Source of the DNA: Marinobacter sp. LV10R510-11A
GTDB taxonomy: Bacteria; Pseudomonadota; Gammaproteobacteria; Pseudomonadales; Oleiphilaceae
DNA: 64,000 nt
Assembly (NCBI RefSeq): GCF_900215155.1
Contig: NZ_LT907980.1
Span: 2,046,001-2,110,000, forward strand
Reading direction: 5' to 3'
The notes beneath the pieces were generated by a model that was not told the DNA's origin, did no database searches, and saw only the letters and a program-made list of their open reading frames with translations. Shown here one piece after another: positions 1 through 64,000 of the stretch; positions within the stretch are counted from its first letter, which is position 1; every line of letters begins with the position of its first letter. A program made the position numbers and the translations under genes.

Positions 1-1070
1 AGGTCGCGCAAATAGCGCTCCAGAGGATACTCCCGGATATAACCATAGCCGCCGTGCAGCTGCAGAGCGTCATTCACCACATCAAAGCAGGCGTCGGTGG
101 CGAAGCGCTTGGCCATGGCACAGTGCAACGTGGCTTCTGTATCAGCATTATCCAATTTGAAAGCCCCAAGGCGCACCATCTGCCGGGCGGCTACCAAGTT
201 GGTCGCCATATCCGCCAGCTTGAACTGCAAAGCCTGAAAGGCTGCCAAGGGTTTACCAAACTGTTCACGCTCGTGCATATAGTTGCGGGCCCGCAGCAAC
301 GCCGCTTGCGCGCCGCCCAGAGAACAGGTGGCAATGTTGAGGCGACCACCATCAAGGCCTTTCATGGCAATGGCGAAGCCGTCGCCTTCTTCACCCAGCC
401 GGCTGGTTGCGGGAATACGAACGTTCTCAAGATTAATCGTTCGCGTAGGCTGGCTGTGCCAACCCATTTTCTCTTCGTTTTTGCCGTAGGAAATGCCGTC
501 GGCATCCGCCGGAATCACGAAGGTGGAGATGCCTTTGGGGCCCGAGTCCGGCGCACCCGTGCGCGCCATCAGCACCAGAATATCGGTATCGCCAGCACCG
601 GATATAAAGATTTTACTGCCGTTGATGACATAACTGTCGCCGTCACGAACCGCTTTGGTTCGCAAGCTGGCCGCATCAGAGCCCGCACCGGGTTCAGTCA
701 GGCAGTAAGATGCAAGCCATTCACCACTAGCCAGCTTCGGAACGATTTCCTGCTTGAGGTCATCAGGCGCGAAGCTTGCCACCATCCAGGTCGCCATGTT
801 GTGGATGGTGATGAACGCAGCCGTTGAGGGGCAGGCAGCCGCCAGCTCTTCCACGATGACAGACGTGTCTAGCCGTGAAAGACCCATGCCGCCGAGCGCT
901 TCCGGGGTATAGATCCCCATAAAGCCCATCTCGCCGGCTTCTTTCAGCGTGTCGACCGGAAAGATATGCTCGTTGTCCCATTTGGCCGCATGGGGCGCCA
1001 TGGATTTCTCAGCAAAAGTGCGGGCCGCTTCGCGAAACGCCAGCTGATCTTCAGTCAGATTAAAGTCCAT
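1..1070 (-). CDS. acyl-CoA dehydrogenase, partial (3' end outside window)
   Basis: Flavin-dependent acyl-CoA dehydrogenase. The minus-strand frame opens with MDFNLTEDQLAF at 1070 and stays open to the left window edge, so about 356 residues are visible and the C-terminus is missing. An N-terminal helical domain is followed by the FAD/substrate segment CLTEPGAGSD and by the C-terminal motifs REQFGKPL and LHGGYGYI, all standard for the family. GGAG lies about 8 nt before the ATG. It follows mmsA at 1110 with a 39-nt gap on the same strand, so an isobutyryl-CoA dehydrogenase role in valine breakdown is the best inference. The sequence alone does not exclude a short-branched or butyryl-CoA enzyme. 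Confidence 0.9.
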   Translation of the reverse strand, partial: MDFNLTEDQLAFREAARTFAEKSMAPHAAKWDNEHIFPVDTLKEAGEMGFMGIYTPEALGGMGLSRLDTSVIVEELAAACPSTAAFITIHNMATWMVASFAPDDLKQEIVPKLASGEWLASYCLTEPGAGSDAASLRTKAVRDGDSYVINGSKIFISGAGDTDILVLMARTGAPDSGPKGISTFVIPADADGISYGKNEEKMGWHSQPTRTINLENVRIPATSRLGEEGDGFAIAMKGLDGGRLNIATCSLGGAQAALLRARNYMHEREQFGKPLAAFQALQFKLADMATNLVAARQMVRLGAFKLDNADTEATLHCAMAKRFATDACFDVVNDALQLHGGYGYIREYPLERYLRD

Positions 1071-1109
1071 CGTCAGGCTCCAGATTAAACATACCCACCC
1101 TCAACGCAA

Positions 1110-2606
1110 TTAACGCAACTGGATCGAGAAGTTCGCTTCCGCTTCGGCTTCCACTTCACTGGAGAACCAGCGCGAGGTAACCGTTTTGGTTTCAGTATAG
1201 AAGCGCACCGCCTGCTTGCCATATGCGTGTTGATCACCGTAGAAGGAGCCCTTCCAGCCAGTGAACGAGAAGAACGGTAGGGGTACTGGAATGGGAATGT
1301 TTACACCCACCTGACCAACCTCAATTTCGTGCTGGAAGCGACGAGCTGCACCGCCGGAGCCGGTGAAGATAGATACACCGTTACCGTAAGGGCTGTTGTT
1401 GATCAGAGTGATTGCACCAGCCAGGCTTTCCTCTTCCATGCAGGCAAGCACAGGGCCGAAGACTTCCTCGGTGTAGATGTCCATTTCGGTGGTCACACCC
1501 GAGAACAAGGTAGGGCCAATCCAGTTTCCATCAGGCAAACCATCCACTGTGCAGCCGCGGCCGTCCAGAAGCAGATTCGCACCCTGTGCTTCGCCGGTGG
1601 CGATAAGGGATTCAACACGACCTTTTGCTTTGGAGGAGATAATCGGACCATAGCTGGCACCAGAATCGTTCCAGGCACCCGGGCGAACTTTCGCCATGGC
1701 TTCTTTAAGTTCCGGAATCCAGGACTGGGCTTCACCTACAAACACAGCGACGGAAATAGCCATACAACGTTGGCCCGCAGCGCCTACCGAAGCGCCCACT
1801 AAGGCGTTGAGGACCTGCTGCTTGTCGGCATCCGGCATGATGACCATATGGTTCTTGGCACCGGCGAAGCTCTGAACACGCTTCATGTTTTTGGTGCCGG
1901 TTTCGTAGATATAACGGCCAACCGGCACGGAGCCTACAAAGGAGATTGCCTTAACGGCGGGATCGGTGAGCAGTATATCCACCTGTTCCTTGCCGCCGTG
2001 TACCACCTGAAGCACACCCTTGGGCGCACCCGCTTCTTCAAACAGCTCGGCAAGACGCATGGGGGTAAGCGGATCCTGCTCGGAGGGCTTGAGTATAAAG
2101 GTGTTACCGCAGGCAATCGCCAGGGGGAACATCCACAGCGGAATCATTGCGGGAAAGTTGAACGGCGTAATACCCGTGCACACACCCAACGGCTGAATCC
2201 ATGAGTGGGTATCCACCCCCCGCGCAACGTTCCCAACGGTCTCGCCCATCATCATGGAAGCAACGTTGGCCGCATGCTCAACCACTTCAATACCACGCCA
2301 CACGTCACCCTTGGCATCATCAAACGTCTTACCGGTTTCTTGAGACAGTATTTCTGCGATTTCGTCGTGGTGCTCTTTCAGCAATGCCTGATAGCGCAGC
2401 ATCACACGGGCACGCTCAGAAACCGGCACTTCCTTCCAGGTTTTGAATATCTCGCCGGCGGTATCTATGGCCTTACGCATCTCAGCGTCTGTGGTGCACG
2501 GTGCTCTGGCGATCACTTCGTTGGTGGCCGGGTTGGTCACGTCAATCCATTCGCTGGTCTGGCTCTGAACAAATTCACCGGCTAGGTACAGTGGAACGTT
2601 TTTCAT
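1110..2606 (-). CDS. mmsA: methylmalonate-semialdehyde dehydrogenase (CoA-acylating)
   Basis: Oxidises methylmalonate semialdehyde to propionyl-CoA in valine (and possibly inositol) catabolism; soluble cytosolic enzyme of the aldehyde dehydrogenase superfamily. The protein is 498 residues, the usual family length. TPFNFP near residue 149 and the catalytic Cys281 in GQRCMAIS are present. I start at [10 protein letters not shown] (2606) because family members begin here and a GGGG stretch precedes it; the frame stays open further upstream, but that extension does not look like protein of this family. It leads an operon with the downstream acyl-CoA dehydrogenase and is divergent from an AraC regulator, the mmsR-mmsA arrangement known from Pseudomonas. 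Confidence 0.93.
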
Positions 2607-2725
2607 CTCATAACCCCTGTTTGTTGTTGTGCGGGAAGCGAGCCAAAGCACGATTGCTTTAGCGATGTATAGTATGACCTTAGCACCTTCTATGGCACTT
2701 GGTGATTGACTAAATTTCGTTCGTA

Positions 2726-3646
2726 ATGGACTATCTTTTGATTGACACACAAACAGCTGCAGCAATAAACATGACACAAACCTCCCAGTGGCCGGTCCCC
2801 AAGAACAGCATTCGCTACGTAGTACCAGCCCCCATTATTAGGCTTTTGTCTGAGCACCCCCTCACCCGGGACCTCTATCCCAGAGCGTTTGGCCACTATC
2901 GCCGCGCCACCGGCCACCACATGCACCGAGAGCATCATCGCGACAATCTTTTGATTTACTGCACAGAGGGAAAAGCGTTTTTAAACGTAGAGGGCGAGCC
3001 TTACACCATGGAAGCTGGAGATCTTTTATTGCTGCCTGCTGGCGCCAATCACCGATATACGGCCGATCCAGACAACCCCTGGACCATTTACTGGGTGCAT
3101 TACACTGGGCCACTGGCCGAAGAGTTTCGAAAATACATGGGGTTCGACGACGCCACGCCAATCCGCCATCTTGGGCGGCAGCCAAGGCTGTTGGTGGATT
3201 TTAACGGCCTGCTTTCCGTTCGCCAGACAGGCTTCCGGGCCCGCGGCCTAATTCACGCAGCCAATCGTTTACGCCAACTGCTGGCAGCGGTTCCGATCAG
3301 CGTTGATGAAACCGGCCATAAGCGACAAGCGGAACTGGATGTCATCAATAACTATATGCATGAACATCTCGACGAGCGTATTACCCTGGAACAGCTTGCA
3401 GACCTAGCAGGCCTTTCTCCAGCACACTTTGCTACGCGCTACAAAGAGCAGACCGGCACTTCCCCGATCCAGCACTTTCTGCATTTGAAAGTAGAGCGGG
3501 CCTGCCAGATGCTGGACACAACAAGCCTGAGCTTTACAGAAATAAGCCACCGCCTTGGCTACGACGACGCCTATTATTTTTCGCGGCTATTCAAGAAAAC
3601 CATGGGCCAGGCACCCAGAGATTACCGACATACGCCGCGGCACTGA
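2726..3646 (+). CDS. mmsR: AraC-family transcriptional regulator, MmsR-like
   Basis: Predicted activator of the divergent mmsA operon. The protein has 306 residues. An N-terminal cupin-type sensing domain (about 50-150) includes [14 protein letters not shown], and a C-terminal double helix-turn-helix (about 210-303) contains [19 protein letters not shown] and the second helix pair ending PRDYRH. Length and architecture match MmsR of Pseudomonas. The start is uncertain: ATG at 2726 and ATG at 2771 both lack a clear ribosome binding site, and the later one still leaves the cupin intact. Only about 120 nt separate it from mmsA, so its operator should lie in 2607-2770. The ligand is not visible from sequence. 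Confidence 0.85.
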
Positions 3647-3749
3647 CCCAGCACATCGGGCCGGCTCTTGGCCTCCCGTTGACGACGACTTTTGTTGCGG
3701 AGATTAAACCGCTAGTCTTGGCCAAACGACGACAAATAAGAGCATCCTA

Positions 3750-4178
3750 ATGGATACACATACCTTTGAAATTGATGAAACCTTCAATGTGCCCCGCAGC
3801 AAAGTCTTTGCTCTGTTTGCCGACCACCAAAGCTTCGGAAAACTCCTTGGGGCACCGGTAAAGCGAATAAAGAACAGCAATCAAGCGGATCCCAACGGCC
3901 TTGGTTCGGTACGCAAGCTTGGCATCGGGCCTATTGGCTTAGAAGAAACCGTAACCAGTTTCGAGCCCGACTCGCTAATCGAGTACACCATTACCAGCTT
4001 AAGCCCGATCCGAAATCATCTGGGCCGTATTCGCTTTGAGGATACGCCCGAAGGGCACACCCGCGTGCGCTATCGCATTTCATTTGACGATATCGTGCCG
4101 TTTACCGGGAAATTAGTCAGCGCAGGCTTGGAGCACGCTATACGACGTGGAATCAAGCAGGTGCCTCGACTGGCCTAG
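3750..4178 (+). CDS. SRPBCC-family protein
   Basis: A 142-residue protein with the START/polyketide-cyclase-like SRPBCC fold pattern: an N-terminal strand IDETFNVPRSKVFALFADH, a central repeat of beta strands (EETVTSFEPDSLIEYTI) and a C-terminal helix. Such folds form a hydrophobic pocket for lipids or other small molecules; no catalytic residue can be read off. It is a single gene between mmsR and the YebC-family gene. Specific function unknown. No signal peptide or membrane segment, so cytoplasmic. Confidence 0.75.
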   Translation: MDTHTFEIDETFNVPRSKVFALFADHQSFGKLLGAPVKRIKNSNQADPNGLGSVRKLGIGPIGLEETVTSFEPDSLIEYTITSLSPIRNHLGRIRFEDTPEGHTRVRYRISFDDIVPFTGKLVSAGLEHAIRRGIKQVPRLA

Positions 4179-4301
4179 CCCGGGCTGTCAGGCGATCTCA
4201 TATGAGCCCTACGGGACAGGTCAACCAAATAGGCCTGTCCCAAACTGCTATTCTTGCGTAAAATCCCGCCCTTTCCCCAGCAAGCATGAGGCAGCGCAAA
4301 A

Positions 4302-5024
4302 ATGGGCAGAGCCTATCAGAACCGCAAACAATCCATGGCCAAAACTGCGGACGCCAAAACCAAGGTCTACAGCAAGTACGGGCGTGAAATCTACATGAGC
4401 GCAAAATCCGGTGGAACCGACCCGGATGGCAACCTGTCACTGCGGGGGCTGATTGAGCGCGCAAAAAAAGATCAGGTGCCTTCTCACGTTATCGATAAAG
4501 CCATCGATAAAGCCCGTGGCGGCGCCGGCGAAGACTACTCACCTGCCCGCTACGAAGGCTACGGCCCCGGCAACTGCATGGTGATCGTGGACTGCCTGAC
4601 TGATAATCCCAACCGCACCTTCGGCGACGTTCGCCTGGCCTTCACCAAGACCAAAGCCAAGATCGGCACACCGGGCACCGTCGCCCACATGTTTGATCAC
4701 AGCGCAATTTTTGTATTCAAGGGTGAAGAAGAATCCGCACTTGAAGCGCTGATGGAAGCGGATGTCGACGTTACCGATATTGAGAATGAAGACGGCCAGA
4801 TCACCGTTTTCACGCCGAACACCGAATACGCTAAAGCCCGCCAAGCACTGACCGACGCCTTCGCCGACATTGATTTCGACGTGGATGACATCCAGTTCCT
4901 GCCGAAAACCACCACAGTTGTGGAGGGCGATGACATCCCGATGTTCGAGAAGTTTCTCGATATGCTGAACGAGCTAGACGACGTGCAGAACATCTTCCAC
5001 AATGCGGAGCTGCCAGCGGAGTGA
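4302..5024 (+). CDS. YebC/TACO1-family protein (YeeN-like)
   Basis: A 240-residue member of the YebC/PmpR/TACO1 family. The family includes ribosome-associated translation factors and proteins described as DNA-binding regulators. Diagnostic segments are [13 protein letters not shown], the helix [21 protein letters not shown], and the acidic C-terminal domain ending [12 protein letters not shown]. The N-terminus [15 protein letters not shown] resembles the YeeN branch more than YebC proper. Its last codons overlap the following amidotransferase gene by 4 nt (GTGA), so the two are probably translated together. Confidence 0.9.
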
Positions 5025-5755
5025 GCCAACCCAACCCAAAAGTGGTGATCCTTAAAACGGGTAGCACCTATCCAGCCATCAAAGACCAGTTCGGCGATTT
5101 CGACGAATGGTTCTTGAGTGGTCTATCGCCCGGGCTAGACATTACCGTGATTAATACGGAAGCCGGAGAGCTACCCGGAGACCCCACAGACTGGGATGGC
5201 ATTGTGGTAACCGGTTCGCCCGCCATGGTCAGCAACCGGGAGCCTTGGAGCGAGAACGCTGCAAAATGGCTCGCACAGGCAGCAAATCAAGCTGTGCCGA
5301 TACTCGGCGTATGTTATGGGCACCAACTATTGGCACACGCCCTGGGTGGCGAGGTAGGCTATCACCCTGAGGGGCGCGAGAGCGGTACCCAGCGCGTTGA
5401 ACTGCTGGCCAGTGCCCAGGATGACCCACTGTTTGGTAGCATGCCAAGCACCTTCAGCGCACAGCTCACCCACAAACAGTCGGTATTACGCCTGCCACCG
5501 GGCGCCGTGTTGCTTGGCCACAACGAGTTCGAGCCGCATCAGGCATTCCGGGTGGGCAAGTGCGCCTGGGGCGTGCAATTTCATCCAGAGTTTTCTGATG
5601 CCATCATGAGAGCCTATTTGGGCGTGCAGGCTCCAGACTTGGAAAGCGAAGGGTTTGACTCACAGGATATGATCAACTCGGTTATCAGTGCTCCAGAAGC
5701 GTCGGGGTTACTCGAACGCTTTTCCGCCTTGGTTACTGAGAACAAAATCGGCTGA
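5021..5755 (+). CDS. class I glutamine amidotransferase-like protein
   Basis: A stand-alone glutamine amidotransferase domain of 244 residues. The catalytic triad is complete: Cys98 in GVCYGHQ, and His188 with Glu190 in QFHPEF. The domain resembles GMP synthase N-terminal and GuaA-like amidotransferases, which release ammonia from glutamine. No synthetase partner is fused or adjacent, so the acceptor is unknown. Start is GTG inside the stop of the YebC-family gene (GTGA overlap), indicating translational coupling. The phospholipase D gene follows after 2 nt, so the three probably share a transcript. Confidence 0.88.
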
Positions 5756-5781
5756 AATTGCATCGTAAATACGGGATCTTT

Positions 5782-7227
5782 ATGTCATGGAAGATATTGT
5801 TCGCACTCATTATTCTGACGCTCGTCGGTGTGGGTCTCTATCATACCTACAAGCCTCTGCCTCCTGGCATTAGCCACAGCGGCGACGCACTCCCCTTGAG
5901 TGGTGCAGCACTGCTGGTGGATGCGACTTATCATCACAGCGATGGGTCAGAAACGCGCGACCATGAAATTTTTGACGAAATACTGCGCCTTATCAGCCAG
6001 GCCAAGTCCTTCGTACTGGTCGACATGTTCCTCTTCAACAGCAGCAGTCCTGAGGGCATGAAGCACCGACCTCTCTCAGAACAACTGACTAGGGCCCTGA
6101 TCAGCCGGAAGGCCGAGCAGCCGGGACTGGAGATTGTTGTTATCTCTGACCCGCTGAACACCCTCTACGGAGGCTCGGTGTCGCCCTGGTTTCAGGCATT
6201 ACGTCAGGCGGGCATTTCGGTAACGGAAACCAACCTGCAACCACTTCGTGACAGCAACCCGGGCTGGTCCGCATTCTGGCGGCTCTGTTGTCAGTGGTTC
6301 GGCAACAATCCCGAAGGTGGCTGGTTGCCGAACGCCATAGGATCGCAACCTGTCACCATCCGCAGCTACCTTGCGTTACCCAACTTCAAAGCAAACCATC
6401 GCAAAGTTCTGGTGACAGATGACGGGGAAAAGCTACGCGCCCTGGTAACCTCTGCCAATCCTCACGATGGCAGCAGCCGGCACAGTAATACCGCAATCAG
6501 CTTTACTGGCCCTGCGGTCATCGATGTTTTGAAGAGCGAGCAAGCGGTTCTGAACATGTCCGGCCAGACCAGTCCAACGCTTGACAGGCTGATCAGTGAG
6601 GCTAATACCAATCAGACAGCAGGCCAACAGACAGCGGGTAAGATTGCGGTAAAAACCGAATCTGCGATCTTGGATTCGGCACTTCAGATGATCAACAGTG
6701 CGCAAAGCGGAAGCCGGCTGGATCTTTCGTTTTTCTATCTCTCACACCGAGAAATTGTTGCGACCCTGCTCGACGCCCACGAACGCGGCGCGAACCTGCG
6801 CGTACTTCTCGATGCCAACAACGAAGCCTTCGGCCATCAAAAAAGCGGCATACCCAACCGACAGGTTGCTTTGGAACTTCATAAAGCCGGCGTCCCTGTT
6901 CGCTGGTGCAATACCTCCGGCGAGCAGTGCCATAGCAAATCGCTCATTCTGCGCCCAAAAGCCGGCCCTACCGAACTCCTGATGGGCTCAGCCAACTTTA
7001 CCCGGCGCAATCTGGACGACCTTAATCTTGAAACCGATGTATGGGTTTCGGTACTGCCAGATTCTACGGTAGCCACAAAAGCTGTCGGATTTTTTGAACA
7101 GCAGTGGCAGTCTGGCCCCGGCAGCGACACTGTTATGAGCCTTCCCTATGAACATTGGGCCGACGATTCGATGCTGCGTTACTGGCGCTATCGCTTGATG
7201 GAAGCAACCGGGTTTTCGACATTCTGA
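5782..7227 (+). CDS. membrane-anchored phospholipase D-family protein
   Basis: Protein of 481 residues with two phospholipase D motifs. The first is NHRKVLVTDD and the second CHSKSLIL, followed by LMGSANFTRRN. Members hydrolyse or transfer phosphodiesters (cardiolipin synthase, PLD, nucleases). The start at ATG 5782 (MSWKILFALIIL) gives an immediate N-terminal membrane anchor; an in-frame TTG at 5758 would add eight residues. The catalytic part is probably periplasmic. The aspartates that usually follow HxK are present in motif one (VTDD) but less clear in motif two, so the activity (synthase or hydrolase) stays open. The 3' end converges with the methyltransferase gene with a 2-nt gap. Confidence 0.85.
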   Translation: MSWKILFALIILTLVGVGLYHTYKPLPPGISHSGDALPLSGAALLVDATYHHSDGSETRDHEIFDEILRLISQAKSFVLVDMFLFNSSSPEGMKHRPLSEQLTRALISRKAEQPGLEIVVISDPLNTLYGGSVSPWFQALRQAGISVTETNLQPLRDSNPGWSAFWRLCCQWFGNNPEGGWLPNAIGSQPVTIRSYLALPNFKANHRKVLVTDDGEKLRALVTSANPHDGSSRHSNTAISFTGPAVIDVLKSEQAVLNMSGQTSPTLDRLISEANTNQTAGQQTAGKIAVKTESAILDSALQMINSAQSGSRLDLSFFYLSHREIVATLLDAHERGANLRVLLDANNEAFGHQKSGIPNRQVALELHKAGVPVRWCNTSGEQCHSKSLILRPKAGPTELLMGSANFTRRNLDDLNLETDVWVSVLPDSTVATKAVGFFEQQWQSGPGSDTVMSLPYEHWADDSMLRYWRYRLMEATGFSTF

Positions 7228-7229
7228 GC

Positions 7230-7955
7230 TCAAAAAGAAGGTGCAGGCTTCTGAAAGATCGCTACATCCTTTTGGGGCACAGACATTGTCCAGCCCAGAC
7301 GGCCGGCAATAATGGCCAGTGTCACCTCACGATAGAACACAACATGTGTGGGATCTCGCCGGTAATGCCAGTTATCAAATCGGTCATCGCAGGTTTGAAA
7401 GCACGTCATTATGCCAAGCCATCCTCCAGGCTTTAATAAACCATCCAATTGATTGAATACCTTTGCAGGGCGGTGCAAATGCTCCACCACCTCTGTGCAG
7501 GTAATAAAGTCGTACTGACGACTCAGGGCTGATTGTTCTGGATAGTAAAAGGGGTCGTAAAGCGCCACATCCATTCTCGACTCACGCAGCATTTCTGCAA
7601 GCGCTGGGCCAGGCCCACAGCCAAAATCCAGTCCTAAAGCGCCCGCATGAACACGCTCAAGCAAGGGCGTGACAAGTTTCTCGAGAAAAGCCCGATAACC
7701 CGGGTCGTCTGAATCATTGTTGTGAAGATCGTAAATCGCCCGCTCTTCATCGGGCGTAAGCCAGCTTGCCTGCGCCATAATCGTTGCTTCGCAGTTGGAA
7801 CAGCGCAGGTATTCCCGCCCCTTCACTATCCGAAAGCGACTCAGCCCGCCCTGCCCACAAACAGTGCAGCCTGTGCCGTCGCAAACGCTGATTCCCGATG
7901 CTATTTTTGATACTTGTTTTGATACTTTTTTTGATACTACAGACGAATTCTGCAA
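7230..7955 (-). CDS. class I SAM-dependent methyltransferase with N-terminal zinc ribbon
   Basis: A 241-residue methyltransferase. The SAM-binding motif is LGLDFGCGPGPALAEML, and TCTEVVEHLHRP is the post-motif typical of class I enzymes acting on small molecules. An N-terminal CxxC...CxxC pair (CTVCGQG and CSNCEA) suggests a zinc ribbon. The start is TTG at 7955, preceded by TGGAG at 5 nt; no ATG fits. The first residues are the repeat VSKKVSKQVSK, encoded by a 12-bp tandem repeat. Substrate unknown. The gene is divergent from the AraC gene at 8165. Confidence 0.8.
   Translation of the reverse strand: MQNSSVVSKKVSKQVSKIASGISVCDGTGCTVCGQGGLSRFRIVKGREYLRCSNCEATIMAQASWLTPDEERAIYDLHNNDSDDPGYRAFLEKLVTPLLERVHAGALGLDFGCGPGPALAEMLRESRMDVALYDPFYYPEQSALSRQYDFITCTEVVEHLHRPAKVFNQLDGLLKPGGWLGIMTCFQTCDDRFDNWHYRRDPTHVVFYREVTLAIIAGRLGWTMSVPQKDVAIFQKPAPSF
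7902..7937. repeat. three 12-bp tandem repeats in the methyltransferase 5' coding end
   Basis: On the plus strand three 12-bp units, each ending TTTTGATAC, lie at 7902-7913, 7914-7925 and 7926-7937. They differ only in the T-rich half. On the minus strand they encode VSKK, VSKQ and VSKI, so copy-number change would add or remove four residues without a frameshift. Confidence 0.85.
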
Positions 7956-8164
7956 GCGCTCTCCAGTCTCTTAAGCTCAGACCTAACGAATGTTTCATTG
8001 TCATATCCGGCCATGACAACCATTTCGTGACGGGCCCCGAAAATAACACAGCCCCGACCTGCCTATACTGTTCGCTAAGGAAAGCCTGCTGTATACAGCT
8101 TCCAGTAATAACAATCGTAAAACATGACGATGTTACGGGTTACACCCGTCCCAGGGACAGGAAT

Positions 8165-9199
8165 ATGGACATTTCGAATCGTATGGCCTTAGAGGTGCCT
8201 CTCATCTCGGCACGCTACGCGCGACGTTTCATTGAATTTATGGAACGCAGGGGCGTAAAACGCGCGGCCCTTCTAAACGATACCGATATAACCGAAGCCA
8301 TACTGAATGATCCCGACTCCAGCATCACAATGCAGCAGATAACCTCAGTGCTGCGCAAGGCCGATTGGCTGATGAATGACGAACGGGCTGCTTTCCAGTT
8401 TGGCCAACAACTGGATCTGCCCAGCCATGGCTTACTAGGCTTTGCGGTACTCGGCCAGGACAACCCCCGGCAACTCATCAGCATGATTGTGCAGTATATC
8501 CGTGTTGGCCTTCCGCTGATGGACATGGAGCTGAGCTCAACAGGATCAACATTTCACATACGCCTGCTCGATACTTGGGGGCTAGGCGAACTGACCCCCT
8601 GCGTAATCAAAATGTATATGGGCAGTATTCATCGTGTGTCTGCAGAGGTTTGCGGGCACTTTGATATCCAATTTGCGTTCCCCGCACAACGCGACGCCAA
8701 CTCATGGCAGTCACTCGCCCCGGATTGCGAATTCCACTTTGATGCGCCCTATAACCAAATAACCATGGCGCTTAAAGGACAACCTACCCAGAAAGATAAT
8801 GCCAGCCTGCAGTTTCTGCTGGCCCGCAAGCGGCAAGGCGCCGGAGAAAAAGTCCGGCTGGCCGACGAAACACTGATGCAGGTGCGCGAAATGATCATGG
8901 GCCAGCCTGGCCGACCGTGCACCACCAACAACATTGCCCGACGGCTCAATATTAGTACACGCACCCTGCGCCAGCACCTTGCCAGCGCAGGCACATCGTT
9001 TCGTGAAGTAAGAAACGAAATTCGCAAAAACTTCGCGACCCTTTACCTGAACGACACAAATGTACCGCTGGAGTCCATTGCTGAAAAGCTTGGTTTCAGC
9101 GACCAAGCAAGTTTTACCAAAGCCTATCGCGCCTGCGCTGGCAGCTGCGGCATTAATGTCCGGCGCCGGAAGCGCTCTTGCCAGCCCTGTATCTACTAA
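8165..9199 (+). CDS. AraC-family regulator (arabinose-binding-domain type), C-terminus replaced
   Basis: A 344-residue regulator. The N-terminal 190 residues match the AraC_bd type of sensing domain used in OruR/ArgR-like regulators. The C-terminal HTH contains NNIARRLNISTRTLRQHL and the second helix pair VPLESIAEKLGFSDQASFTKAYR. The start at ATG 8165 follows AGGGACAGG; the frame is open to 7898, but that extension looks non-coding. Normally some 15-25 residues resembling WTGxSPxxYR follow FTKAYR. Here the sequence becomes ACAGSCGINV and a Cys/Arg-rich tail, because the same DNA in another frame is the signal peptide of the next gene. The recognition helix is intact, so DNA binding may survive. 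Target unknown. Confidence 0.75.
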   Translation: MDISNRMALEVPLISARYARRFIEFMERRGVKRAALLNDTDITEAILNDPDSSITMQQITSVLRKADWLMNDERAAFQFGQQLDLPSHGLLGFAVLGQDNPRQLISMIVQYIRVGLPLMDMELSSTGSTFHIRLLDTWGLGELTPCVIKMYMGSIHRVSAEVCGHFDIQFAFPAQRDANSWQSLAPDCEFHFDAPYNQITMALKGQPTQKDNASLQFLLARKRQGAGEKVRLADETLMQVREMIMGQPGRPCTTNNIARRLNISTRTLRQHLASAGTSFREVRNEIRKNFATLYLNDTNVPLESIAEKLGFSDQASFTKAYRACAGSCGINVRRRKRSCQPCIY

Positions 9200-10901
9200 T
9201 CTACAGTTCACCTGCCCATTCCCACTGATCGGCGAACAGCCTATCAGTGCCGAAATCAGCGCAGATATCCCAACAAGCGCAACCGTTGGCACCCCGTTCC
9301 CCTCATTTGCTGTAACGGCGATGACACTGGTAAACGACGACTCACGCGTTGGTTTGAAACTGGTCGGCTCAAAAACCGTTGAAGGTTCAGCGGTAAACAC
9401 CAACCAGATCATCACTGCAGGCCGTACCGTTGAGCAGATTGTTACCCTCACCATTCCTCAGAGTCCAATCCCTGAAGAATCCGGCGCATTCACTGTTCCG
9501 GCCAACGGCCAGGCGCCAGAATTCACATTTACCGACCAAGATGTAGGCAATGCAGAAATCCGCGTTGGCGGGCTGACACTGAATTTGGTTGCACGCACAG
9601 CCAACGGCGATATAGCTCCGGCCCCTATCGGTGAGATTACAACGAACTGTACCCTGCTCGCGGGTCAGGACAACTTGCTGCAAACCGTTACCGTGGAAGG
9701 TGACGTTGTCGAAACGCCACGCATTGCGGTAAACCGTGATGAGATAGCGTTTGGTAATGTGCAGGCTGGTGTAACCAAAGATGAAACCGTTACCCTCAGC
9801 AACACCGGCAATGCCGCACTAGGCATCAACGGTGTTTCAATTGCTGGCGCAAACGCCAGTTCGTTTATGCAGAGCAACAGCTGCAGCACTATCGCTGCCG
9901 GCGAAAGCTGTGACGTAAACGTTACCTACATTCCAGATGGCGAAGGCACTCAGAATGCAACACTGACCATCAACTCAACCGACGCAGACAACAGCTCTGT
10001 AGACGTTGCACTGAGCGGTCGCAGTGTTCTTGCGCCGATTCCTGAGATTGCCGTTACACCGGCATCTGTAAGCTTAGGCCAGGTTCAGTTGGGCCAGAGC
10101 AAATCTGCTCAGGTCACCGTTTCTAACAACGGCAACGAAACCCTGCTGATCAACAGCATCAACCTAGCCGGCCCCGACGCAAGTGAGTTCCTGCAGACCA
10201 ATAACTGCACCACGGTCGCACCTGAGCAAACCTGCGCTATTGATGTGAGCTTCACAGCTGCCGCTACTGGCGTCCGTAACGCCGAGCTAGTAATCGGATC
10301 CAACGACGCTGAGAGCCCAGAAATCTCCGTTCCAGTAAGTGCAGAGGGCTTCGAAGCATCGGGCGATGCAATCGAACTTCTGTTGGGCCTGAAAGGCTCT
10401 ACCTACATCAAGTCTTCAGACAGCACCTTGCCTCTTAACGGCAGCATCGCAACCCTGCTGGAGCTAGCAAGTGGTACTTTTGAGGCAGACCTAGCCATCG
10501 ACCCAACGGTTGGTCACTTCTCGATCAAAATTCTGTGGAGCCGCCTGAAAGGTGTAGCGAACGTAGAATTCGAGCAGTCCGAAATGACGACCGGCTCACT
10601 GGTTAACGGAAAGCTGACTGCCAATTCCCACCTGTATGTGAAGGTGCCTAAGGTCCAGCTCAAGCTGTGGGGCATCCCCATCAGAGTTGGCGGCGGCGAT
10701 CAGTGCCAGTCGATCCAGCCTGTGGATATCACTCTGATCTCAAACGAAGGCTCTAACTTCTCGCCGGCAACTGGCGGTGATGTGAGCGGTGTATACGACC
10801 TGCCGCCTCTTGAAAACTGCGGCCTGTTGACAGACGTTCTCAACCAGTTCCTGTCTGGTTCCGACAACACTATCAACCTAACGTTGACTCCGGAGCTTTA
10901 A
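9060..10901 (+). CDS. exported choice-of-anchor D / DUF6801-like protein
   Basis: A 613-residue secreted or surface protein. Signal-peptide core ALAAAALMSGAGSALA ends at a likely cleavage site ALA|SP. The N-terminal domain (about 40-225) contains CPFPLIGEQPISAEIS, resembling DUF6801. Two immunoglobulin-like choice-of-anchor D repeats follow (about 225-325 and 330-430), each with an FGNVQ- or LGQVQ-type start, an NxG turn and a Cys pair. The last 180 residues form an unrecognised beta-rich domain with one Cys pair. The only ATG giving this frame lies at 9060, inside the upstream AraC gene, so 140 bp overlap; the first 25 residues derive from AraC coding DNA. Function unknown; likely envelope. 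Confidence 0.75.
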   Translation: MYRWSPLLKSLVSATKQVLPKPIAPALAAAALMSGAGSALASPVSTNLQFTCPFPLIGEQPISAEISADIPTSATVGTPFPSFAVTAMTLVNDDSRVGLKLVGSKTVEGSAVNTNQIITAGRTVEQIVTLTIPQSPIPEESGAFTVPANGQAPEFTFTDQDVGNAEIRVGGLTLNLVARTANGDIAPAPIGEITTNCTLLAGQDNLLQTVTVEGDVVETPRIAVNRDEIAFGNVQAGVTKDETVTLSNTGNAALGINGVSIAGANASSFMQSNSCSTIAAGESCDVNVTYIPDGEGTQNATLTINSTDADNSSVDVALSGRSVLAPIPEIAVTPASVSLGQVQLGQSKSAQVTVSNNGNETLLINSINLAGPDASEFLQTNNCTTVAPEQTCAIDVSFTAAATGVRNAELVIGSNDAESPEISVPVSAEGFEASGDAIELLLGLKGSTYIKSSDSTLPLNGSIATLLELASGTFEADLAIDPTVGHFSIKILWSRLKGVANVEFEQSEMTTGSLVNGKLTANSHLYVKVPKVQLKLWGIPIRVGGGDQCQSIQPVDITLISNEGSNFSPATGGDVSGVYDLPPLENCGLLTDVLNQFLSGSDNTINLTLTPEL

Positions 10902-10908
10902 GGAAAAA

Positions 10909-10931
10909 GAGGGCTTTCTGAAGAAGCCCTC
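10909..10931 (+). terminator. hairpin after the choice-of-anchor D gene
   Basis: Stem GAGGGCTT (10909-10916) pairs with AAGCCCTC (10924-10931). It begins 8 nt after the stop codon. No T-run follows, so termination may be weak or the hairpin may stabilise the upstream mRNA. Confidence 0.5.
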
Positions 10932-10935
10932 GCCT

Positions 10936-10964
10936 GGCCAGCCGGCCTCATATCCCGGCTGGCC
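10936..10964 (+). terminator. second hairpin between the two exported-protein genes
   Basis: Perfect 10-bp stem GGCCAGCCGG (10936-10945) with CCGGCTGGCC (10955-10964) and a 9-nt loop. It lies 4 nt after the first hairpin and 29 nt before the next start codon. With no T-tract it is as likely a processing or attenuating structure as a terminator. Confidence 0.45.
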
Positions 10965-10993
10965 TTCATAACAAAAGCAAAAAAGGAATTATT

Positions 10994-11818
10994 ATGAAAA
11001 GCCTGAAGAAATCAGTACTGGTGCTAGCAATTGCAAGCCTGTCGTTCGCGGCACACGCGGAACTCAAGCCACTTGAAGACGCCCATATGGGTAACATTAC
11101 CGGCCAGGCCGGTGTCACTATTGAACTGGAAACCCAGGTCAATATTGGCGAATTCATTTACACGGATGAAGGCTCACTCTCCGTGAAGGATATTTTCATT
11201 GGCGGTGCCAATCGCACCGACATGTTTGCTGAATTTACCGATCCGGCAATCCGCAACTTCCTGTTCGCCGAGTCCAGCGACTTGATCGACAACATCAAGG
11301 TCGAAATCGATATTGCAGATGACGGTGATGCGTTGATCAACGTATTCCCACTGGTTGCTGCGCCCATCGACTTTTCCGTGAAAACCGGCGAATGGTCTCT
11401 GCAAGGGCACACCGACTCCACTGTACTGGCGAATAATTTCGCCATGGACGGTGTGGTAACAGAACTTAAAATCCGTATCGACACTGCAACTGATGAGATG
11501 AACGTGCAAACCCTGTTTGCAATCGATGATCTGGATGTTGACGTTGAGTTCCTAGCTCTCGGCATTCGCGACCTGCACCTAACCGGCGCAAGATTAGATC
11601 CGGACGACCCTATAGTTACAAAACTTGGCGCCAAAGTAGACATGGACATCTACCATGGTACTAGGGCCAATGGCGATTCAGCTCTGGCAATCGACCTGAA
11701 CACCTTTGAGGCCGACATGTCCATTGGGCAGATTCTTGTTGGTGGCACCTCCATCGGCTCAGTGGCTCTGGACAACCTCTCCGTTCAGAACACTGCAATG
11801 CGGATATACGGCCACTAA
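10994..11818 (+). CDS. exported DUF6160-like protein
   Basis: A 274-residue protein with a clean signal peptide (MKSLKKSVLVLAIASLSFAAHA, cut after AHA). The mature N-terminus LKPLEDAHMGNITGQAGVTIEL is typical of DUF6160-type secreted proteins in Marinobacter and Pseudomonas-like bacteria. The remainder is acidic and rich in short beta strands (DDLDVDVEFLALGIRDLHL). AAGGA precedes the ATG. Same direction as, and 92 nt after, the choice-of-anchor D gene, so the two may be co-transcribed despite the hairpins. Function unknown; envelope or surface location inferred. Confidence 0.75.
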   Translation: MKSLKKSVLVLAIASLSFAAHAELKPLEDAHMGNITGQAGVTIELETQVNIGEFIYTDEGSLSVKDIFIGGANRTDMFAEFTDPAIRNFLFAESSDLIDNIKVEIDIADDGDALINVFPLVAAPIDFSVKTGEWSLQGHTDSTVLANNFAMDGVVTELKIRIDTATDEMNVQTLFAIDDLDVDVEFLALGIRDLHLTGARLDPDDPIVTKLGAKVDMDIYHGTRANGDSALAIDLNTFEADMSIGQILVGGTSIGSVALDNLSVQNTAMRIYGH

Positions 11819-11826
11819 GGCTAATC

Positions 11827-11857
11827 GAGCCTCCGGTGTTCCGGAGGCTCTCTCCCT
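11827..11857 (+). terminator. intrinsic terminator after DUF6160-like gene
   Basis: Perfect 10-bp stem GAGCCTCCGG/CCGGAGGCTC (11827-11836 with 11841-11850) and tetraloop TGTT, followed by a pyrimidine-rich TCTCCCTT. It begins 8 nt after the stop codon. Confidence 0.75.
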
Positions 11858-11955
11858 TCAACGGGTTCCCCCCCCTTTTTTTATACGGCCCAAGGGCGCA
11901 GAAAGAAAATCTGGCTGGTATCATGCCCAAACTTTGATACGTAACCGGATAACCG

Positions 11956-12894
11956 ATGACCAGCAATCACTCCACCCGTCTTAACAAATACATCAGCGAA
12001 AGCGGCATGTGTTCCCGCCGGGAAGCGGATCGCTACATTGAGCAGCGAGCCGTCTTTATCAATGGCAAGCGGGCCAGCGTAGGCGACCAGGTATTACCGA
12101 CCGACACCGTTAAAGTAAACGGCCAGGTTATCGAGCCCCGCACGGAAGAAGATTTGGTATTTATCGCCCTGAACAAGCCGGTCGGCATCGTAAGCACCAC
12201 CGATGACGCAGAAAAGTACAACATTCAGCGTTTTGTTGGCCACGGTGCGCGCATTTTTCCAATCGGGCGCCTAGACAAGGACTCACAGGGGCTGATCTTC
12301 ATGACCAGCAACGGCGACTTGGTGAATAAAATCCTGCGCGCCGGCAACAATCACGAAAAAGAATACGTTGTCACGGTCGATAAGCCGATTACCAAATCGT
12401 TTATTCAAGGCATGGCCGGAGGCGTTCCCATCCTCGGCACCATGACCAAAAAATGTAAAGTGGTGCAGGAAAGCCGTTTTGTATTTCGCTTAACGCTGGT
12501 GCAAGGACTAAACCGCCAGATTCGCAGAATGAGCGAGCATTTCGGGTTTGAAGTAACGCGGCTTGAGCGCGTCCGCATTATGAACGTTAACCTGAAAGGA
12601 TTAGCAGTGGGCCAGTGGCGCGACCTTACAGAGAAAGAACTCGCAGGCCTGTTTGATGCCATTCGTGATTCATCTTCCGATGGCGCACCAGACAAGCCTG
12701 CACCTGCAAGTAAGAAACCCGCTGGCAAACCCAAGCACACACCGAAACCACTGGGGTTCGGCCACAAAGCTGGGCCTAAAGCTCCGGGTGTCCGGCCTAA
12801 AATACCTGGTTCCAGACCAGAAACAGGCAAAAAGCCCAAATCGTCGAAACGCCCCAAAGCCGGAAAGCCAAGGCAGCGCAGCATCAAACGATAG
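11956..12894 (+). CDS. rluF: 23S rRNA pseudouridine synthase, RluF-like
   Basis: Pseudouridine synthase of the RsuA/RluB/E/F group. An S4 RNA-binding domain (about 7-55, [20 protein letters not shown]) precedes the catalytic domain with Asp107 in [16 protein letters not shown] and [14 protein letters not shown] also match. In E. coli RluF modifies 23S U2604. The protein has 312 residues; the last 70 are a lysine/proline-rich tail without predicted structure, longer than in E. coli (about 290 residues total). The tail may aid RNA binding. It stands alone, with a C8T7 homopolymer run upstream. Confidence 0.9.
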
Positions 12895-12925
12895 CCAAAG
12901 CTGAACCGGGGGGGGGACTAACTAG

Positions 12926-13615
12926 CTATTCCGCCGGCGTTGGCCGCACCAAAATTTCGTTTACATCCACGTGGGAAGGCTGGGATACCGCATAGATCAC
13001 AGCACGGGCGATGTCTTCCGGCATCAACGCATGTGCGGGTGGCTTATCAAAAAACGGCGTATCAACCATGCCGGGCTCTATCAAAGTCACCCGCACCCCG
13101 GAACCGCGTAACTCTTCCCGCACGCCATAGCCAATCGCGGAAACAGCCCATTTAGTGGCGCTGTACATAGAGCCAGGAATTGTGACCCTGCCTGCGGCAG
13201 AGCCTGTCAGCAACAAGTGCCCCTTACTTTCTCGCAGGGCCGGCAGACAATGCTGAAGGGTCAGGCCCACGCCGTAAATGTTGGTGAGGATCATATCTTT
13301 CCAAACCTCCGGGTCGGCTTCGCTAAAGCCACCCGGCTCCCCGCCTCGGCCAGCATTAGCAAAGACAGAATCGATACGACCGAAGGTTTTCAGGGCCTGT
13401 TCAACCATAGACCTCTGATCTTCGCCCTTCTGTACATCGCACTCAACAATCAGCACTTCGTTGTCACCACCGAGTTCCGCCTGCAAAGCTTTCAGTTTGT
13501 CTGCAGAGCGGGCTGCAAGAACAAGACGATAGCCCTCTTTGGCGGCCGCGCGAGCCGTTGCAGCACCAATGCCGGAAGATGCGCCGGTGATCAACATAAC
13601 GGGATTATCTGCCAT
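12926..13615 (-). CDS. short-chain dehydrogenase/reductase
   Basis: A classical SDR of 229 residues with the cofactor motif TGASSGIG near residue 10, the NAG motif and the catalytic YSATK. It therefore oxidises or reduces an alcohol/carbonyl with NAD(P). GGAGT lies 8 nt before the ATG. The C-terminus VDVNEILVRPTPAE is typical of the YdfG-like serine/hydroxyacid dehydrogenase branch. Substrate unknown. Its 3' end faces rluF; the 31-bp gap holds a run of nine G residues (12908-12916). Confidence 0.85.
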   Translation of the reverse strand: MADNPVMLITGASSGIGAATARAAAKEGYRLVLAARSADKLKALQAELGGDNEVLIVECDVQKGEDQRSMVEQALKTFGRIDSVFANAGRGGEPGGFSEADPEVWKDMILTNIYGVGLTLQHCLPALRESKGHLLLTGSAAGRVTIPGSMYSATKWAVSAIGYGVREELRGSGVRVTLIEPGMVDTPFFDKPPAHALMPEDIARAVIYAVSQPSHVDVNEILVRPTPAE

Positions 13616-13662
13616 ACTTTTTACACTCCATTTATCAGCTACGTTTCGTATCTCTGTGCTTA

Positions 13663-13977
13663 TCAGAAATTTAGCCAGATCAGCACCAACACCGCCATAA
13701 CCAGCAAAACCCAGCGGGCGTAAGAATCCGGTTTGTCATCGCCACTTTCCACGGCTGTGGTAACACAGCTACTCGCCTCATACTCCGTAATCACCTGCCG
13801 GGCCGGGTAAAGATCCTCATCTTCTACATGGACATTGCTGAAGCCAGCTGCGCCTATCTCGCCCATTGCACCTTGTAGATAGAGCCCACCTACGTAGGTT
13901 TCAATGCCATTAGCTTTCAGCAATCCAGCTACAATATGCGCTTCAATGATGTCCTTGGCCCTATATGCAATTTGCAA
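13663..13977 (-). CDS. DUF2007-family small membrane protein
   Basis: A 104-residue protein. The N-terminal half (IAYRAKDIIEAHIVAGLLKANGIE) is the DUF2007 or putative signal-transducing domain, a small ferredoxin-like fold. A single C-terminal membrane helix (YARWVLLVMAVLVLIWLNF) ends the protein. I choose TTG at 13977 as start: AAGGAG lies 7-8 nt upstream and the domain begins exactly there; the longer frame adds a basic stretch unlike the family. It lies 47 nt upstream of the SDR gene. Function unknown. Confidence 0.8.
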   Translation of the reverse strand: MQIAYRAKDIIEAHIVAGLLKANGIETYVGGLYLQGAMGEIGAAGFSNVHVEDEDLYPARQVITEYEASSCVTTAVESGDDKPDSYARWVLLVMAVLVLIWLNF

Positions 13978-14106
13978 AGCCCTTCTCCTTTTGTGACATT
14001 TGAAGGCGTTCATCGCAAAAATGCGATGTAACCTACCTAAAGCATAGTGTGCCCAAGCTAACAGGGCCAACCTTCGCCAACACTACACTTAGAGTACGGA
14101 CAAATT

Positions 14107-15183
14107 ATGGTCTGGATTGTTGTTGCAGTTGCCTTACTCATCGTTGCACTCACTCTCTTCCTGTTTCGGATTGAAGATTTGTCCTATCTGGACCAAGAAG
14201 AGCATTCCGTGAGCGACACACCACCCAGCGCAGAAAACCAGGACGTTTTGGATCGCATCGGGGACATGGGCCGGGCGGCTAAAGGCCTTCGTGGCAAAGC
14301 GCGGCTAATGGCTGTGCGAAAGCATATGGACAGCCTGAGTGATGGCCTAGAATTGGAATCGGAGATCCGGCATTGCGAAAATCCGAACGGTGAGTGGGTC
14401 ATTGCGCCAGGCACGGATACCCAGCGGCGAATTCTTTACATTCACGGTGGTGCCTGGGCAGCGGGCAGCCCGCGCAGCCATCGGGCCATTACGGATCGCC
14501 TGTCCCATGCTGCCAAAGCAGCCGTCTTTGTGGTGGATTACCGCCTTATGCCAGAACACCGGTTTATGGACGGCGTGCGCGATTGCCGTAAAGCCTATAC
14601 TTGGCTGACAGAAAATGGCCCAGACGGCCCAAGTGAAGCCACGTTTATTCTGGTGGCGGGAGATTCAGCAGGCGGCAGCCATACCCTTGGGCTTCTGGCC
14701 TGGATTCGGGAAAGCGGGCTGCGCCAGGCCGACGGTGCCGTTGCGTTTTCGCCCTCTACAGACCTCACCCTCTCGGCACCCAGCAACCGCAACAACATCG
14801 CGACAGACCCCCTATTAGGCCCTGCATTTGGCAGTCTATCCAAAATCCCCCGGCCGGTTATCTGGTGGGCGACGTTCGCCGCATTTCGTGTTTCCCCCAC
14901 CAGCCCAGTTGCATCGCCGCTCTTGGGCAGCCTCGCCAACCTGCCTCCCATTCTGATTCAGGTCAGCGATACGGAGATGCTACTGGACAACGCCCGACGC
15001 TACGCTGCAAAGGCAAACGCTCAGGGCTCCCAAGTGACGCTGCACACTTGGCCCGGCATGGTTCATGTCTGGCAGATTTTCACGCCCATGCTGCCGGAAG
15101 CCGAAGAAGCCTTCGCCGATATAGAATTGTTTGTCAGCAAGCTTGAATCACACAAAGCGCAACCAGAGTTGGCTCAGACCTGA
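14107..15183 (+). CDS. alpha/beta hydrolase, HSL-type esterase, membrane-anchored
   Basis: A 358-residue esterase/lipase of the hormone-sensitive-lipase group. It shows the oxyanion motif HGGAW (113-117), the nucleophile Ser187 in GDSAGG, the acid in QVSDTEMLLDNA and the histidine in GMVHVWQ. An N-terminal membrane helix (VWIVVAVALLIVALTLFLF) acts as an anchor. It probably hydrolyses short- to medium-chain esters, but the substrate cannot be read. The 3' end overlaps arfB by 10 nt on the opposite strand. Confidence 0.88.
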   Translation: MVWIVVAVALLIVALTLFLFRIEDLSYLDQEEHSVSDTPPSAENQDVLDRIGDMGRAAKGLRGKARLMAVRKHMDSLSDGLELESEIRHCENPNGEWVIAPGTDTQRRILYIHGGAWAAGSPRSHRAITDRLSHAAKAAVFVVDYRLMPEHRFMDGVRDCRKAYTWLTENGPDGPSEATFILVAGDSAGGSHTLGLLAWIRESGLRQADGAVAFSPSTDLTLSAPSNRNNIATDPLLGPAFGSLSKIPRPVIWWATFAAFRVSPTSPVASPLLGSLANLPPILIQVSDTEMLLDNARRYAAKANAQGSQVTLHTWPGMVHVWQIFTPMLPEAEEAFADIELFVSKLESHKAQPELAQT

Positions 15184-15587
15184 ACCTTGCCCCGGAGGGA
15201 TTTGGTTTTGCCTTTCTGTGTCTTGCGATCAACCCTTTTACGCCGAGCGGATTTTGAGGGTCGGGTAGCGCGACGCGCCTTCTGTACTTTGACTGCCTCC
15301 TGTATCAACTCCTTCAGGCGTTCAAGCGCATCGTCCTTATTCAGCTCCAGCGTACGATGCGACTGGGCTTTGATAATAATAACGCCCTCCTTACTTATGC
15401 GCTGACCCTGAAGCGCCAGAAGACGCTCCTTATAGAACGGAGGCAGGGCGGAATTTTGAATATCGAAGCGAAGATGCACGGCCGATGCCACTTTATTAAC
15501 GTTCTGGCCACCATTGCCCTGAGCTCTAATCTGGGTAATTTCTAGTTCCCAGTCAGCAATTTCAACAGCATTTGATATTTTCAACAT
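15174..15587 (-). CDS. arfB: alternative ribosome-rescue factor ArfB (peptidyl-tRNA hydrolase)
   Basis: ArfB (YaeJ) releases ribosomes stalled without a stop codon by hydrolysing peptidyl-tRNA. The GGQ motif lies at residues 26-28 (QGNGGQNVNK). The C-terminal basic tail, RKTQKGKTKSLRGK, enters the empty mRNA channel in the E. coli protein. Length is 137 residues (E. coli 140). The start at ATG 15587 gives the normal N-terminus MLKISNAVEI; the frame continues upstream without family similarity. Confidence 0.93.
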   Translation of the reverse strand: MLKISNAVEIADWELEITQIRAQGNGGQNVNKVASAVHLRFDIQNSALPPFYKERLLALQGQRISKEGVIIIKAQSHRTLELNKDDALERLKELIQEAVKVQKARRATRPSKSARRKRVDRKTQKGKTKSLRGKVQV

Positions 15588-15680
15588 GGCCCAAGGATAC
15601 CAAATACCGCAAACCGTAACCTGACATCCCGGCAATTCGATAATACAGTGGAGACAAAGAACCGTAGCTCAGGATTTTGC

Positions 15681-16181
15681 ATGGCTCAGACTTTCAGGTA
15701 TGCCTTCATTTTGGTCTTCTCGTCCCTTGTGATGGGCGGCTGCGCCAGCAATCAGAGCTTTCAGCCCCGCACTGCGCACTCTCAATACTCACCTGTTGAG
15801 TCCGTACCTGGATCTGCGAAGGCGGAAAAACTCTGGCAGGCATTTGAGCGCTATGAAGGCACGCCTTACCAATACGGCGGCACCACAGGCCGCGGGTTCG
15901 ACTGCTCAGGCTTTATCACTACGGCCTATCGCGAGGGCCTTGGGCAACAACTGCCACGTACAACCTCGCAAATGCTGCGCTACGGTGATGTGGTTCAGCC
16001 CAGAGATGTTAAGCCCGGCGACATCGTGTTTTTCAGAATCGCAGGAAAAGACCAGCATGCTGGCATCTATATGGGTGACAACCGCTTTATCCACGCGTCC
16101 ACATCCTCCGGCGTGATCATGTCGGAACTGAACGGCTATTATTGGAAAGACCGATTCTCCAGCGCTCGACGGTTTGATTAA
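15681..16181 (+). CDS. NlpC/P60 lipoprotein, peptidoglycan endopeptidase
   Basis: A 166-residue lipoprotein. The signal peptide ends in the lipobox LVMGGC with lipidated Cys21. The NlpC/P60 domain follows, with catalytic Cys75 (DCSGF), His126 (HAGIYMG) and His138 (FIHAS). These enzymes cut peptide cross-links in murein, here probably from the outer membrane side facing the periplasm (Spr/MepS-like). The start at ATG 15681 has AGGA at 6 nt; an in-frame GTG at 15648 would add 11 residues ahead of the signal peptide and is less likely. Confidence 0.9.
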   Translation: MAQTFRYAFILVFSSLVMGGCASNQSFQPRTAHSQYSPVESVPGSAKAEKLWQAFERYEGTPYQYGGTTGRGFDCSGFITTAYREGLGQQLPRTTSQMLRYGDVVQPRDVKPGDIVFFRIAGKDQHAGIYMGDNRFIHASTSSGVIMSELNGYYWKDRFSSARRFD

Positions 16182-16209
16182 CTCTTTGTATTAAAACTCT
16201 TTATTGACG

Positions 16210-16845
16210 CTAAAGGCCGCCGTTGAACGCAAGATGAAACGCGATGGCTGCCATCATCAAACCAATAACGCCATCTATTATCCGCCAGGCCAGCGGGCGT
16301 GAAAGAATAGGCGCCAAAGCAGACCCACTCCAAGCCAACAAACCAAACCACAGAACAGACGCGCTGCTGGCGCCCGCCACAAACGTCGTTGCGTTGTCCT
16401 GCTGTGCACCTACCGCTGGGATCAGCAAAAGCGTATCCAGATACACCTGAGGGTTCAGCAGGGTAACCGCGAGCGTGGTTAGTAGAACGCCCTTAAGGCT
16501 TCGGCGAGACACCTCGCCGGCTTCAAGCACAGCCCTACCCCGGCCAGCTCGAACAAAGGCCTGGATAGCCAGCCACCCAAGAAAAATCACCCCAAGCCAG
16601 CGCAAGACTTCCAATGCCTGGGGCATGGCCATCAAAGCCGCGCTGACTCCGAACATGCCAAGCGTGAAAAGAGCAATATCCGATGCCATGCACAGACCGG
16701 CCGCCCACCAGTGGTGCTCGCGCCGGATCGCCTGGCTCAGCACGTAAGCATTCTGCGCTCCAATAGCAACGATCATTCCGCCGCAGACAATCAAACCCGT
16801 TAAGTAACTCTCTAGGTAATTCTCAAGCACCGCTGTTTTCTCCAT
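16210..16845 (-). CDS. argO: LysE/ArgO-family amino-acid exporter
   Basis: A 211-residue inner-membrane exporter with about six membrane helices. It carries the family motifs GAQNAYVLSQ (about 29-38) and NPQVYLDTLLLI. ArgO exports arginine and lysine or toxic analogues. It is divergent from the argP-type LysR gene with a 73-bp gap, the usual gene pair. The N-terminus is some eight residues longer than common ArgO; no strong ribosome binding site is visible, so the true start may be slightly downstream. Confidence 0.9.
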   Translation of the reverse strand: MEKTAVLENYLESYLTGLIVCGGMIVAIGAQNAYVLSQAIRREHHWWAAGLCMASDIALFTLGMFGVSAALMAMPQALEVLRWLGVIFLGWLAIQAFVRAGRGRAVLEAGEVSRRSLKGVLLTTLAVTLLNPQVYLDTLLLIPAVGAQQDNATTFVAGASSASVLWFGLLAWSGSALAPILSRPLAWRIIDGVIGLMMAAIAFHLAFNGGL

Positions 16846-16918
16846 TTTGATGCCGCAAGAATAACGACTTACCGCTATACTTGAAATTCATATTCCTAAT
16901 GACGCATCAGTTTTTCTT

Positions 16919-17785
16919 ATGATCGATTATAAATTACTAGAAGCCCTTGCCACGGTTGTTGAGACCGGTGGTTTTGAGCGCGCAGGCGCTGTGCTTGGCC
17001 TGAGTCAATCTGCTATTTCTCAGCGTATCCGCACCCTAGAGGTTCGCATCGGACAACCGGTTCTGTTACGCAGCCCTGTTCCCAGAGCCACACCGGCCGG
17101 GCAGCAGCTGCTGAACCACGTTCAGCAGGTTCAGCTTCTTGAGCGAGATCTGGCGAAATCGTTGCCTACGCTTTCCGAGCCTGCCGCACGGTTACGTATC
17201 GCGCTCAATGCCGACAGCCTCGCAACTTGGTGGGCAGACGCCATTGGTGAGTTCTGTGATGAGGAAACACTGTTGCTGGATATGGTGGTTGAAGATCAGG
17301 ACATAGCGCTGCGACGGATGCGCGAAGGTGATGTCGCCGCCTGCCTGTGCAGCAATCCACAGGCCGTCGCCGGGGCCCGCTGCGTTCCACTTGGCACCAT
17401 GACTTACATGCCCCTAGCGACACCTTCGTATAAAACACGGTATTTCAACCAAGGCTTTAATGAACAAAGCCTGCAGTCAGCACCTGCGATTGTATTCGGG
17501 CCAAATGATCAGTTACAGCACCGATTCTTGGCTCAGAGTGGCTACCACGGCCCCTTCCCCTATCATTTGTGCCCTTCTTCTGAAGGCTTTGTAAAACTGG
17601 CGTTGGCGAGCATGGGTTACGGAATGATCCCGGAGATTCAGGCGAGGCCGGAGATCAAGGCGGGCCGATTGATTAGCATTGCTCCTGGCCAATCCCTTGA
17701 TGTTCAGCTTTACTGGCACTTCTGGCGTCACAGCGGGAATGTTATGGAGCGGCTAACGGCTGCGTTGAAGGCGGCAAACCCTTAG
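16919..17785 (+). CDS. argP: LysR-family regulator ArgP
   Basis: A 288-residue LysR-type regulator. The N-terminal winged HTH (2-61) contains GGFERAGAVLGLSQSAISQRI; an effector domain follows. ArgP/LysG proteins activate argO in response to arginine and are inhibited by lysine. The divergent argO neighbour supports this assignment. The 3' end overlaps the CPBP protease gene by 4 nt on the opposite strand. Confidence 0.9.
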   Translation: MIDYKLLEALATVVETGGFERAGAVLGLSQSAISQRIRTLEVRIGQPVLLRSPVPRATPAGQQLLNHVQQVQLLERDLAKSLPTLSEPAARLRIALNADSLATWWADAIGEFCDEETLLLDMVVEDQDIALRRMREGDVAACLCSNPQAVAGARCVPLGTMTYMPLATPSYKTRYFNQGFNEQSLQSAPAIVFGPNDQLQHRFLAQSGYHGPFPYHLCPSSEGFVKLALASMGYGMIPEIQARPEIKAGRLISIAPGQSLDVQLYWHFWRHSGNVMERLTAALKAANP

Positions 17786-18384
17786 CTTTTCTGTCGCACG
17801 CGGATACCAAACCACTCAGGAAATCGAAGCAGACAGAACAGCGCTATCATGTCGTAAACACTGTGCCAGATCATGACTAGCAGAATACTGTCGGTTATTG
17901 CGTAAGCCAACCCAAGCACCAGCCCAAGGCCTGTAGCGATAACAAAGTATGCAAAGGAAACGCAGTGCACTAAACCGAAAAGCACGGATGCAGCCAGCAC
18001 AGCGGTAGTGGCATTGGTGTGCACGGCGAGCCACCCCTGCACTGTTCCCCGGAACAGGAGTTCTTCGCCTACACCGGCAAAGATTGAAAGCAGAAGAAGC
18101 ACAGACCAAGAATAGCCGGATGCAAACCTGTAAAGGCCACGCATTTGTCGATCAAGGTTATCCGGGAACAAACCGGGAATCCGGGAGAGCAATAAAAGAA
18201 CACCATATGTGCACAGCGCACCCAGAAAACCATAGAGCACACTTGGCAAAAGCCCGGCTCCGGAGACCTGCACGGGAATATCCACGACCAGAATCACCAG
18301 CAGCCCAACCACGCCAATCCCACCCTGGAACACCAAGGCATTAATCGGAGAAACCTTCGATCTATTCCCGTTGCTCACCGTCAT
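17782..18384 (-). CDS. CPBP-family intramembrane metalloprotease
   Basis: A 200-residue membrane protein with about six helices. The CPBP (CAAX/bacteriocin-processing) motif EELLFRG sits near residue 108, and the second-motif histidines are in LFGLVHCVSF and IWHSVYD. These glutamyl proteases mature prenylated or bacteriocin peptides or act in membrane stress; the substrate is unknown. The ATG begins directly after the stop codon of the upstream dienoyl-CoA isomerase gene, so the two are co-transcribed. Confidence 0.82.
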   Translation of the reverse strand: MTVSNGNRSKVSPINALVFQGGIGVVGLLVILVVDIPVQVSGAGLLPSVLYGFLGALCTYGVLLLLSRIPGLFPDNLDRQMRGLYRFASGYSWSVLLLLSIFAGVGEELLFRGTVQGWLAVHTNATTAVLAASVLFGLVHCVSFAYFVIATGLGLVLGLAYAITDSILLVMIWHSVYDMIALFCLLRFPEWFGIRVRQKS

Positions 18385-19239
18385 TTACTGCTCAAAAAGG
18401 CCTTTCACTGCGAACAGATCATCATACTTGGGCGCCTGCTTTTGTGCTTTAGCTTGAAAAGTTTTCATCATATCCGTGGGGCGAAACATGCCAGCCTGCC
18501 AAGTTGCCATGTATTTCAAACTATCGGCTACCGTGTGATCACGGCTGTAGTTCAACATCTCTTTACAGCCGATGACCGCAAGCGGTGGATTGGCGGCAAT
18601 CTGGGCGGCAATTTCCATAACGCCAGCAATCAGCGCTTCCTGGTCAGAATAGAGGGCATTGACAAAACCTAGGTCTTTCGCCTCCTGCGCAGAAAACTTA
18701 CGACCCGTGTACGCCAGCTCACGCACAACACCTTCCGGCATCAGTTTGGGTAAACGCTGAAGTGTGCCGACATCCGCTGTCATGCCCAGCTCGGTTTCCT
18801 TGATCGTGAAGTACGCGTCTTCCGTGCAGTAACGGCTGTCTGCCGCACACACCAGATCCAAAGCACCACCAATGCAGCCTCCATGAATGGCCGCAAGTAC
18901 TGGCAAGCGAATGTTCTCCAGCGACGTCAAAGTGTCCTGAAGTTGTAGTACAACACGCCGCAGATTTTCTGCCATGCGACCAGGGTCACCACTCATGGGC
19001 ACAGCCTTGGGGTCTGAGAAAACACCCAGATCCATTCCCGCTGAGAAGTGCTTACCCGTGGATGACACCACAATCACCCGTGCATCTGTGTGTGCTTCAA
19101 TGTCCTGCATACACTTAGGCAGCTCAAGCCAAAACGCCTTGTTCATGGTGTTCATCGCTTCCGGGCGGCTGAACTGCACGTGGGCAATCTTATTTTCAAC
19201 GCTGACAGAAAAACTCTCGTAAGTGGGTAACTCAGACAC
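18385..19239 (-). CDS. crotonase family, delta3,5-delta2,4-dienoyl-CoA isomerase-like
   Basis: A 284-residue crotonase. Segments RYCTEDAYFTIKETELGM and TADVGTLQRLPK, and later YSRDHTVADSLKYMATW, match mammalian ECH1, the isomerase for odd-double-bond unsaturated fatty acids. The three acidic residues expected for ECH1 (Asp128, Glu148, Asp156) are all present. The start is GTG at 19239, preceded by GGAGG at 6 nt; the frame is open for 51 more codons upstream but these do not look coding. First gene of a two-gene unit with the CPBP protease. Assignment over generic enoyl-CoA hydratase is by motif memory. Confidence 0.85.
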   Translation of the reverse strand: MSELPTYESFSVSVENKIAHVQFSRPEAMNTMNKAFWLELPKCMQDIEAHTDARVIVVSSTGKHFSAGMDLGVFSDPKAVPMSGDPGRMAENLRRVVLQLQDTLTSLENIRLPVLAAIHGGCIGGALDLVCAADSRYCTEDAYFTIKETELGMTADVGTLQRLPKLMPEGVVRELAYTGRKFSAQEAKDLGFVNALYSDQEALIAGVMEIAAQIAANPPLAVIGCKEMLNYSRDHTVADSLKYMATWQAGMFRPTDMMKTFQAKAQKQAPKYDDLFAVKGLFEQ

Positions 19240-19534
19240 GGCAAAGCCTCCTTTATTAGTGCACAAAAATTCAAAAATGCTAAGGCAAACATACCTCATG
19301 TGACTGAAAATGTCGGGTTTATGCCTATAAGAAAGTGCTTTGCTTTTCAGCAAGCAGCAGGTACAGTGCGCTTCGTAGGAAAGATTTAGCAAAGCACTTC
19401 ATAAATAAGACGCCTTTCTGTAGTCGTACGTCCTGTTTTTGATCACGCCCGTTGTTTGTTTCCGCATACCGCTGACCAGCCATCAACATGATGACCTGGC
19501 GGCACTTTAAATGATTGAATACAGGAATAATGAT
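19240..19534 (+). promoter_or_regulatory. long leader region of the cold-shock gene with inverted repeat
   Basis: This 295-bp gap has no plausible gene. It holds a perfect 12-bp inverted repeat: AAGTGCTTTGCT (19333-19344) and AGCAAAGCACTT (19388-19399), 43 nt apart. A second segment, GTGCGCTT (about 19366), could compete for the right arm. Cold-shock mRNAs commonly have long structured leaders, so a folded 5' UTR for the csp gene at 19535 is a reasonable inference. I see no convincing -35/-10 pair. Confidence 0.4.
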
Positions 19535-19741
19535 ATGTCTACTGTTACCGGTACGGTTAAGTTCTTCAACGAAGCAAAAGGCTTTGGCTTTATCACTCGT
19601 GAAGAAGGCCCGGACGTTTTTGTTCACTACAGCGCTATTCAGGGCGGCGGTTTTAAGACTCTGGCTGAAGGCCAGCAAGTTGATTTCACAGTGACTCAGG
19701 GCCAGAAAGGTCCTCAGGCTGAGAACGTTGTTGCTGTTTAA
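19535..19741 (+). CDS. cold-shock protein, CspA family
   Basis: A 68-residue cold-shock domain protein that binds single-stranded RNA/DNA. The RNP1 motif KGFGFIT and the RNP2-like VFVHYSAI are both present, as is the N-terminus TGTVKFFNE. The start at ATG 19535 follows AGGA; the frame runs 8 codons further upstream, but the domain begins here. It is a single-gene unit with a long leader and a strong terminator. Which of the several csp paralogues it is cannot be said. Confidence 0.95.
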
Positions 19742-19755
19742 TTAACAGACAACGC

Positions 19756-19786
19756 TAAAAAAAGGCAGCTTCGGCTGCCTTTTTTA
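19756..19786 (+). terminator. intrinsic terminator of the csp gene
   Basis: A-tract, stem GGCAGC, tetraloop TTCG, GCTGCC, then seven T residues. Textbook intrinsic terminator 15 nt after the csp stop codon; the flanking A/T tracts make it usable in both directions. Confidence 0.95.
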
Positions 19787-19959
19787 TTGCCCAAAAATCG
19801 CGTTTTTTACTGCCCTAAAATCTCTTCCTGCTCCACTCGGTTTTACCTCCCCCGTCTTGCCATAGTAAAACGCACCTAACGTCCTCTGTACGCCTGCAGT
19901 GAGTGCTAGGTTTATATTCTGCAAAGATTGGTTGACTCACCTCCTGAATACAAATAACA

Positions 19960-19977
19960 TTCATCTATAATGAATCT
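19960..19977 (+). promoter_or_regulatory. probable -10 box with overlapping inverted repeat
   Basis: A perfect TATAAT lies at 19966-19971, 56 nt before the next start codon. ATTCAT and ATGAAT flank it symmetrically with 5 nt between them, a possible operator over the -10 element. The -35 region is poor (CCTGAA at 17 nt), so an activator or other element may help. Confidence 0.4.
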
Positions 19978-20026
19978 TATAAATCAAGAAGCTTTCAAAC
20001 GCTTCCCAGCAACAGGATCACATCTT

Positions 20027-20203
20027 ATGACGCAATTATTTAAGGAAGTAAGCAGCCCGAAGAATGCCGATAAGGTAGAAGCTGACAAGCTAAAGAATGG
20101 CGCGACGGAAGAGCGCTCTGAGGCGCCGGTGAACGCTTATGAAAGCGCCCCCAAGAAGGCTAAACACGGTGATGACGGCGTCTGCTGCGGTGGCTGCTCT
20201 TAA
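20027..20203 (+). CDS. CCGSCS-motif small protein
   Basis: A 58-residue hydrophilic protein ending CCGGCS. Small proteins with a C-terminal CCGSCS motif are known in marine gammaproteobacteria, but no function is established; the Cys cluster suggests metal or thiol chemistry. The middle is lysine/glutamate-rich. I start at MTQLFKEVSS (20027), with AGGA at 9 nt; an upstream in-frame ATG at 19970 lies within the putative promoter. Its only neighbour of possible relevance is the copper chaperone, which is on the opposite strand. Confidence 0.7.
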   Translation: MTQLFKEVSSPKNADKVEADKLKNGATEERSEAPVNAYESAPKKAKHGDDGVCCGGCS

Positions 20204-20225
20204 AGATACACCTGTTAAGAAGATC

Positions 20226-20272
20226 ACCAGTGACGCTTCCATCGCACACTCTGGAAACGCCACTGGTTGTTT
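20226..20272 (+). terminator. terminator-like hairpin after CCGSCS gene
   Basis: A 16-nt arm (20226-20241, ACCAGTGACGCTTCCA) pairs with 20252-20267 with two non-Watson-Crick positions, leaving a 10-nt loop; TGTTTAAA follows. It begins 22 nt after the stop and separates this gene from the convergent copper-chaperone gene. Confidence 0.65.
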
Positions 20273-20285
20273 AAACCGGAGGGAG

Positions 20286-20795
20286 TCAGTGATCCATCTG
20301 ATGCCCAGAATGATCCATTTCCGGCTCTTTCATATCTGCATCCAATGACTGTACGCTCAGCTCAACGTCAATAGCGCCTGCGTCCTCAAACTCCAGAGTC
20401 AAGGGTATACTTTCCCCCTCCTTCAGCGGTTCCGTAAGTTTTTCCAGCATCAAATGATAGCTGTAAGGCTTAAGCTCCACAGCCTCTCCCGCCGATATTT
20501 TCAGCCCGCTCTTTAGCGGCTGCATCCGCATGACCCCATCTTTCATAAGCGTTTCATGAATTGAAACACGATCTGCCCTGGGCGTGCTTGCACTAATCAA
20601 TGTGATATCTCTGTCGCCATGGTTTCTAATAACTAGATAGCCGACGCCCATGGGTGTGCCCGGCGGTGTCGGCCGACTCCATGGATGCTCAATATCGATC
20701 CCCCCTCGGGAGTACTCATGGGCCATCACAACATTGGTAAAGCCCGACATGATCAGGGCGCTACTGGCAAACAGCAGTGTCATTACTTTTTTCAT
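20286..20795 (-). CDS. periplasmic copper chaperone, PCu(A)C family
   Basis: A 169-residue exported protein; signal peptide MKKVMTLLFASSALIMSG ends near VVMAHEY. PCu(A)C domains pass Cu(I) to cytochrome c oxidase CuA sites. The binding ligands are spread over IHETLMKDGVMRMQPL and YSYHLMLEKL, matching the His/Met pattern of the family. The C-terminus is a His/Met-rich tail (MDHSGHQMDH) that may add copper ligands. No oxidase-assembly genes are adjacent, so it may serve general copper handling. Confidence 0.85.
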   Translation of the reverse strand: MKKVMTLLFASSALIMSGFTNVVMAHEYSRGGIDIEHPWSRPTPPGTPMGVGYLVIRNHGDRDITLISASTPRADRVSIHETLMKDGVMRMQPLKSGLKISAGEAVELKPYSYHLMLEKLTEPLKEGESIPLTLEFEDAGAIDVELSVQSLDADMKEPEMDHSGHQMDH

Positions 20796-20949
20796 GGTGT
20801 CTCGCGCCGCTACGGTTTAACTGATGATGGTAAACGCTACATTTTGGGGGCCGTAATGCCTACAGTGTTGCGTTCAGATCAGCTCAAAGCAAGTAACGAG
20901 GTGCGTCGAATAGTCGCAACAAGTCAGCTAAATTTTGGTACTTGGAATA

Positions 20950-21288
20950 TCAGACTTTTTTAACAAACTCGGACTTAAGCTTCATGGGACCAATGCCATC
21001 AACTTTGCAGTCTATATCGTGATCGCCGTCTACTAAACGAATGCTCTTCACCTTGGTGCCGACTTTCACAACAGAGCTGGAACCTTTCACCTTCAGATCT
21101 TTGATCACAGTGACCGCATCACCATCCTGAAGCTCATTACCATTGGCATCGCGTACCACCTTGCTTGCTTCTTCCGCTGCCGCCTCTGCTTCTGTCCATT
21201 CATGAGCACACTCAGGGCAAACAAGCTGAACACCGTCTTCATAGGTGTATACAGAACCACACTGGGGGCACGGAGGAAGTTGAGACAT
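20950..21288 (-). CDS. yjdM: zinc-ribbon protein YjdM (PhnA-like)
   Basis: A 112-residue protein. The N-terminal zinc ribbon has CPQCGS and CPECAHEW, and the C-terminal PhnA domain carries the conserved [26 protein letters not shown] region. Often named alkylphosphonate utilisation protein PhnA, but it is distinct from phosphonoacetate hydrolase and its role is unclear. AGGAAACACCC precedes the ATG. Single gene. Confidence 0.9.
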
Positions 21289-21435
21289 GGGTGTTTCCTA
21301 GTAATTGAATTTACACAGGACTATACCACCAAGGTCCCGGCAAATCCGGCAGCCGCGGCTGAGGTTCACTACCAGGCTTGCAGCAACAGCAGGTACACTC
21401 CCCCACTAGTTACTAAACTGCTTAAGGAAGTTGAT

Positions 21436-21885
21436 ATGTCGATCTGGGTTGACGCCGATGCTTGCCCTGTACCTATTCGCGAAATTCTTTGCCGCGCCGC
21501 CACGCGCTGGCAAACCCAGACAACGTTCATTGCCAACCACGTCATCAAACTACCACCCAGCCCCTATATAAAAGCCAGGCAGGTTATGCAGGGTTTCGAT
21601 GTGGCGGATAATGAAATTATGGATCAGCTCAGCGCTGGCGACTTGGTTATTACTCAGGACATTCCGTTGGCGGCCGAAGCCATCGAGAAAGGCGCCGATG
21701 TGTTCAATCCAAGGGGCCAAGCTTTCACTAAAGAAAATATTCGCCAGCGCCTCGCCACGAGGAATTTCATGGAAGAGATGCGTAATGCCGGACAGGTTAC
21801 CGGCGGCCCGGCCCCATTTAGCCAGACCGACCGAAAAGAATTCGCTAACAAACTGGATCGATGGCTGCAGCGTAATCGGGGCTAG
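21436..21885 (+). CDS. yaiI: YaiI/YqxD-family (DUF188) protein
   Basis: A 149-residue DUF188 protein. Diagnostic segments are MSIWVDADACPVPIREIL, VITQDIPLAAEAIEKGA and TGGPAPFSQTDRKEFANKLD. The fold resembles PIN-type nucleases, but activity is not established. The start at ATG 21436 follows AAGGAAG; the frame is open a further 78 codons but the family begins here. The stop overlaps the stop of a small opposite-strand gene in a shared CTAG. Confidence 0.88.
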   Translation: MSIWVDADACPVPIREILCRAATRWQTQTTFIANHVIKLPPSPYIKARQVMQGFDVADNEIMDQLSAGDLVITQDIPLAAEAIEKGADVFNPRGQAFTKENIRQRLATRNFMEEMRNAGQVTGGPAPFSQTDRKEFANKLDRWLQRNRG

Positions 21886-21992
21886 CCTCCGACCCCGGAG
21901 CCCACAACTAAGCCAGTAACAACAAGCGCGATGAAAAGGCCGGCCCCCGCTGCAATCTTCAGCCCTTCGATCATTTCTTGTTCTGCTGTCAT
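21882..21992 (-). CDS. 36-residue single-helix membrane protein
   Basis: A short gene: MTAEQEMIEGLKIAAGAGLF, then a hydrophobic helix and a Gly-rich end VVGSGVGG. GGGAG lies 8 nt before the ATG, the codons look like those of real genes here, and one membrane helix is evident. It is convergent with yaiI (stops overlap by 3 nt) and divergent from the sugar dehydrogenase gene, whose upstream region contains a possible Fur box. Function unknown; I recognise no family. Confidence 0.6.
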   Translation of the reverse strand: MTAEQEMIEGLKIAAGAGLFIALVVTGLVVGSGVGG

Positions 21993-22082
21993 GGCTGTAT
22001 CTCCCTTAGCTTATGATATAAACAGATCGTATGAAGAACTTCTGTGCCGTTACTCCAAGCAAGGCACATAAAAGATATTAAT

Positions 22083-22101
22083 GACATTGATTATCATTTG
22101 C
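22083..22101. promoter_or_regulatory. possible Fur box
   Basis: GACATTGATTATCATTTGC agrees with the 19-bp consensus Fur operator at about 14 positions, by eye. It lies 20 nt before the dehydrogenase start codon and about 90 nt before the divergent small-protein gene, so it could control either. Confidence 0.4.
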
Positions 22102-22120
22102 AATGAACAAGGAGAATCGA

Positions 22121-23245
22121 ATGCTCTCTTGCCGACATCTGATAACATTCAGTGCACTGATTTTGCTCGGCCTCCCCCTCTTTGCCTCAAGCCAAGTATT
22201 TAAGTCCCAAGAAGCAAGCTTCAAGCTGGAAACGGTTGCTGGTGGTCTTGAACATCCCTGGAGCCTGGCTTTTCTCCCAGACGGCTCCATGCTCGTTACA
22301 GAGAGAACCGGCAGACTTCGTGTTATTCGAAACGGAGAGTTGTCATCCAAACCAGTTCCGGGGGTTCCAGTCTCTGCGGCAACAGGCCAAGGCGGGCTAT
22401 TCGATGTAGTGCTACACCCGGGTTTTGAGAAGAACCGAACTCTGTTCCTGAGTTACGCCCACCGTTCCAGCGAAGGAATGACCACAAGGGTCGCCCGGGC
22501 GATTTTTGACAACAACAAATTAGAAAACGTAACGGTTATCTTCGAAGCCCTGCCCCGCTCCGGCACATCACGACATTTTGGAGGGCGAATGGCCTTCGAT
22601 GCATCAAGTTATCTCTATATTTCCGTTGGCGATCGCGGCGAGATGAATCGGGCGCAAGACACTGGAGACGATGCGGGCGGCGTCCACCGTATTACCGTTA
22701 GTGGCGAGCCAGTTCCGGGCAACCCGGGGATTGATGATTCAGGCATCAACAACACCCTTTTTACTTGGGGCAACCGTAATATTCAGGGCATGACCGCTCA
22801 CCCCATTACTGGTGATATCTGGACTCACGAACACGGCCCACGAGGTGGTGATGAGATTAATGTTTTACGGGCGGGCACCAATTACGGATGGCCGGAAATC
22901 ACATATGGCATCGGTTATTCAGGAATCCCGATCACGCTGAGCACAGCAAAAGACGGCATGGCACAGCCACTACATTATTGGGATCCGTCCATCGCGCCTT
23001 CAGGCATGGCGTTTTACACAGGGCTCGAATTTCCCGAATGGCAAGGCAATTTGTTCGTAGGCGCGCTCAAAATGCGAAAGCTGGTTCGTCTGAAAATTGA
23101 GAACAGGCAGATAGTAGAAGTGGAAGATTTACTCACCAGCCTGGCAGAACGGATCCGCGACGTTCGAACAGGGCCAGATGGCAACCTGTGGTTACTGACA
23201 GACTCGCCACAAGGCAAAGTGTACCGGGTAGTGCCAGCTCAGTGA
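22121..23245 (+). CDS. PQQ-dependent sugar dehydrogenase (YliI/Asd-like), exported
   Basis: A 374-residue soluble beta-propeller dehydrogenase related to E. coli YliI. The N-terminal signal peptide (ITFSALILLGLPLFASSQ) sends it to the periplasm. Family segments are GGLEHPWSLAFLPDG, TGQGGLFDVVLHP, WTHEHGPRGGDEIN and NYGWPEITYG; the HGPRGGDE segment carries PQQ and calcium ligands. It should oxidise aldose sugars. The start at ATG 22121 has AAGGAG at 6 nt; an in-frame ATG lies 18 nt upstream. A possible Fur box just upstream suggests iron control. Confidence 0.9.
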   Translation: MLSCRHLITFSALILLGLPLFASSQVFKSQEASFKLETVAGGLEHPWSLAFLPDGSMLVTERTGRLRVIRNGELSSKPVPGVPVSAATGQGGLFDVVLHPGFEKNRTLFLSYAHRSSEGMTTRVARAIFDNNKLENVTVIFEALPRSGTSRHFGGRMAFDASSYLYISVGDRGEMNRAQDTGDDAGGVHRITVSGEPVPGNPGIDDSGINNTLFTWGNRNIQGMTAHPITGDIWTHEHGPRGGDEINVLRAGTNYGWPEITYGIGYSGIPITLSTAKDGMAQPLHYWDPSIAPSGMAFYTGLEFPEWQGNLFVGALKMRKLVRLKIENRQIVEVEDLLTSLAERIRDVRTGPDGNLWLLTDSPQGKVYRVVPAQ

Positions 23246-23652
23246 GGGTCGCCGGTACGCTCGGTTTTTTCGTACTGAGGCAGAGCGTCAGTGATTTCAA
23301 ACCAGTCCGATTTTGAACCAGTGTAGACATGCTGCGCTGGCCCCTTTTTCAGGGGCTCGTTAATGACGCCCACTCGCAGGCGAAGAATGCCGGGAATCGC
23401 ATCCACGCGACTATAAAAATGGCTTCCGCAGCGGCCACAGAAGGCCCGGTATTTACCGGGGCGCGACTCATATTCGGTCAGCTGATCCTCGCCACTCAGA
23501 AACTGGAAGCGCACCTTTTGCACCGGAGAGCTTGCAGAAAATGCACTACCGTGGGCACGGCGACACTGACTGCAATGGCACAGAGAGAGCGGGCCCAAGG
23601 GGCCTTCGTATTCAAATGTAATATCGCCACACAGGCACTGGCCGGTATACAT
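23239..23652 (-). CDS. GFA-family protein (glutathione-dependent formaldehyde-activating-like)
   Basis: A 137-residue GFA/CENP-V domain protein. The cysteine pattern CLCG, CHCSQCRR and CGRCGSHF is the family's zinc-binding signature. Members include glutathione-dependent formaldehyde-activating enzyme, but most have no proven substrate. AGGAAG precedes the ATG. The stop overlaps the 3' end of the sugar dehydrogenase by 7 nt on the other strand. Confidence 0.88.
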   Translation of the reverse strand: MYTGQCLCGDITFEYEGPLGPLSLCHCSQCRRAHGSAFSASSPVQKVRFQFLSGEDQLTEYESRPGKYRAFCGRCGSHFYSRVDAIPGILRLRVGVINEPLKKGPAQHVYTGSKSDWFEITDALPQYEKTERTGDPH

Positions 23653-23753
23653 AAACTTCCTGATTATCGTGTTCTGAGCGCTCCAGAACTATCTCAACGG
23701 CCGGCTATGATACCCGCCAAGATGCCTATGAAACAGCGTGGCCACCGATTGTT

Positions 23754-24521
23754 TTAGCCATATTGCGTATTTAGATAACCCAGTATGCGATCAGATTCAA
23801 ACAATCCTTCTCCGGTATTCGGATCCTCAAGGTACGGCACTTGAACTCGACCGTGCGCCTTGAAGAAAGCATCGCGCTTTCCGCCGGGAGCAGGCGTGTA
23901 AGGCCCAGGTTTAATACGTTGCTTTGCAGGGCCGATTTCAGTCCAGTGTTCCTTGCCCAGATTATGCAAAGTGTAAGGGATCTCCAGCTCACACAACTTC
24001 TCGCGCACTAGGCGAGAGAACGGGCTTCCTTCGAAGCTCCACAAATGCAACGGCTGCTCTGGCTGTTTGGTTGAACTCGCACGCAGCCCTCTCATGGCGC
24101 TGGCCACGGAAGCAAGTGAACCCAAAACCGGTTGCCAAATCCGCTCACGGTAGTAGCCGGGCACCGATCGCCCCGCATACTGGCGGAACAAGTACTCAAT
24201 GATGGCTTCTGATTCATACATCACGGTCTCTGTGTTCCGGTCGACCAGCAGAGGGAACTGCTGTTTGCCACCGGTTGCTTCCGCCTGTTTTCGGAAAACA
24301 CGACCACCTTTAGGACAGGGCCGAATCTGCACATCAAGATTGAGTGCGGTGAGCGCTTCGCGAACACGTCGGCAGTAGGGACACCCTTCCATGTCGTACA
24401 ATACAAGAGACTGTTCCGGTTGCGGCACGTCACTTACCACAAGACATCCACGCCAAGCTGTCAATGATGAGGTTGCGACGGAACCCAGCACGTTCGCGTG
24501 GTGAGCGAGTCTATTAAACAT
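23754..24521 (-). CDS. tandem GST N-terminal-domain (glutaredoxin-like) protein
   Basis: A 255-residue protein made of two thioredoxin-fold GST N-terminal domains. The first (about 38-115) has a glutaredoxin-like CPYCRR; the second (about 160-250) has GSPFSRLVRE and no CxxC. Both end with the GST-type YESEAIIEYL or FESDRILGYL segment. The helical GST C-terminal domain is absent. The start at ATG 24521 has AAGGA at 7 nt. It probably acts on thiol or glutathione adducts; substrate unknown. Confidence 0.8.
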   Translation of the reverse strand: MFNRLAHHANVLGSVATSSLTAWRGCLVVSDVPQPEQSLVLYDMEGCPYCRRVREALTALNLDVQIRPCPKGGRVFRKQAEATGGKQQFPLLVDRNTETVMYESEAIIEYLFRQYAGRSVPGYYRERIWQPVLGSLASVASAMRGLRASSTKQPEQPLHLWSFEGSPFSRLVREKLCELEIPYTLHNLGKEHWTEIGPAKQRIKPGPYTPAPGGKRDAFFKAHGRVQVPYLEDPNTGEGLFESDRILGYLNTQYG

Positions 24522-24756
24522 AAGCAAATCCTTAATATATGAACCAACCATTATCATCAAATAAAACGACTTTCCATTGGCTTACAATCACACGAAGGGC
24601 AGGCGACCGGATATCAGTCGTTACCTTGTTGATATTTGCCTCGTCGCTTCGCGCAAGCTAACTTACACTCGGACACAAAACACCAATACAAACAAGCGCT
24701 CTACTGGCATTTTTTAACGTCATGTAGAGGTTATCTGCATAGTACAACTTGCAAAG

Positions 24757-26394
24757 ATGGGCTATTGTTCATCTAGAGAGTTTCTCTCCACATCTAACCA
24801 AACAGCCATCATGGTGATCCCGGGTATGCCGCATTCAAACAGCGCAGGAAAAGTCAGTCTTCGACAAAGGCGCCCAGCGCTGATTTTTGCCGCTGCTCTT
24901 GCGTTGGCTCCTGTTCTGGCAAACCTGCCATCGGCACTGGCTGCTGAAGGCGACGGCTCGGGCTACAGTGGCAAGCGCCTCTGGGCCAGCGAGATGCAAG
25001 ATTACGCCACTAACTCCTTAAAAAGCGAAGAAGCACTGAGCATGGCTGCGGTGCCTTTGAACGGCCCGGGGCTTGACCAGAGCATTAATGCCGACGTTCC
25101 CATGAGCCCCGGCTCCATAATGAAGGTGATCACCACCTACGCCGCGCTGGAAATTCTTGGCCCCACCCATCACTGGGATACGGATTTTTTGACCGATGGA
25201 GTAATGGTTGGCGATACGCTTAAAGGCGACCTCTACGTTCGCTTTGGTGGCGACCCGAAACTCACTTTCGAACGTCTCTGGGCGACCCTGCGGGAACTCC
25301 GCGATATGGGGATTAACCGTATCGATGGCAATCTGGTGCTCGATGGCAGCTATTTTGAAATCGACGGTGGTTTTCCTCTCTTTAAGGACAACGGCCACAA
25401 CCCATACGCACCATTTCTGGTCGAGCCATCTGCCTACCTTACTAACCTCAACCTCCTGCACTTCCAGATTCGTGCCGACGAGCGTGGTACTCAGGCTTGG
25501 AGCACGCCAGATCTAAGCGAGATTGTCATCGACAACCGGGTAACCGCAGTGGACGAAGGACCCTGCCCTTCGCGCCGTAATTTTGACTGGGAGCCTGTCG
25601 TTCAAGAAGGTGGAAGAGTAACGGTGCGGGTAACCGGCGAACTGCCGCAAGGGTGTCGCACCACGACCTACCTGTCCCTGTTGCCTCAGGAGCAATACAG
25701 CGCCTCGATGATTCGCTCTTTGCTTGGTGAGATGGGCATCATCGTATCCGGTGGAAACCTGAATGGGCCAACTCCACAAAAGGCACGGCTGGTTATGAAA
25801 ACCACGTCGCCAGACCTGGTTACCATGGTTCGAGACATTAATAAGTGGAGCAGTAACGTGATGGCGCGGCAGCTATTGCTGACCATCGGCGCACAAAACC
25901 GTCTGGATGATGAAAACGACGACCGGGTTGCTGGCATACGCGTTATTTATGACTGGCTGGAGAAGAAAGGAATCGATACGTCCGGGATGGTCATCGACAA
26001 CGGCGCGGGCCTGACACGTCACGGCAGGATAACCGCCAGACAAGGCACAAAAATACTGCAACACGCGTGGAACAGCCCTTATTCCTCTGATTTGATGACA
26101 TCTATGCCGATCATCGCCATGGATGGAACCATGGCGCGTCGCTTACGCAACACGGGTATGGATGGCGAGGGTCGCATTAAGACCGGCTACCTAGAAAACG
26201 TTCGCTCTATCGCCGGCTTTACCCGGGATGAAAACAACACCACCTGGGCGGTTGTGGGCATGGTGAATAATGATCCTGCTTGGAATGGCCAAGCAGTACT
26301 AGATCGGATTCTTTACTCCCTGCATTTCGAACCACCCACGGGAACCTCGCTTTCGCGCGCTAATGCGAGCGGCTCTGAAACGTCTTTCCAATAA
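24757..26394 (+). CDS. dacB: D-alanyl-D-alanine carboxypeptidase/endopeptidase PBP4
   Basis: A 545-residue PBP4-type enzyme that trims or cleaves peptidoglycan peptides in the periplasm. The active-site set is complete: SxxK at Ser120-Lys123 (SIMK), SxN at 365-367 (SSN) and KTG at 475-477. A signal sequence lies at about 40-63 (FAAALALAPVLANLPSALA). The N-terminus ahead of it is long; ATGs at 24757, 24811 and 24826 all lack a clear ribosome binding site, so the mature protein is certain but the start is not. Confidence 0.9.
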   Translation: MGYCSSREFLSTSNQTAIMVIPGMPHSNSAGKVSLRQRRPALIFAAALALAPVLANLPSALAAEGDGSGYSGKRLWASEMQDYATNSLKSEEALSMAAVPLNGPGLDQSINADVPMSPGSIMKVITTYAALEILGPTHHWDTDFLTDGVMVGDTLKGDLYVRFGGDPKLTFERLWATLRELRDMGINRIDGNLVLDGSYFEIDGGFPLFKDNGHNPYAPFLVEPSAYLTNLNLLHFQIRADERGTQAWSTPDLSEIVIDNRVTAVDEGPCPSRRNFDWEPVVQEGGRVTVRVTGELPQGCRTTTYLSLLPQEQYSASMIRSLLGEMGIIVSGGNLNGPTPQKARLVMKTTSPDLVTMVRDINKWSSNVMARQLLLTIGAQNRLDDENDDRVAGIRVIYDWLEKKGIDTSGMVIDNGAGLTRHGRITARQGTKILQHAWNSPYSSDLMTSMPIIAMDGTMARRLRNTGMDGEGRIKTGYLENVRSIAGFTRDENNTTWAVVGMVNNDPAWNGQAVLDRILYSLHFEPPTGTSLSRANASGSETSFQ

Positions 26395-26401
26395 AAATTT
26401 T

Positions 26402-26491
26402 CTAACTAAGCCCAATCGGCAGCGACATCATTCCGGACATATAGAACCCGAACACGAGATGGCGTAGGCGTGCGGGTTTGATACGGCTCAT
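26402..26491 (-). pseudogene. truncated DUF2798-like membrane peptide
   Basis: A 29-residue frame with AGGAG ahead of its ATG: MSRIKPARLRHLVFGFYMSG followed by MMSLPIGLS and a stop. The arrangement RLxxLVFGFxMSGxMS resembles the first membrane helix of DUF2798 proteins, which are about 70-80 residues with two helices. The second helix is missing and the stop abuts the dacB 3' end. It may be a remnant or a real microprotein. Confidence 0.35.
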
Positions 26492-26582
26492 GAGTTCTCC
26501 TAGCATATCAAAATACAAAGATCGAATTATAATAAGCTTCCAATCTTTTTTCGATAGGCTTTTTTACCGAGTCAGGCGCAAT

Positions 26583-27497
26583 ATGGATCACTGTGGGGAT
26601 TCATTTAAGGTAGGTGCCGGACGAGCGGTTGCTCTCGTGCTTATTATGGGCTTTCTTGTCACGGGGTGCAGCTCAACCCGGCTGGCCTACCGTTACGCTG
26701 ACTGGGGCATTGTTTGGTGGGTTGAGGACTTAATTACGCTCACTCAGCCCCAAAAAAAGCAGCTGAATGCCGATATTGAAAGCCTGAAGAGTTGGCACTG
26801 TAGCACCGAGTTACCGCGTTATCGGGCGTGGCTGAGCAGCCTCCAGAGCGATCTGGCTTTAGGTAATCCGGCCCCGGCCAAAATTAACAACCTTCAAAAC
26901 CAACTTATGACGTTCTTCCCACCATTGCTGCAGCAGATAACGCCCACCGCTATTAATCTGCTCTCCAGCCTCAGCGATGAGCAGGTGAGCGAATTGGCTG
27001 GCAACATGGCGAAGAAGCACCGGGAACTGGAAGAAGAATTTCTCGTTGGAGACGCTGAAGAGATTGCAGAGGCTCGAGCAGAACGAACCGCGGAGCGAGC
27101 TGAGCGTTGGCTGGGAAGCCTGAACGCTAAACAGCAGAGCCTAATCAACGGCTGGTCAGAAAGCCGCACCGGGCAAGCTAGGATCTGGCTGGAAGGCCGC
27201 CAAAACTGGCAAGAAGCCCTGTTGCTCGCCCTCGAAAATCGCAATGAGCCGGGCTTCGACGAAACAATTACCGAACTTATTAGCAACCCCGAAGCGGCGC
27301 GAGGCGATGCTTATGTTGCGATGATGAACAGCAGCATGGAGGCCATGACCTCATTGATTCAGGATCTGTTGCTCGCAAGCAAGCCCACCCACCTAGATCA
27401 CCTGGCCCGCCAAGCATCAGAATTAAGCGGCGACTTCAAAGCCCTCACCTGCCAGCCGGGCTCCGAAGTCGCGGCGCGGGTTCTTACGAGTCATTAA
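26583..27497 (+). CDS. DUF6279-family lipoprotein
   Basis: A 304-residue lipoprotein. Signal peptide and lipobox LVTGC place lipidated Cys29 after VALVLIMGF. The mature protein is largely helical with charged repeats (EEIAEARAERTAERAERWL), typical of DUF6279. RLAYRYADWGIVWWVEDLITL near the N-terminus is the family's most conserved stretch. ATG 26583 was chosen because the signal peptide begins shortly after; the frame extends 35 codons upstream. Its 3' end overlaps the convergent SDR gene by 4 nt. Function unknown. Confidence 0.78.
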   Translation: MDHCGDSFKVGAGRAVALVLIMGFLVTGCSSTRLAYRYADWGIVWWVEDLITLTQPQKKQLNADIESLKSWHCSTELPRYRAWLSSLQSDLALGNPAPAKINNLQNQLMTFFPPLLQQITPTAINLLSSLSDEQVSELAGNMAKKHRELEEEFLVGDAEEIAEARAERTAERAERWLGSLNAKQQSLINGWSESRTGQARIWLEGRQNWQEALLLALENRNEPGFDETITELISNPEAARGDAYVAMMNSSMEAMTSLIQDLLLASKPTHLDHLARQASELSGDFKALTCQPGSEVAARVLTSH

Positions 27498-28264
27498 ATC
27501 GTAAGGTAACCACCGTCCACATTGATGCAGGCACCCGTGGTGTAGCTGGACGCATCTGATGCCAGATACAGCACCGTGCCGGCCATCTCACTCGGGTCGG
27601 CCACACGCTTCATCGGAATATGCGCCATAGCCTGCTTCTTGATGGCTTCGTTAGAGGTTAGGGCGCTGGCGAACTTGGTGTCTGTCAGCCCCGGCAGCAG
27701 AGCGTTCACACGAATCTTCTGCTGGCCCAGCTCCATGGCGAAGGATTTGGTCATGGATATAACGGCAGCTTTGGTTACCGAGTAGATGCCTTGGAAGTGC
27801 CCCGGGTTTACGCCGTTAACCGATGCGACGTTGACGATAGAGCCACCGCCGTTTTTCTTCATCAGCTGTGCACCGCGGGCACACATAAAGAAGTAACCAC
27901 GAATATTCACGTCTACGGTTTTGTGGAAAGCACCGAGGTCTGTATCCTCAATCGGGCCGAAATACGGGTTGGCTGCAGCGTTGTTAACCAGAATATCCAG
28001 TTTGCCGTGCTCTTTTTCGATATGAGCCCAGATAGCTTCGATCTGCTCCATTTCGCCAATGTGACAGGCATAGGCTTCGGCGCTGCCGCCTGCTTCGCGG
28101 ATGCTGCTGGCCACGGTTTCACAGGCTTCAATCTTGCGACTGGTTACGATCACGTGAGCGCCATAGTCCGCCAGAGTGCGGGCAATACTCTCGCCGATAC
28201 CACGGCTGGCACCGGTAATCAGGGCAATCTTGCCGGTCAGATCAAACAGGTCTTTCTTGCTCAT
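27494..28264 (-). CDS. SDR oxidoreductase, last gene of acyl-CoA operon
   Basis: A 256-residue classical SDR: TGASRGIG, NNAAANPYFG, YSVTK and the C-terminal GACINVDGGY. GAGGTGAATGA precedes the ATG. It is the fifth gene of the unit that begins at 32110, 17 nt after the histidine-phosphatase gene. The C-terminal pattern resembles DHRS4 and 3-oxoacyl reductases, so it probably oxidises a hydroxyacyl-CoA or related alcohol. Substrate inferred from operon context only. Confidence 0.85.
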   Translation of the reverse strand: MSKKDLFDLTGKIALITGASRGIGESIARTLADYGAHVIVTSRKIEACETVASSIREAGGSAEAYACHIGEMEQIEAIWAHIEKEHGKLDILVNNAAANPYFGPIEDTDLGAFHKTVDVNIRGYFFMCARGAQLMKKNGGGSIVNVASVNGVNPGHFQGIYSVTKAAVISMTKSFAMELGQQKIRVNALLPGLTDTKFASALTSNEAIKKQAMAHIPMKRVADPSEMAGTVLYLASDASSYTTGACINVDGGYLTI

Positions 28265-28281
28265 TCATTCACCTCAATTCG

Positions 28282-28971
28282 TTATCGGAACGTCACCAGG
28301 GCGGGGTCTTCCGCTTCTAGGTGGCTGTAATTGTTGAAAACAGACAGGCTGCGACGGCCAGCGGAATAAAGAACCCGGGTAACGCTGGTATTAGCGATGA
28401 CTTCGTTCAGTGCCAGTGCCCGCTCGTCTTCAAGGCCCAGAAGGTGCTGACACATAACCGCGATGGGGCCGCCAGATGTGGACACCAAAACATCACCGCC
28501 GTCTGCGTACTCGATCATTTCATCAAATACTGCAAGAACCCTGGCTTTAAAATCCGTCCAGGTCTCATCGTATTCCGCGTCATAATTCCCAGATGCCCAC
28601 CGGCGCACAGCTTCCACAAAGGCTTGCTGAAAGGCTGCCGCAGGTTTCGGAAAAGCCGCAAGATCTCTCGCCATAACCTGCCGATCGCTCCATTCGGGCC
28701 GGTAGCAGTTAACAACGGATATATGATCGAATTCGTTGAAGCCCGGCGCTACCTGCATATCGGGCAACTGCCCACCGTAACCGGTCGCGATGGCTTCAAC
28801 TGTTTCACGATGACGCTGCAGATCGCCGCCAAAAATCGCAGCCGGTTTTATCTTATCGACCATCCAGCGGCCAAGAACCTTGCCCTGCTCCCAACCTTTG
28901 GGTGAAAGCTGATCATAGTTCTCTTTACCAAAACTGGCTTGGCCGTGGCGCACAAGGTACACCGTAGCCAT
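28282..28971 (-). CDS. histidine phosphatase-family protein
   Basis: A 229-residue phosphoglycerate-mutase-like phosphatase with the RHG motif at residues 8-10 (VYLVRHGQASFG), a second histidine in RHRETVEAIA, and the typical VSTSGGPIAVM near the end. Its ATG overlaps the stop of the APH-fold kinase (TAATG), so the two are translationally coupled. A kinase and a phosphatase in one operon suggests a phosphorylated intermediate that is made and then removed. That link is inference. Confidence 0.85.
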   Translation of the reverse strand: MATVYLVRHGQASFGKENYDQLSPKGWEQGKVLGRWMVDKIKPAAIFGGDLQRHRETVEAIATGYGGQLPDMQVAPGFNEFDHISVVNCYRPEWSDRQVMARDLAAFPKPAAAFQQAFVEAVRRWASGNYDAEYDETWTDFKARVLAVFDEMIEYADGGDVLVSTSGGPIAVMCQHLLGLEDERALALNEVIANTSVTRVLYSAGRRSLSVFNNYSHLEAEDPALVTFR

Positions 28972-30035
28972 TACAGAGAGCTCTCGGAGATCAGGCGCTG
29001 GCAGCGTTTTTCAAGATAGTTAGCTGCATGGCCAAACGCGGCAAAGCGCTTATCTTTGGTTTGGCCGTGATAGAAGCGGTAATAGATTTGCTGAACAATC
29101 ACCGCCAAACGGAACAACCCGTAGATCTCATAGAAATCGAAGTTATCAGCCTGAAAGCCAGATTTCTCCATGTAGTACTCCACTACTTCCTTACGCGTAA
29201 GCATGCCGGGGCGATGTGTGGGCTGGCGCCGCAGCACCTGGAACGGGCCCTCGTCGTCCGCCTCAATCCAATAGGCCAGCGTATTGCCCAGGTCCATCAA
29301 CGGATCACCGATCGTCGCCATTTCCCAATCTAGCACCCCGACCACTTCAAAGGGGTTGTCGGGGTTCAGCACCACGTTGTCAAAGCGGAAGTCGTTGTGA
29401 ATCACAACCTGAGCAACGTCGTTGGGCATTTTATCGTTAAGCCAAGACATGACCGCTTCAAAATCGCCAACATCGTCGGTGCGGGCCTTGCGGAAACGGT
29501 CGCTCCAGCCACCAATCTGGCGCTGAACATAGCCTTCGCCCTTGCCCAGCTTATCAAGCCCTGCCGCCTTGGCATCAACCCGGTGCAAATCCACCATCTT
29601 GTCGATCACGCTCAGGCACAGCTTGCGAGTATCGGCCTCGTTCATGTCCAAGTCTTTGGGGAAATCCTGGCGCAGAATGACGCCTTTCATCCTTTCCATT
29701 ACGTAGAAATCACACCCCAGCACGTCATGATCATCGCAGATAGCGATGATCGCTGGCACATAGGGATACACCGGCTTCAACGCCTGCATCACCTTTGCTT
29801 CGCGGAGCATGTCGTGGGCCGATTTTGCAATCTTGCCTAAAGGTGGCCGACGTAAAACATACGAGCGATCGCCGTAATCCACCTGATACGTCAGGTTGGA
29901 AGCGCCGCCAGGGTACTGATGAATAACCGGCTCGCCGGTCAGATCGGGCATGGCGCTTTTCATAAACCGGTCTACTGCCGCAAGATCCAGCTCCTCGCCT
30001 TCGCGGATACCCGCGGCTTGGTCAATCTGGGTCAT
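28971..30035 (-). CDS. APH-fold phosphotransferase (ACAD10/11 N-terminal-like)
   Basis: A 354-residue aminoglycoside-phosphotransferase-fold kinase of the branch fused to acyl-CoA dehydrogenase in human ACAD10/ACAD11. Catalytic loop IHNDFRFDN and the metal-binding DWEMATIGDP are intact, as is the nucleotide-binding YPGGASNLTYQV. The start at ATG 30035 has GGAGAGC upstream; a TTG directly precedes it. In ACAD11 and bacterial LvaA, this kind of kinase phosphorylates a 4-hydroxyacyl-CoA. It probably does so here, given the acyl-CoA dehydrogenase partner. Confidence 0.85.
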   Translation of the reverse strand: MTQIDQAAGIREGEELDLAAVDRFMKSAMPDLTGEPVIHQYPGGASNLTYQVDYGDRSYVLRRPPLGKIAKSAHDMLREAKVMQALKPVYPYVPAIIAICDDHDVLGCDFYVMERMKGVILRQDFPKDLDMNEADTRKLCLSVIDKMVDLHRVDAKAAGLDKLGKGEGYVQRQIGGWSDRFRKARTDDVGDFEAVMSWLNDKMPNDVAQVVIHNDFRFDNVVLNPDNPFEVVGVLDWEMATIGDPLMDLGNTLAYWIEADDEGPFQVLRRQPTHRPGMLTRKEVVEYYMEKSGFQADNFDFYEIYGLFRLAVIVQQIYYRFYHGQTKDKRFAAFGHAANYLEKRCQRLISESSL

Positions 30036-30065
30036 CAAAGGCTCTCCTATTATTCTGGTTCTCGG

Positions 30066-30899
30066 TCAGGCCTTGGCCTTACCGCCCATCTTCTTCATCC
30101 AGCGCTTGCTTTCCTCATACATCAGACGATCAAACGCCCAAGGAGCAAAGCGCTTAAGCATCCATAGTCGGCGCTCTTTAACATGGGGCAGCACCCAAAA
30201 ATCTTTGTTCTTGACCGAGCGCACGATATCCTCGGCAACATGATCTGCAGAAATATTGGAGCGCTTCATTAACTTGCCCACGTTCTGCGCAATACCGGGA
30301 ATATCCGAACGCATGCTGCTGGCGAGGTTTGTTTGGAAAAACGCTGGGCACACGCAACTCACATGAATGCCGTCGCTGCGCAACTCCTGGCTCAACGTCT
30401 CTGACAACGCAATCACCCCGGCCTTAGACACATTGTAGCTACCCATAAGCGGCGCCAGCATAAGGCCCGCCATAGAGGCAATATTCACAAACGTACCCAA
30501 GCCCTGCTTCTTGAACTGCGGCGTAAACGCTTTACAGCCCCGCACAACGCCCAGCACGTTGATATCAATAATCCACTCCCAGTCCGCCATAGTGGTGTCT
30601 TCAATCGAACCGGCAGACGCCACACCGGCGTTATTCACCACCACATCCACACCGCCCCACTTTTGAGTGAGTTCAGCACAGATTTTTTCCAGATCTTTCA
30701 GCCTCCGAACATCGCACTCCACAAAGTAGCCTTCGCCACCGGCATTGTTGATTTCCTGCTCAACACCCGCGCCCTGCTCCGAATTGATATCGCCAATACA
30801 GACCTTGGCGCCTTCTTTGGCATAACGCAGTGCAATAGCCCGGCCAAGGCCGCTGGCGCCGCCTGTTACGAATACTTTTTGTGTCATAGTGTTTTCCAT
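30066..30899 (-). CDS. SDR oxidoreductase
   Basis: A 277-residue SDR: TGGASGLG, NNAGVASAG and the catalytic YNVSK. The C-terminus is extended and basic (KRFAPWAFDRLMYEESKRWM), as in SDRs of fatty acyl metabolism. The ATG at 30899 shares its A with the stop codon of the upstream acyl-CoA dehydrogenase (TGATG), so translation is coupled; ATG 30887 is an alternative. Second gene of the five-gene operon. Substrate unknown, probably a hydroxyacyl or alcohol intermediate. Confidence 0.85.
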   Translation of the reverse strand: MENTMTQKVFVTGGASGLGRAIALRYAKEGAKVCIGDINSEQGAGVEQEINNAGGEGYFVECDVRRLKDLEKICAELTQKWGGVDVVVNNAGVASAGSIEDTTMADWEWIIDINVLGVVRGCKAFTPQFKKQGLGTFVNIASMAGLMLAPLMGSYNVSKAGVIALSETLSQELRSDGIHVSCVCPAFFQTNLASSMRSDIPGIAQNVGKLMKRSNISADHVAEDIVRSVKNKDFWVLPHVKERRLWMLKRFAPWAFDRLMYEESKRWMKKMGGKAKA

Positions 30900-32110
30900 C
30901 ACTTTTTGTATTTGCGCAATTCGAGGCGAGCCACTGTAGCTCTATGCACCTCATCCGGCCCATCTGCCAGCCGCAGAACGCGAGCATAGGCAAACAACTG
31001 AGTCAGCGGGAAATCATCATCACTCACACCCGCACCGCCATGAATCTGAATAGCCTGGTCCACAATGGTCTGCAGCATTACAGGAATAATTGCCTTAATC
31101 ATGGCCACTTCCTGGATGGCCCCCGCAACACCCTTGGTATCCAGCGCCCATGCACATTTAAGCGTCAGCAAGCGCGCCTGCTCAATCGACATACGGGCAT
31201 TGGCAATGATATCTGGATTACCGCCAAGCTTCGCCAATGGGCGGCCAAACGCCTCGCGGCTTGTGGCCCGCTTAATTAGCAGCTCCAGCGTGCGCTCCGC
31301 TGCCCCGATGGCACGCATGCAGTGGTGCACACGGCCTGGCCCTAAGCGCCCCTGTGCAATCTCAAAGCCACGGCCTGGCCCAGCAATAAAAGCACTCTTG
31401 GGCAGGCGCACATTATCGAACAGAACCTGGCCGTGTCCGTAAGGCTCATCGTATTCACCAAACACCGGAAGCATTCGTTCAATCGTTACACCCGACGCAT
31501 CCATCGGAACCAGAACCATCGAATGGCGACGATGCTTATCCGCGTCTGGATCAGAAAGCGCCATAAAAATGGTGACCTTGCAGTCTGGGTGACCCACGCC
31601 AGTGCTCCACCATTTGCGACCATTCAGCACCACCTCATCGCCTTCAACCACAGCGGTAGCTTCCATGGTGGTGGCATCGGAAGACGCTACCGCGGGTTCC
31701 GTCATGCAGAACGCAGACCGGACCGCACCACTAAGAAGACCGGGCAGCCATTCGGCTTTCTGTTCCTCTGAACCATAGTGAATCAGTACTTCCATATTGC
31801 CGGTGTCCGGCGCATTGCAGTTGAAGATTTCGGGGGCAATAAAACTGCGCCCGGTTTCCTCTGCAATCAAAGCGTAGTCAGAGTTGAGTAAACCACAACC
31901 ATGCTTCTCATCCGGAAAAAACATATTCCAGAGCCCTTGGGCTTTGGCCTTTTCTTTCAACTCTTTGATGATCGGTAAGACAACCCAGCGGTTCTCAAGC
32001 GATGCCAGCTCTTTATTGTATTGAGCTTCAATCGGGAAAATCTCTTCCGCCATGAACGCTTTAACACGCTTAAGATAATCCTGACCTTTTTCGGAGATAC
32101 TGAAATCCAT
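30899..32110 (-). CDS. acyl-CoA dehydrogenase, ACAD10/11-like
   Basis: A 403-residue acyl-CoA dehydrogenase heading a five-gene operon. Visible motifs are the N-terminal SISEKGQDYL, the FAD/substrate loop FCMTEPAVASSDAT, the catalytic-domain REAFGRPL, and IHGGAGVSDD near the C-terminus. The insert GHPDCKVTIFMALSDP and the LGPGRVHHCMRAIGAAER segment match the ACAD10/11 branch rather than short-chain enzymes. GAGGAAT precedes the ATG. It probably completes the conversion of a phosphorylated 4-hydroxyacyl-CoA to an enoyl-CoA, by analogy with ACAD11. Confidence 0.88.
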   Translation of the reverse strand: MDFSISEKGQDYLKRVKAFMAEEIFPIEAQYNKELASLENRWVVLPIIKELKEKAKAQGLWNMFFPDEKHGCGLLNSDYALIAEETGRSFIAPEIFNCNAPDTGNMEVLIHYGSEEQKAEWLPGLLSGAVRSAFCMTEPAVASSDATTMEATAVVEGDEVVLNGRKWWSTGVGHPDCKVTIFMALSDPDADKHRRHSMVLVPMDASGVTIERMLPVFGEYDEPYGHGQVLFDNVRLPKSAFIAGPGRGFEIAQGRLGPGRVHHCMRAIGAAERTLELLIKRATSREAFGRPLAKLGGNPDIIANARMSIEQARLLTLKCAWALDTKGVAGAIQEVAMIKAIIPVMLQTIVDQAIQIHGGAGVSDDDFPLTQLFAYARVLRLADGPDEVHRATVARLELRKYKK

Positions 32111-32255
32111 TGCCGATTCCTCACAGAGATTGCACAGGCTGGTGCAGTGAATATAAGCACATTAAAATCAGTCTAAAGTTGCCCAAACTATTACGCGACT
32201 GAATTATTCTTATCGTTTACTATTAACGTTGCTTATTCACAGAGACACACTGACT

Positions 32256-33149
32256 ATGGCCGGGGCACGCTTAGATCTCAATCTCCTGCATGTTTTTGAC
32301 ACCATCTACCGGGAAGGCAGCCTTACCCGCGCAGCAAAGGCATTGCACCTGACCCAGCCAGCGGTCAGCCATTCCCTGTCGCGCCTGCGAGACCATTTTG
32401 ACGACCCACTGTTCACGCGCCAAGGCAATCAGATGGTACCAACACCGCTGGCCCGCCGCTTTCTTGAGTCCATGAAACCAGGGCTTACCCAAATCCAGGG
32501 CGCGGTTAATCAGTTTCATGCATTTGATCCTGCCAATCAGCGTAAAACCTATTCGCTGGGCCTGCGCGACGTTCTGGAATCAACCTTTCTGCCCCAGCTC
32601 ATGCAGCGGCTGGACCCTTATCCGGAGCTAGAGATTGCCAGCAAACGCGTTCCACGGAGGGAAATGGAAACACAACTCGCCGCCGGCAAGTTGGACTTCT
32701 CTGTTGATGTTCTGCTGCCGGTCAGCAACCAAACGTCCCACGAACTTCTAAGGCGGGACAAGCTTGTGGTTCTGGCCCGGGACGGGCACCCGCTGGCGTC
32801 ACAGACACTGGATATGAAAGGGTACCTTGCAGCGCGCCACGTGCTGGTTTCGTCGCGTACAGAAGGGCCAGGAATTGAAGATTTTGAGCTATCGAGATTG
32901 GGGGTTCAGCGCAGCATCCGCTTACGCTGCCAGCATTACTACGCGGCCTGTCGGGTGGTGGAAGCCACCGATCTATTGCTGACCATGCCAGAAACCTACG
33001 CCAGAATTATTTCGGAGCGGGCAAATATTACCATTATGAATCCACCTGCAGACCTGCCCTCACTCGATGCGCATCTGTACTGGCACAAAGCTTATGATCA
33101 GGAACCGGCACTGCTCTGGTTTCGGGAGCAGCTCAAAGCCATTCAGTAG
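32256..33149 (+). CDS. LysR-family regulator of the divergent acyl-CoA operon
   Basis: A 297-residue LysR regulator. The winged HTH at the N-terminus includes LTRAAKALHLTQPAVSHSLSRLRDHF; the rest is an effector domain with the PBP2_LysR strands. The start at ATG 32256 is preferred; an in-frame TTG at 32229 would add nine residues. It is divergent from the acyl-CoA dehydrogenase operon, with 145 bp between the start codons, and so probably controls it. Effector unknown. Confidence 0.85.
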   Translation: MAGARLDLNLLHVFDTIYREGSLTRAAKALHLTQPAVSHSLSRLRDHFDDPLFTRQGNQMVPTPLARRFLESMKPGLTQIQGAVNQFHAFDPANQRKTYSLGLRDVLESTFLPQLMQRLDPYPELEIASKRVPRREMETQLAAGKLDFSVDVLLPVSNQTSHELLRRDKLVVLARDGHPLASQTLDMKGYLAARHVLVSSRTEGPGIEDFELSRLGVQRSIRLRCQHYYAACRVVEATDLLLTMPETYARIISERANITIMNPPADLPSLDAHLYWHKAYDQEPALLWFREQLKAIQ

Positions 33150-33499
33150 GCACCAACGGCCATAAGAAACCCGAAAAACCCGGCAGCCGTAATGCCCAGT
33201 GAGGTCACCACAACACCAAACCCCCACCAGATCGCTGCACCATCAGAAATGGCGAGCTCATGGCCGCGCAGGGTGCGGTAAAACGCCCAAGGGCCAAGCA
33301 AAAACGCACCCACCACTGCAAACACCAGGCCAACGCTGATACCAGCAAACGTCCAGGTCGCAAGTTCGGTGGTACGGTCTGTCAGCCGGTCGGTAACGCC
33401 ATAGTGCTCAAGGAATTTCTTGCAAAAGAACCAAACCAGCGCAAACAAGGCGGCGACAAACACCAGGCCGCCAATAATGGTAAGAAGTCGGTAAAGCAA
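33143..33499 (-). CDS. small membrane protein
   Basis: A protein of about 118 residues with three membrane helices: IIGGLVFVAALFALVWFF, FAGISVGLVFAVVGAFLL and FGVVVTSLGITAAGFFGFLM. No family recognised. The start is probably TTG at 33499 with AGGA at 8 nt; the frame is open to 33562, but the added segment is Cys-rich and has no membrane or family logic. The 3' end overlaps the LysR gene by 7 nt on the other strand. Function unknown. Confidence 0.65.
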   Translation of the reverse strand: MLYRLLTIIGGLVFVAALFALVWFFCKKFLEHYGVTDRLTDRTTELATWTFAGISVGLVFAVVGAFLLGPWAFYRTLRGHELAISDGAAIWWGFGVVVTSLGITAAGFFGFLMAVGAY

Positions 33500-33683
33500 A
33501 GTTGCCGTCCTGTCGTCGGTAAAGCAGATAACAAACGCGAATGCGCCTGTTGCGGAACACACTATAGCCTTGGTCCGCCGGCGGGTAAAACAGCTTTATT
33601 TCCCTCAGCGGTGGCATACCGTGTTCCGGTGACTAAACTGGGTTTGTTATCTATACGAGTCAATCTAAAAAGGAGTCTCCATA

Positions 33684-34853
33684 ATGCCCCAACCTACCCG
33701 TATCGCAGTAACTCCGGGTGACGGCATTGGCCCCGAAGTCGTGGGCGAAGCCTTACGCTGTTTGGAAGCCCTGCGCGCCAAGCACAGCCTAGCGCTTGAG
33801 TGGACCCACTTCCCTTGGCCGTCCCACGCCTGGCACCAAGAACATGGCGAGTCCATGCCAGCTGATGCACTAGCCCAACTCAAAGTATACGACGCCATAT
33901 TACTCGGCGCACTGGGCGACCCAGGCCCCGTGGACGATCCGAACCGTTATCTTTTAACCGACAGTGTCTCACTGGCACCCTTGCTGGATATGCGTAAAGG
34001 CTTTGATCAGTGGGTGTGCGAACGCCCCGCTCGACTGTTACCCGGTGCCCGGCAGTATCTTGCCGATGAGCGCGCCAAAGACATAGACATGCTAGTGATC
34101 CGAGAAAACTCCGAAGGAGAGTACGTAAGCCAGGGCGGCCGCCTACGCAAAGGAACTGAGGATGAGGTTGCGACCCAAATGGAGGTGTTTACGCGCAAGG
34201 CGACCAATCGCATTATTCGCTACGGCTTTGAACAGGCTCGCACCCGGGCTGCAGATCGCACCAAAGAAAACCGCACCAGAAACTTCCACACCCTTGATGG
34301 CAGTCGGGATGGTCGCAGTTGCGAAAGCCAGGTGTGCCTAATCACGAAACGCAACGCTCTGCGCTACTGGGGCGACATGTACACGGAAGCCTTTGAAGAA
34401 ATCAGCAAAGAGTTTCCAGACGTAGCTACCCACCACGAGCTCGTAGATGCAGCCTGTATGAAGTTCGTACAAAGCCCGTGGGCCTTCGATGTGGTGGTTG
34501 CCAGCAACTTACAAGGGGATATTCTAACGGATCTGGCAGCCGTGCTGTCTGGCGGTATGGGTGTTGCGCCTTCCTGCAACCTGAACCCCACAGATCCAGA
34601 TATGCCCTCCATGTTCGAGCCTACTCACGGGAGTGCTCCGGACATCGCCGGTAAAGGCCTGGCTGACCCAACAGCCATGCTGTTTACCGCAGCCCGCATG
34701 TTGGAGTGGCTAGGCCGAAAAGACCCTGTTATGGCAGCAGCTGGTAAGGAACTGTTTGACGTTGTGGCAGCAGATCTGGCGGAAAATGCCGGCGCGCGGC
34801 GGGGAACACAGGAGATAGGCGAAGCAATCTGCCAACGGCTATCGGCCCGATAA
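33684..34853 (+). CDS. isocitrate/isopropylmalate dehydrogenase-family enzyme
   Basis: A 389-residue beta-decarboxylating dehydrogenase. The N-terminal TPGDGIGPEVV, IRENSEGEY, the aspartates of NLQGDILTDLAA and EPTHGSAPDIAG identify the family. Leucine genes are absent, and family members of this kind often use tartrate or other malate-like acids. A segment of about 28 residues (roughly 189-216) interrupts the usual sequence before the catalytic-lysine region ITKRNALRYWGD. The insert is hydrophilic and leaves all motifs intact. GGAG lies 8 nt before the ATG. Substrate uncertain. Confidence 0.83.
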   Translation: MPQPTRIAVTPGDGIGPEVVGEALRCLEALRAKHSLALEWTHFPWPSHAWHQEHGESMPADALAQLKVYDAILLGALGDPGPVDDPNRYLLTDSVSLAPLLDMRKGFDQWVCERPARLLPGARQYLADERAKDIDMLVIRENSEGEYVSQGGRLRKGTEDEVATQMEVFTRKATNRIIRYGFEQARTRAADRTKENRTRNFHTLDGSRDGRSCESQVCLITKRNALRYWGDMYTEAFEEISKEFPDVATHHELVDAACMKFVQSPWAFDVVVASNLQGDILTDLAAVLSGGMGVAPSCNLNPTDPDMPSMFEPTHGSAPDIAGKGLADPTAMLFTAARMLEWLGRKDPVMAAAGKELFDVVAADLAENAGARRGTQEIGEAICQRLSAR

Positions 34854-34862
34854 TAAGGAGCC

Positions 34863-34898
34863 GCAGAGCCAGAACATGTTTTCTGGCTCTGCTTTATT
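34863..34898. terminator. bidirectional intrinsic terminator
   Basis: Perfect 12-bp stem GCAGAGCCAGAA (34863-34874) and TTCTGGCTCTGC (34881-34892) with a 6-nt loop and TTTATT after it. It lies between the convergent dehydrogenase and DUF1439 genes and can serve the plus-strand gene and perhaps both. Confidence 0.85.
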
Positions 34899-34906
34899 CA
34901 CACGCT

Positions 34907-35479
34907 CTATTTATCAGCCATCACAAACTCGAGACGGCCAGGCGCTACACGCACATCTGTAGGTAACATGCCAAACATCCGCTGGGCCATATTGGTTTCA
35001 TCCAGTCGATAAACCGGCATGGTTTCCAGCATCTGGGCCACCACCCGCATCACGTTGTCTGTAACCGGCCCAAGGTCACCCTTGAAAAAGCCTGTATCAA
35101 CACTGCTTTCTAACAGTTTTACCCGGCGGATAAAGATCGCTTTTTCCTTGCTGTCGTAAACAGGCGCGCCTTCAATTTTCAAAGCAATATCAACTGGCAG
35201 CTTAGCCATCAGTACGTTGAGCGCCACCTGACCTTTCAGATCAATCACCGCAACATCACGGCCATCCGGGCCCAAGGTAACGTTGGCGTCATCAAGGCTC
35301 AAGCTGAGCGGTGACCCGCTCTTCAACTGATTGCGATCATAGGCACTCACAGCGTCCTGCAGGTGGCGCTCAAGCTCTCCTTCCGAGATTGCATAAGGGG
35401 AAAGGCTGGCACAACCACTAGACAAGGCAAGGGCCAACAACACCAAGGCCCAACGGCTACTAAGGTGTAGTTTATTCAT
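34907..35479 (-). CDS. DUF1439 lipoprotein (YceB-like)
   Basis: A 190-residue lipoprotein. The signal peptide ends in the lipobox LSSGC. The mature part carries the DUF1439 features: the early SPYAISEGELERHLQDAV and the later FFKGDLGPVTDNVMRVVAQMLETMPVYRLDE. E. coli YceB is the reference member. GGAGAG precedes the ATG. It probably binds hydrophobic ligands in the periplasm, but this is only from fold similarity. Function unproven. Confidence 0.85.
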   Translation of the reverse strand: MNKLHLSSRWALVLLALALSSGCASLSPYAISEGELERHLQDAVSAYDRNQLKSGSPLSLSLDDANVTLGPDGRDVAVIDLKGQVALNVLMAKLPVDIALKIEGAPVYDSKEKAIFIRRVKLLESSVDTGFFKGDLGPVTDNVMRVVAQMLETMPVYRLDETNMAQRMFGMLPTDVRVAPGRLEFVMADK

Positions 35480-35572
35480 CGTTTACTCTCCATGGATTGA
35501 ACGCCTATCCTGCGGCAGCGCGGAAAGCGGAACAAGACTAGCAGGTTAATAATTGGTCAGAACCCGGGCCGC

Positions 35573-35764
35573 TTACTCGTTTTCGGCCCGGGCTTCTACG
35601 TTAGGGGTGAGATTATCGTCGAAAACAACCCGCAATAAAATGGGCTGGCAACATACTTGGCAATCTTCAACATATTCCTGTTCCGCTACTGAAGGGTCGA
35701 CGCTGACATCCAGCGTCTCCCAGCAGTAAGGGCACTGGATAAGTACATAATCCAGAGCCGACAT
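35573..35764 (-). CDS. CPXCG-motif Cys-rich protein
   Basis: A 63-residue protein with a CPYCWE and a CQVCCQPI pair, the CPXCG family of small zinc-binding proteins. The C-terminus is acidic. AAGGAG precedes the ATG, and the gene begins 9 nt after the aminotransferase stop codon, so they share a transcript. Role unknown. Confidence 0.85.
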   Translation of the reverse strand: MSALDYVLIQCPYCWETLDVSVDPSVAEQEYVEDCQVCCQPILLRVVFDDNLTPNVEARAENE

Positions 35765-35773
35765 AGGCGCTCC

Positions 35774-36997
35774 TTAGAATTGTTGTTTAGCCATCCACGG
35801 GATGATGCGGTCGAAGGCTGCGTCAAGGTTCTCACAGGTGGTTGAGAAACTGATGCGAACAGCGTTGGTACAGCCTTCACCAAACGCATCCCCCGGTACC
35901 AAACACACCCCAGTTTCTTTGAGCAGGCGCAGCGCCAAATCTGACCCGTCAACGTGGCGCGGCAGATCCGGGAACGCAAAAAAGGCCCCGCCCGGCTTGT
36001 ACCCGGTCATGTAAGGAGTCTGATCGATCAGCTCCACCACTTTATCTCGGCGTTCCTTATAGATAGCCAGCATGTCCCTCACGCACTGTTGATCACCCGT
36101 TAGTGCCGCTACCCCCGCAAACTGAGAAGGCGTATTAGCCACCGAGGTGGTGAACATGTGGTAGCGCCGCAGAGATTTGATCGCCGCCTGACTGGCAATT
36201 ACCCAGCCTATACGTAGCCCCGCCATGCTGTATGTTTTCGAAAAACTACTGATGCACATGATGTTGTCGAGGTCCATGGAACAGTTCAGCACACTGGCGA
36301 AATCATCGTCATCAAAAATCAGGTGGTCATACACCTCGTCGGCATAAACCTGTATGCCCCGGTACGCGCATTCTTCCAAAATGGTTTCCACAGTACTGCG
36401 AGGATAAACCGCTCCGGTCGGATTATTCGGGTTATTGAGTATCAGGGCAAAGGTGCGTGGCCCCATGGCTCGGATCACCTCATCGGGATCAAGCTGGTGA
36501 TCGTTTTCTGCTTTGGTCGGCACAAATTTGACCTCCCCCCCATTCATGCGAATTAAAGGCGCATACAACAGGAAAGATGGATCTGTCACAATAAACTGTC
36601 GGCCCGGTGCGGCCGTCGCTGAGATGGCAAGGTACATGGCCTCCGTAGCACCGCTGGTAACCAGGATGTTATCTCTGGTGAGCTTGCGGTTGTACCGTTT
36701 GCCGTAGTAGTCCCTCAGCGCTACCAGCAGCTCAGGCAGCCCGGCGTCCATGGTGTAACCGGTTTGCCCTGCCTTAAGAGCTTCAATGTAAGCGTCAATA
36801 ATATGCTTAGGCGTTGGCAGATCCGGCTGGCCGATAGAAAGATGGATAACATCTTTCATGGTGGCTGCCATATTCACCATACGCCGAATACCCGGCACCG
36901 GAACTGCCTGCATGGCAGGGTTCCAACTGGCCTTGGTTTTCCGGTACTTCACCTTCTTCGGTTTATCCTGGCCGGTATCTCTGTTGGCGTCTGCCAT
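35774..36997 (-). CDS. PLP-dependent class I/II aminotransferase
   Basis: A 407-residue aspartate-aminotransferase-fold enzyme. The PLP lysine lies in SSFSKTYSMAGLRIGW; NNPNNPTG, YADEVYDHL and the C-terminal substrate arginine in NAVRISFST are present. The first 25 residues are a lysine-rich extension not seen in compact aminotransferases. AGGAGG precedes the ATG. The closest roles are aromatic or branched amino-acid transamination, but specificity cannot be read. Confidence 0.88.
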   Translation of the reverse strand: MADANRDTGQDKPKKVKYRKTKASWNPAMQAVPVPGIRRMVNMAATMKDVIHLSIGQPDLPTPKHIIDAYIEALKAGQTGYTMDAGLPELLVALRDYYGKRYNRKLTRDNILVTSGATEAMYLAISATAAPGRQFIVTDPSFLLYAPLIRMNGGEVKFVPTKAENDHQLDPDEVIRAMGPRTFALILNNPNNPTGAVYPRSTVETILEECAYRGIQVYADEVYDHLIFDDDDFASVLNCSMDLDNIMCISSFSKTYSMAGLRIGWVIASQAAIKSLRRYHMFTTSVANTPSQFAGVAALTGDQQCVRDMLAIYKERRDKVVELIDQTPYMTGYKPGGAFFAFPDLPRHVDGSDLALRLLKETGVCLVPGDAFGEGCTNAVRISFSTTCENLDAAFDRIIPWMAKQQF

Positions 36998-37275
36998 AAC
37001 AACCTCCTACAACGGGAACTGGGGCAAAACACAACTACCAATGCAGGTTAGTCAGTAAAATCAGCGCATACAAGGGACCGCCTGAAATACTCTTTCCGGC
37101 GCGCCATTTATGCCGTTTTAATAGGCGCCGACCGGGGATAAGTCGCAACTGAATCCGGCTGAGGTTGACCCAATGGCATCTGCCTACCAGACTGTCACGG
37201 GGGCCTTGCAGCGGGTATGTAGGGCCTTACACAAACCACTCACGATAACTAGCCAGCTAACCCGGCGGAGGTTCA
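36998..37275. other. intergenic region between divergent aminotransferase and dehydrogenase genes
   Basis: This 278-bp region separates two divergent start codons and should hold both promoters. I see no convincing gene, hairpin or consensus promoter. A 39-codon frame starting at 37173 has GAGG upstream, but it runs into the dehydrogenase start and has no coding character. Confidence 0.5.
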
Positions 37276-38259
37276 ATGTCTCAGCACGATAAGCCTGTTG
37301 TAACGGTTCTCACCGCACCCGGCGAGCAGGAGCCACCGGGAATAGACTCACTCCGGGCCCACGCCGAAGTGCGCTTTGCAAGTGACGAGGCGACCCTTCG
37401 CAGTACTCTGCCGGGTACCGATGTGATGATGGTAACGGATTTCCGTACCGAAGCATTGGAGGCTGCCTGGGGCTGCGCGGACAAACTAAAATGGATACAC
37501 GCAACCAGTGCAGGGGTGGACGCGCTAATGTTCCCTGCTCTTACAAACGGCAATGTTGTAGTGACGAACGCCAGGGGCATATTCGACCGAACCATCGCCG
37601 AATACGTGCTGTGCACCATTTTGATGTTTGCGAAAGATTTCCCGGGCTCTATCCGTTTGCAAATGAAGCATCAGTGGAAGCACAGGGATACGGAACGCGC
37701 AGAGGGTAAGCAGGTACTGGTGGTTGGCGCAGGCTCGATCGGTCGCCAGATTGGCCGTTTGGTTGGGGCTGCCGGCTTGAAGCCTCACGGTATTGCCCGA
37801 ACAGCTCGCAAGGAAGATCCTGATTTTGTTGCGGTACATGGCAACGATGATCTTTATGAGCAGCTGGGCCATGCCGATTACGTGGTGATCGCCGCACCAC
37901 TGACGCCACAAACAGAAGGCCTGTTTGACGAGAAGGCATTTAAAGCCATGAAAAACACGGCGCGCCTGATCAACATTGGGCGTGGGCCGATTGTTAAAAC
38001 CAACGATCTAATTGCTGCACTGAAGAGCGGTGAGATTGCAGGCGCTGGGCTTGATGTGTTCGAGGAGGAGCCGTTACCGGAAGATCACCCTTTGTGGGAC
38101 ATGGAAAACGTCACCATGACGGCACACATGGCCGGTGACTTTGTCGGCTGGAAGCGCGCGCTTACTGATCAGTTTCTTGAGAATTTTGACCGATGGCACA
38201 ACGGCGAAGAGCTGTTTAATCTGGTCAACAAAGAGTTGGGTTACGCTGGGAGCAAGTAG
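37276..38259 (+). CDS. D-2-hydroxyacid dehydrogenase
   Basis: A 327-residue NAD-dependent D-2-hydroxyacid dehydrogenase (glyoxylate/hydroxypyruvate reductase branch). The cofactor motif is VGAGSIGRQIG, the catalytic Arg is in INIGRGPIV, the Glu in VFEEEPL and the His in TAHMAGD. GGAGG lies 4 nt before the ATG. It probably reduces short 2-oxo acids. The element inserted immediately downstream splits its terminator. Confidence 0.9.
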   Translation: MSQHDKPVVTVLTAPGEQEPPGIDSLRAHAEVRFASDEATLRSTLPGTDVMMVTDFRTEALEAAWGCADKLKWIHATSAGVDALMFPALTNGNVVVTNARGIFDRTIAEYVLCTILMFAKDFPGSIRLQMKHQWKHRDTERAEGKQVLVVGAGSIGRQIGRLVGAAGLKPHGIARTARKEDPDFVAVHGNDDLYEQLGHADYVVIAAPLTPQTEGLFDEKAFKAMKNTARLINIGRGPIVKTNDLIAALKSGEIAGAGLDVFEEEPLPEDHPLWDMENVTMTAHMAGDFVGWKRALTDQFLENFDRWHNGEELFNLVNKELGYAGSK

Positions 38260-38270
38260 TCGGGCATAAA

Positions 38271-38289
38271 AAAACGGGAACCCGCGGGT
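38271..38289 (+). terminator. left half of a palindromic terminator, split by the insertion
   Basis: The A-tract and CGGGAACCCGCGGG here and the TTCCCG plus six T at 41448-41459 once formed one perfect 32-bp palindrome. It lay between the convergent dehydrogenase and response-regulator genes and would have terminated both. The insertion at 38290-41439 separates the two arms by 3.2 kb. Confidence 0.8.
38281..38289. repeat. 9-bp target duplication, left copy
   Basis: CCCGCGGGT, identical to 41440-41448. It defines the boundary of the outer element; an 8-bp reading (CCCGCGGG) is possible if the final T is counted in the element. Confidence 0.85.
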
Positions 38290-38336
38290 CAAGCCATTTA
38301 CCTTAAGTGTGGCTGAGGTTACTGACAAAACCGCTA

Positions 38337-38363
38337 GAAGCGCCTATACTACTGTATATACAG
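38337..38363. repeat. left half of a palindrome split by the inner IS
   Basis: GAAGCGCCTATACT (38337-38350) pairs with AGTATAGGCGCTTC (39421-39434). Between them, before insertion, lay the 12-bp palindrome CTGTATATACAG. A T5 follows the right arm and the transposase ATG begins directly after it. Confidence 0.8.
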
Positions 38364-39410
38364 GGCTATGTTGGCATCTGCTGTTGGTTTGTACTTATCG
38401 CAGCACGAAGCCACGCCTCCTCTGAAGCCGGCGCATTTTCGAACAGCCGTCGCCATGCCAGATAGTTCGGCAAATACGCTGTCCCCACACCATGAAAGCG
38501 GGCGATCCAGCCCTTCAATCGGCTTATATAACTGTTGACGTTTTGAATGTGGTATTCCCTGCCGATCACTCGTTGATTATCGAGTGCGATCAGTCGATGG
38601 TGGGCAATGCCATGGTCGCTGGAGAAGGTTTTATACCAGCTGTGGCCGTCTGAACATAAAATAGAATCACGATTGATAATCGGTGCCAGAAAAGCATGGA
38701 TCGTTGATTTGTTCAGCGCCGGATCCACCAGGTCGCTGACATGACCGTTGCGGTCTCGCGCAATAACCACCGGAATTTTATCCGCTTTTTTCTTCTTATT
38801 ACTTTCTCCGCCACGTTTTCTGGGGCTGCGATGAGTGAGGTTGCGCTTGCCCTTGCAAGACTCAGCAAAGAACGTTTCATCCACTTCGATAATGCCGGAA
38901 AGGGCATTAGCGTTGGCTTTTGCGCTGGTGCTCAGAAAACGGTGACGCCATCGGAAAGCCGTCTTCAAATCAATGCCTACTCGGGCTGCTGAAACCCGCA
39001 GGGTTAGGCTGTCCCGCATGCATCGCAAGTAATCAAACCATTTATGACGGTGATGCAGCTTGGCCAGCGATGTTCCCGTAACGGCATTGAAGGTTTTGTG
39101 ACAGCCCAGGTTCTGGCACTGATACCGCTGCAAGCCACCAGAGCGCCCCCATTTTACAAGGTGCTTATCGCCACAGTGAGGACATAGACGATGGAGGCTG
39201 GCGGTTTCGAGCAGCGTGTGGGCCTGAGCATTAATTTGCCCAAGGAGCTGATTGGCAAGGTGTTGTTTGAGATCAACTGGGAGGTGGGCCAAGGTCTTTT
39301 CAATGGCGTTGATGTCGGCTTGTTTCATAATTTGCTCCAAAGAGGAACCGGATATACAGTAATATATACAGTGTCACCGGAGCAAACCAACAGGTGATGC
39401 CAACATAGCC
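38364..39410 (-). mobile_element. IS1595-family insertion sequence nested in the outer element
   Basis: A 1047-bp IS. Ends GGCTATGTTGGCATC at 38364 and its inverse at 39410 extend to 28-bp inverted repeats with two mismatches. The flanking 8-bp ATATACAG is duplicated (38356-38363 and 39411-39418). One transposase, transcribed leftward, fills it. Duplication length and transposase type agree with IS1595. Confidence 0.92.
38366..39328 (-). CDS. IS1595-family (ISXO2-like) transposase
   Basis: A 320-residue transposase. An N-terminal zinc ribbon (CPHCGDKHLVKWG and CQNLGCHKTF) precedes the ISXO2-like DDE domain. Catalytic candidates are D in EVDETFFAES, D in LCSDGHSWY, and the N and K of NVNSYISRLKGW, the DDNK type of the IS1595 family. 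The start at ATG 39328 has GGAG at 6 nt. The stop codon lies inside the left inverted repeat. The gene is complete and likely active. Confidence 0.92.
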   Translation of the reverse strand: MKQADINAIEKTLAHLPVDLKQHLANQLLGQINAQAHTLLETASLHRLCPHCGDKHLVKWGRSGGLQRYQCQNLGCHKTFNAVTGTSLAKLHHRHKWFDYLRCMRDSLTLRVSAARVGIDLKTAFRWRHRFLSTSAKANANALSGIIEVDETFFAESCKGKRNLTHRSPRKRGGESNKKKKADKIPVVIARDRNGHVSDLVDPALNKSTIHAFLAPIINRDSILCSDGHSWYKTFSSDHGIAHHRLIALDNQRVIGREYHIQNVNSYISRLKGWIARFHGVGTAYLPNYLAWRRLFENAPASEEAWLRAAISTNQQQMPT

Positions 39411-39439
39411 ATATACAGACAGTATAGGCGCTTCTTTTT

Positions 39440-41269
39440 ATGGGAAAGAAATCTTTCCAGAATAAACCGCCCCGCATTCCCTTCCCGTTCGAAGGTATTC
39501 AAGTCAATGGATGTCGAAATCCGACGTGTGAGAATTTTTTAACGCTTAGTCCGATCAAAAATATTGATGGATGTGAAGGGGGTATTCCTGAAGCCTTCCA
39601 GAGAGGCGGCGGATCCTATCGTCTATCTGGAAGGGGTAAAGCCAAGGCATCTCTGATTTGTGAGATTTGCTCCAAGAAAAAAGCTCTGGGTGAAGATGTT
39701 AATGCTGTATCAACCGCTCTAAAGAGTAATCAGGCTGTCCACGAAGAGCTTAGTAGGATATCGAGCCACCTAGATCCAAAATCAATTATCTGCCCAAACT
39801 CAAAATGCTCAAGCAATATGGATAAAAAGCCTATTTCCGTCAAAAAGAATGGCAAAACGACTAGCGGAAACCAAAGGTATATTTGCCTTCACTGTCGGAA
39901 GAGTTTTTGTGGTAAACCGAAGGCTCGCAAGCACTCCAAGCCTCATTTAAACAGGTTACTATTCAAGCTCCTGGTCAACAAACAACCGATCAACCGTATT
40001 GCTGATGTTTTGGATATTTCAGAAAAAACGGTTTACGACAAAATCAGATTTATTCATCGCCAGTGTTTATCGTTTGTTTCTGAGCGAGAGAGAAGACTTG
40101 AGAGCAGAGTTTTTGAGCGATTTTATCTTTCAACAGACCGTCAAGTTCTGATGACCAACTGGACTCAACGAGGTGACAAAAGGAATTGCGACCTCTACGG
40201 AATTGCCACGGCATGCTTGAACTCAGGCTACGTTTTCGCTTTCAACTTTAATTACGATGGCTCTGTGGACTCCAGTTTGGCAGAGCGGGACTCAGTTGAT
40301 AGTGGTGATCACGAAAGACCAAAACACCACCGAAAACACGCTAGAGTCTGGTTGAGCGAGGAGTTCAATGACGCTGTAAAGAATCGCTTACCTAGAGAGA
40401 AGTTACCATATGCCGGAAATCTTAGAGATGAAATTCAGATCAGAGCTCTGATCGAAAAAAGCTCTAATGTTCCCGATTCGTCGGAGAACATCGATCAAAC
40501 AAAAAGTCTTCCTAATCGCGGTGCCTTGGTTCATAACGAATACACCATGCTGGCTCACTTCTTTTTACTGAAACGGTTTTTCAGGAGCACAGGGAAAACT
40601 CGCTTCTTTCTGGATCTGGATAGCGGGATGAAGACGGCCTATATTTCTGCGTTTCGTGAGGAAATTGGAGAAGGCCGATCCGATGGGTTCTTAGTTAGGG
40701 CTTCGAAAAATAAAACAAATGATGAGAAAGAAAAGCTGGTAGCAAATTTCAAACGCATGGTTTCCAAAATGTCAGGAACCCCAGTCAAACAGCTGACCTT
40801 CAAAATCCTAATGGATGTAACTAACGGAATTATCGCGGAGCGTTTAAAGAAACCCATTAAGGTTCCGAACTCGCCTGAGTTTTGGATTGAGCATCCATGG
40901 GTGTCCAAGGCAGAGCCGGAGAAAATGGTGGCTGCGGTGACGAATGTGTCTAGGTACGACATTCTGCACCAGGCCAACCTCTACCGCATGGTGACCCTAG
41001 CTCCAGTAGATCGCTTTTTTATGAATATCCGCAGGATGTCTATGTACTTTGAAAGGCCATTCCAGTCAGGCACCGGGATGGGGCGTATCTGGCACGGATA
41101 CTCTGCATATAACCCTGAGATGTACACCATAGTGGGTGACATATTCAGGATTCATTACAACTACTGCACAAGATCAAAGAAAAAGGACACACCCGCCATG
41201 AAACTGGGGCTTGCAAAAGCCCCAGTCACTGTCGAGAAAATCATTTATTACAATCGATATGCTGGATAG
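39440..41269 (+). CDS. large putative transposase of unrecognised family
   Basis: A 609-residue protein. The N-terminal third has several cysteine pairs (C25/C30, C74/C77, C118/C123, C149/C152 and C157), as in zinc ribbons. An HTH follows at about 184-205 (INRIADVLDISEKTVYDKI). Candidate DDE catalytic residues are Asp233 (LSTDRQ), Asp394 (FLDLDSGM) and Glu538 (SMYFERP). The ATG lies directly after a T5 run with no ribosome binding site, so the true start may be internal. It is bracketed by 28-bp inverted repeats, hence transposase. Function is inferred, not recognised. Confidence 0.7.
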   Translation: MGKKSFQNKPPRIPFPFEGIQVNGCRNPTCENFLTLSPIKNIDGCEGGIPEAFQRGGGSYRLSGRGKAKASLICEICSKKKALGEDVNAVSTALKSNQAVHEELSRISSHLDPKSIICPNSKCSSNMDKKPISVKKNGKTTSGNQRYICLHCRKSFCGKPKARKHSKPHLNRLLFKLLVNKQPINRIADVLDISEKTVYDKIRFIHRQCLSFVSERERRLESRVFERFYLSTDRQVLMTNWTQRGDKRNCDLYGIATACLNSGYVFAFNFNYDGSVDSSLAERDSVDSGDHERPKHHRKHARVWLSEEFNDAVKNRLPREKLPYAGNLRDEIQIRALIEKSSNVPDSSENIDQTKSLPNRGALVHNEYTMLAHFFLLKRFFRSTGKTRFFLDLDSGMKTAYISAFREEIGEGRSDGFLVRASKNKTNDEKEKLVANFKRMVSKMSGTPVKQLTFKILMDVTNGIIAERLKKPIKVPNSPEFWIEHPWVSKAEPEKMVAAVTNVSRYDILHQANLYRMVTLAPVDRFFMNIRRMSMYFERPFQSGTGMGRIWHGYSAYNPEMYTIVGDIFRIHYNYCTRSKKKDTPAMKLGLAKAPVTVEKIIYYNRYAG

Positions 41270-41360
41270 AGTTGACCGGCTAATTCAAGCCAAAAGCTCA
41301 GGTTTTTTTCGTTGGGAAGCAGGGATGCCAAAACGTCTGCGTTCAGAAATTTTGAATGAA

Positions 41361-41397
41361 GAAAAGCCAGTGATTTTTGGTCACTGGCTTTTCTTAC
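41361..41397 (+). terminator. terminator of the 609-residue transposase gene
   Basis: Perfect 13-bp stem GAAAAGCCAGTGA (41361-41373) with TCACTGGCTTTTC (41381-41393), 7-nt loop. It lies inside the element, 15 nt before the right inverted repeat. Confidence 0.85.
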
Positions 41398-41439
41398 TTG
41401 GCTTGCCCAAGCTCAGCCACACTTAAGGTAAATGGCTTG

Positions 41440-41459
41440 CCCGCGGGTTCCCGTTTTTT
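41440..41459. terminator. right copy of target duplication and right half of split terminator
   Basis: CCCGCGGGT (41440-41448) repeats the left flank; TTCCCG and six T follow. Together with 38271-38289 it restores a perfect 32-bp palindrome. The response-regulator gene ends 24 nt to the right and now lacks this hairpin on its 3' side. Confidence 0.8.
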
Positions 41460-41482
41460 ATTCAGCCCAGAAAAGCTGGAAA

Positions 41483-42148
41483 TCAGCTCCCCGACAACGA
41501 TTGCTTCGTGGGGTCAATCTCCATCTGCTGTATCGCAATCACCGCTTGGGTTCGGTTACGAACGCCAAGCTTGCGGAACACAGCGGTGATGTGCGCCTTG
41601 ATGGTGGCTTCGGACACATCCAGATCGTAAGCAATCTGCTTGTTCAGGAGCCCTTCCGCCAACATACCCAACACGCGGAACTGCTGTGGTGTGAGTGATG
41701 CCAGCTTCTCGGAGAAGTCGGTGGTATCTGAATGCATTCGTTCAAGCTTGTCTGCCACACCTTCCGGCAGCCAGACATCGCCTTCAAGAATCCTACGAAT
41801 TGCCCCCGTTATGGTAGGCAGTGGCGCCGACTTTGGAATAAAGCCAGACGCCCCGTAGTCAATCGAGCGCCGCATTACCTGCAACTCTTCAGACCCTGAC
41901 ACAACCACCACTGGCAACCCAGGATACTGTCCACGCATGAACACCAACCCAGAAAAACCATGGGCACCCGGCATATTGAGATCGAGCAGAACCAGGTCTG
42001 CATCCGGGTGCGAAGCTACCGACGCCTGAAGTGCCTTGATGCTGTCAACTTCTACGATGTCCGCATCAGGCACCGCTTGATTGACCGCCTGTTTCAGGGC
42101 GGCCCGAAACAGCGGATGGTCATCAGCGACGATAATTGTTTGTGTCAT
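41483..42148 (-). CDS. LuxR-type response regulator, CrbR/ErdR-like
   Basis: A 221-residue response regulator. The receiver domain has Asp56 (VLLDLNMP) as phosphorylation site, and the C-terminal LuxR HTH contains LNKQIAYDLDVSEATIKAHI. It follows acs on the same strand with a 40-nt gap. In Vibrio and Pseudomonas the CrbS/CrbR (MxtR/ErdR) pair activates acetyl-CoA synthetase genes. This gene is probably that regulator; the sensor kinase is not in the window. GAGGAAT precedes the ATG. Confidence 0.85.
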   Translation of the reverse strand: MTQTIIVADDHPLFRAALKQAVNQAVPDADIVEVDSIKALQASVASHPDADLVLLDLNMPGAHGFSGLVFMRGQYPGLPVVVVSGSEELQVMRRSIDYGASGFIPKSAPLPTITGAIRRILEGDVWLPEGVADKLERMHSDTTDFSEKLASLTPQQFRVLGMLAEGLLNKQIAYDLDVSEATIKAHITAVFRKLGVRNRTQAVIAIQQMEIDPTKQSLSGS

Positions 42149-42188
42149 TAAACCAATTCCTCACAGGTTTACGGCCTGCTTTCAGACC

Positions 42189-44138
42189 TTATTTGAACTC
42201 ACGACTGTCGATGAGTTCTTCCACGACACTGGGATCTGCAAGTGTCGACGTATCGCCCAACTGATCGTGCTCGTTAGCGGCAATCTTACGCAGAATCCGA
42301 CGCATAATCTTACCTGATCGTGTCTTCGGCAAGCCCGGAGCCCACTGAATGACATCCGGAGAGGCAATCGGGCCGATTTCCTTACGAACCCACTGAACCA
42401 GCTCTTTTTTCAGCTCATCAGAGGGCTCTATCCCCTGCATCAGGGTTACGTATACGTACAGGCCTTGGCCTTTGATTTCGTGGGGAAAGCCTACCACAGC
42501 CGCCTCGGCCACCTTATCGTGAGCCACTAGTGCACTTTCAACCTCAGCCGTACCCAAGCGGTGCCCAGACACGTTAAGCACGTCATCAACACGCCCTGTA
42601 ATCCAGTAATCACCGTCTTCGTCACGACGGGCACCGTCACCGGTAAAGTACATGCCTTTGTAAGCGCTAAAATAGGTCTGAATAAAGCGCTCATGATCAC
42701 CGTATATCGTGCGCATCTGCCCAGGCCAGCTGTCCAGAATAACAAGGTTACCATCGGACTTGCCTTCCAGCAGACTACCTTCGCTATCGACCAGCCCAGG
42801 CTTAATGCCGAAGAACGGCACGGTCGCGGAGCCGGGCTTCAGATCCACCGCACCAGGCAAAGGTGAAATCAGGATGCCACCGGTTTCTGTTTGCCACCAA
42901 GTATCCACAATCGGGCATTCGCTGTTACCAATCACACGGTGGTACCACTCCCAGGCTTCTGGGTTTATTGGCTCGCCCACAGAGCCCAGCAACTTCAGGC
43001 TTTTGCGGGTTGTACCATTCATGCAGGCTTCGCCCTCGGCCATCAGCGCTCGAATAGCGGTAGGCGCCGTATACAGGGTGTTCACCTGATGTTTGTCGAC
43101 AATCTGGCCCATGCGGGAGCTGTCGGGGTAATTTGGCACGCCCTCAAACAACAAAGTGGTTGCGCCGTTACACAGCGGGCCATACAAAATATAGCTGTGG
43201 CCAGTTACCCAGCCAAAGTCTGCCGTACACCAGTAGACATCACCGTCGTGATAATCAAATACATACTCATGGGTCATGGAAACATAAACCATGTACCCGC
43301 CCGTGGTATGCAGAACCCCTTTGGGGGCTCCGGTTGAACCCGAGGTGTACAGCATGAACAAGGGATCTTCTGCGCTCATTGGCTCTGGTGGGCAATCTGC
43401 AGAAGCAGTCGCCATCAGATCCTCGTATCGCTCATCGCGACCGTCGACCCAAGGCACGTCTTTATTCCCGGTGCGGCTGACAACGATCACCTTCTCTACG
43501 TTCGCGCCCGCTTCATTCTTAAGTGCCGCATTCACGTTCTTTTTCAGTGGCACCTTACGGCCGCCGCGAAGACCCTCATCAGAGGTAATGACGAAGCGAG
43601 ACTTGGCATTGGCAACCCGAGCGCCCAGCGCTTCTGGCGAGAAACCGCCGAACACAACAGAGTGAACCGCTCCAATACGGGTACACGCCAGCATGGCAAC
43701 CGCGGTTTCGACAATCATTGGCATGTAGATGGTGACCACATCACCCTTCTTCACGCCCAGATCTTTCAGTACGTTGGCAAACTTGCTGGTTTCTTCATGC
43801 AGTTCGCGGTAGGAAACGTGACGTGAATCGGAGGGATCATCCCCTTCAAAAATGATGGCCGTCTGGTCACCCCGAGTTTCCAAGTGACGATCAAGGCAGT
43901 TAGCAGACGCATTCAGCTGCCCGTCTTCATACCACTTGATAGAAACGTTGTTGTAGTCGAAGGTGGTGTTCTTAACCTTGGTGTAAGGCTTGATCCAGTC
44001 AAGGCGCTTACCGTGCTTGCCCCAGAAAGCATCTGGTTCATCGACCGACTGACGATACATTTCGTCATACTGTTCCCGGTTCAACAAGGCCCGTTTGGCC
44101 ACATCCGAACTTACCGGATAAAGGTGCTTATTAGTCAT
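42189..44138 (-). CDS. acs: acetyl-CoA synthetase
   Basis: A 649-residue AMP-forming acetyl-CoA synthetase (acetate + ATP + CoA to acetyl-CoA). Complete motifs: [11 protein letters not shown] for [13 protein letters not shown] for the acetate pocket, [18 protein letters not shown], and Lys610 in [10 protein letters not shown], the lysine acetylated in many Acs enzymes. GGGGGAG precedes the ATG. It lies upstream of the CrbR-like gene and probably shares a transcript. It is separated from the fatty acyl-CoA reductase by 278 bp. Confidence 0.97.
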
Positions 44139-44416
44139 TATGCTCCCCCTTGATCAGAGTCTATTGTCATTGTCTATTTTGTTAAATCAGAGCGGTAGGG
44201 CATGCACGCCCTGCGGACACATCGCAGTAGTTCAACATGTGTGCCACCACACAATGAATTAGACTAACGTCCTAACGCGACTGAACTTTTAACGCTAAAA
44301 GTTCAGTAACCTGCAAGAAATCAACGGTAATTTGCCGAGAGCGTGAGTTTCAAATAAAAGAATAGTTCGGTTTACCCAAGAGGTAAACCAGCCCCGCTAA
44401 ACGGGGCCAGGTGTAA
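44139..44416 (-). other. acs upstream region with fatty acyl-CoA reductase terminators
   Basis: The acs promoter should lie in 44139-44360. No clear sigma-70 box is visible. The right part holds the reductase's terminator hairpins. No gene is seen. Confidence 0.5.
44360..44407 (-). terminator. double hairpin after fatty acyl-CoA reductase
   Basis: Read leftward: GGGGC-type stem (GCCCCG 44391-44396, CGGGGC 44402-44407) and then GGTTTACC/GGTAAACC (44369-44376, 44382-44389), followed by a weak T-rich stretch. They begin 9 nt after the stop codon. Confidence 0.65.
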
Positions 44417-45955
44417 TCAGGCCGCTTGCTTGCGAACTCGGGACGACCCGGAGCCCCTCGTTTTTTTCGCCTTAAGCGCGTAGCGGTTCAAACCCGCTAG
44501 GTGAATCTTGCGCAGATACACAGCCCAATCAATCAGACACGCATCTACGGGAAACAGAACCTTGTCCACCTCCCCCATGCGTGATGCCATAGCCAGCAGA
44601 TCGTCATTGCGGAAGATATAATCCGGCGCGGTGTAGAAACCAAAAATGGTCGCCAGTGAACGCGTGGTGTCCAGGTTGCGCAATACCTTAAGCTCACGAT
44701 CTTGCCCCAGCAGTTGCATCATACGTCGGGCCAGACTGAATGGAATGCGAGCACCGCCCACCAAGGCATCAAACAACGTCCGATTCACCGCAATAAAGGG
44801 CTTGACCGGCCGGCGATAGAAAAGCCGCTCATAGGCTGCGTAATTCGTTTTGGCTTCAGCCATCAGGTGGTCGATAAACTCACCCACAGACACCGGGTTG
44901 GAACTGCCACTGCAACACTGGTACACCCGAGGCCGTGGAGGCTCACTCATTGCCTCAGCAACCGCGAGAATAAGCGCGTTTGCCACAAGGTCGACGGGGA
45001 TGACATCAATAATGCCGGAGCGTTTACCGGGGAATATCGTTACTTTTTCTCTGGCGTAGGCAAGAATGATCGCATCAGCTACTTTCACGCCTTCAATCCA
45101 GCCAGGTGCCGGCTCTTCCAAAGCGCTCTCGATGATGGATGGGCGCACTATTGTTAGAGCTCGCCCTTCAAGCGCCTTCATCAGTATTTGCTCACCCAGC
45201 CACTTGGTGAAAGTATAGGTATCACTCCAGCCGTAGCGGTTTGCTTCGCGGATACCCAGATCCACAAGCTTGTTCTCCAACACTTTTCCTGTGTATCGCG
45301 AGTGCACGTCTGCAATGCTGTCTTTAAGAAGCCGGATTAGCTCTTCGACCTCATAATAGCCGGCTGAGCTGCGGGGAACCTCTTCACCAGCGGGCTTGAC
45401 TACCGATTCGGTAATCTGACCAGAACTCATTCCGTTTACATAACAGGTCGAAACCTGAACTACCGCAAGGGATGGATTGTGGCGCGCCAGTTCAGCAATA
45501 TTCTGTAGACACAAGGTATTAATAGACAACGCCTTGTCCAGCTCTTCGCGGAAATTGACGCTGGCAGCGGAGTTAATAACCGCATCGATGCTGCTTGCCA
45601 GTTCCCGAACCGCCTCTGGCTGCAAACCAAAATTAGGCTGTGTTACCTCTCCCGTAACACAGTGCAGCCGCTCCTCCAGAAAAGCCTCGAGCGCCTCACT
45701 ATTTTCTTGGCGCAAGCGGTCAAATACTGAGGAGGTAGCAATCTCATTGAGAAAACGGCTACGCGCCTCAGGGTGTCGTTTATTGCCTCGTATCAGCAGA
45801 TGTATACCGCCGATATCCGGCACCGCACGAATCAGTTTTTCCAGAACGACTTTGCCAAGGAACCCCGTAGTGCCCGTAATCAGAACATGCTTGCCACGCA
45901 GCTGCTCAAGTACTTTTGACGAAGACACTTCAGCGCCCTCTTTTTGCTTTGCCAT
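44417..45955 (-). CDS. fatty acyl-CoA reductase (alcohol-forming type)
   Basis: A 512-residue reductase that turns long-chain fatty acyl-CoA into fatty alcohol, the precursor of wax esters. The N-terminal NADPH-binding motif is ITGTTGFLGKV (26-36), and the SDR pair Tyr247/Lys251 lies in YTFTKWLGEQ. The sequence resembles the Marinobacter FAR characterised in wax-ester formation (VRPSIIESALEEP, AYAREKVTIFPGKRSGIIDV, YQCCSG, LDTTRSLATIFGFYTAPDYI). The start at ATG 45955 has AAGGAG at 7 nt; an upstream in-frame start gives 24 extra Cys/His-rich residues. The fusion-like AMP-binding variants are much longer. Confidence 0.93.
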   Translation of the reverse strand: MAKQKEGAEVSSSKVLEQLRGKHVLITGTTGFLGKVVLEKLIRAVPDIGGIHLLIRGNKRHPEARSRFLNEIATSSVFDRLRQENSEALEAFLEERLHCVTGEVTQPNFGLQPEAVRELASSIDAVINSAASVNFREELDKALSINTLCLQNIAELARHNPSLAVVQVSTCYVNGMSSGQITESVVKPAGEEVPRSSAGYYEVEELIRLLKDSIADVHSRYTGKVLENKLVDLGIREANRYGWSDTYTFTKWLGEQILMKALEGRALTIVRPSIIESALEEPAPGWIEGVKVADAIILAYAREKVTIFPGKRSGIIDVIPVDLVANALILAVAEAMSEPPRPRVYQCCSGSSNPVSVGEFIDHLMAEAKTNYAAYERLFYRRPVKPFIAVNRTLFDALVGGARIPFSLARRMMQLLGQDRELKVLRNLDTTRSLATIFGFYTAPDYIFRNDDLLAMASRMGEVDKVLFPVDACLIDWAVYLRKIHLAGLNRYALKAKKTRGSGSSRVRKQAA

Positions 45956-46067
45956 TGTGAAAGCTCCTTTTCGTTGATGCCTACCGTACCCGATTCTTAC
46001 ACAATCCCGGTGGCAGTGCGGTGACAAACTACAAGGTTATCACCAATACCAGCAAAACAATGCCTTC

Positions 46068-47342
46068 TCAACGGTCGTTGTTTTCTATACCCGTCAGCGA
46101 GCGGAGCAACTGGCTCAGTGAGACATCAGAAGGCTGTTCTTTCAATGCTCTGATCAGCTTTTTCTGATCACCAAATCTGATGCGATCGTAAAAGGGCTCG
46201 GGGAGCACAGTTTGGAGCGAGATCTCGTCGGCTAGGTGCCTCAGATGAGCCGCCAAATGCTCGCGCAGTTCCGGATTCAGACTTTCCCAAGCAATTGCGC
46301 CAAGCCCTGTCTGGATAATTTCGATGGTATCGTTGTCTGGAGTGCGGCCCAGCAGTGCGAACAAACGGATAAAAACATCGTACCGCAACAGTGCGCTTTC
46401 CGTTGTCTGCTCGAACACAGATTCCAGCTCACCAACAGCCTGAAGACACCGCTCGCGAGGGCTTGCCACAGCGGGCGCAACGTCCGTTTTATGTGTTCGG
46501 CCCGGTTGCCGCTTCGAAACTGAATGCCAGTAGGCCGCTATACCCGCTTTGCGAGGGGGTAATTGCGATAGGCGCACATCAAGCATGTCCGCCAGAGTAA
46601 GGAACTGGCGGCAAGACGGATCAGACTCTGGTAACAGTGCAACTGGCTTCTGATTCAACACCGACTGGCGCAGGGTTTCATCGCGCCATACACCACCCAT
46701 GTAGTGCAGAGAACATTGCAGGTGACGTCGGGCGGCTGAATCGAGGCGTTGAAACACTGAGCGGGCCTGGCTGGCACCCTGCGCCATATTAATGAGCACA
46801 CTGGGTGTTCTCCGGTACCCGCGGCGCTTCAGTACCTTAATCAGGGAAAACGCGTCTGTCAGTGAGGCAGGGTCGGGAGTCACAACAACGCACGCCAGCT
46901 CCGCCGCCGCAATCATGTGCATACCAGCAGGCTGAAGACCTGCGGCGGTATCTGTTATGACGTAATCGTAGCGTCTTTCGAGTATTGAGAGGGCCCGTAG
47001 GATACCAAAACTTTCTTCAGGCTCCATGTCCATGCATTCCTGAACACCAGACGCACCCGGTAAGATATGCAGACCGTAATCCGCCTCCAGCAGGATGTCC
47101 TCAAGACGACATTCACCGGCAATCACATTAGCCAGCGTTCGCTCAGGATAAAGCCCCAGCATGATGCTGACGTTGGCAAGATCCGTATCACCGTCTAGCA
47201 GTAGAACGCGCTTTTGGTGGCGAGCCAAAGTGAGCGCTAAGTTAAGTGCAATAGATGTTTTCCCCACACCCCCTTTACCACCCGTTACGGCGATCGTTCT
47301 GGGTGAGCTCACCTTATGTACGCGAGATTCCTTAGCACTCAT
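46068..47342 (-). CDS. MinD/FlhG-like ATPase
   Basis: A 424-residue P-loop ATPase of the MinD/ParA/FlhG class. The deviant Walker A GGKGGVGKT lies at residues 21-29, and LLLDGDTDLANVSIMLG and VITDTAAGL follow. The ATPase part covers about 260 residues; the rest (about 160) is an unrecognised helical domain with no membrane-targeting helix at its end. FlhG proteins have a short tail, so this long C-terminus is unusual. The start at ATG 47342 is provisional. It is divergent from the HDOD/kinase gene. Confidence 0.8.
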   Translation of the reverse strand: MSAKESRVHKVSSPRTIAVTGGKGGVGKTSIALNLALTLARHQKRVLLLDGDTDLANVSIMLGLYPERTLANVIAGECRLEDILLEADYGLHILPGASGVQECMDMEPEESFGILRALSILERRYDYVITDTAAGLQPAGMHMIAAAELACVVVTPDPASLTDAFSLIKVLKRRGYRRTPSVLINMAQGASQARSVFQRLDSAARRHLQCSLHYMGGVWRDETLRQSVLNQKPVALLPESDPSCRQFLTLADMLDVRLSQLPPRKAGIAAYWHSVSKRQPGRTHKTDVAPAVASPRERCLQAVGELESVFEQTTESALLRYDVFIRLFALLGRTPDNDTIEIIQTGLGAIAWESLNPELREHLAAHLRHLADEISLQTVLPEPFYDRIRFGDQKKLIRALKEQPSDVSLSQLLRSLTGIENNDR

Positions 47343-47550
47343 GGCAACTGACTTTACATCCTTGCAATAACAACGAACGACGCTATAACCTGTAAAAATT
47401 GTACGCACATCACGTTACAGTGAATACGTTGATCAAAAAAGAGCCACCGGTGTTTAATATCCGCGTGATTTTGTCTAAGCTTACCTCTTTTAATAACAAA
47501 AAATGAACGGAACCTCATAAATTGAGGCTCAGAGCGCAGAAGGCAAATCT

Positions 47551-49512
47551 ATGAATACATTACCGGACCTTCAGCTCCCGAGCCTTCCGGAAGTCACCCT
47601 ACGTGCTCTTGAAGCCTGCCACAGGGATGAAAACTACCGCGCGATCAGCGAAATTGTCGCATGCGATACGGCGCTCGTGGTTCGCATTCTGGCACTGGCC
47701 AACTCGTCTCTTTATGGCCCTACAACCGGAATTCGATCGATAGATCAGGCTTTAATGCGCCTTGGAACCCGGCGATTCAAAACGCTGATACTCACGGCCG
47801 CACTGCGCCAGATCCTTTTTGAGCTGAGTGGCGACGCCTGGCAGCAGTTACGAGACTTCTGGCGACACGCCCTAACTACCGCTATGACGGCGCGCGCACT
47901 GGCAACCCTGACCCGTTATCCCGAAGCTGACGAGGCCTTTATGCTTGGCATGCTCCATAACATCGGAGAGCTGATTGCCATTAACACGCCGGATCTGGAA
48001 ACCAGGCAACAGTATATGAACCGGCAGTCAGACATTGCAGCGGAGCTGGTTACATCCTGGGGGCTAGGCCCACTGGCAGCCGATGCCATGCGCTACCAGC
48101 AGGCACTGCCCTCAGAATTGCGGGACGCGGGACACTTGGTAAAGGTTATAAGCCTTGCTTCTCGCTTGGCACTGTCTGATTCGGCTGGCATTGCCGCTGC
48201 AGGCACCATGTTCGGGCTCAGTGAAGAGTTAACCCGGGAGATCAATCGGCGAATCAGCGATGACGTATCAACAATGGCAGGATCCCTAGGAATCCCGCTG
48301 ATTAACAGCTACAACGCCGAGCCAGCATCACAACAACTGCTCCAAACCGTATTGCAGCAGGCTATCGCCCAGCAAGCAATCGGCTTTGCCGATCTTGCCG
48401 GTAAGAGCGGCGCTATTCTCGCTGAAACCGTTAGCAGCTTGACACTGATTACCGGCCTGCCTGCGCTGTGGTTTGGGTATGACAATGACAATCTTGTTCT
48501 GCTCTCTAGTACCTCCGGACAACATCCTCATCTGGCTGTAACCGCTGAACCCGGCGGTAGCATGCTTACCGAGGCTTTCAACTCACACATACCTGCCAGC
48601 CTGAGCGGGCGCACCCCAACGGTACTCGACCGCCAGCTATTATCGCTGCTGCGAACTCACTCACTGACCGCCGTTCCGGTAGTCACCAGTGACGGTTGTC
48701 CCGGCGTGTTTGTGCTGGGTACCGATGGCCGTACGCCCGACACAATAAAAGAGCTTATACGCTTGTTTATCCGCCAGCTGTCTAGCGTTCTTCAGGAAAA
48801 AAACACGGCCCCCGAAAACGAAACTGAACAGGCTGAAATAAACCAGAAAACTGCCATCGAAAAACTGCGCAGGCAGGTGCATGAGATCAGTAATCCTCTA
48901 ACCATAATACGGCAGTATATCCATCAGCTGCGAAACCGGCTTGATGACCCTGACTCTCGAGGAGAGCTGGACGTTGTACGGGAAGAACTAGATCGCGCAG
49001 GCAACCTGCTGCTGCAGATGAGCCATGACACCGTCGGTGATACAAGTGACAAAACGTCCTGCCTCAATGCAGAATTACAAAGCCTCGCCCGGTTGCTTGA
49101 AGACAGCCTTTTCAGTGCCAGCAACCTGCAATTCAACGTGCTAACGTGTCGGCCTCCGACATTTATCGCTGCTGGGTCGTCAGCTATCCGTCAGATTCTG
49201 ATTAACCTGACTCGAAACGCCGCTGAAAGCCTGCCAGATACGGGTGGCACCGTTACGATAAAAACATCCGCCCCAGTGTGGCAAGGGGGCCGAAACTGGG
49301 TAGAAATGGAAGTAAGCGATACCGGCACAGGCGTACCTGAAACTGTCCGAGAAACCCTATTCACGCCAGGAAAAACCACAAAAGGAGAAGGCCACAGCGG
49401 TTTGGGCCTGAGTATTGTGAAGCAGCTTGTTGATGACATGGAAGGCATTGTTGCTTGCCACACGGGGCAGGAAGGTACCATTTTTCGAATTTTGCTACCG
49501 GCGGCCAGCTAG
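47551..49512 (+). CDS. HDOD / histidine kinase hybrid
   Basis: A 653-residue protein. An N-terminal HDOD domain (about 8-205, LPSLPEVTLRAL) is followed by a GAF-like region (about 285-415) and a histidine kinase core. The H-box has His444 (VHEISNPLTIIRQY); the ATPase has NLTRNAAESLPDTG, VSDTGTGVP and GHSGLGLSIV. In the HD position GMLHNIGELI, Asn137 replaces Asp, as in HDOD proteins. No membrane helix, so cytoplasmic. It is followed by a receiver protein after 42 nt, probably its partner. Confidence 0.88.
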   Translation: MNTLPDLQLPSLPEVTLRALEACHRDENYRAISEIVACDTALVVRILALANSSLYGPTTGIRSIDQALMRLGTRRFKTLILTAALRQILFELSGDAWQQLRDFWRHALTTAMTARALATLTRYPEADEAFMLGMLHNIGELIAINTPDLETRQQYMNRQSDIAAELVTSWGLGPLAADAMRYQQALPSELRDAGHLVKVISLASRLALSDSAGIAAAGTMFGLSEELTREINRRISDDVSTMAGSLGIPLINSYNAEPASQQLLQTVLQQAIAQQAIGFADLAGKSGAILAETVSSLTLITGLPALWFGYDNDNLVLLSSTSGQHPHLAVTAEPGGSMLTEAFNSHIPASLSGRTPTVLDRQLLSLLRTHSLTAVPVVTSDGCPGVFVLGTDGRTPDTIKELIRLFIRQLSSVLQEKNTAPENETEQAEINQKTAIEKLRRQVHEISNPLTIIRQYIHQLRNRLDDPDSRGELDVVREELDRAGNLLLQMSHDTVGDTSDKTSCLNAELQSLARLLEDSLFSASNLQFNVLTCRPPTFIAAGSSAIRQILINLTRNAAESLPDTGGTVTIKTSAPVWQGGRNWVEMEVSDTGTGVPETVRETLFTPGKTTKGEGHSGLGLSIVKQLVDDMEGIVACHTGQEGTIFRILLPAAS

Positions 49513-49554
49513 AAAAACCACATCCGACTGACACAGTAAAACGGATACAAATCG

Positions 49555-51732
49555 ATGGCATCTGAACGTACCAACAGACACTCATCTCAGAGGCTGGCAG
49601 CGCGCATTCTGGTGGTTGATGACGAGCCACGGCTGGCGAGTACACTGGCTACTCTACTGCGCAGCTGCGGTTACGATGCCACCGAAGCCCATGGCGGAAG
49701 GCGTGCATGCGAATTAATAGACACCCAGCGCTTCGACCTTGCACTGTTGGATTTGCGCATGCCAGAAGTCGATGGTTTCGCCGTTATGACTCATCTTGAA
49801 AACCAGCAGCCTGCTTGCGGAACTATCGTAATCAGTGGAGAAAGTTCGTTTACAACTGTCAGCCGGGCGCTTCGACGTGGGGCTCTGGACTACATCCGCA
49901 AACCCTTTGACCCAGAAGATCTGGTCGCTACAGTAAAAGGCGTCGCCGACAAGCAATCGTTACTTAAGGCCCATGAAAACATACAGGGGCGCCTTGAGAA
50001 ATCCGAAGCCCTTCACCGGTACATTGTAAACAGCTCGCCAGACATCGTTTTCATGCTTGATGCAGATGGCCGCTTCTGCTTTATCAACAGCAAGATTGAA
50101 AGCATGCTGGGCTACAAACCGGTTGAGCTCTGTGGTCAGCATTTCCGACACATTCTAGATGACCGTGATGTTGCTAGGGGCATATACGCGCTCAATGCAC
50201 CAGATATCAGCGCAGACAACCCCCGCACCCTGGAGATCCGCCTTAAAACCCGCGGCAGCCGACGGGCCACGCGGCATTTTGAAGTGACCGCCTTTCCCAT
50301 CGACCCCCAGACATGGATGCACAATGGCAACACCCAGGGCGGCGGCAGTGGCCAGAACGCTTGCTACTACGGAACTGCCCGGGACGTTACCGAACGCAAG
50401 GAAGCCGAAGCGTTTATCAATTTTCAGGCTTACCATGACCTGCTCACACGCCTTCCTAACCGGGCGCTGTTCAAAGACCGATTGGAGCTGGCCATTACTC
50501 ATGCAGGCCGAGGGAGCCAAAAACTGGCGGTCATGTTTCTAGACCTCGACCGCTTCAAGATTATTAACGACACACTTGGTCACGCCATGGGCGACCGTCT
50601 GCTGCAAGCCGTAACCCAGCGTCTCGAAAGTTGCCTGCGCAAGGGCGATACATTGTCACGCTTTGGTGGTGACGAGTTCACCTTGTTGCTGCCCTCGATT
50701 CATGGCCACGAAGATGCCAGCCAGATCGCCAGAAAGCTCATCAAAGCGCTCAAAGCGCCGTTCCTGTTGGGCGAACATGAAGTGTTCGTGGGTGTCAGCA
50801 TTGGTATCGCGATCTACCCAGAGGCGGGCAGCAGCATGGACCAGCTGATCCAGAACGCCGATATCGCCATGTACCATGTCAAAGCCAAAGGCAAAGACAG
50901 CTACCGATTTTTCTCCGAAAGCATGAGCATCGACAGCACGAACCGCCTCAATTTGGAGCGGGATTTGCGGCTGGCACTTAAAAGAAATGAGCTGCGGGTG
51001 TTCTATCAGCCCCAGGTTTGCGCAAGCACGAACCGAATTATGGGGCTGGAAGCCTTGGTACGCTGGCAGCATCCCGAACGTGGCTTACTTTACCCCCGGG
51101 ATTTCCTGGGCTTGGCAGAAGAAACTCAACTGATCAGCCAACTTAGCGAGCAAGTTCTGGATCAGGCCTGCCGGGATGTCGGCAAATGGATCCGTTCCGG
51201 TCACCGGGATTTGCGTTTGGCCGTCAACCTTTCCCCTGTTGAAGTAGAGCACCCCAAATTTGTAGAAACCCTGATGAAGCGGGTTAAAGCCAATCGGTTC
51301 CCTCCCGGCAATTTGGAAATCGAAATCACTGAAAATGTGCTCATGAATGACCTAGATCAGATCAGCCAGAAACTTCGGGAACTGGCCGATATGGACGTCC
51401 GTATCGCCATTGATGACTTTGGCACGGGTTATTCATCACTCAACTATTTGCACAGGCTTCCTATCCACACCCTGAAGGTGGATCAGTCTTTTGTTAAAGC
51501 CATTCACAGTGGCGTGGATGATGCCTGCATTGTTAACGCCATTGTCGCCATGGCTCACGGCCTGAAGCTGGAAATCGTCGCCGAAGGCGTGGAGACTGAG
51601 AGCCAGCTTCAGTACTTACGGACCCTTGGGTGCCACCAAGTACAAGGCTTTATTTATGGCCCGGCACAGCCTGCCACAGATATCAGCAAACTACTGGCAC
51701 ACACAACCGTTCGAACGGCCCTGTCGGGCTGA
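49555..51732 (+). CDS. receiver-PAS-GGDEF-EAL cyclic-di-GMP protein
   Basis: A 725-residue regulator. The receiver domain has Asp66 (LLDLRMP); a PAS domain (about 150-285) follows. The GGDEF domain is complete (GGDEF at 371-375), and the EAL domain has EAL at 499-501, NLSPVEVEHP, ITENVLMND and DDFGTGYSSL. Both synthesis and hydrolysis of cyclic di-GMP are therefore possible. It follows the HDOD/kinase gene closely, so phosphorylation from it is plausible. No membrane segment. Confidence 0.92.
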   Translation: MASERTNRHSSQRLAARILVVDDEPRLASTLATLLRSCGYDATEAHGGRRACELIDTQRFDLALLDLRMPEVDGFAVMTHLENQQPACGTIVISGESSFTTVSRALRRGALDYIRKPFDPEDLVATVKGVADKQSLLKAHENIQGRLEKSEALHRYIVNSSPDIVFMLDADGRFCFINSKIESMLGYKPVELCGQHFRHILDDRDVARGIYALNAPDISADNPRTLEIRLKTRGSRRATRHFEVTAFPIDPQTWMHNGNTQGGGSGQNACYYGTARDVTERKEAEAFINFQAYHDLLTRLPNRALFKDRLELAITHAGRGSQKLAVMFLDLDRFKIINDTLGHAMGDRLLQAVTQRLESCLRKGDTLSRFGGDEFTLLLPSIHGHEDASQIARKLIKALKAPFLLGEHEVFVGVSIGIAIYPEAGSSMDQLIQNADIAMYHVKAKGKDSYRFFSESMSIDSTNRLNLERDLRLALKRNELRVFYQPQVCASTNRIMGLEALVRWQHPERGLLYPRDFLGLAEETQLISQLSEQVLDQACRDVGKWIRSGHRDLRLAVNLSPVEVEHPKFVETLMKRVKANRFPPGNLEIEITENVLMNDLDQISQKLRELADMDVRIAIDDFGTGYSSLNYLHRLPIHTLKVDQSFVKAIHSGVDDACIVNAIVAMAHGLKLEIVAEGVETESQLQYLRTLGCHQVQGFIYGPAQPATDISKLLAHTTVRTALSG

Positions 51733-51981
51733 TCACGTTACAGCACGCCGCTGAAAATTGTCCTACATTCCTAGCAAAAACCTTGACCCTGTTTGCAAAG
51801 TATTGCTTTGCGTTAACTTGTGTATCCGAAAATGTGTATTGCTGCACATACTTTCTCAACCTTGTTCAATAAGCTCGGACTCATAAGACATTGGCCACCG
51901 AAGCGCTCGACGCACGTCGTCAGGGCAACAACACAATAACGGTGGCAATATCCCAGCGAACAAGAACAGGCAGCAGTCATC

Positions 51982-52635
51982 ATGCGCGACAAGTACCGTT
52001 ACATCGGCCCCGTATACGATTTCCTCAGCAACCTCTACAGCGGCAAAAACATCCACCACTGCAAAACAGCCATGTTAGACGTGGAGACAGTAAAGCCCGG
52101 AGACCGCATCCTCTTTGCTGGTGTTGGCCATGGTCGAGATGCCATACGCGCAGCTGAACTGGGCGCCGACGTTACCGTTGTTGACCTGTCAGAAACCATG
52201 TTACGGAAATTTGAAGAAGCCCAGGAAAGCGAAGCGCCGCACCTGACCGTTCGCCGTATTCACAGCGACATCATGAAAGTAGAGGAATTAGGCCAGTACG
52301 ATATGGTCGTCGCCAATTTCTTCCTCAATGTGTTCGACGAAACCATGATGGTGCGGGTTCTAGAACACCTTATTAATCTTGGCAAGGCCGATGCCAACAT
52401 TGTTGTGGGCGACTTCTGCTATCCCACCGGCAATGTGTTTTCACGCATGTTCAAAAAACTTTACTGGTACATGGCTGTATTCACATTCTGGCTATTTGCC
52501 AACAATGCCTTCCACAAAATCTACAACTACCCAGAGCACATGCAGCGCCTAGGCCTTGAAGTTACCGAGAAAAAACACTTCAAGCTGCTGAACATGGACT
52601 GCTACTGGTCAATTCTCGGCCGCAAGCAGGCGTAA
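51982..52635 (+). CDS. class I SAM-dependent methyltransferase
   Basis: A 217-residue methyltransferase. Motif I is ILFAGVGHGRDAIRAAELGADVTVVDLS. The C-terminal half is hydrophobic (YWYMAVFTFWLFANNAF), suggesting membrane contact or a lipid substrate. It is followed after 40 nt by a DUF2156-like gene in the same direction. Substrate unknown; an amino-lipid or membrane lipid is possible but only from context. Confidence 0.75.
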   Translation: MRDKYRYIGPVYDFLSNLYSGKNIHHCKTAMLDVETVKPGDRILFAGVGHGRDAIRAAELGADVTVVDLSETMLRKFEEAQESEAPHLTVRRIHSDIMKVEELGQYDMVVANFFLNVFDETMMVRVLEHLINLGKADANIVVGDFCYPTGNVFSRMFKKLYWYMAVFTFWLFANNAFHKIYNYPEHMQRLGLEVTEKKHFKLLNMDCYWSILGRKQA

Positions 52636-52675
52636 CCGGCCGCCTGCCAGACAAAAACAATCGGGGAGAATCACT

Positions 52676-53683
52676 ATGTCGGAACAGATTTTTGCACTCG
52701 GGCAAACCAAAGAACTTGAAAGCACTGCCTTTACCTTCGCCGAGAGGGTGAGTTATCTGAAACAGTTTGGTGCTCATTCTCAGTCCTTCTCCACTTTGCA
52801 GGAGGGTATGCAGTACTTCGATGCACCTGGCCTGGGCTACGTGGCCTATATGCGCAAGTGGGGCTGCACATTTGTTCTGTCCGATCCTGTATGCGCCCCG
52901 GAAAACTTCGGCGAGATTCTTGAGCAGTTCCACAAGCGTTATCCCAACGCTTCCTATATTCAGGTCTCAAAGGCAGTGGTCGACTTCATGCATCTGCGCT
53001 TTGGCCTTTATGGAACACAGTGTGGTAGCGAATCTCGCATCGATTTGGGCAAGTGGTCTCTCAGTGGCAAGAAAAAACAAATTCTGCGCACCGCGCTGAA
53101 TCAGGCTGAAAAGTGCGGGATAACGGTGCAGGAGCGCTACAGTGACGACCACACCCGTGAAATCTCAGAGGCTTGGATTCGTACCCGAAAATGCAAAAGC
53201 AATGAGATCCGCTTTCTGATCCGCCCCATGGAGATGGAGTATAGCGAGAACGAGCGCCGTTTCTACGCTTACCAAGATGGCAAGGCCGTGGGGTTTGTCT
53301 ACTTTGACCCAATATATCGCAACAACGAAATTATCAGTTACGTGCCTAATATTTCCCGCGCCAACGCAGATTTCCGACAGGGCGTTTTTTACACCTTAAT
53401 GGCGCATGCCATGGAGGCGTTCAAAGCTGAGGGTGTTCCTTATCTGGATCTGGGTCTTATCCCGCTGTCTCTTGATTCCACAACGGAACATCAAGAAAGC
53501 CCACTTCTGAAGCGGATTCTGCACGGCCTCTACAATAGAGGGAACTCCATCTATAATTTCAAGGGGTTGGAGTTCACAAAATCGCGGTTCCGGGGCGATA
53601 ACTTTAAAACCTACTGTTGTCACAAGCGGGGCATTCCGGTTTGGGAATTTCTCGTCATGTTCAAACTGACCCAGGTGCTATGA
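52676..53683 (+). CDS. DUF2156-like (MprF C-terminal-type) protein
   Basis: A 335-residue protein with the double GNAT-like fold of DUF2156, found at the end of MprF, which transfers amino acids to phosphatidylglycerol. Segments YVAYMRKWGCTFVLSDPVC, QILRTALNQAEKCGITVQE and FYAYQDGKAVGFVYFDPIY fit. There is no flippase part and no membrane helix. GGGGAGAA precedes the ATG. Coupled with a methyltransferase, it could modify a lipid headgroup; this is inference. Its 3' end overlaps murI by 6 nt. Confidence 0.7.
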   Translation: MSEQIFALGQTKELESTAFTFAERVSYLKQFGAHSQSFSTLQEGMQYFDAPGLGYVAYMRKWGCTFVLSDPVCAPENFGEILEQFHKRYPNASYIQVSKAVVDFMHLRFGLYGTQCGSESRIDLGKWSLSGKKKQILRTALNQAEKCGITVQERYSDDHTREISEAWIRTRKCKSNEIRFLIRPMEMEYSENERRFYAYQDGKAVGFVYFDPIYRNNEIISYVPNISRANADFRQGVFYTLMAHAMEAFKAEGVPYLDLGLIPLSLDSTTEHQESPLLKRILHGLYNRGNSIYNFKGLEFTKSRFRGDNFKTYCCHKRGIPVWEFLVMFKLTQVL

Positions 53684-54511
53684 TTTCCCGGGCCAATTCC
53701 CAATAACCGCACGCGGCTGCAGGCCCAAACCCATCATAAAGCCTGCAACACCCACCGGCGAGTTGCCTGAGAACAAAGCGGTGACCACTGGCGTGCAAGA
53801 CGTGTCGTGTTCGGCCAACACGTCCACAGATGGCTGCACTTGCGCCAGAAGCCAAGCTACACGGCGGGCAATGGCTTCTCCCGAATCCACCCAGGACTTT
53901 ACGCCTGGTAGGCTTCGCTTTAGGTTATCCAGCAAAAGCGGATAGTGGGTGCAGCCAAGAACCACGGTATCAACCCCCGCATCACGCAGCCCCACAACAG
54001 CCCGATCAAGTTCGGCCTGCGGCACGGGCACGCCCCGAACCAAGCCTTCCGCCCACTGTACCAGCCCCGGGTGGCCCACACGTTCAACCTGGCAATCAGC
54101 GGCAAACTCCCCGATCAGTTGATCTATATAGGGCCGCCGCACGGTTGCCGGAGTGGCAAGAAGGCCTATGCGACGGTTCAGGGTTTGTGCCGCTGCCGGC
54201 TTCACTGGCGGCACCACACCAACCACAGGCACCTCTGTTATGGCGCGCAAGTGCGGCAAAGCGATGGTGCTGGCAGTGTTACAGGCAACAACAATGGCAT
54301 CGCAGGGATATTGCTCAAGCGCCACGGCAATGAGGGTGCAACAGCGCTCAATCACGACAGATTCGGGCTGATCGCCATACGGAAACGCTGCATTATCAGC
54401 CAGGTACACAATCGATACGTGGGGCATGGCTTCATGAACACGGGCAGCAACGCTCAGGCCGCCCACACCAGAATCAAAAATCAGAATTCGGGGAGCCACG
54501 CATTCGCTCAA
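53678..54511 (-). CDS. murI: glutamate racemase
   Basis: A 277-residue glutamate racemase that supplies D-glutamate for peptidoglycan. FDSGVGGLS, Cys77 in ACNTAS and Cys187 in GCTHYPLL are the two catalytic cysteines. The start is TTG at 54511, overlapping the nudC stop (TTGA), with GGAGG at 9 nt. Soluble cytosolic enzyme. The operon with nudC is co-translated. Confidence 0.95.
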   Translation of the reverse strand: MSECVAPRILIFDSGVGGLSVAARVHEAMPHVSIVYLADNAAFPYGDQPESVVIERCCTLIAVALEQYPCDAIVVACNTASTIALPHLRAITEVPVVGVVPPVKPAAAQTLNRRIGLLATPATVRRPYIDQLIGEFAADCQVERVGHPGLVQWAEGLVRGVPVPQAELDRAVVGLRDAGVDTVVLGCTHYPLLLDNLKRSLPGVKSWVDSGEAIARRVAWLLAQVQPSVDVLAEHDTSCTPVVTALFSGNSPVGVAGFMMGLGLQPRAVIGNWPGKS

Positions 54512-55335
54512 GACCCGATACCTCCGCCGGCGATCAATCTTTCCATATCTCGTATCAGGCGCCCGGAAATGGTTGTATCCGGGGGCACTGGCGGTCTGTT
54601 GCCAGGCAAGTACCAGCCAGCATCCGCCAGTTCATCTTCCTGAAGAACCAGCTCACCCCCGGCATAATCTGCGAAGAACCCTGCCATCAACTGGTGCGGG
54701 AATGGCCAGGGCTGGGAAGCTTGATAGCGAATATTGGTCACATCAAGACCGGTTTCCTCTTTCACCTCTCGGGCAACTGCGGCCTCTAGGCTCTCACCTG
54801 GCTCAACGAAGCCCGCAATCAGGCTGTAGTAATGGTGTTTTGCGTGGGATGATTTTGCCAGCAGGTAACGGCCCTCTTTGCGGATGACCACGATCACACA
54901 GGGGGCAAGCCGCGGGTACCACGGAATATCGCAGCTACTGCACCACTTTGCTCGATCCCGCGGGTGAAATCCCGTCCCGCCACCGCACCGGCCACAGTAC
55001 TTATGATCCTGAAACCACTGCCACACCTGAAAACCGGTACTGAGCATAGCCGCCGGTGCGTCGCTGATCATCATCAGCGCATCCCGCAGCGGAACAACCT
55101 CGTGGGCTGCTACAAACGACTCTGGCACTTCTGTTACGAAGACTGGGCGTCCACTGGCACTTCCCAGCGATAAAAAGCCGGCGCTTCCGGCGCCCCCAAG
55201 CATGTTTTCCAGCGGCTGCAACCAGCCATCATCCGGTTTGAAAACACCGGATCCCGACAATGTCAGCACAAGATCGCCCTGCTCGGGCGCCTTGGTCGTC
55301 CAGCCGGGGCTCCAATGAATCGTTGATGTCGCCAT
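54508..55335 (-). CDS. nudC: NAD-capped RNA / NADH pyrophosphatase NudC
   Basis: A 275-residue Nudix hydrolase with a zinc ribbon (CGRCGG and CSSCD). The Nudix box reads GFVEPGESLEAAVAREVKEE, and the NudC-specific SQPWPFPHQLM follows. It cleaves NAD(H) and removes NAD caps from RNA. The start is ATG 55335; an in-frame GTG at 55347 is less likely. It overlaps murI. Confidence 0.95.
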   Translation of the reverse strand: MATSTIHWSPGWTTKAPEQGDLVLTLSGSGVFKPDDGWLQPLENMLGGAGSAGFLSLGSASGRPVFVTEVPESFVAAHEVVPLRDALMMISDAPAAMLSTGFQVWQWFQDHKYCGRCGGGTGFHPRDRAKWCSSCDIPWYPRLAPCVIVVIRKEGRYLLAKSSHAKHHYYSLIAGFVEPGESLEAAVAREVKEETGLDVTNIRYQASQPWPFPHQLMAGFFADYAGGELVLQEDELADAGWYLPGNRPPVPPDTTISGRLIRDMERLIAGGGIGS

Positions 55336-55474
55336 GTGCCATCGCACCTTAGTGTTAAACGGGCCAAGCAGGAATGTAACATAGAGCGATGGCCATCAAG
55401 AATGCGGCCGTGGCTTCCCGGCTCCTACTCAACCAAGTAAACTTGGCGCCTGTTTTTCATCGGAGCGACATTAT

Positions 55475-57943
55475 ATGCGTCTTTACCAGGGCATTCGTAG
55501 CCTGATTCTGACCTTTTTCCGGAAAATTCTGTTTTTATGGGTCCGAACAGATGTTAGCGGGAACAGCGCTGATGCCCTAGAGCTGTCGCCGGGGAAACCG
55601 GTATGTTATGTGCTGCAGTACAGTTCATTATCCAGCCGCCTAGTGCTTGAGCAAGAGGTTATTCGGGCGCATTTACCGGGAGCCACCACGTCGCTCCCTG
55701 TAAAAAACGGGCCCGCGCACTCATTCTTTTTCCTTTATCGCCGAACCGGCGGTATGTTTCGTGGGCGCCAAGCGCCGGTTCGCACCTCTGAATTCCAGGC
55801 GTTAGTGCGCTACGGTCTTGAGAACCCTGAGCAGGATGTTCAGATTGTTCCTGTGTCACTGTTCTGGGGCCGCTCTCCTGATAAGGAAAAATCTCTGGTA
55901 AAGCTGTTGCTGTCCGACACCTGGGCTGTCGCTGGCCGGCTACAGAAGTTTTTGATTATTCTGGTGCACGGCCGCAACACCTATGTGCAGTTCAACAAGC
56001 CGCTCTCCCTGAACCAGGTTATCGAGGAGTATCGTCATAGCGAAGAACGCGCCAATCGCAAAGTTGCACGTATTCTACGCACCCATTTCCGCAAGGTGCG
56101 CCAGGCGGTTGTGGGCCCGGATTTGTCTCACCGCAGAACACTCGTAGAAGGCTTGCTAAGAACCCAGGCAGTAAAAGAAGCCATCCGAGAAGCGGCAGCT
56201 AAAGAGGACATTGCACCAGAGAAGGTACGCGCCCTAGCCTATAAATACGCTGATGAGATTGCCGCCAGCATGTCTATTGTCACCATCCGTATCTTTGAGG
56301 TGGTGCTCGCCTGGCTGTGGAACCGCCTCTATAAAGGTATTGCCGTTAACAACATTCAGGTGGTGAAAGAGACAGCGCAGGACAATGCTGTGGTGTATGT
56401 ACCCTGTCACCGCTCACATGTTGATTACCTGCTGCTATCTTACGTGCTCTACAAAAACGGCCTAATGCCCCCGCACATCGCGGCTGGCATCAATCTGAAT
56501 ATGCCGATTTTAGGGCCTATCCTGCGCCGGGGCGGGGCTTTTTTCATGCGCCGTAGCTTCCGGGATAACCCGCTGTACGCCACGGTTTTCAATGAATACA
56601 TGCACGTAATGTTTTCTCGCGGCTACTCGGTGGAGTACTTTGTGGAGGGCGGCCGTAGCCGTACCGGGCGAATGCTACAGCCACGCCCAGGCATGCTCGC
56701 CATGACCGTGCGCAGCTTCCTGCGCAATCACCGCAAACCCATCGTGTTTATTCCTGTGTACATCGGGTATGAAAAAGTCATGGAAGGGCGCTCTTACCTC
56801 GGGGAGCTCAGAGGCAAGAAAAAACAGAAGGAAAGCGTGTTCGGCCTTGCAAAAACCGCCCGTAAACTCAGCAGTTCCTTTGGTCGGGTGGCACTTAACT
56901 TTGGCGAAGCCATACACCTGTCTGACGTTCTGGACGATGTTCACGGCAGCTGGCGTGATGAGGCTTACGATTCAGAGTATCGCCCTGCCTGGCTGAACGA
57001 AGCGGTTTCCGAACTGTCGCTGCGGGTCGCCTCCAATATCAACGCGTCTGTTGCCGTTAACCCCATTGGTATGATCGCAACGGTACTGCTTGGCACCGAG
57101 AGACTGGCTATGGATGAGGGCCAGCTTATCCGCCTTGCGGATCAATATGCGGGTCTTCTGAAAGCCTTCCCTTATGCCGAAACAGTCACCTTGCCGGAAG
57201 GCACCGGCAAAGATTGGGTCGCCTACTGCGAATCCATGGGGCTAATCTCGCGCCAGCCTCAAAAGTTGGGGGATATCATCGGGCTGGAAGGCAGCAACGC
57301 CACTCTGATGACTTACTACCGAAACAACATCCAGCATCTTTTCGCATTGCCGGCACTGGTAGCCAGCCTTTTCGAGAACAAAAGCTCCCTCGCGCGGGAG
57401 AGGATCGTTCATCTCGCCAGCGTAGCCTACCCTTATTTGCAGTCGGAACTGTTCCTGAAGTATCAGGCTGATGAGGCAAAAGCGGTCATCAACCAATGGA
57501 TTGATGTTCTGGTAGATCAGGGCCTGCTTATATCTCTGGGCAACGATCGAGTCGCACGTCCGGAGGCAGGCACCGAAGCCATGCTGCGCCTGAGAGTGCT
57601 GTCACGGTTCATTATCCAGACTGTAGAGCGCTATCACATCGCTCTGGGCACACTGCGCAAGTACGGCTCGGCCAAGATCACCGCAGCAGAACTGGAAGAG
57701 CAGAGCACCCTACTGGCAGAGCGCATGTCCATATTGTTTGGGCTGAATGCACCCGAGTTTTTTGACAAAACACTGTTCCGGAATTTCATCACCAATATGC
57801 AGAAAAACGGCGTTATCACTACCGATGACAACGGGCTGCTCTGTTATGGCGAGGGGCTAGATGAAGTGGCCGATGATGCACGGTTGGTGCTGAGCGTGGA
57901 GAAACGCCAGGCCATTCAGCAAGTAACTATGTTAGGCGTCTAA
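55475..57943 (+). CDS. plsB: glycerol-3-phosphate 1-O-acyltransferase
   Basis: An 822-residue membrane-associated acyltransferase that makes lysophosphatidic acid, the first step of phospholipid synthesis. The HX4D motif is HRSHVDY, with the downstream FVEGGRSRTGRM and PVYIGYEKVMEG blocks. GGAG precedes the ATG. The usual length is about 800-830 residues. Single-gene unit facing rsmJ. Confidence 0.96.
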   Translation: MRLYQGIRSLILTFFRKILFLWVRTDVSGNSADALELSPGKPVCYVLQYSSLSSRLVLEQEVIRAHLPGATTSLPVKNGPAHSFFFLYRRTGGMFRGRQAPVRTSEFQALVRYGLENPEQDVQIVPVSLFWGRSPDKEKSLVKLLLSDTWAVAGRLQKFLIILVHGRNTYVQFNKPLSLNQVIEEYRHSEERANRKVARILRTHFRKVRQAVVGPDLSHRRTLVEGLLRTQAVKEAIREAAAKEDIAPEKVRALAYKYADEIAASMSIVTIRIFEVVLAWLWNRLYKGIAVNNIQVVKETAQDNAVVYVPCHRSHVDYLLLSYVLYKNGLMPPHIAAGINLNMPILGPILRRGGAFFMRRSFRDNPLYATVFNEYMHVMFSRGYSVEYFVEGGRSRTGRMLQPRPGMLAMTVRSFLRNHRKPIVFIPVYIGYEKVMEGRSYLGELRGKKKQKESVFGLAKTARKLSSSFGRVALNFGEAIHLSDVLDDVHGSWRDEAYDSEYRPAWLNEAVSELSLRVASNINASVAVNPIGMIATVLLGTERLAMDEGQLIRLADQYAGLLKAFPYAETVTLPEGTGKDWVAYCESMGLISRQPQKLGDIIGLEGSNATLMTYYRNNIQHLFALPALVASLFENKSSLARERIVHLASVAYPYLQSELFLKYQADEAKAVINQWIDVLVDQGLLISLGNDRVARPEAGTEAMLRLRVLSRFIIQTVERYHIALGTLRKYGSAKITAAELEEQSTLLAERMSILFGLNAPEFFDKTLFRNFITNMQKNGVITTDDNGLLCYGEGLDEVADDARLVLSVEKRQAIQQVTMLGV

Positions 57944-57957
57944 CGAGAACTGGACGC

Positions 57958-58797
57958 CTAGCGCAGGGGCAGTGCGCGTATGGGGTAGATATCGTAGCGG
58001 CTGCTCTTGCCCTCTATGCGGGTGCCTGGCTCTGGCCCGTTGATCGCCGGGGCTTTGCGGGGTCGCTTTACCGCGACCCGGTACTTAGCTGCGGCCAGAG
58101 CAGCTGTGAGCAGTGCCTCTGAATCGTCGTCATCCCCCACAATGGTTCTAAAAACCTGCATTTCTTTCTTTACCAACGCAGATTTGTCCCTGTGGGGGAA
58201 CATAGGGTCGAGATAAACCACGTCGGCGGCTTCGCTCTCCTCAGCCGCATTCGTTAACCAATCTATACTACTACCCGCCTGCAGCGTCATTCGCGCTATA
58301 AAGGGGGCACAGTCCACATTCAGCGCAGCCCGGGCCAGCCCATCCGCCAGCAATGCATGAACCACAGGGTTACGCTCGAATAGGCTCACCCTGCACCCAA
58401 GGCTAGCAAGCACGAAGGCATCCTGCCCCAGCCCCGCTGTTGCATCCACAACATGCAGGCCGGCTTTTGTTTTCTGCAAGCCTACCGCGCGCGCCACAAG
58501 CTGGCCCGCGCCACCGCCATGCTCACGGCGGTACCCCATCTTTCCGGTTACAAACTCAGCCCTTACCGGGCCAGGAGCGCCCTTTCCTGCCACTTGAAGG
58601 CCTAGGCCGTTCTCGTCTAGGAACAGTAAAGCATTGGCATGGCGTACGTCTTTCGGGCGCACAACCCCCAGATAAGGCAACGAAAGCTCTAAACTGAGCG
58701 CCTGCGCCTGATACTCATCTCCAAGTGGGCTTCTGGCAACGGCCAGCGGAATAATGTCATTTTCGGAGGGGGCGTTCGAAGCTTTGGCGCGCGACAT
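57958..58797 (-). CDS. rsmJ: 16S rRNA (guanine1516-N2)-methyltransferase
   Basis: A 279-residue RsmJ that methylates G1516 of 16S rRNA. SAM motif [17 protein letters not shown] and the active-site [10 protein letters not shown] are typical. The start at ATG 58797 begins MSRAKASN; the frame upstream overlaps tsaB and is not coding. It follows tsaB by 4 nt, so shares its transcript. Confidence 0.93.
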
Positions 58798-58801
58798 CAG
58801 A

Positions 58802-59500
58802 TTAGCTGCGCCCTGGAAGTTTTTTCCAGGCGACTTCGTCCCGGATATATACCGGTTGCGCCTGCTCTGCAGGCACCGCAAGGCCATTACTGAACTTTAC
58901 AGCGGCTAGGCGTGCGACCCAGCTTGCACGGGGAATGAGGGCGTTATCCACAGAGTTGATTTGGTTTGAGACGTCACCAGGCATGTCGGCGCGAAAGACC
59001 CAACCCTGGCCTGCACCATCCCAGCGTTTGATACCGGCCTCCAAAACAACTCTGGAAGGCGGGCAAACCCGCTCTTCGCCTAGTAATTCGGGAAGGCCAG
59101 AACGGTTTCGAAAACAGCCCCAGTAGAGCTCGCTCATGCGGGCGTCAAAGGCAATTGCAACGCCCTCGCCCTCACCTATGTGCAGGGCTTCAATTGCCCC
59201 CAGAGCAACCGTTTCCAGAGAAGAAACAGCAACAACCAGCAAACCAAGCCCCCATGCCAGCCCCTGAACCACTCCCGTGGCGATGCGAACTCCCGTAAAC
59301 GAACCGGGGCCACAGGCGAACGCCAACACATCAAGATCTTTTGGCTTGAGCCCTTGCTCCGCCAGTAACTCACGAACCATCGGCATTAGCAGGCGAGTAT
59401 GCCCCCTTGGGGCAATCTCAAATCTCTCGATAACGTTACCGTCAACAAAAAGGGCTGCAGAGCAGCCCTCTGAGGAGGTGTCCAGTGCCAAAAGTTTCAC
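58802..59500 (-). CDS. tsaB: tRNA t6A-synthesis protein TsaB
   Basis: A 232-residue TsaB. It partners TsaD/TsaE in making N6-threonylcarbamoyladenosine at tRNA position 37. [29 protein letters not shown] and [12 protein letters not shown] are diagnostic. Start is GTG at 59500. It sits between adk and rsmJ on the same strand. Confidence 0.95.
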
Positions 59501-59533
59501 AGGCGTGAATGGCCTCGGTAGAACATCGGTGAA

Positions 59534-60216
<683 letters not shown>

Positions 60217-60399
60217 GTTTAAAAAGTTGTGGCAAAAACCTAGGCCTTTGCGACAACCTCTTTCACCCGCTCTTCCACAAGAAAAGGTGTCCGCCGGATT
60301 CGGCGATGGCGCATTATACGAAGTCAGGCACTTCAGAGAAAGTCGACCTCCGTATCATCTTCAAAAAACGGGCATAAAACCGAAACTGGAAGGGCGCCG

Positions 60400-61773
60400 T
60401 TAGGTCACCAATGACGATGCAAGAGCATCCAGTTCCGGTGCAACCTGATCGATTTCAGAGATCAGTTCATCCACGATGGCGGGCTTCAGCTCTAATCCAT
60501 GCAGCAGCGCGGGAATATTATCAGGATTAAACTCATCACCAATATCCCGCTGCTTGAGTAGCGCGTTTGCCAGCTGAACCATCATCACGTAGTTTTTATG
60601 CTCACCCTGATAACCCGGCTGCTGGTGCACGCCTGCGGCTTTGATGACAGGGCCAGGCAAATCCCATAACCGGTGCAGGATCCCCCCAATGGCGCCGTGC
60701 CCTACCGCAAGAATGTCCTGTTCGCCGCCCTGCCCGAATACCTGCTGTTCAAGAGACTGCATGCTGGTTTCAGGGTTGGCTTCCCGTAACCTGTTTAGCT
60801 CTTTGAACTCAGCCGGGAACAGATGGCCCACGAGCAACAAGCCAAAGTTATGCAGCAGACCACACAGGTATGCCAGACCCTTATCTGCCCCGCAACGAGG
60901 CGCCAAGCGCTGGCACACAAAGGCAGAGTAAAGTGAGTGGCGCCAGAAGTTATCCATACCCAGCATGCCGGCCCTGGGCACATCGAACGCCCGAACCGAG
61001 GCAATGCCCAGCGTAATATGAGCCACGCGATCAAAGCCAAGCACCCTGGTTACCGCCTCCTGAACGGAGTTGATCTGGCCTGGGTAGTTGAACAATGCCG
61101 AGCGTGCGTAGCGCATCACCTGCGCAGTCAGGCTGGGGTCAAACTCTATAAGCTCTCCCAGCTCACGGGCTGTCGCTTCAGTGTTGGAGGTCAGTTTCAG
61201 AATACGCAAAGCCAGCGCCGGCATGGGCGGTAGCCGGTACAGCTTTTTCAGTTTGCTGGCTACTTCCGCCAGGGTCAGTGCGTCCCGCGAAAGATCGTTG
61301 CCGTGGCCGCGGATCGCCAGACGCCCTTCCCGGGAGCCCGACATAGCCAAGCGCAAAGAGCGACCATCCATTTCCACAAAGGAATGGTCTGTGCCACTGG
61401 AAAACAACACCCGATCGGCCTGCACAATACTCTCGTCTAGCAACACCGACAGGTCATACGCATTGCCAATCGGCGGCGTGAATCCAGGATCGCAGTCGCT
61501 AAACAACCGCATGGCCTGCTGCCCTGTGAGAGGCTGCAGGTGGCGGCCCGTGAGTTGCCAGAGTGCCTCTGTGTCGAGGGTGCTATCGTACCCATGCACC
61601 ACCATCACAATCCCACTGATATCAATTAGCAAGGTTGCCTTAATGACGCCTTCCTGGATTTGCCCCAGACCAGACACAGCTACATCGAGGCTGGAAGCCC
61701 GGGCGATTGGTCGCTCTTGGTAAGCTATGCCCTGTTGATCTAAAAACCGCTCCAATCGCACTGCGAGAGCCAC
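60400..61773 (-). CDS. YbaK/aminoacyl-tRNA-deacylase-like domain fused to HDOD domain
   Basis: A 457-residue protein. The N-terminal part (about 5-155) resembles YbaK/ProX-type deacylases, with the conserved lysine in VIKATLLI and ALWQLTGRHLQPLTG and FTPPIGN. The C-terminal part is an HDOD domain (about 185-400: LYRLPPMPALALRIL, GLLHNFGLLLVGHL). The start is GTG at 61773 with TAGGAG at 7 nt; an ATG at 61794 is possible. Signalling or RNA-quality role unknown. The HD pair is HN, as usual in HDOD. Confidence 0.82.
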   Translation of the reverse strand: MALAVRLERFLDQQGIAYQERPIARASSLDVAVSGLGQIQEGVIKATLLIDISGIVMVVHGYDSTLDTEALWQLTGRHLQPLTGQQAMRLFSDCDPGFTPPIGNAYDLSVLLDESIVQADRVLFSSGTDHSFVEMDGRSLRLAMSGSREGRLAIRGHGNDLSRDALTLAEVASKLKKLYRLPPMPALALRILKLTSNTEATARELGELIEFDPSLTAQVMRYARSALFNYPGQINSVQEAVTRVLGFDRVAHITLGIASVRAFDVPRAGMLGMDNFWRHSLYSAFVCQRLAPRCGADKGLAYLCGLLHNFGLLLVGHLFPAEFKELNRLREANPETSMQSLEQQVFGQGGEQDILAVGHGAIGGILHRLWDLPGPVIKAAGVHQQPGYQGEHKNYVMMVQLANALLKQRDIGDEFNPDNIPALLHGLELKPAIVDELISEIDQVAPELDALASSLVT

Positions 61774-61838
61774 TCGAATACTCCTATTATCCATGGCAGG
61801 GGCGGCCCATGCCTCCCCTTTATCCGTTCCCGGTCGCT

Positions 61839-64000
61839 TTAACCGGTGTTGCGCATACCGGCGGAAATTCCCGCCATTGTAACCTTAAGCGCGCGCTCTA
61901 CCAGCTCCGGCACCTCGCCTTTGCCTTCGCTTTCACGGTCGCGCCTTAGCAGCTCCGCCTGAAGATAATGCAAAGGATCTGTGTAAGGGTTGCGCACCCG
62001 CATGGAGTGCGCAAACACAGGCTCATCCTCCAGCAACTCATTTTGTTCCTTAAGCTCCAAAAGGCGCTGAACGCAACCCTCAAGTCGCTCACCCAAGCTG
62101 GTGCCTAAAGCTCTGAGCTTATCATCGTCCAACAAGGTCTTTTCGTAATAACCGGCAATGCGCAAATCTGCTTTGGCCAGCACCATTTCAAGCATGTCTA
62201 TGTAGGTGCGAAAGAACGGCCACCCTTGCATCATCTCACGCAAAACAGGCAACCGCCCCTCTTTAGCCGCATCTTCCAACGCCACATCACTGCCTAGCCA
62301 GCTGGGCAACATCAGCCGCATTTGGGTCCAGGCGAAAATCCAGGGAATAGCCCGCAAACTCTCCACACCACCACTGGCTTTACGCCGCGCAGGCCGGCTT
62401 CCCAACGCCAGTTTCCCCAGCGCCTGCTCCGGGGTCACCTGGCGGAAATAGGGTACAAAATCGGGGTTTTCCCGAACCACTTCCCGGTAAGCCTTGAGCG
62501 AACGCTCCGTCAACCAGTCCATGGTGTCACGCCAGCTATCTTCCGGCTCAGGCGGTGGCGCCAGAGTCGCTTCAATCACCGCCGAGGTGTATAGCGTCAA
62601 GCTTTGCACCGCAAGCTGGGGCAACCCAAATTTAAATCGGATCATTTCGCCCTGCTCGGTAATGCGGAAACTACCATTCACCGAGCCAGGAGGCTGGGAC
62701 AAAATCGCACGATTCGCCGGACCTCCGCCACGGCCAACGGTGCCGCCGCGGCCGTGAAACAGGGTCAGGTGCACGCCGAACCGGGTCGCTACCTGAGTGA
62801 GCTTTTCCTGCGCCTGGTACTGCGCCCATGCTGCCATAAGCTGGCCGGCATCCTTCGATGAATCCGAGTAGCCAATCATGACTTCCTGCCGCCCCTGGCA
62901 ATAGTCCCGATACCAGTCCACCTCATACAGCGCCGCCATACTCTCGGGCGCACCACGCAGGTCGTCCAGGGTTTCAAACAACGGAACCACGCGCATGGGG
63001 AATTTCATGCCCGACTCGCGCAGCAGCAAGATAACGCTGAGCACATCGGAGGGTTTGCTAGCCATTGAGATAACGTAAGAACCCAAGGCTTCCGGTATTT
63101 GCTTCGCAACCACCTCACACGTGTCCAACACCTCGCGCACCGGAGCGGACGGCTCCCAGTTCCGGGGAACCAGCGGCCGACGTCCCTGAAGTTCGCGCAC
63201 CAAAAATGCCTGGCGCTCTTTTTCAGACCAGGACAGATAATCACCTAGGCCAAGGTACTCCACCATCTCGGCAACGGCCTCGGCGTGACGGGTCGCCTCC
63301 TGGCGGATGTCCAAGCGAATAAGTGGGAGGCCAAAAGTATGGGCGCGGCGAATGGTATCTAGCAGTGCGCCTTTGGCAATGTGCTCAAGCCCGCACTCAA
63401 CCATTGAGCGATAACAGAGCTCAAGTGGAGCCGTCAGATCTTCATTTTCAAAGAGGATACCACTGGTATCAGCCGGCTCACCATTGACGCAGGCCTCAGC
63501 CCACTCCCGCGTTTTGATGAGTCGATCCCGCAGCTCCGCCAATACATACCGGTATGGCTCCCGGGAATCACCTGCAAGTCCGCGCAGCTCATCACTTGCC
63601 TGCCACATGGAAAGTTCCGCCCTCAGCGACTGGATATCGCGCAAGAACAGATCCGCAGCCATCCACCTGCCAAGCAAGAAAACCTTCTGGGTCACTTGAT
63701 GGGTGACGTTCGGGTTGCCGTCACGGTCGCCCCCCATCCACGAAGCAATGCGCACCGGTGATGCCTGTAAAGACAGCCCTTTCCCAGTCGCTGCCTGAAG
63801 CGAGGTATCAAGGTTATCAACAAACCGCGGCAGGGCCTGCCAAAGGCTGTTTTCGATAACCGCAAACCCCCACTTGGCTTCGTCAACTGCCGTGGGGCGC
63901 TCATGGCGAATCTCATCCGTGTGCCACGCTTCTGCCACAAGCCGGGACAGGCGTTCTATAATCACTTCTCTCTCTGCCGGCAACAGGTCGTCGTGATCCA
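61839..64000 (-). CDS. ppc: phosphoenolpyruvate carboxylase, partial (5' end outside window)
   Basis: The 3' two-thirds or more of PEP carboxylase, which replenishes oxaloacetate from PEP and bicarbonate. Visible are YSDSSKDAGQLMAAWAQYQ, HGRGGTVGRGGGPANRA and the terminal ISAGMRNTG. The frame is open to the right edge (DLLPAEREVIIERL), so the N-terminus is missing. The family is about 880 residues; about 719 are seen here. Confidence 0.97.
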   Translation of the reverse strand, partial: DHDDLLPAEREVIIERLSRLVAEAWHTDEIRHERPTAVDEAKWGFAVIENSLWQALPRFVDNLDTSLQAATGKGLSLQASPVRIASWMGGDRDGNPNVTHQVTQKVFLLGRWMAADLFLRDIQSLRAELSMWQASDELRGLAGDSREPYRYVLAELRDRLIKTREWAEACVNGEPADTSGILFENEDLTAPLELCYRSMVECGLEHIAKGALLDTIRRAHTFGLPLIRLDIRQEATRHAEAVAEMVEYLGLGDYLSWSEKERQAFLVRELQGRRPLVPRNWEPSAPVREVLDTCEVVAKQIPEALGSYVISMASKPSDVLSVILLLRESGMKFPMRVVPLFETLDDLRGAPESMAALYEVDWYRDYCQGRQEVMIGYSDSSKDAGQLMAAWAQYQAQEKLTQVATRFGVHLTLFHGRGGTVGRGGGPANRAILSQPPGSVNGSFRITEQGEMIRFKFGLPQLAVQSLTLYTSAVIEATLAPPPEPEDSWRDTMDWLTERSLKAYREVVRENPDFVPYFRQVTPEQALGKLALGSRPARRKASGGVESLRAIPWIFAWTQMRLMLPSWLGSDVALEDAAKEGRLPVLREMMQGWPFFRTYIDMLEMVLAKADLRIAGYYEKTLLDDDKLRALGTSLGERLEGCVQRLLELKEQNELLEDEPVFAHSMRVRNPYTDPLHYLQAELLRRDRESEGKGEVPELVERALKVTMAGISAGMRNTG

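Follow-up and report, generated by a model that had tools for sequence, protein, structure and literature searches.

A Marinobacter insertion sequence at an intrinsic terminator, interrupted at a LexA-like box by an IS1595-family element

Positions 38281 to 41448 of the window, a stretch of 64,000 nucleotides from Marinobacter sp. LV10R510-11A, raise two questions: what mobile DNA lies there, and what kind of site did it enter? The initial annotation described a single, possibly undescribed, AT-rich insertion sequence (IS) with a 609-residue transposase as its only protein. The outer limits that it gave are borne out: the 28-bp inverted repeats (38290-38317, plus strand; 41412-41439, minus strand) match perfectly and hold nine of the ten perfect inverted 20-mer pairs of the 64-kb window, the tenth lying in the arms of the flanking terminator, and 9-bp direct repeats CCCGCGGGT abut them at 38281-38289 and 41440-41448. 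Copies elsewhere confirm both the ends and the 9-bp duplication length. The outer element (38290-41439, plus strand) is indeed an AT-rich IS, with a G+C content of 0.443 without its insert versus 0.534 for the window, and the 609-aa reading frame is present at 39440-41269 on the plus strand; a transposase role for its product is likely. What fails is the claim of one element with one protein: a second transposase gene, of 324 aa, lies on the minus strand at 38366-39340, within an IS1595-family IS of 1,047 bp (38364-39410, minus strand) that has its own 8-bp duplication, ATATACAG, on each side (38356-38363 and 39411-39418). The locus is one IS inserted within another; the idea of one element whose left third is unusual was rejected, that third being the IS1595 IS. 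Without the insert and one copy of the 8-bp repeat, the outer IS measures about 2.1 kb. The best explanation of the whole, in which we have good confidence, is that of nested ISs, the outer targeting terminators and the inner, IS1595-family element targeting LexA boxes.

The inner element belongs to the ISMsa1 group of the IS1595 family. Its transposase scores 198.3 bits against the IS1595 model NF033547 (cut-off 75) and shares 85% identity with the transposase of an ISMsa1-family element, and an 8-bp duplication is typical of IS1595. Tandem TACTGTATA repeats lie ahead of its gene. Besides this nested IS, the initial annotation had overlooked that the target is a terminator, that a LexA-like box is present and that the catalytic fold resembles that of IS256.

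By its profile and fold matches, the 609-aa protein appears to be a DDE/DDD-type transposase in which an IS1-like zinc ribbon and helix-turn-helix (HTH) are joined to an RNase H domain that resembles that of IS256 and contains a helical insert. The zinc-finger/HTH likeness to IS1 that had been pointed out earlier is recovered by the NCBIfam IS1 model, which matches aa 133-210 (E 7.5e-13) and all 16 members in alignment A4; NF050000, the IS1/IS1595 zinc-binding N-terminal domain, scores 31.3 bits (cut-off 28) and is found at E <= 0.01 in 16 of 16. IS1 also makes 9-bp duplications. The shared ribbon and duplication length might suggest that IS1 is its family and the outer IS a long variant, but this is very improbable: the IS1 match reaches 48.9 bits against a cut-off of 100 and covers positions 8-84 of the 199 in the model, the protein is three times as long, and its different catalytic part best matches ISCth4 of the IS256 family. 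IS1 membership was rejected on this partial coverage and on the fold.

The outer IS has in common with IS256 and other prokaryotic Mutator-like transposons (p-MULT) an RNase H fold in which a helical insert separates the second catalytic residue from the third, as well as the duplication size and the type of inverted repeat. According to the available part of PMC3942029, p-MULT elements make 8-9 bp duplications, have 18-39 bp inverted repeats with a terminal C and carry a C/D(2)H motif 11-19 aa past the second D, and IS256 insertions are described as random. Duplications of the outer family are 9 bp long at 14 of 16 sites and 10 bp at two, and its inverted repeats are of the CAAGCC type, C being the first base except in the Tn7491-like L096 and L097, which have T. 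It differs from IS256/p-MULT in its terminator target and in the absence of C/D(2)H from 16 of 16 members. The p-MULT catalytic triad ends in E; here the third residue is probably D, the candidates D233, D392 and D524 being found in 16 of 16 members and E538 in 15 of 16.

The organism's own genome, surveyed as a single contig of 4.44 Mb, contains three near-identical outer copies besides that of the window, one with a broken frame (L009), one with an internal deletion (L010) and one with another IS within the reading frame (L011). A diverged copy (L012) is 52% identical and has a long open frame, and lone ends without an intervening gene occur at L012 and L013. The 9-bp duplications of the five copies all differ (CCCGCGGGT, ACTAGTAGC, GCATCACTG, GCTGCGTGC and CCCGTAGGA). 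The named records holding close relatives of the 609-aa protein are from Marinobacter; with the own genome and any weak or partial matches included, the family is found in 9 of 145 relatives, in 4 of 369 genomes from the class and 9 of 398 from the phylum, and in 10 of 118 genomes of one gammaproteobacterial family. The protein is also matched in 114 of 72,556 plasmid records (85 of the 114 from Enterococcus), and a distant relative occurs in one viral contig and in two phage records, both Staphylococcus. Gram-positive members align by tblastn over 96-98% of the query at 24-26% identity, combining homology over most of the length with the same duplication length. Element ends were looked for in the case of relatives of 818-858 aa and were not found. 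These comparisons suggest a coherent family across Marinobacter, other Pseudomonadota and Gram-positive plasmids that is apparently unnamed. The element had earlier been seen as possibly undescribed. Among the 40 of 114 plasmid matches listed, most are labelled 'hypothetical protein' and a few 'insertion element protein' or nothing; a distant member has already been named, as transposon Tn7491.

This Gram-positive member sits in a dfrG transposon, and the ends of L096, with a 9-bp duplication, are those published for Tn7491 in the available part of PMC10763498. Tn7491, which lies inside Tn6198, resembles the outer IS in its homologous transposase-like protein (25-26% identity to the 609-aa protein), its 9-bp duplication and its location, which at L096 and L097 is a hairpin accompanied by runs of A and of T. 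It differs in carrying dfrG and a further ORF, in its ends (TAAGTAGTTCAG), in having N where other members have the third catalytic D (position 524, L096) and in showing no LexA-like box in the stretch checked. A second copy, in S. aureus, lies between the convergent genes csbB and saeS; in the available main text of the same source the words 'transposase' and 'terminator' are absent and the Tn7491 transposase is given no family (PMC10763498). For the context of the dfrG transposon, the available part of PMC4432960 speaks of two adjacent hypothetical proteins.

The outer IS mostly enters intrinsic terminators at the hairpin, in many cases within its loop, and duplicates 9 bp on doing so, a conclusion that stands jointly with the whole explanation and at the same good level of confidence. 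In the window, the left half of a host terminator (A-tract and stem, 38268-38289, ending with the left CCCGCGGGT) precedes the element and the right half (41440-41459, starting with the right CCCGCGGGT) follows it; because the 9-bp repeat is part of a palindromic terminator, the right flank approximates the reverse complement of the left. One relative (L151) has the exact uninterrupted terminator predicted for this site. The regulator gene flanking the site is matched in 120 of 124 genomes of the genus, and in the best 11 of these 120 matches the junction keeps the A-tract, hairpin and T-tract in eight. All five own-genome sites read A-tract, stem, loop, stem and T-tract, with the insertion inside the hairpin.

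The pattern extends to two-ended sites taken from Marinobacter, other gammaproteobacteria, Pseudomonas, Rhizobium, one other Pseudomonadota genome, Staphylococcus and Enterococcus. Identical duplications flank 16 of 17 two-ended insertions (14 of 9 bp, two scored as 10 bp); L045 has both ends and no duplication, and is not among the 16 scored sites. Twelve of these 16 passed a pairing test, in which the pairing of the flanks had to exceed that at 95% of 5,000 random window positions, genic ones included, so that part of the terminator bias may be survivorship. Runs of at least four A and at least four T occur jointly at 10 of the 16 versus 0.62% of controls. L111 and L126 fail the pairing test and lie, by eye, at a terminator edge; at L095 and L120 the insertion is outside terminators. 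Among one-ended left flanks, nine of ten have an A-run of at least four, the exception being L124. Loci without a scored site, an end being absent or outside the stretch, are L017, L042, L043, L093, L094, L112, L114, L117-L119, L121-L124, L127-L131, L133 and L134; also unscored are L013, with one end, and two additional ends in L012.

The outer IS might instead insert with little specificity, its terminator bias reflecting the survival of intergenic insertions that are harmless and so lasting. Such survivorship is in keeping with the position of the window site between convergent genes, with the two insertions outside terminators and with the genic DNA among the control positions. It is improbable, however, in view of positions that fall precisely within or at the edge of a hairpin across genera, and of other IS1595 and intergenic insertions from the same survey, which by eye lie as a rule outside hairpins. 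If terminators are targeted, the transposase itself would select them, through hairpin DNA or a stalled polymerase.

Terminator-like stem-loops are also the targets of group IIC introns and IS1272, which use different enzymes and which, to our knowledge, leave no 9-bp duplication in the loop. The type of target is not unique; an enzyme family that makes a 9-bp duplication in the hairpin appears, from these comparisons, to be new. A search of the open-access literature, with most subscription journals outside its scope, found no report of a terminator preference in the 609-aa family. TnGBS, ISLre2 and ISKra4 are similar in that Mutator-like transposases are aimed at a regulatory signal, but their target lies upstream of sigma-A promoters rather than in terminators (PMC3942029, available part).

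A second, putative regulatory signal lies in the leader of the 609-aa gene, where the arms of a hairpin, parted in the window by the inner IS, occupy 38336-38349 and 39422-39435, the right arm running into TTTT and then the start codon (ATG, 39440). By eye, the left arm overlaps a promoter-like sequence for the gene, CTGACA (38322-38327) and TATACT (38345-38350) separated by 17 bp. Given this arrangement, a terminator-like hairpin next to the start codon and a promoter across its left arm, incoming outside transcripts would fold the whole hairpin and stop ahead of the gene, whereas its own transcript would begin past the left arm and hence escape the stop. A strong hairpin near the start codon was seen by eye in 16 of 23 leaders (exceptions L092, L093, L094, L096, L118, L120 and L124). 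Another terminator-like hairpin, also identified by eye, lies 3' of the gene (41362-41396).

The hairpin tip resembles the LexA operator consensus. In the window, the left half of this box (38352-38363) consists of CTGT (38352-38355) and the left ATATACAG, and the right half (39411-39422) of the right ATATACAG and ACAG (39419-39422). An exact CTGT-N8-ACAG upstream of the start codon forms the tip in 6 of 23 leaders (window, L017, L042, L111, L127 and L128), and the box occurs with one mismatch in 4 of 23 (L018, L043, L091 and L133), the palindrome raising the chance of such matches above the estimate of a shuffle control that ignores it. L045 has the box only downstream of the start codon, and in 12 of 23 leaders, the stretch being partly coding for some, none was found with up to one mismatch. 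Since the tip is LexA-like and the host lexA promoter has the same type of box, SOS control of the outer-IS transposase is likely; in many gammaproteobacterial members, transposition would probably be induced by DNA damage through this tip.

It is into this box that the inner IS has inserted, its duplication being exactly the N8. The ISMsa1-like group to which it belongs inserts exactly in the N8 of CTGT-N8-ACAG LexA-type operators, which it would recognise as such; this too is held jointly with the whole explanation, with good confidence. Nine of 124 genus genomes contain close hits to its transposase, 16 in all, at 77-100% identity. ACAG stands at +9 to +12 past the IS end in 15 of the 16, and a left half-box is seen in 12 (CTGT in eight, CTGG in one, TTGT in three). 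L098 (plasmid) and L141 (viral contig) agree, bringing close-group copies at boxes to 17 of 18, although L051, L059 and L060 have common flanks and may be one event. The exception, L049, lacks both the box and the duplication, yet over the part in the tree alignment its protein and that of L098 are identical. A second IS1595 type (323 aa, about 45% identical) lies at a LexA-like box in five of five own-genome copies, of which four lie within an outer IS, and insertions at LexA-type boxes are also seen at L078 and L080 in other families of the order. In all five two-ended own-genome outer copies the leader is interrupted by an IS1595 at one and the same position; a single inherited IS1595 was excluded, as two types and both orientations occur there. 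The insertion-site consensus, drawn solely from sites already matching, is descriptive.

LexA targeting is not general to IS1595, other sites being used at L056, L057, L066, L074, L077, L084, L086, L099, L101, L102 and L105; unlike the family at large, it is confined to one part of the tree. Among 45 rows (L063, L052, L080 and seven duplicate rows excluded), all 22 LexA rows fall within one 27-row half, alongside the non-LexA L049 and L079, L100 and L103, the last three using other sites. The trait requires four changes against a shuffled mean of 10.0, with 0 of 500 shuffles as low and split support of 87/84, a contrast that near-copies inflate.

Palindromy, rather than LexA operators, might be what the inner IS recognises, in the leader hairpin or elsewhere, LexA boxes being struck merely as palindromes with TACTGT half-sites. 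This is unlikely, although the box lies within a long hairpin at five outer-IS copies and the IS carries its tandem TACTGTATA repeats ahead of its own gene: sites outside the outer IS, without a long stem, keep CTGT-N8-ACAG, often before umuD. At the 14 loci examined, LexA-type targeting is accompanied by umuD as a neighbour at five (L050, L052, L067 in part, L080 and L098), CLCA_X at two (L053 and L071), and a PA0069-type radical SAM protein (L058) and an Rpn nuclease (L078) at one each, PA0069 and rpn genes being SOS-controlled; five (L048, L059, L061, L064 and L107) have no SOS-linked neighbour. The own genome contains one perfect TACTGT-N8-ACAGTA and ten sites with at most one mismatch, versus eight for a reversed control pattern; thus, free LexA-type sites are few. 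A search of the open-access literature, most subscription journals being outside its scope, found no IS described as targeting LexA operators.

A wider reading, which we advance tentatively and with somewhat less than even confidence, is that two kinds of DDE-type transposon truly recognise regulatory signals as their targets, one of them intrinsic terminators and the other LexA operators. Members of the outer family would be terminator-seeking, hairpin-bearing and, in gammaproteobacteria, SOS-induced; the IS1595 group would home via inverted TACTGT half-sites, or via LexA, disrupt umuD and other SOS promoters and prey on SOS-controlled transposons. If true, this would add an IS family that spans Pseudomonadota and Bacillota and is mostly 'hypothetical protein' among the plasmid matches listed, and it would indicate which gene probably mobilises the dfrG transposon. 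Terminator targeting would provide a harmless landing site. LexA-box targeting would tie transposition precisely to the SOS regulon, and the insertions would rewire mutagenesis genes such as umuDC.

Two outer-family elements, L125 and L126, have a length of about 2.69 kb, and therefore seem to contain extra sequence inside their repeats, downstream of the transposase gene. The family survey also recovered longer relatives, with open frames of 818-858 amino acids, at five loci (L121, L129, L130, L131 and L134). The outer-family match at these loci is split into separate blocks, and a search for their element ends found none.

Directly upstream of its transposase gene (window 39351-39373), the inner IS1595 has tandem repeats that resemble TACTGTATA, and similar repeats occupy the equivalent position of the IS1595 elements at three surveyed loci (L048-L050). 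The half-site in the inner element's own tandem repeats is the same as the half-site of its target, the LexA-like box CTGT-N8-ACAG.

An IS1595 relative in L106 (about 1246-1522) adjoins an integron integrase gene and has a CTGT close to its left end; an attempt to place both of its ends was unsuccessful. The viral contig L141 (IMG/VR) contains an IS1595 end (80% identical) that adjoins a half-site of the CTGT-N8-ACAG type. Reading by eye, a candidate umuD lies immediately past this half-site.

At L053 and L071, in two species, two different IS1595 types struck the box upstream of a CLCA_X-family gene, hinting that this gene is under LexA control.
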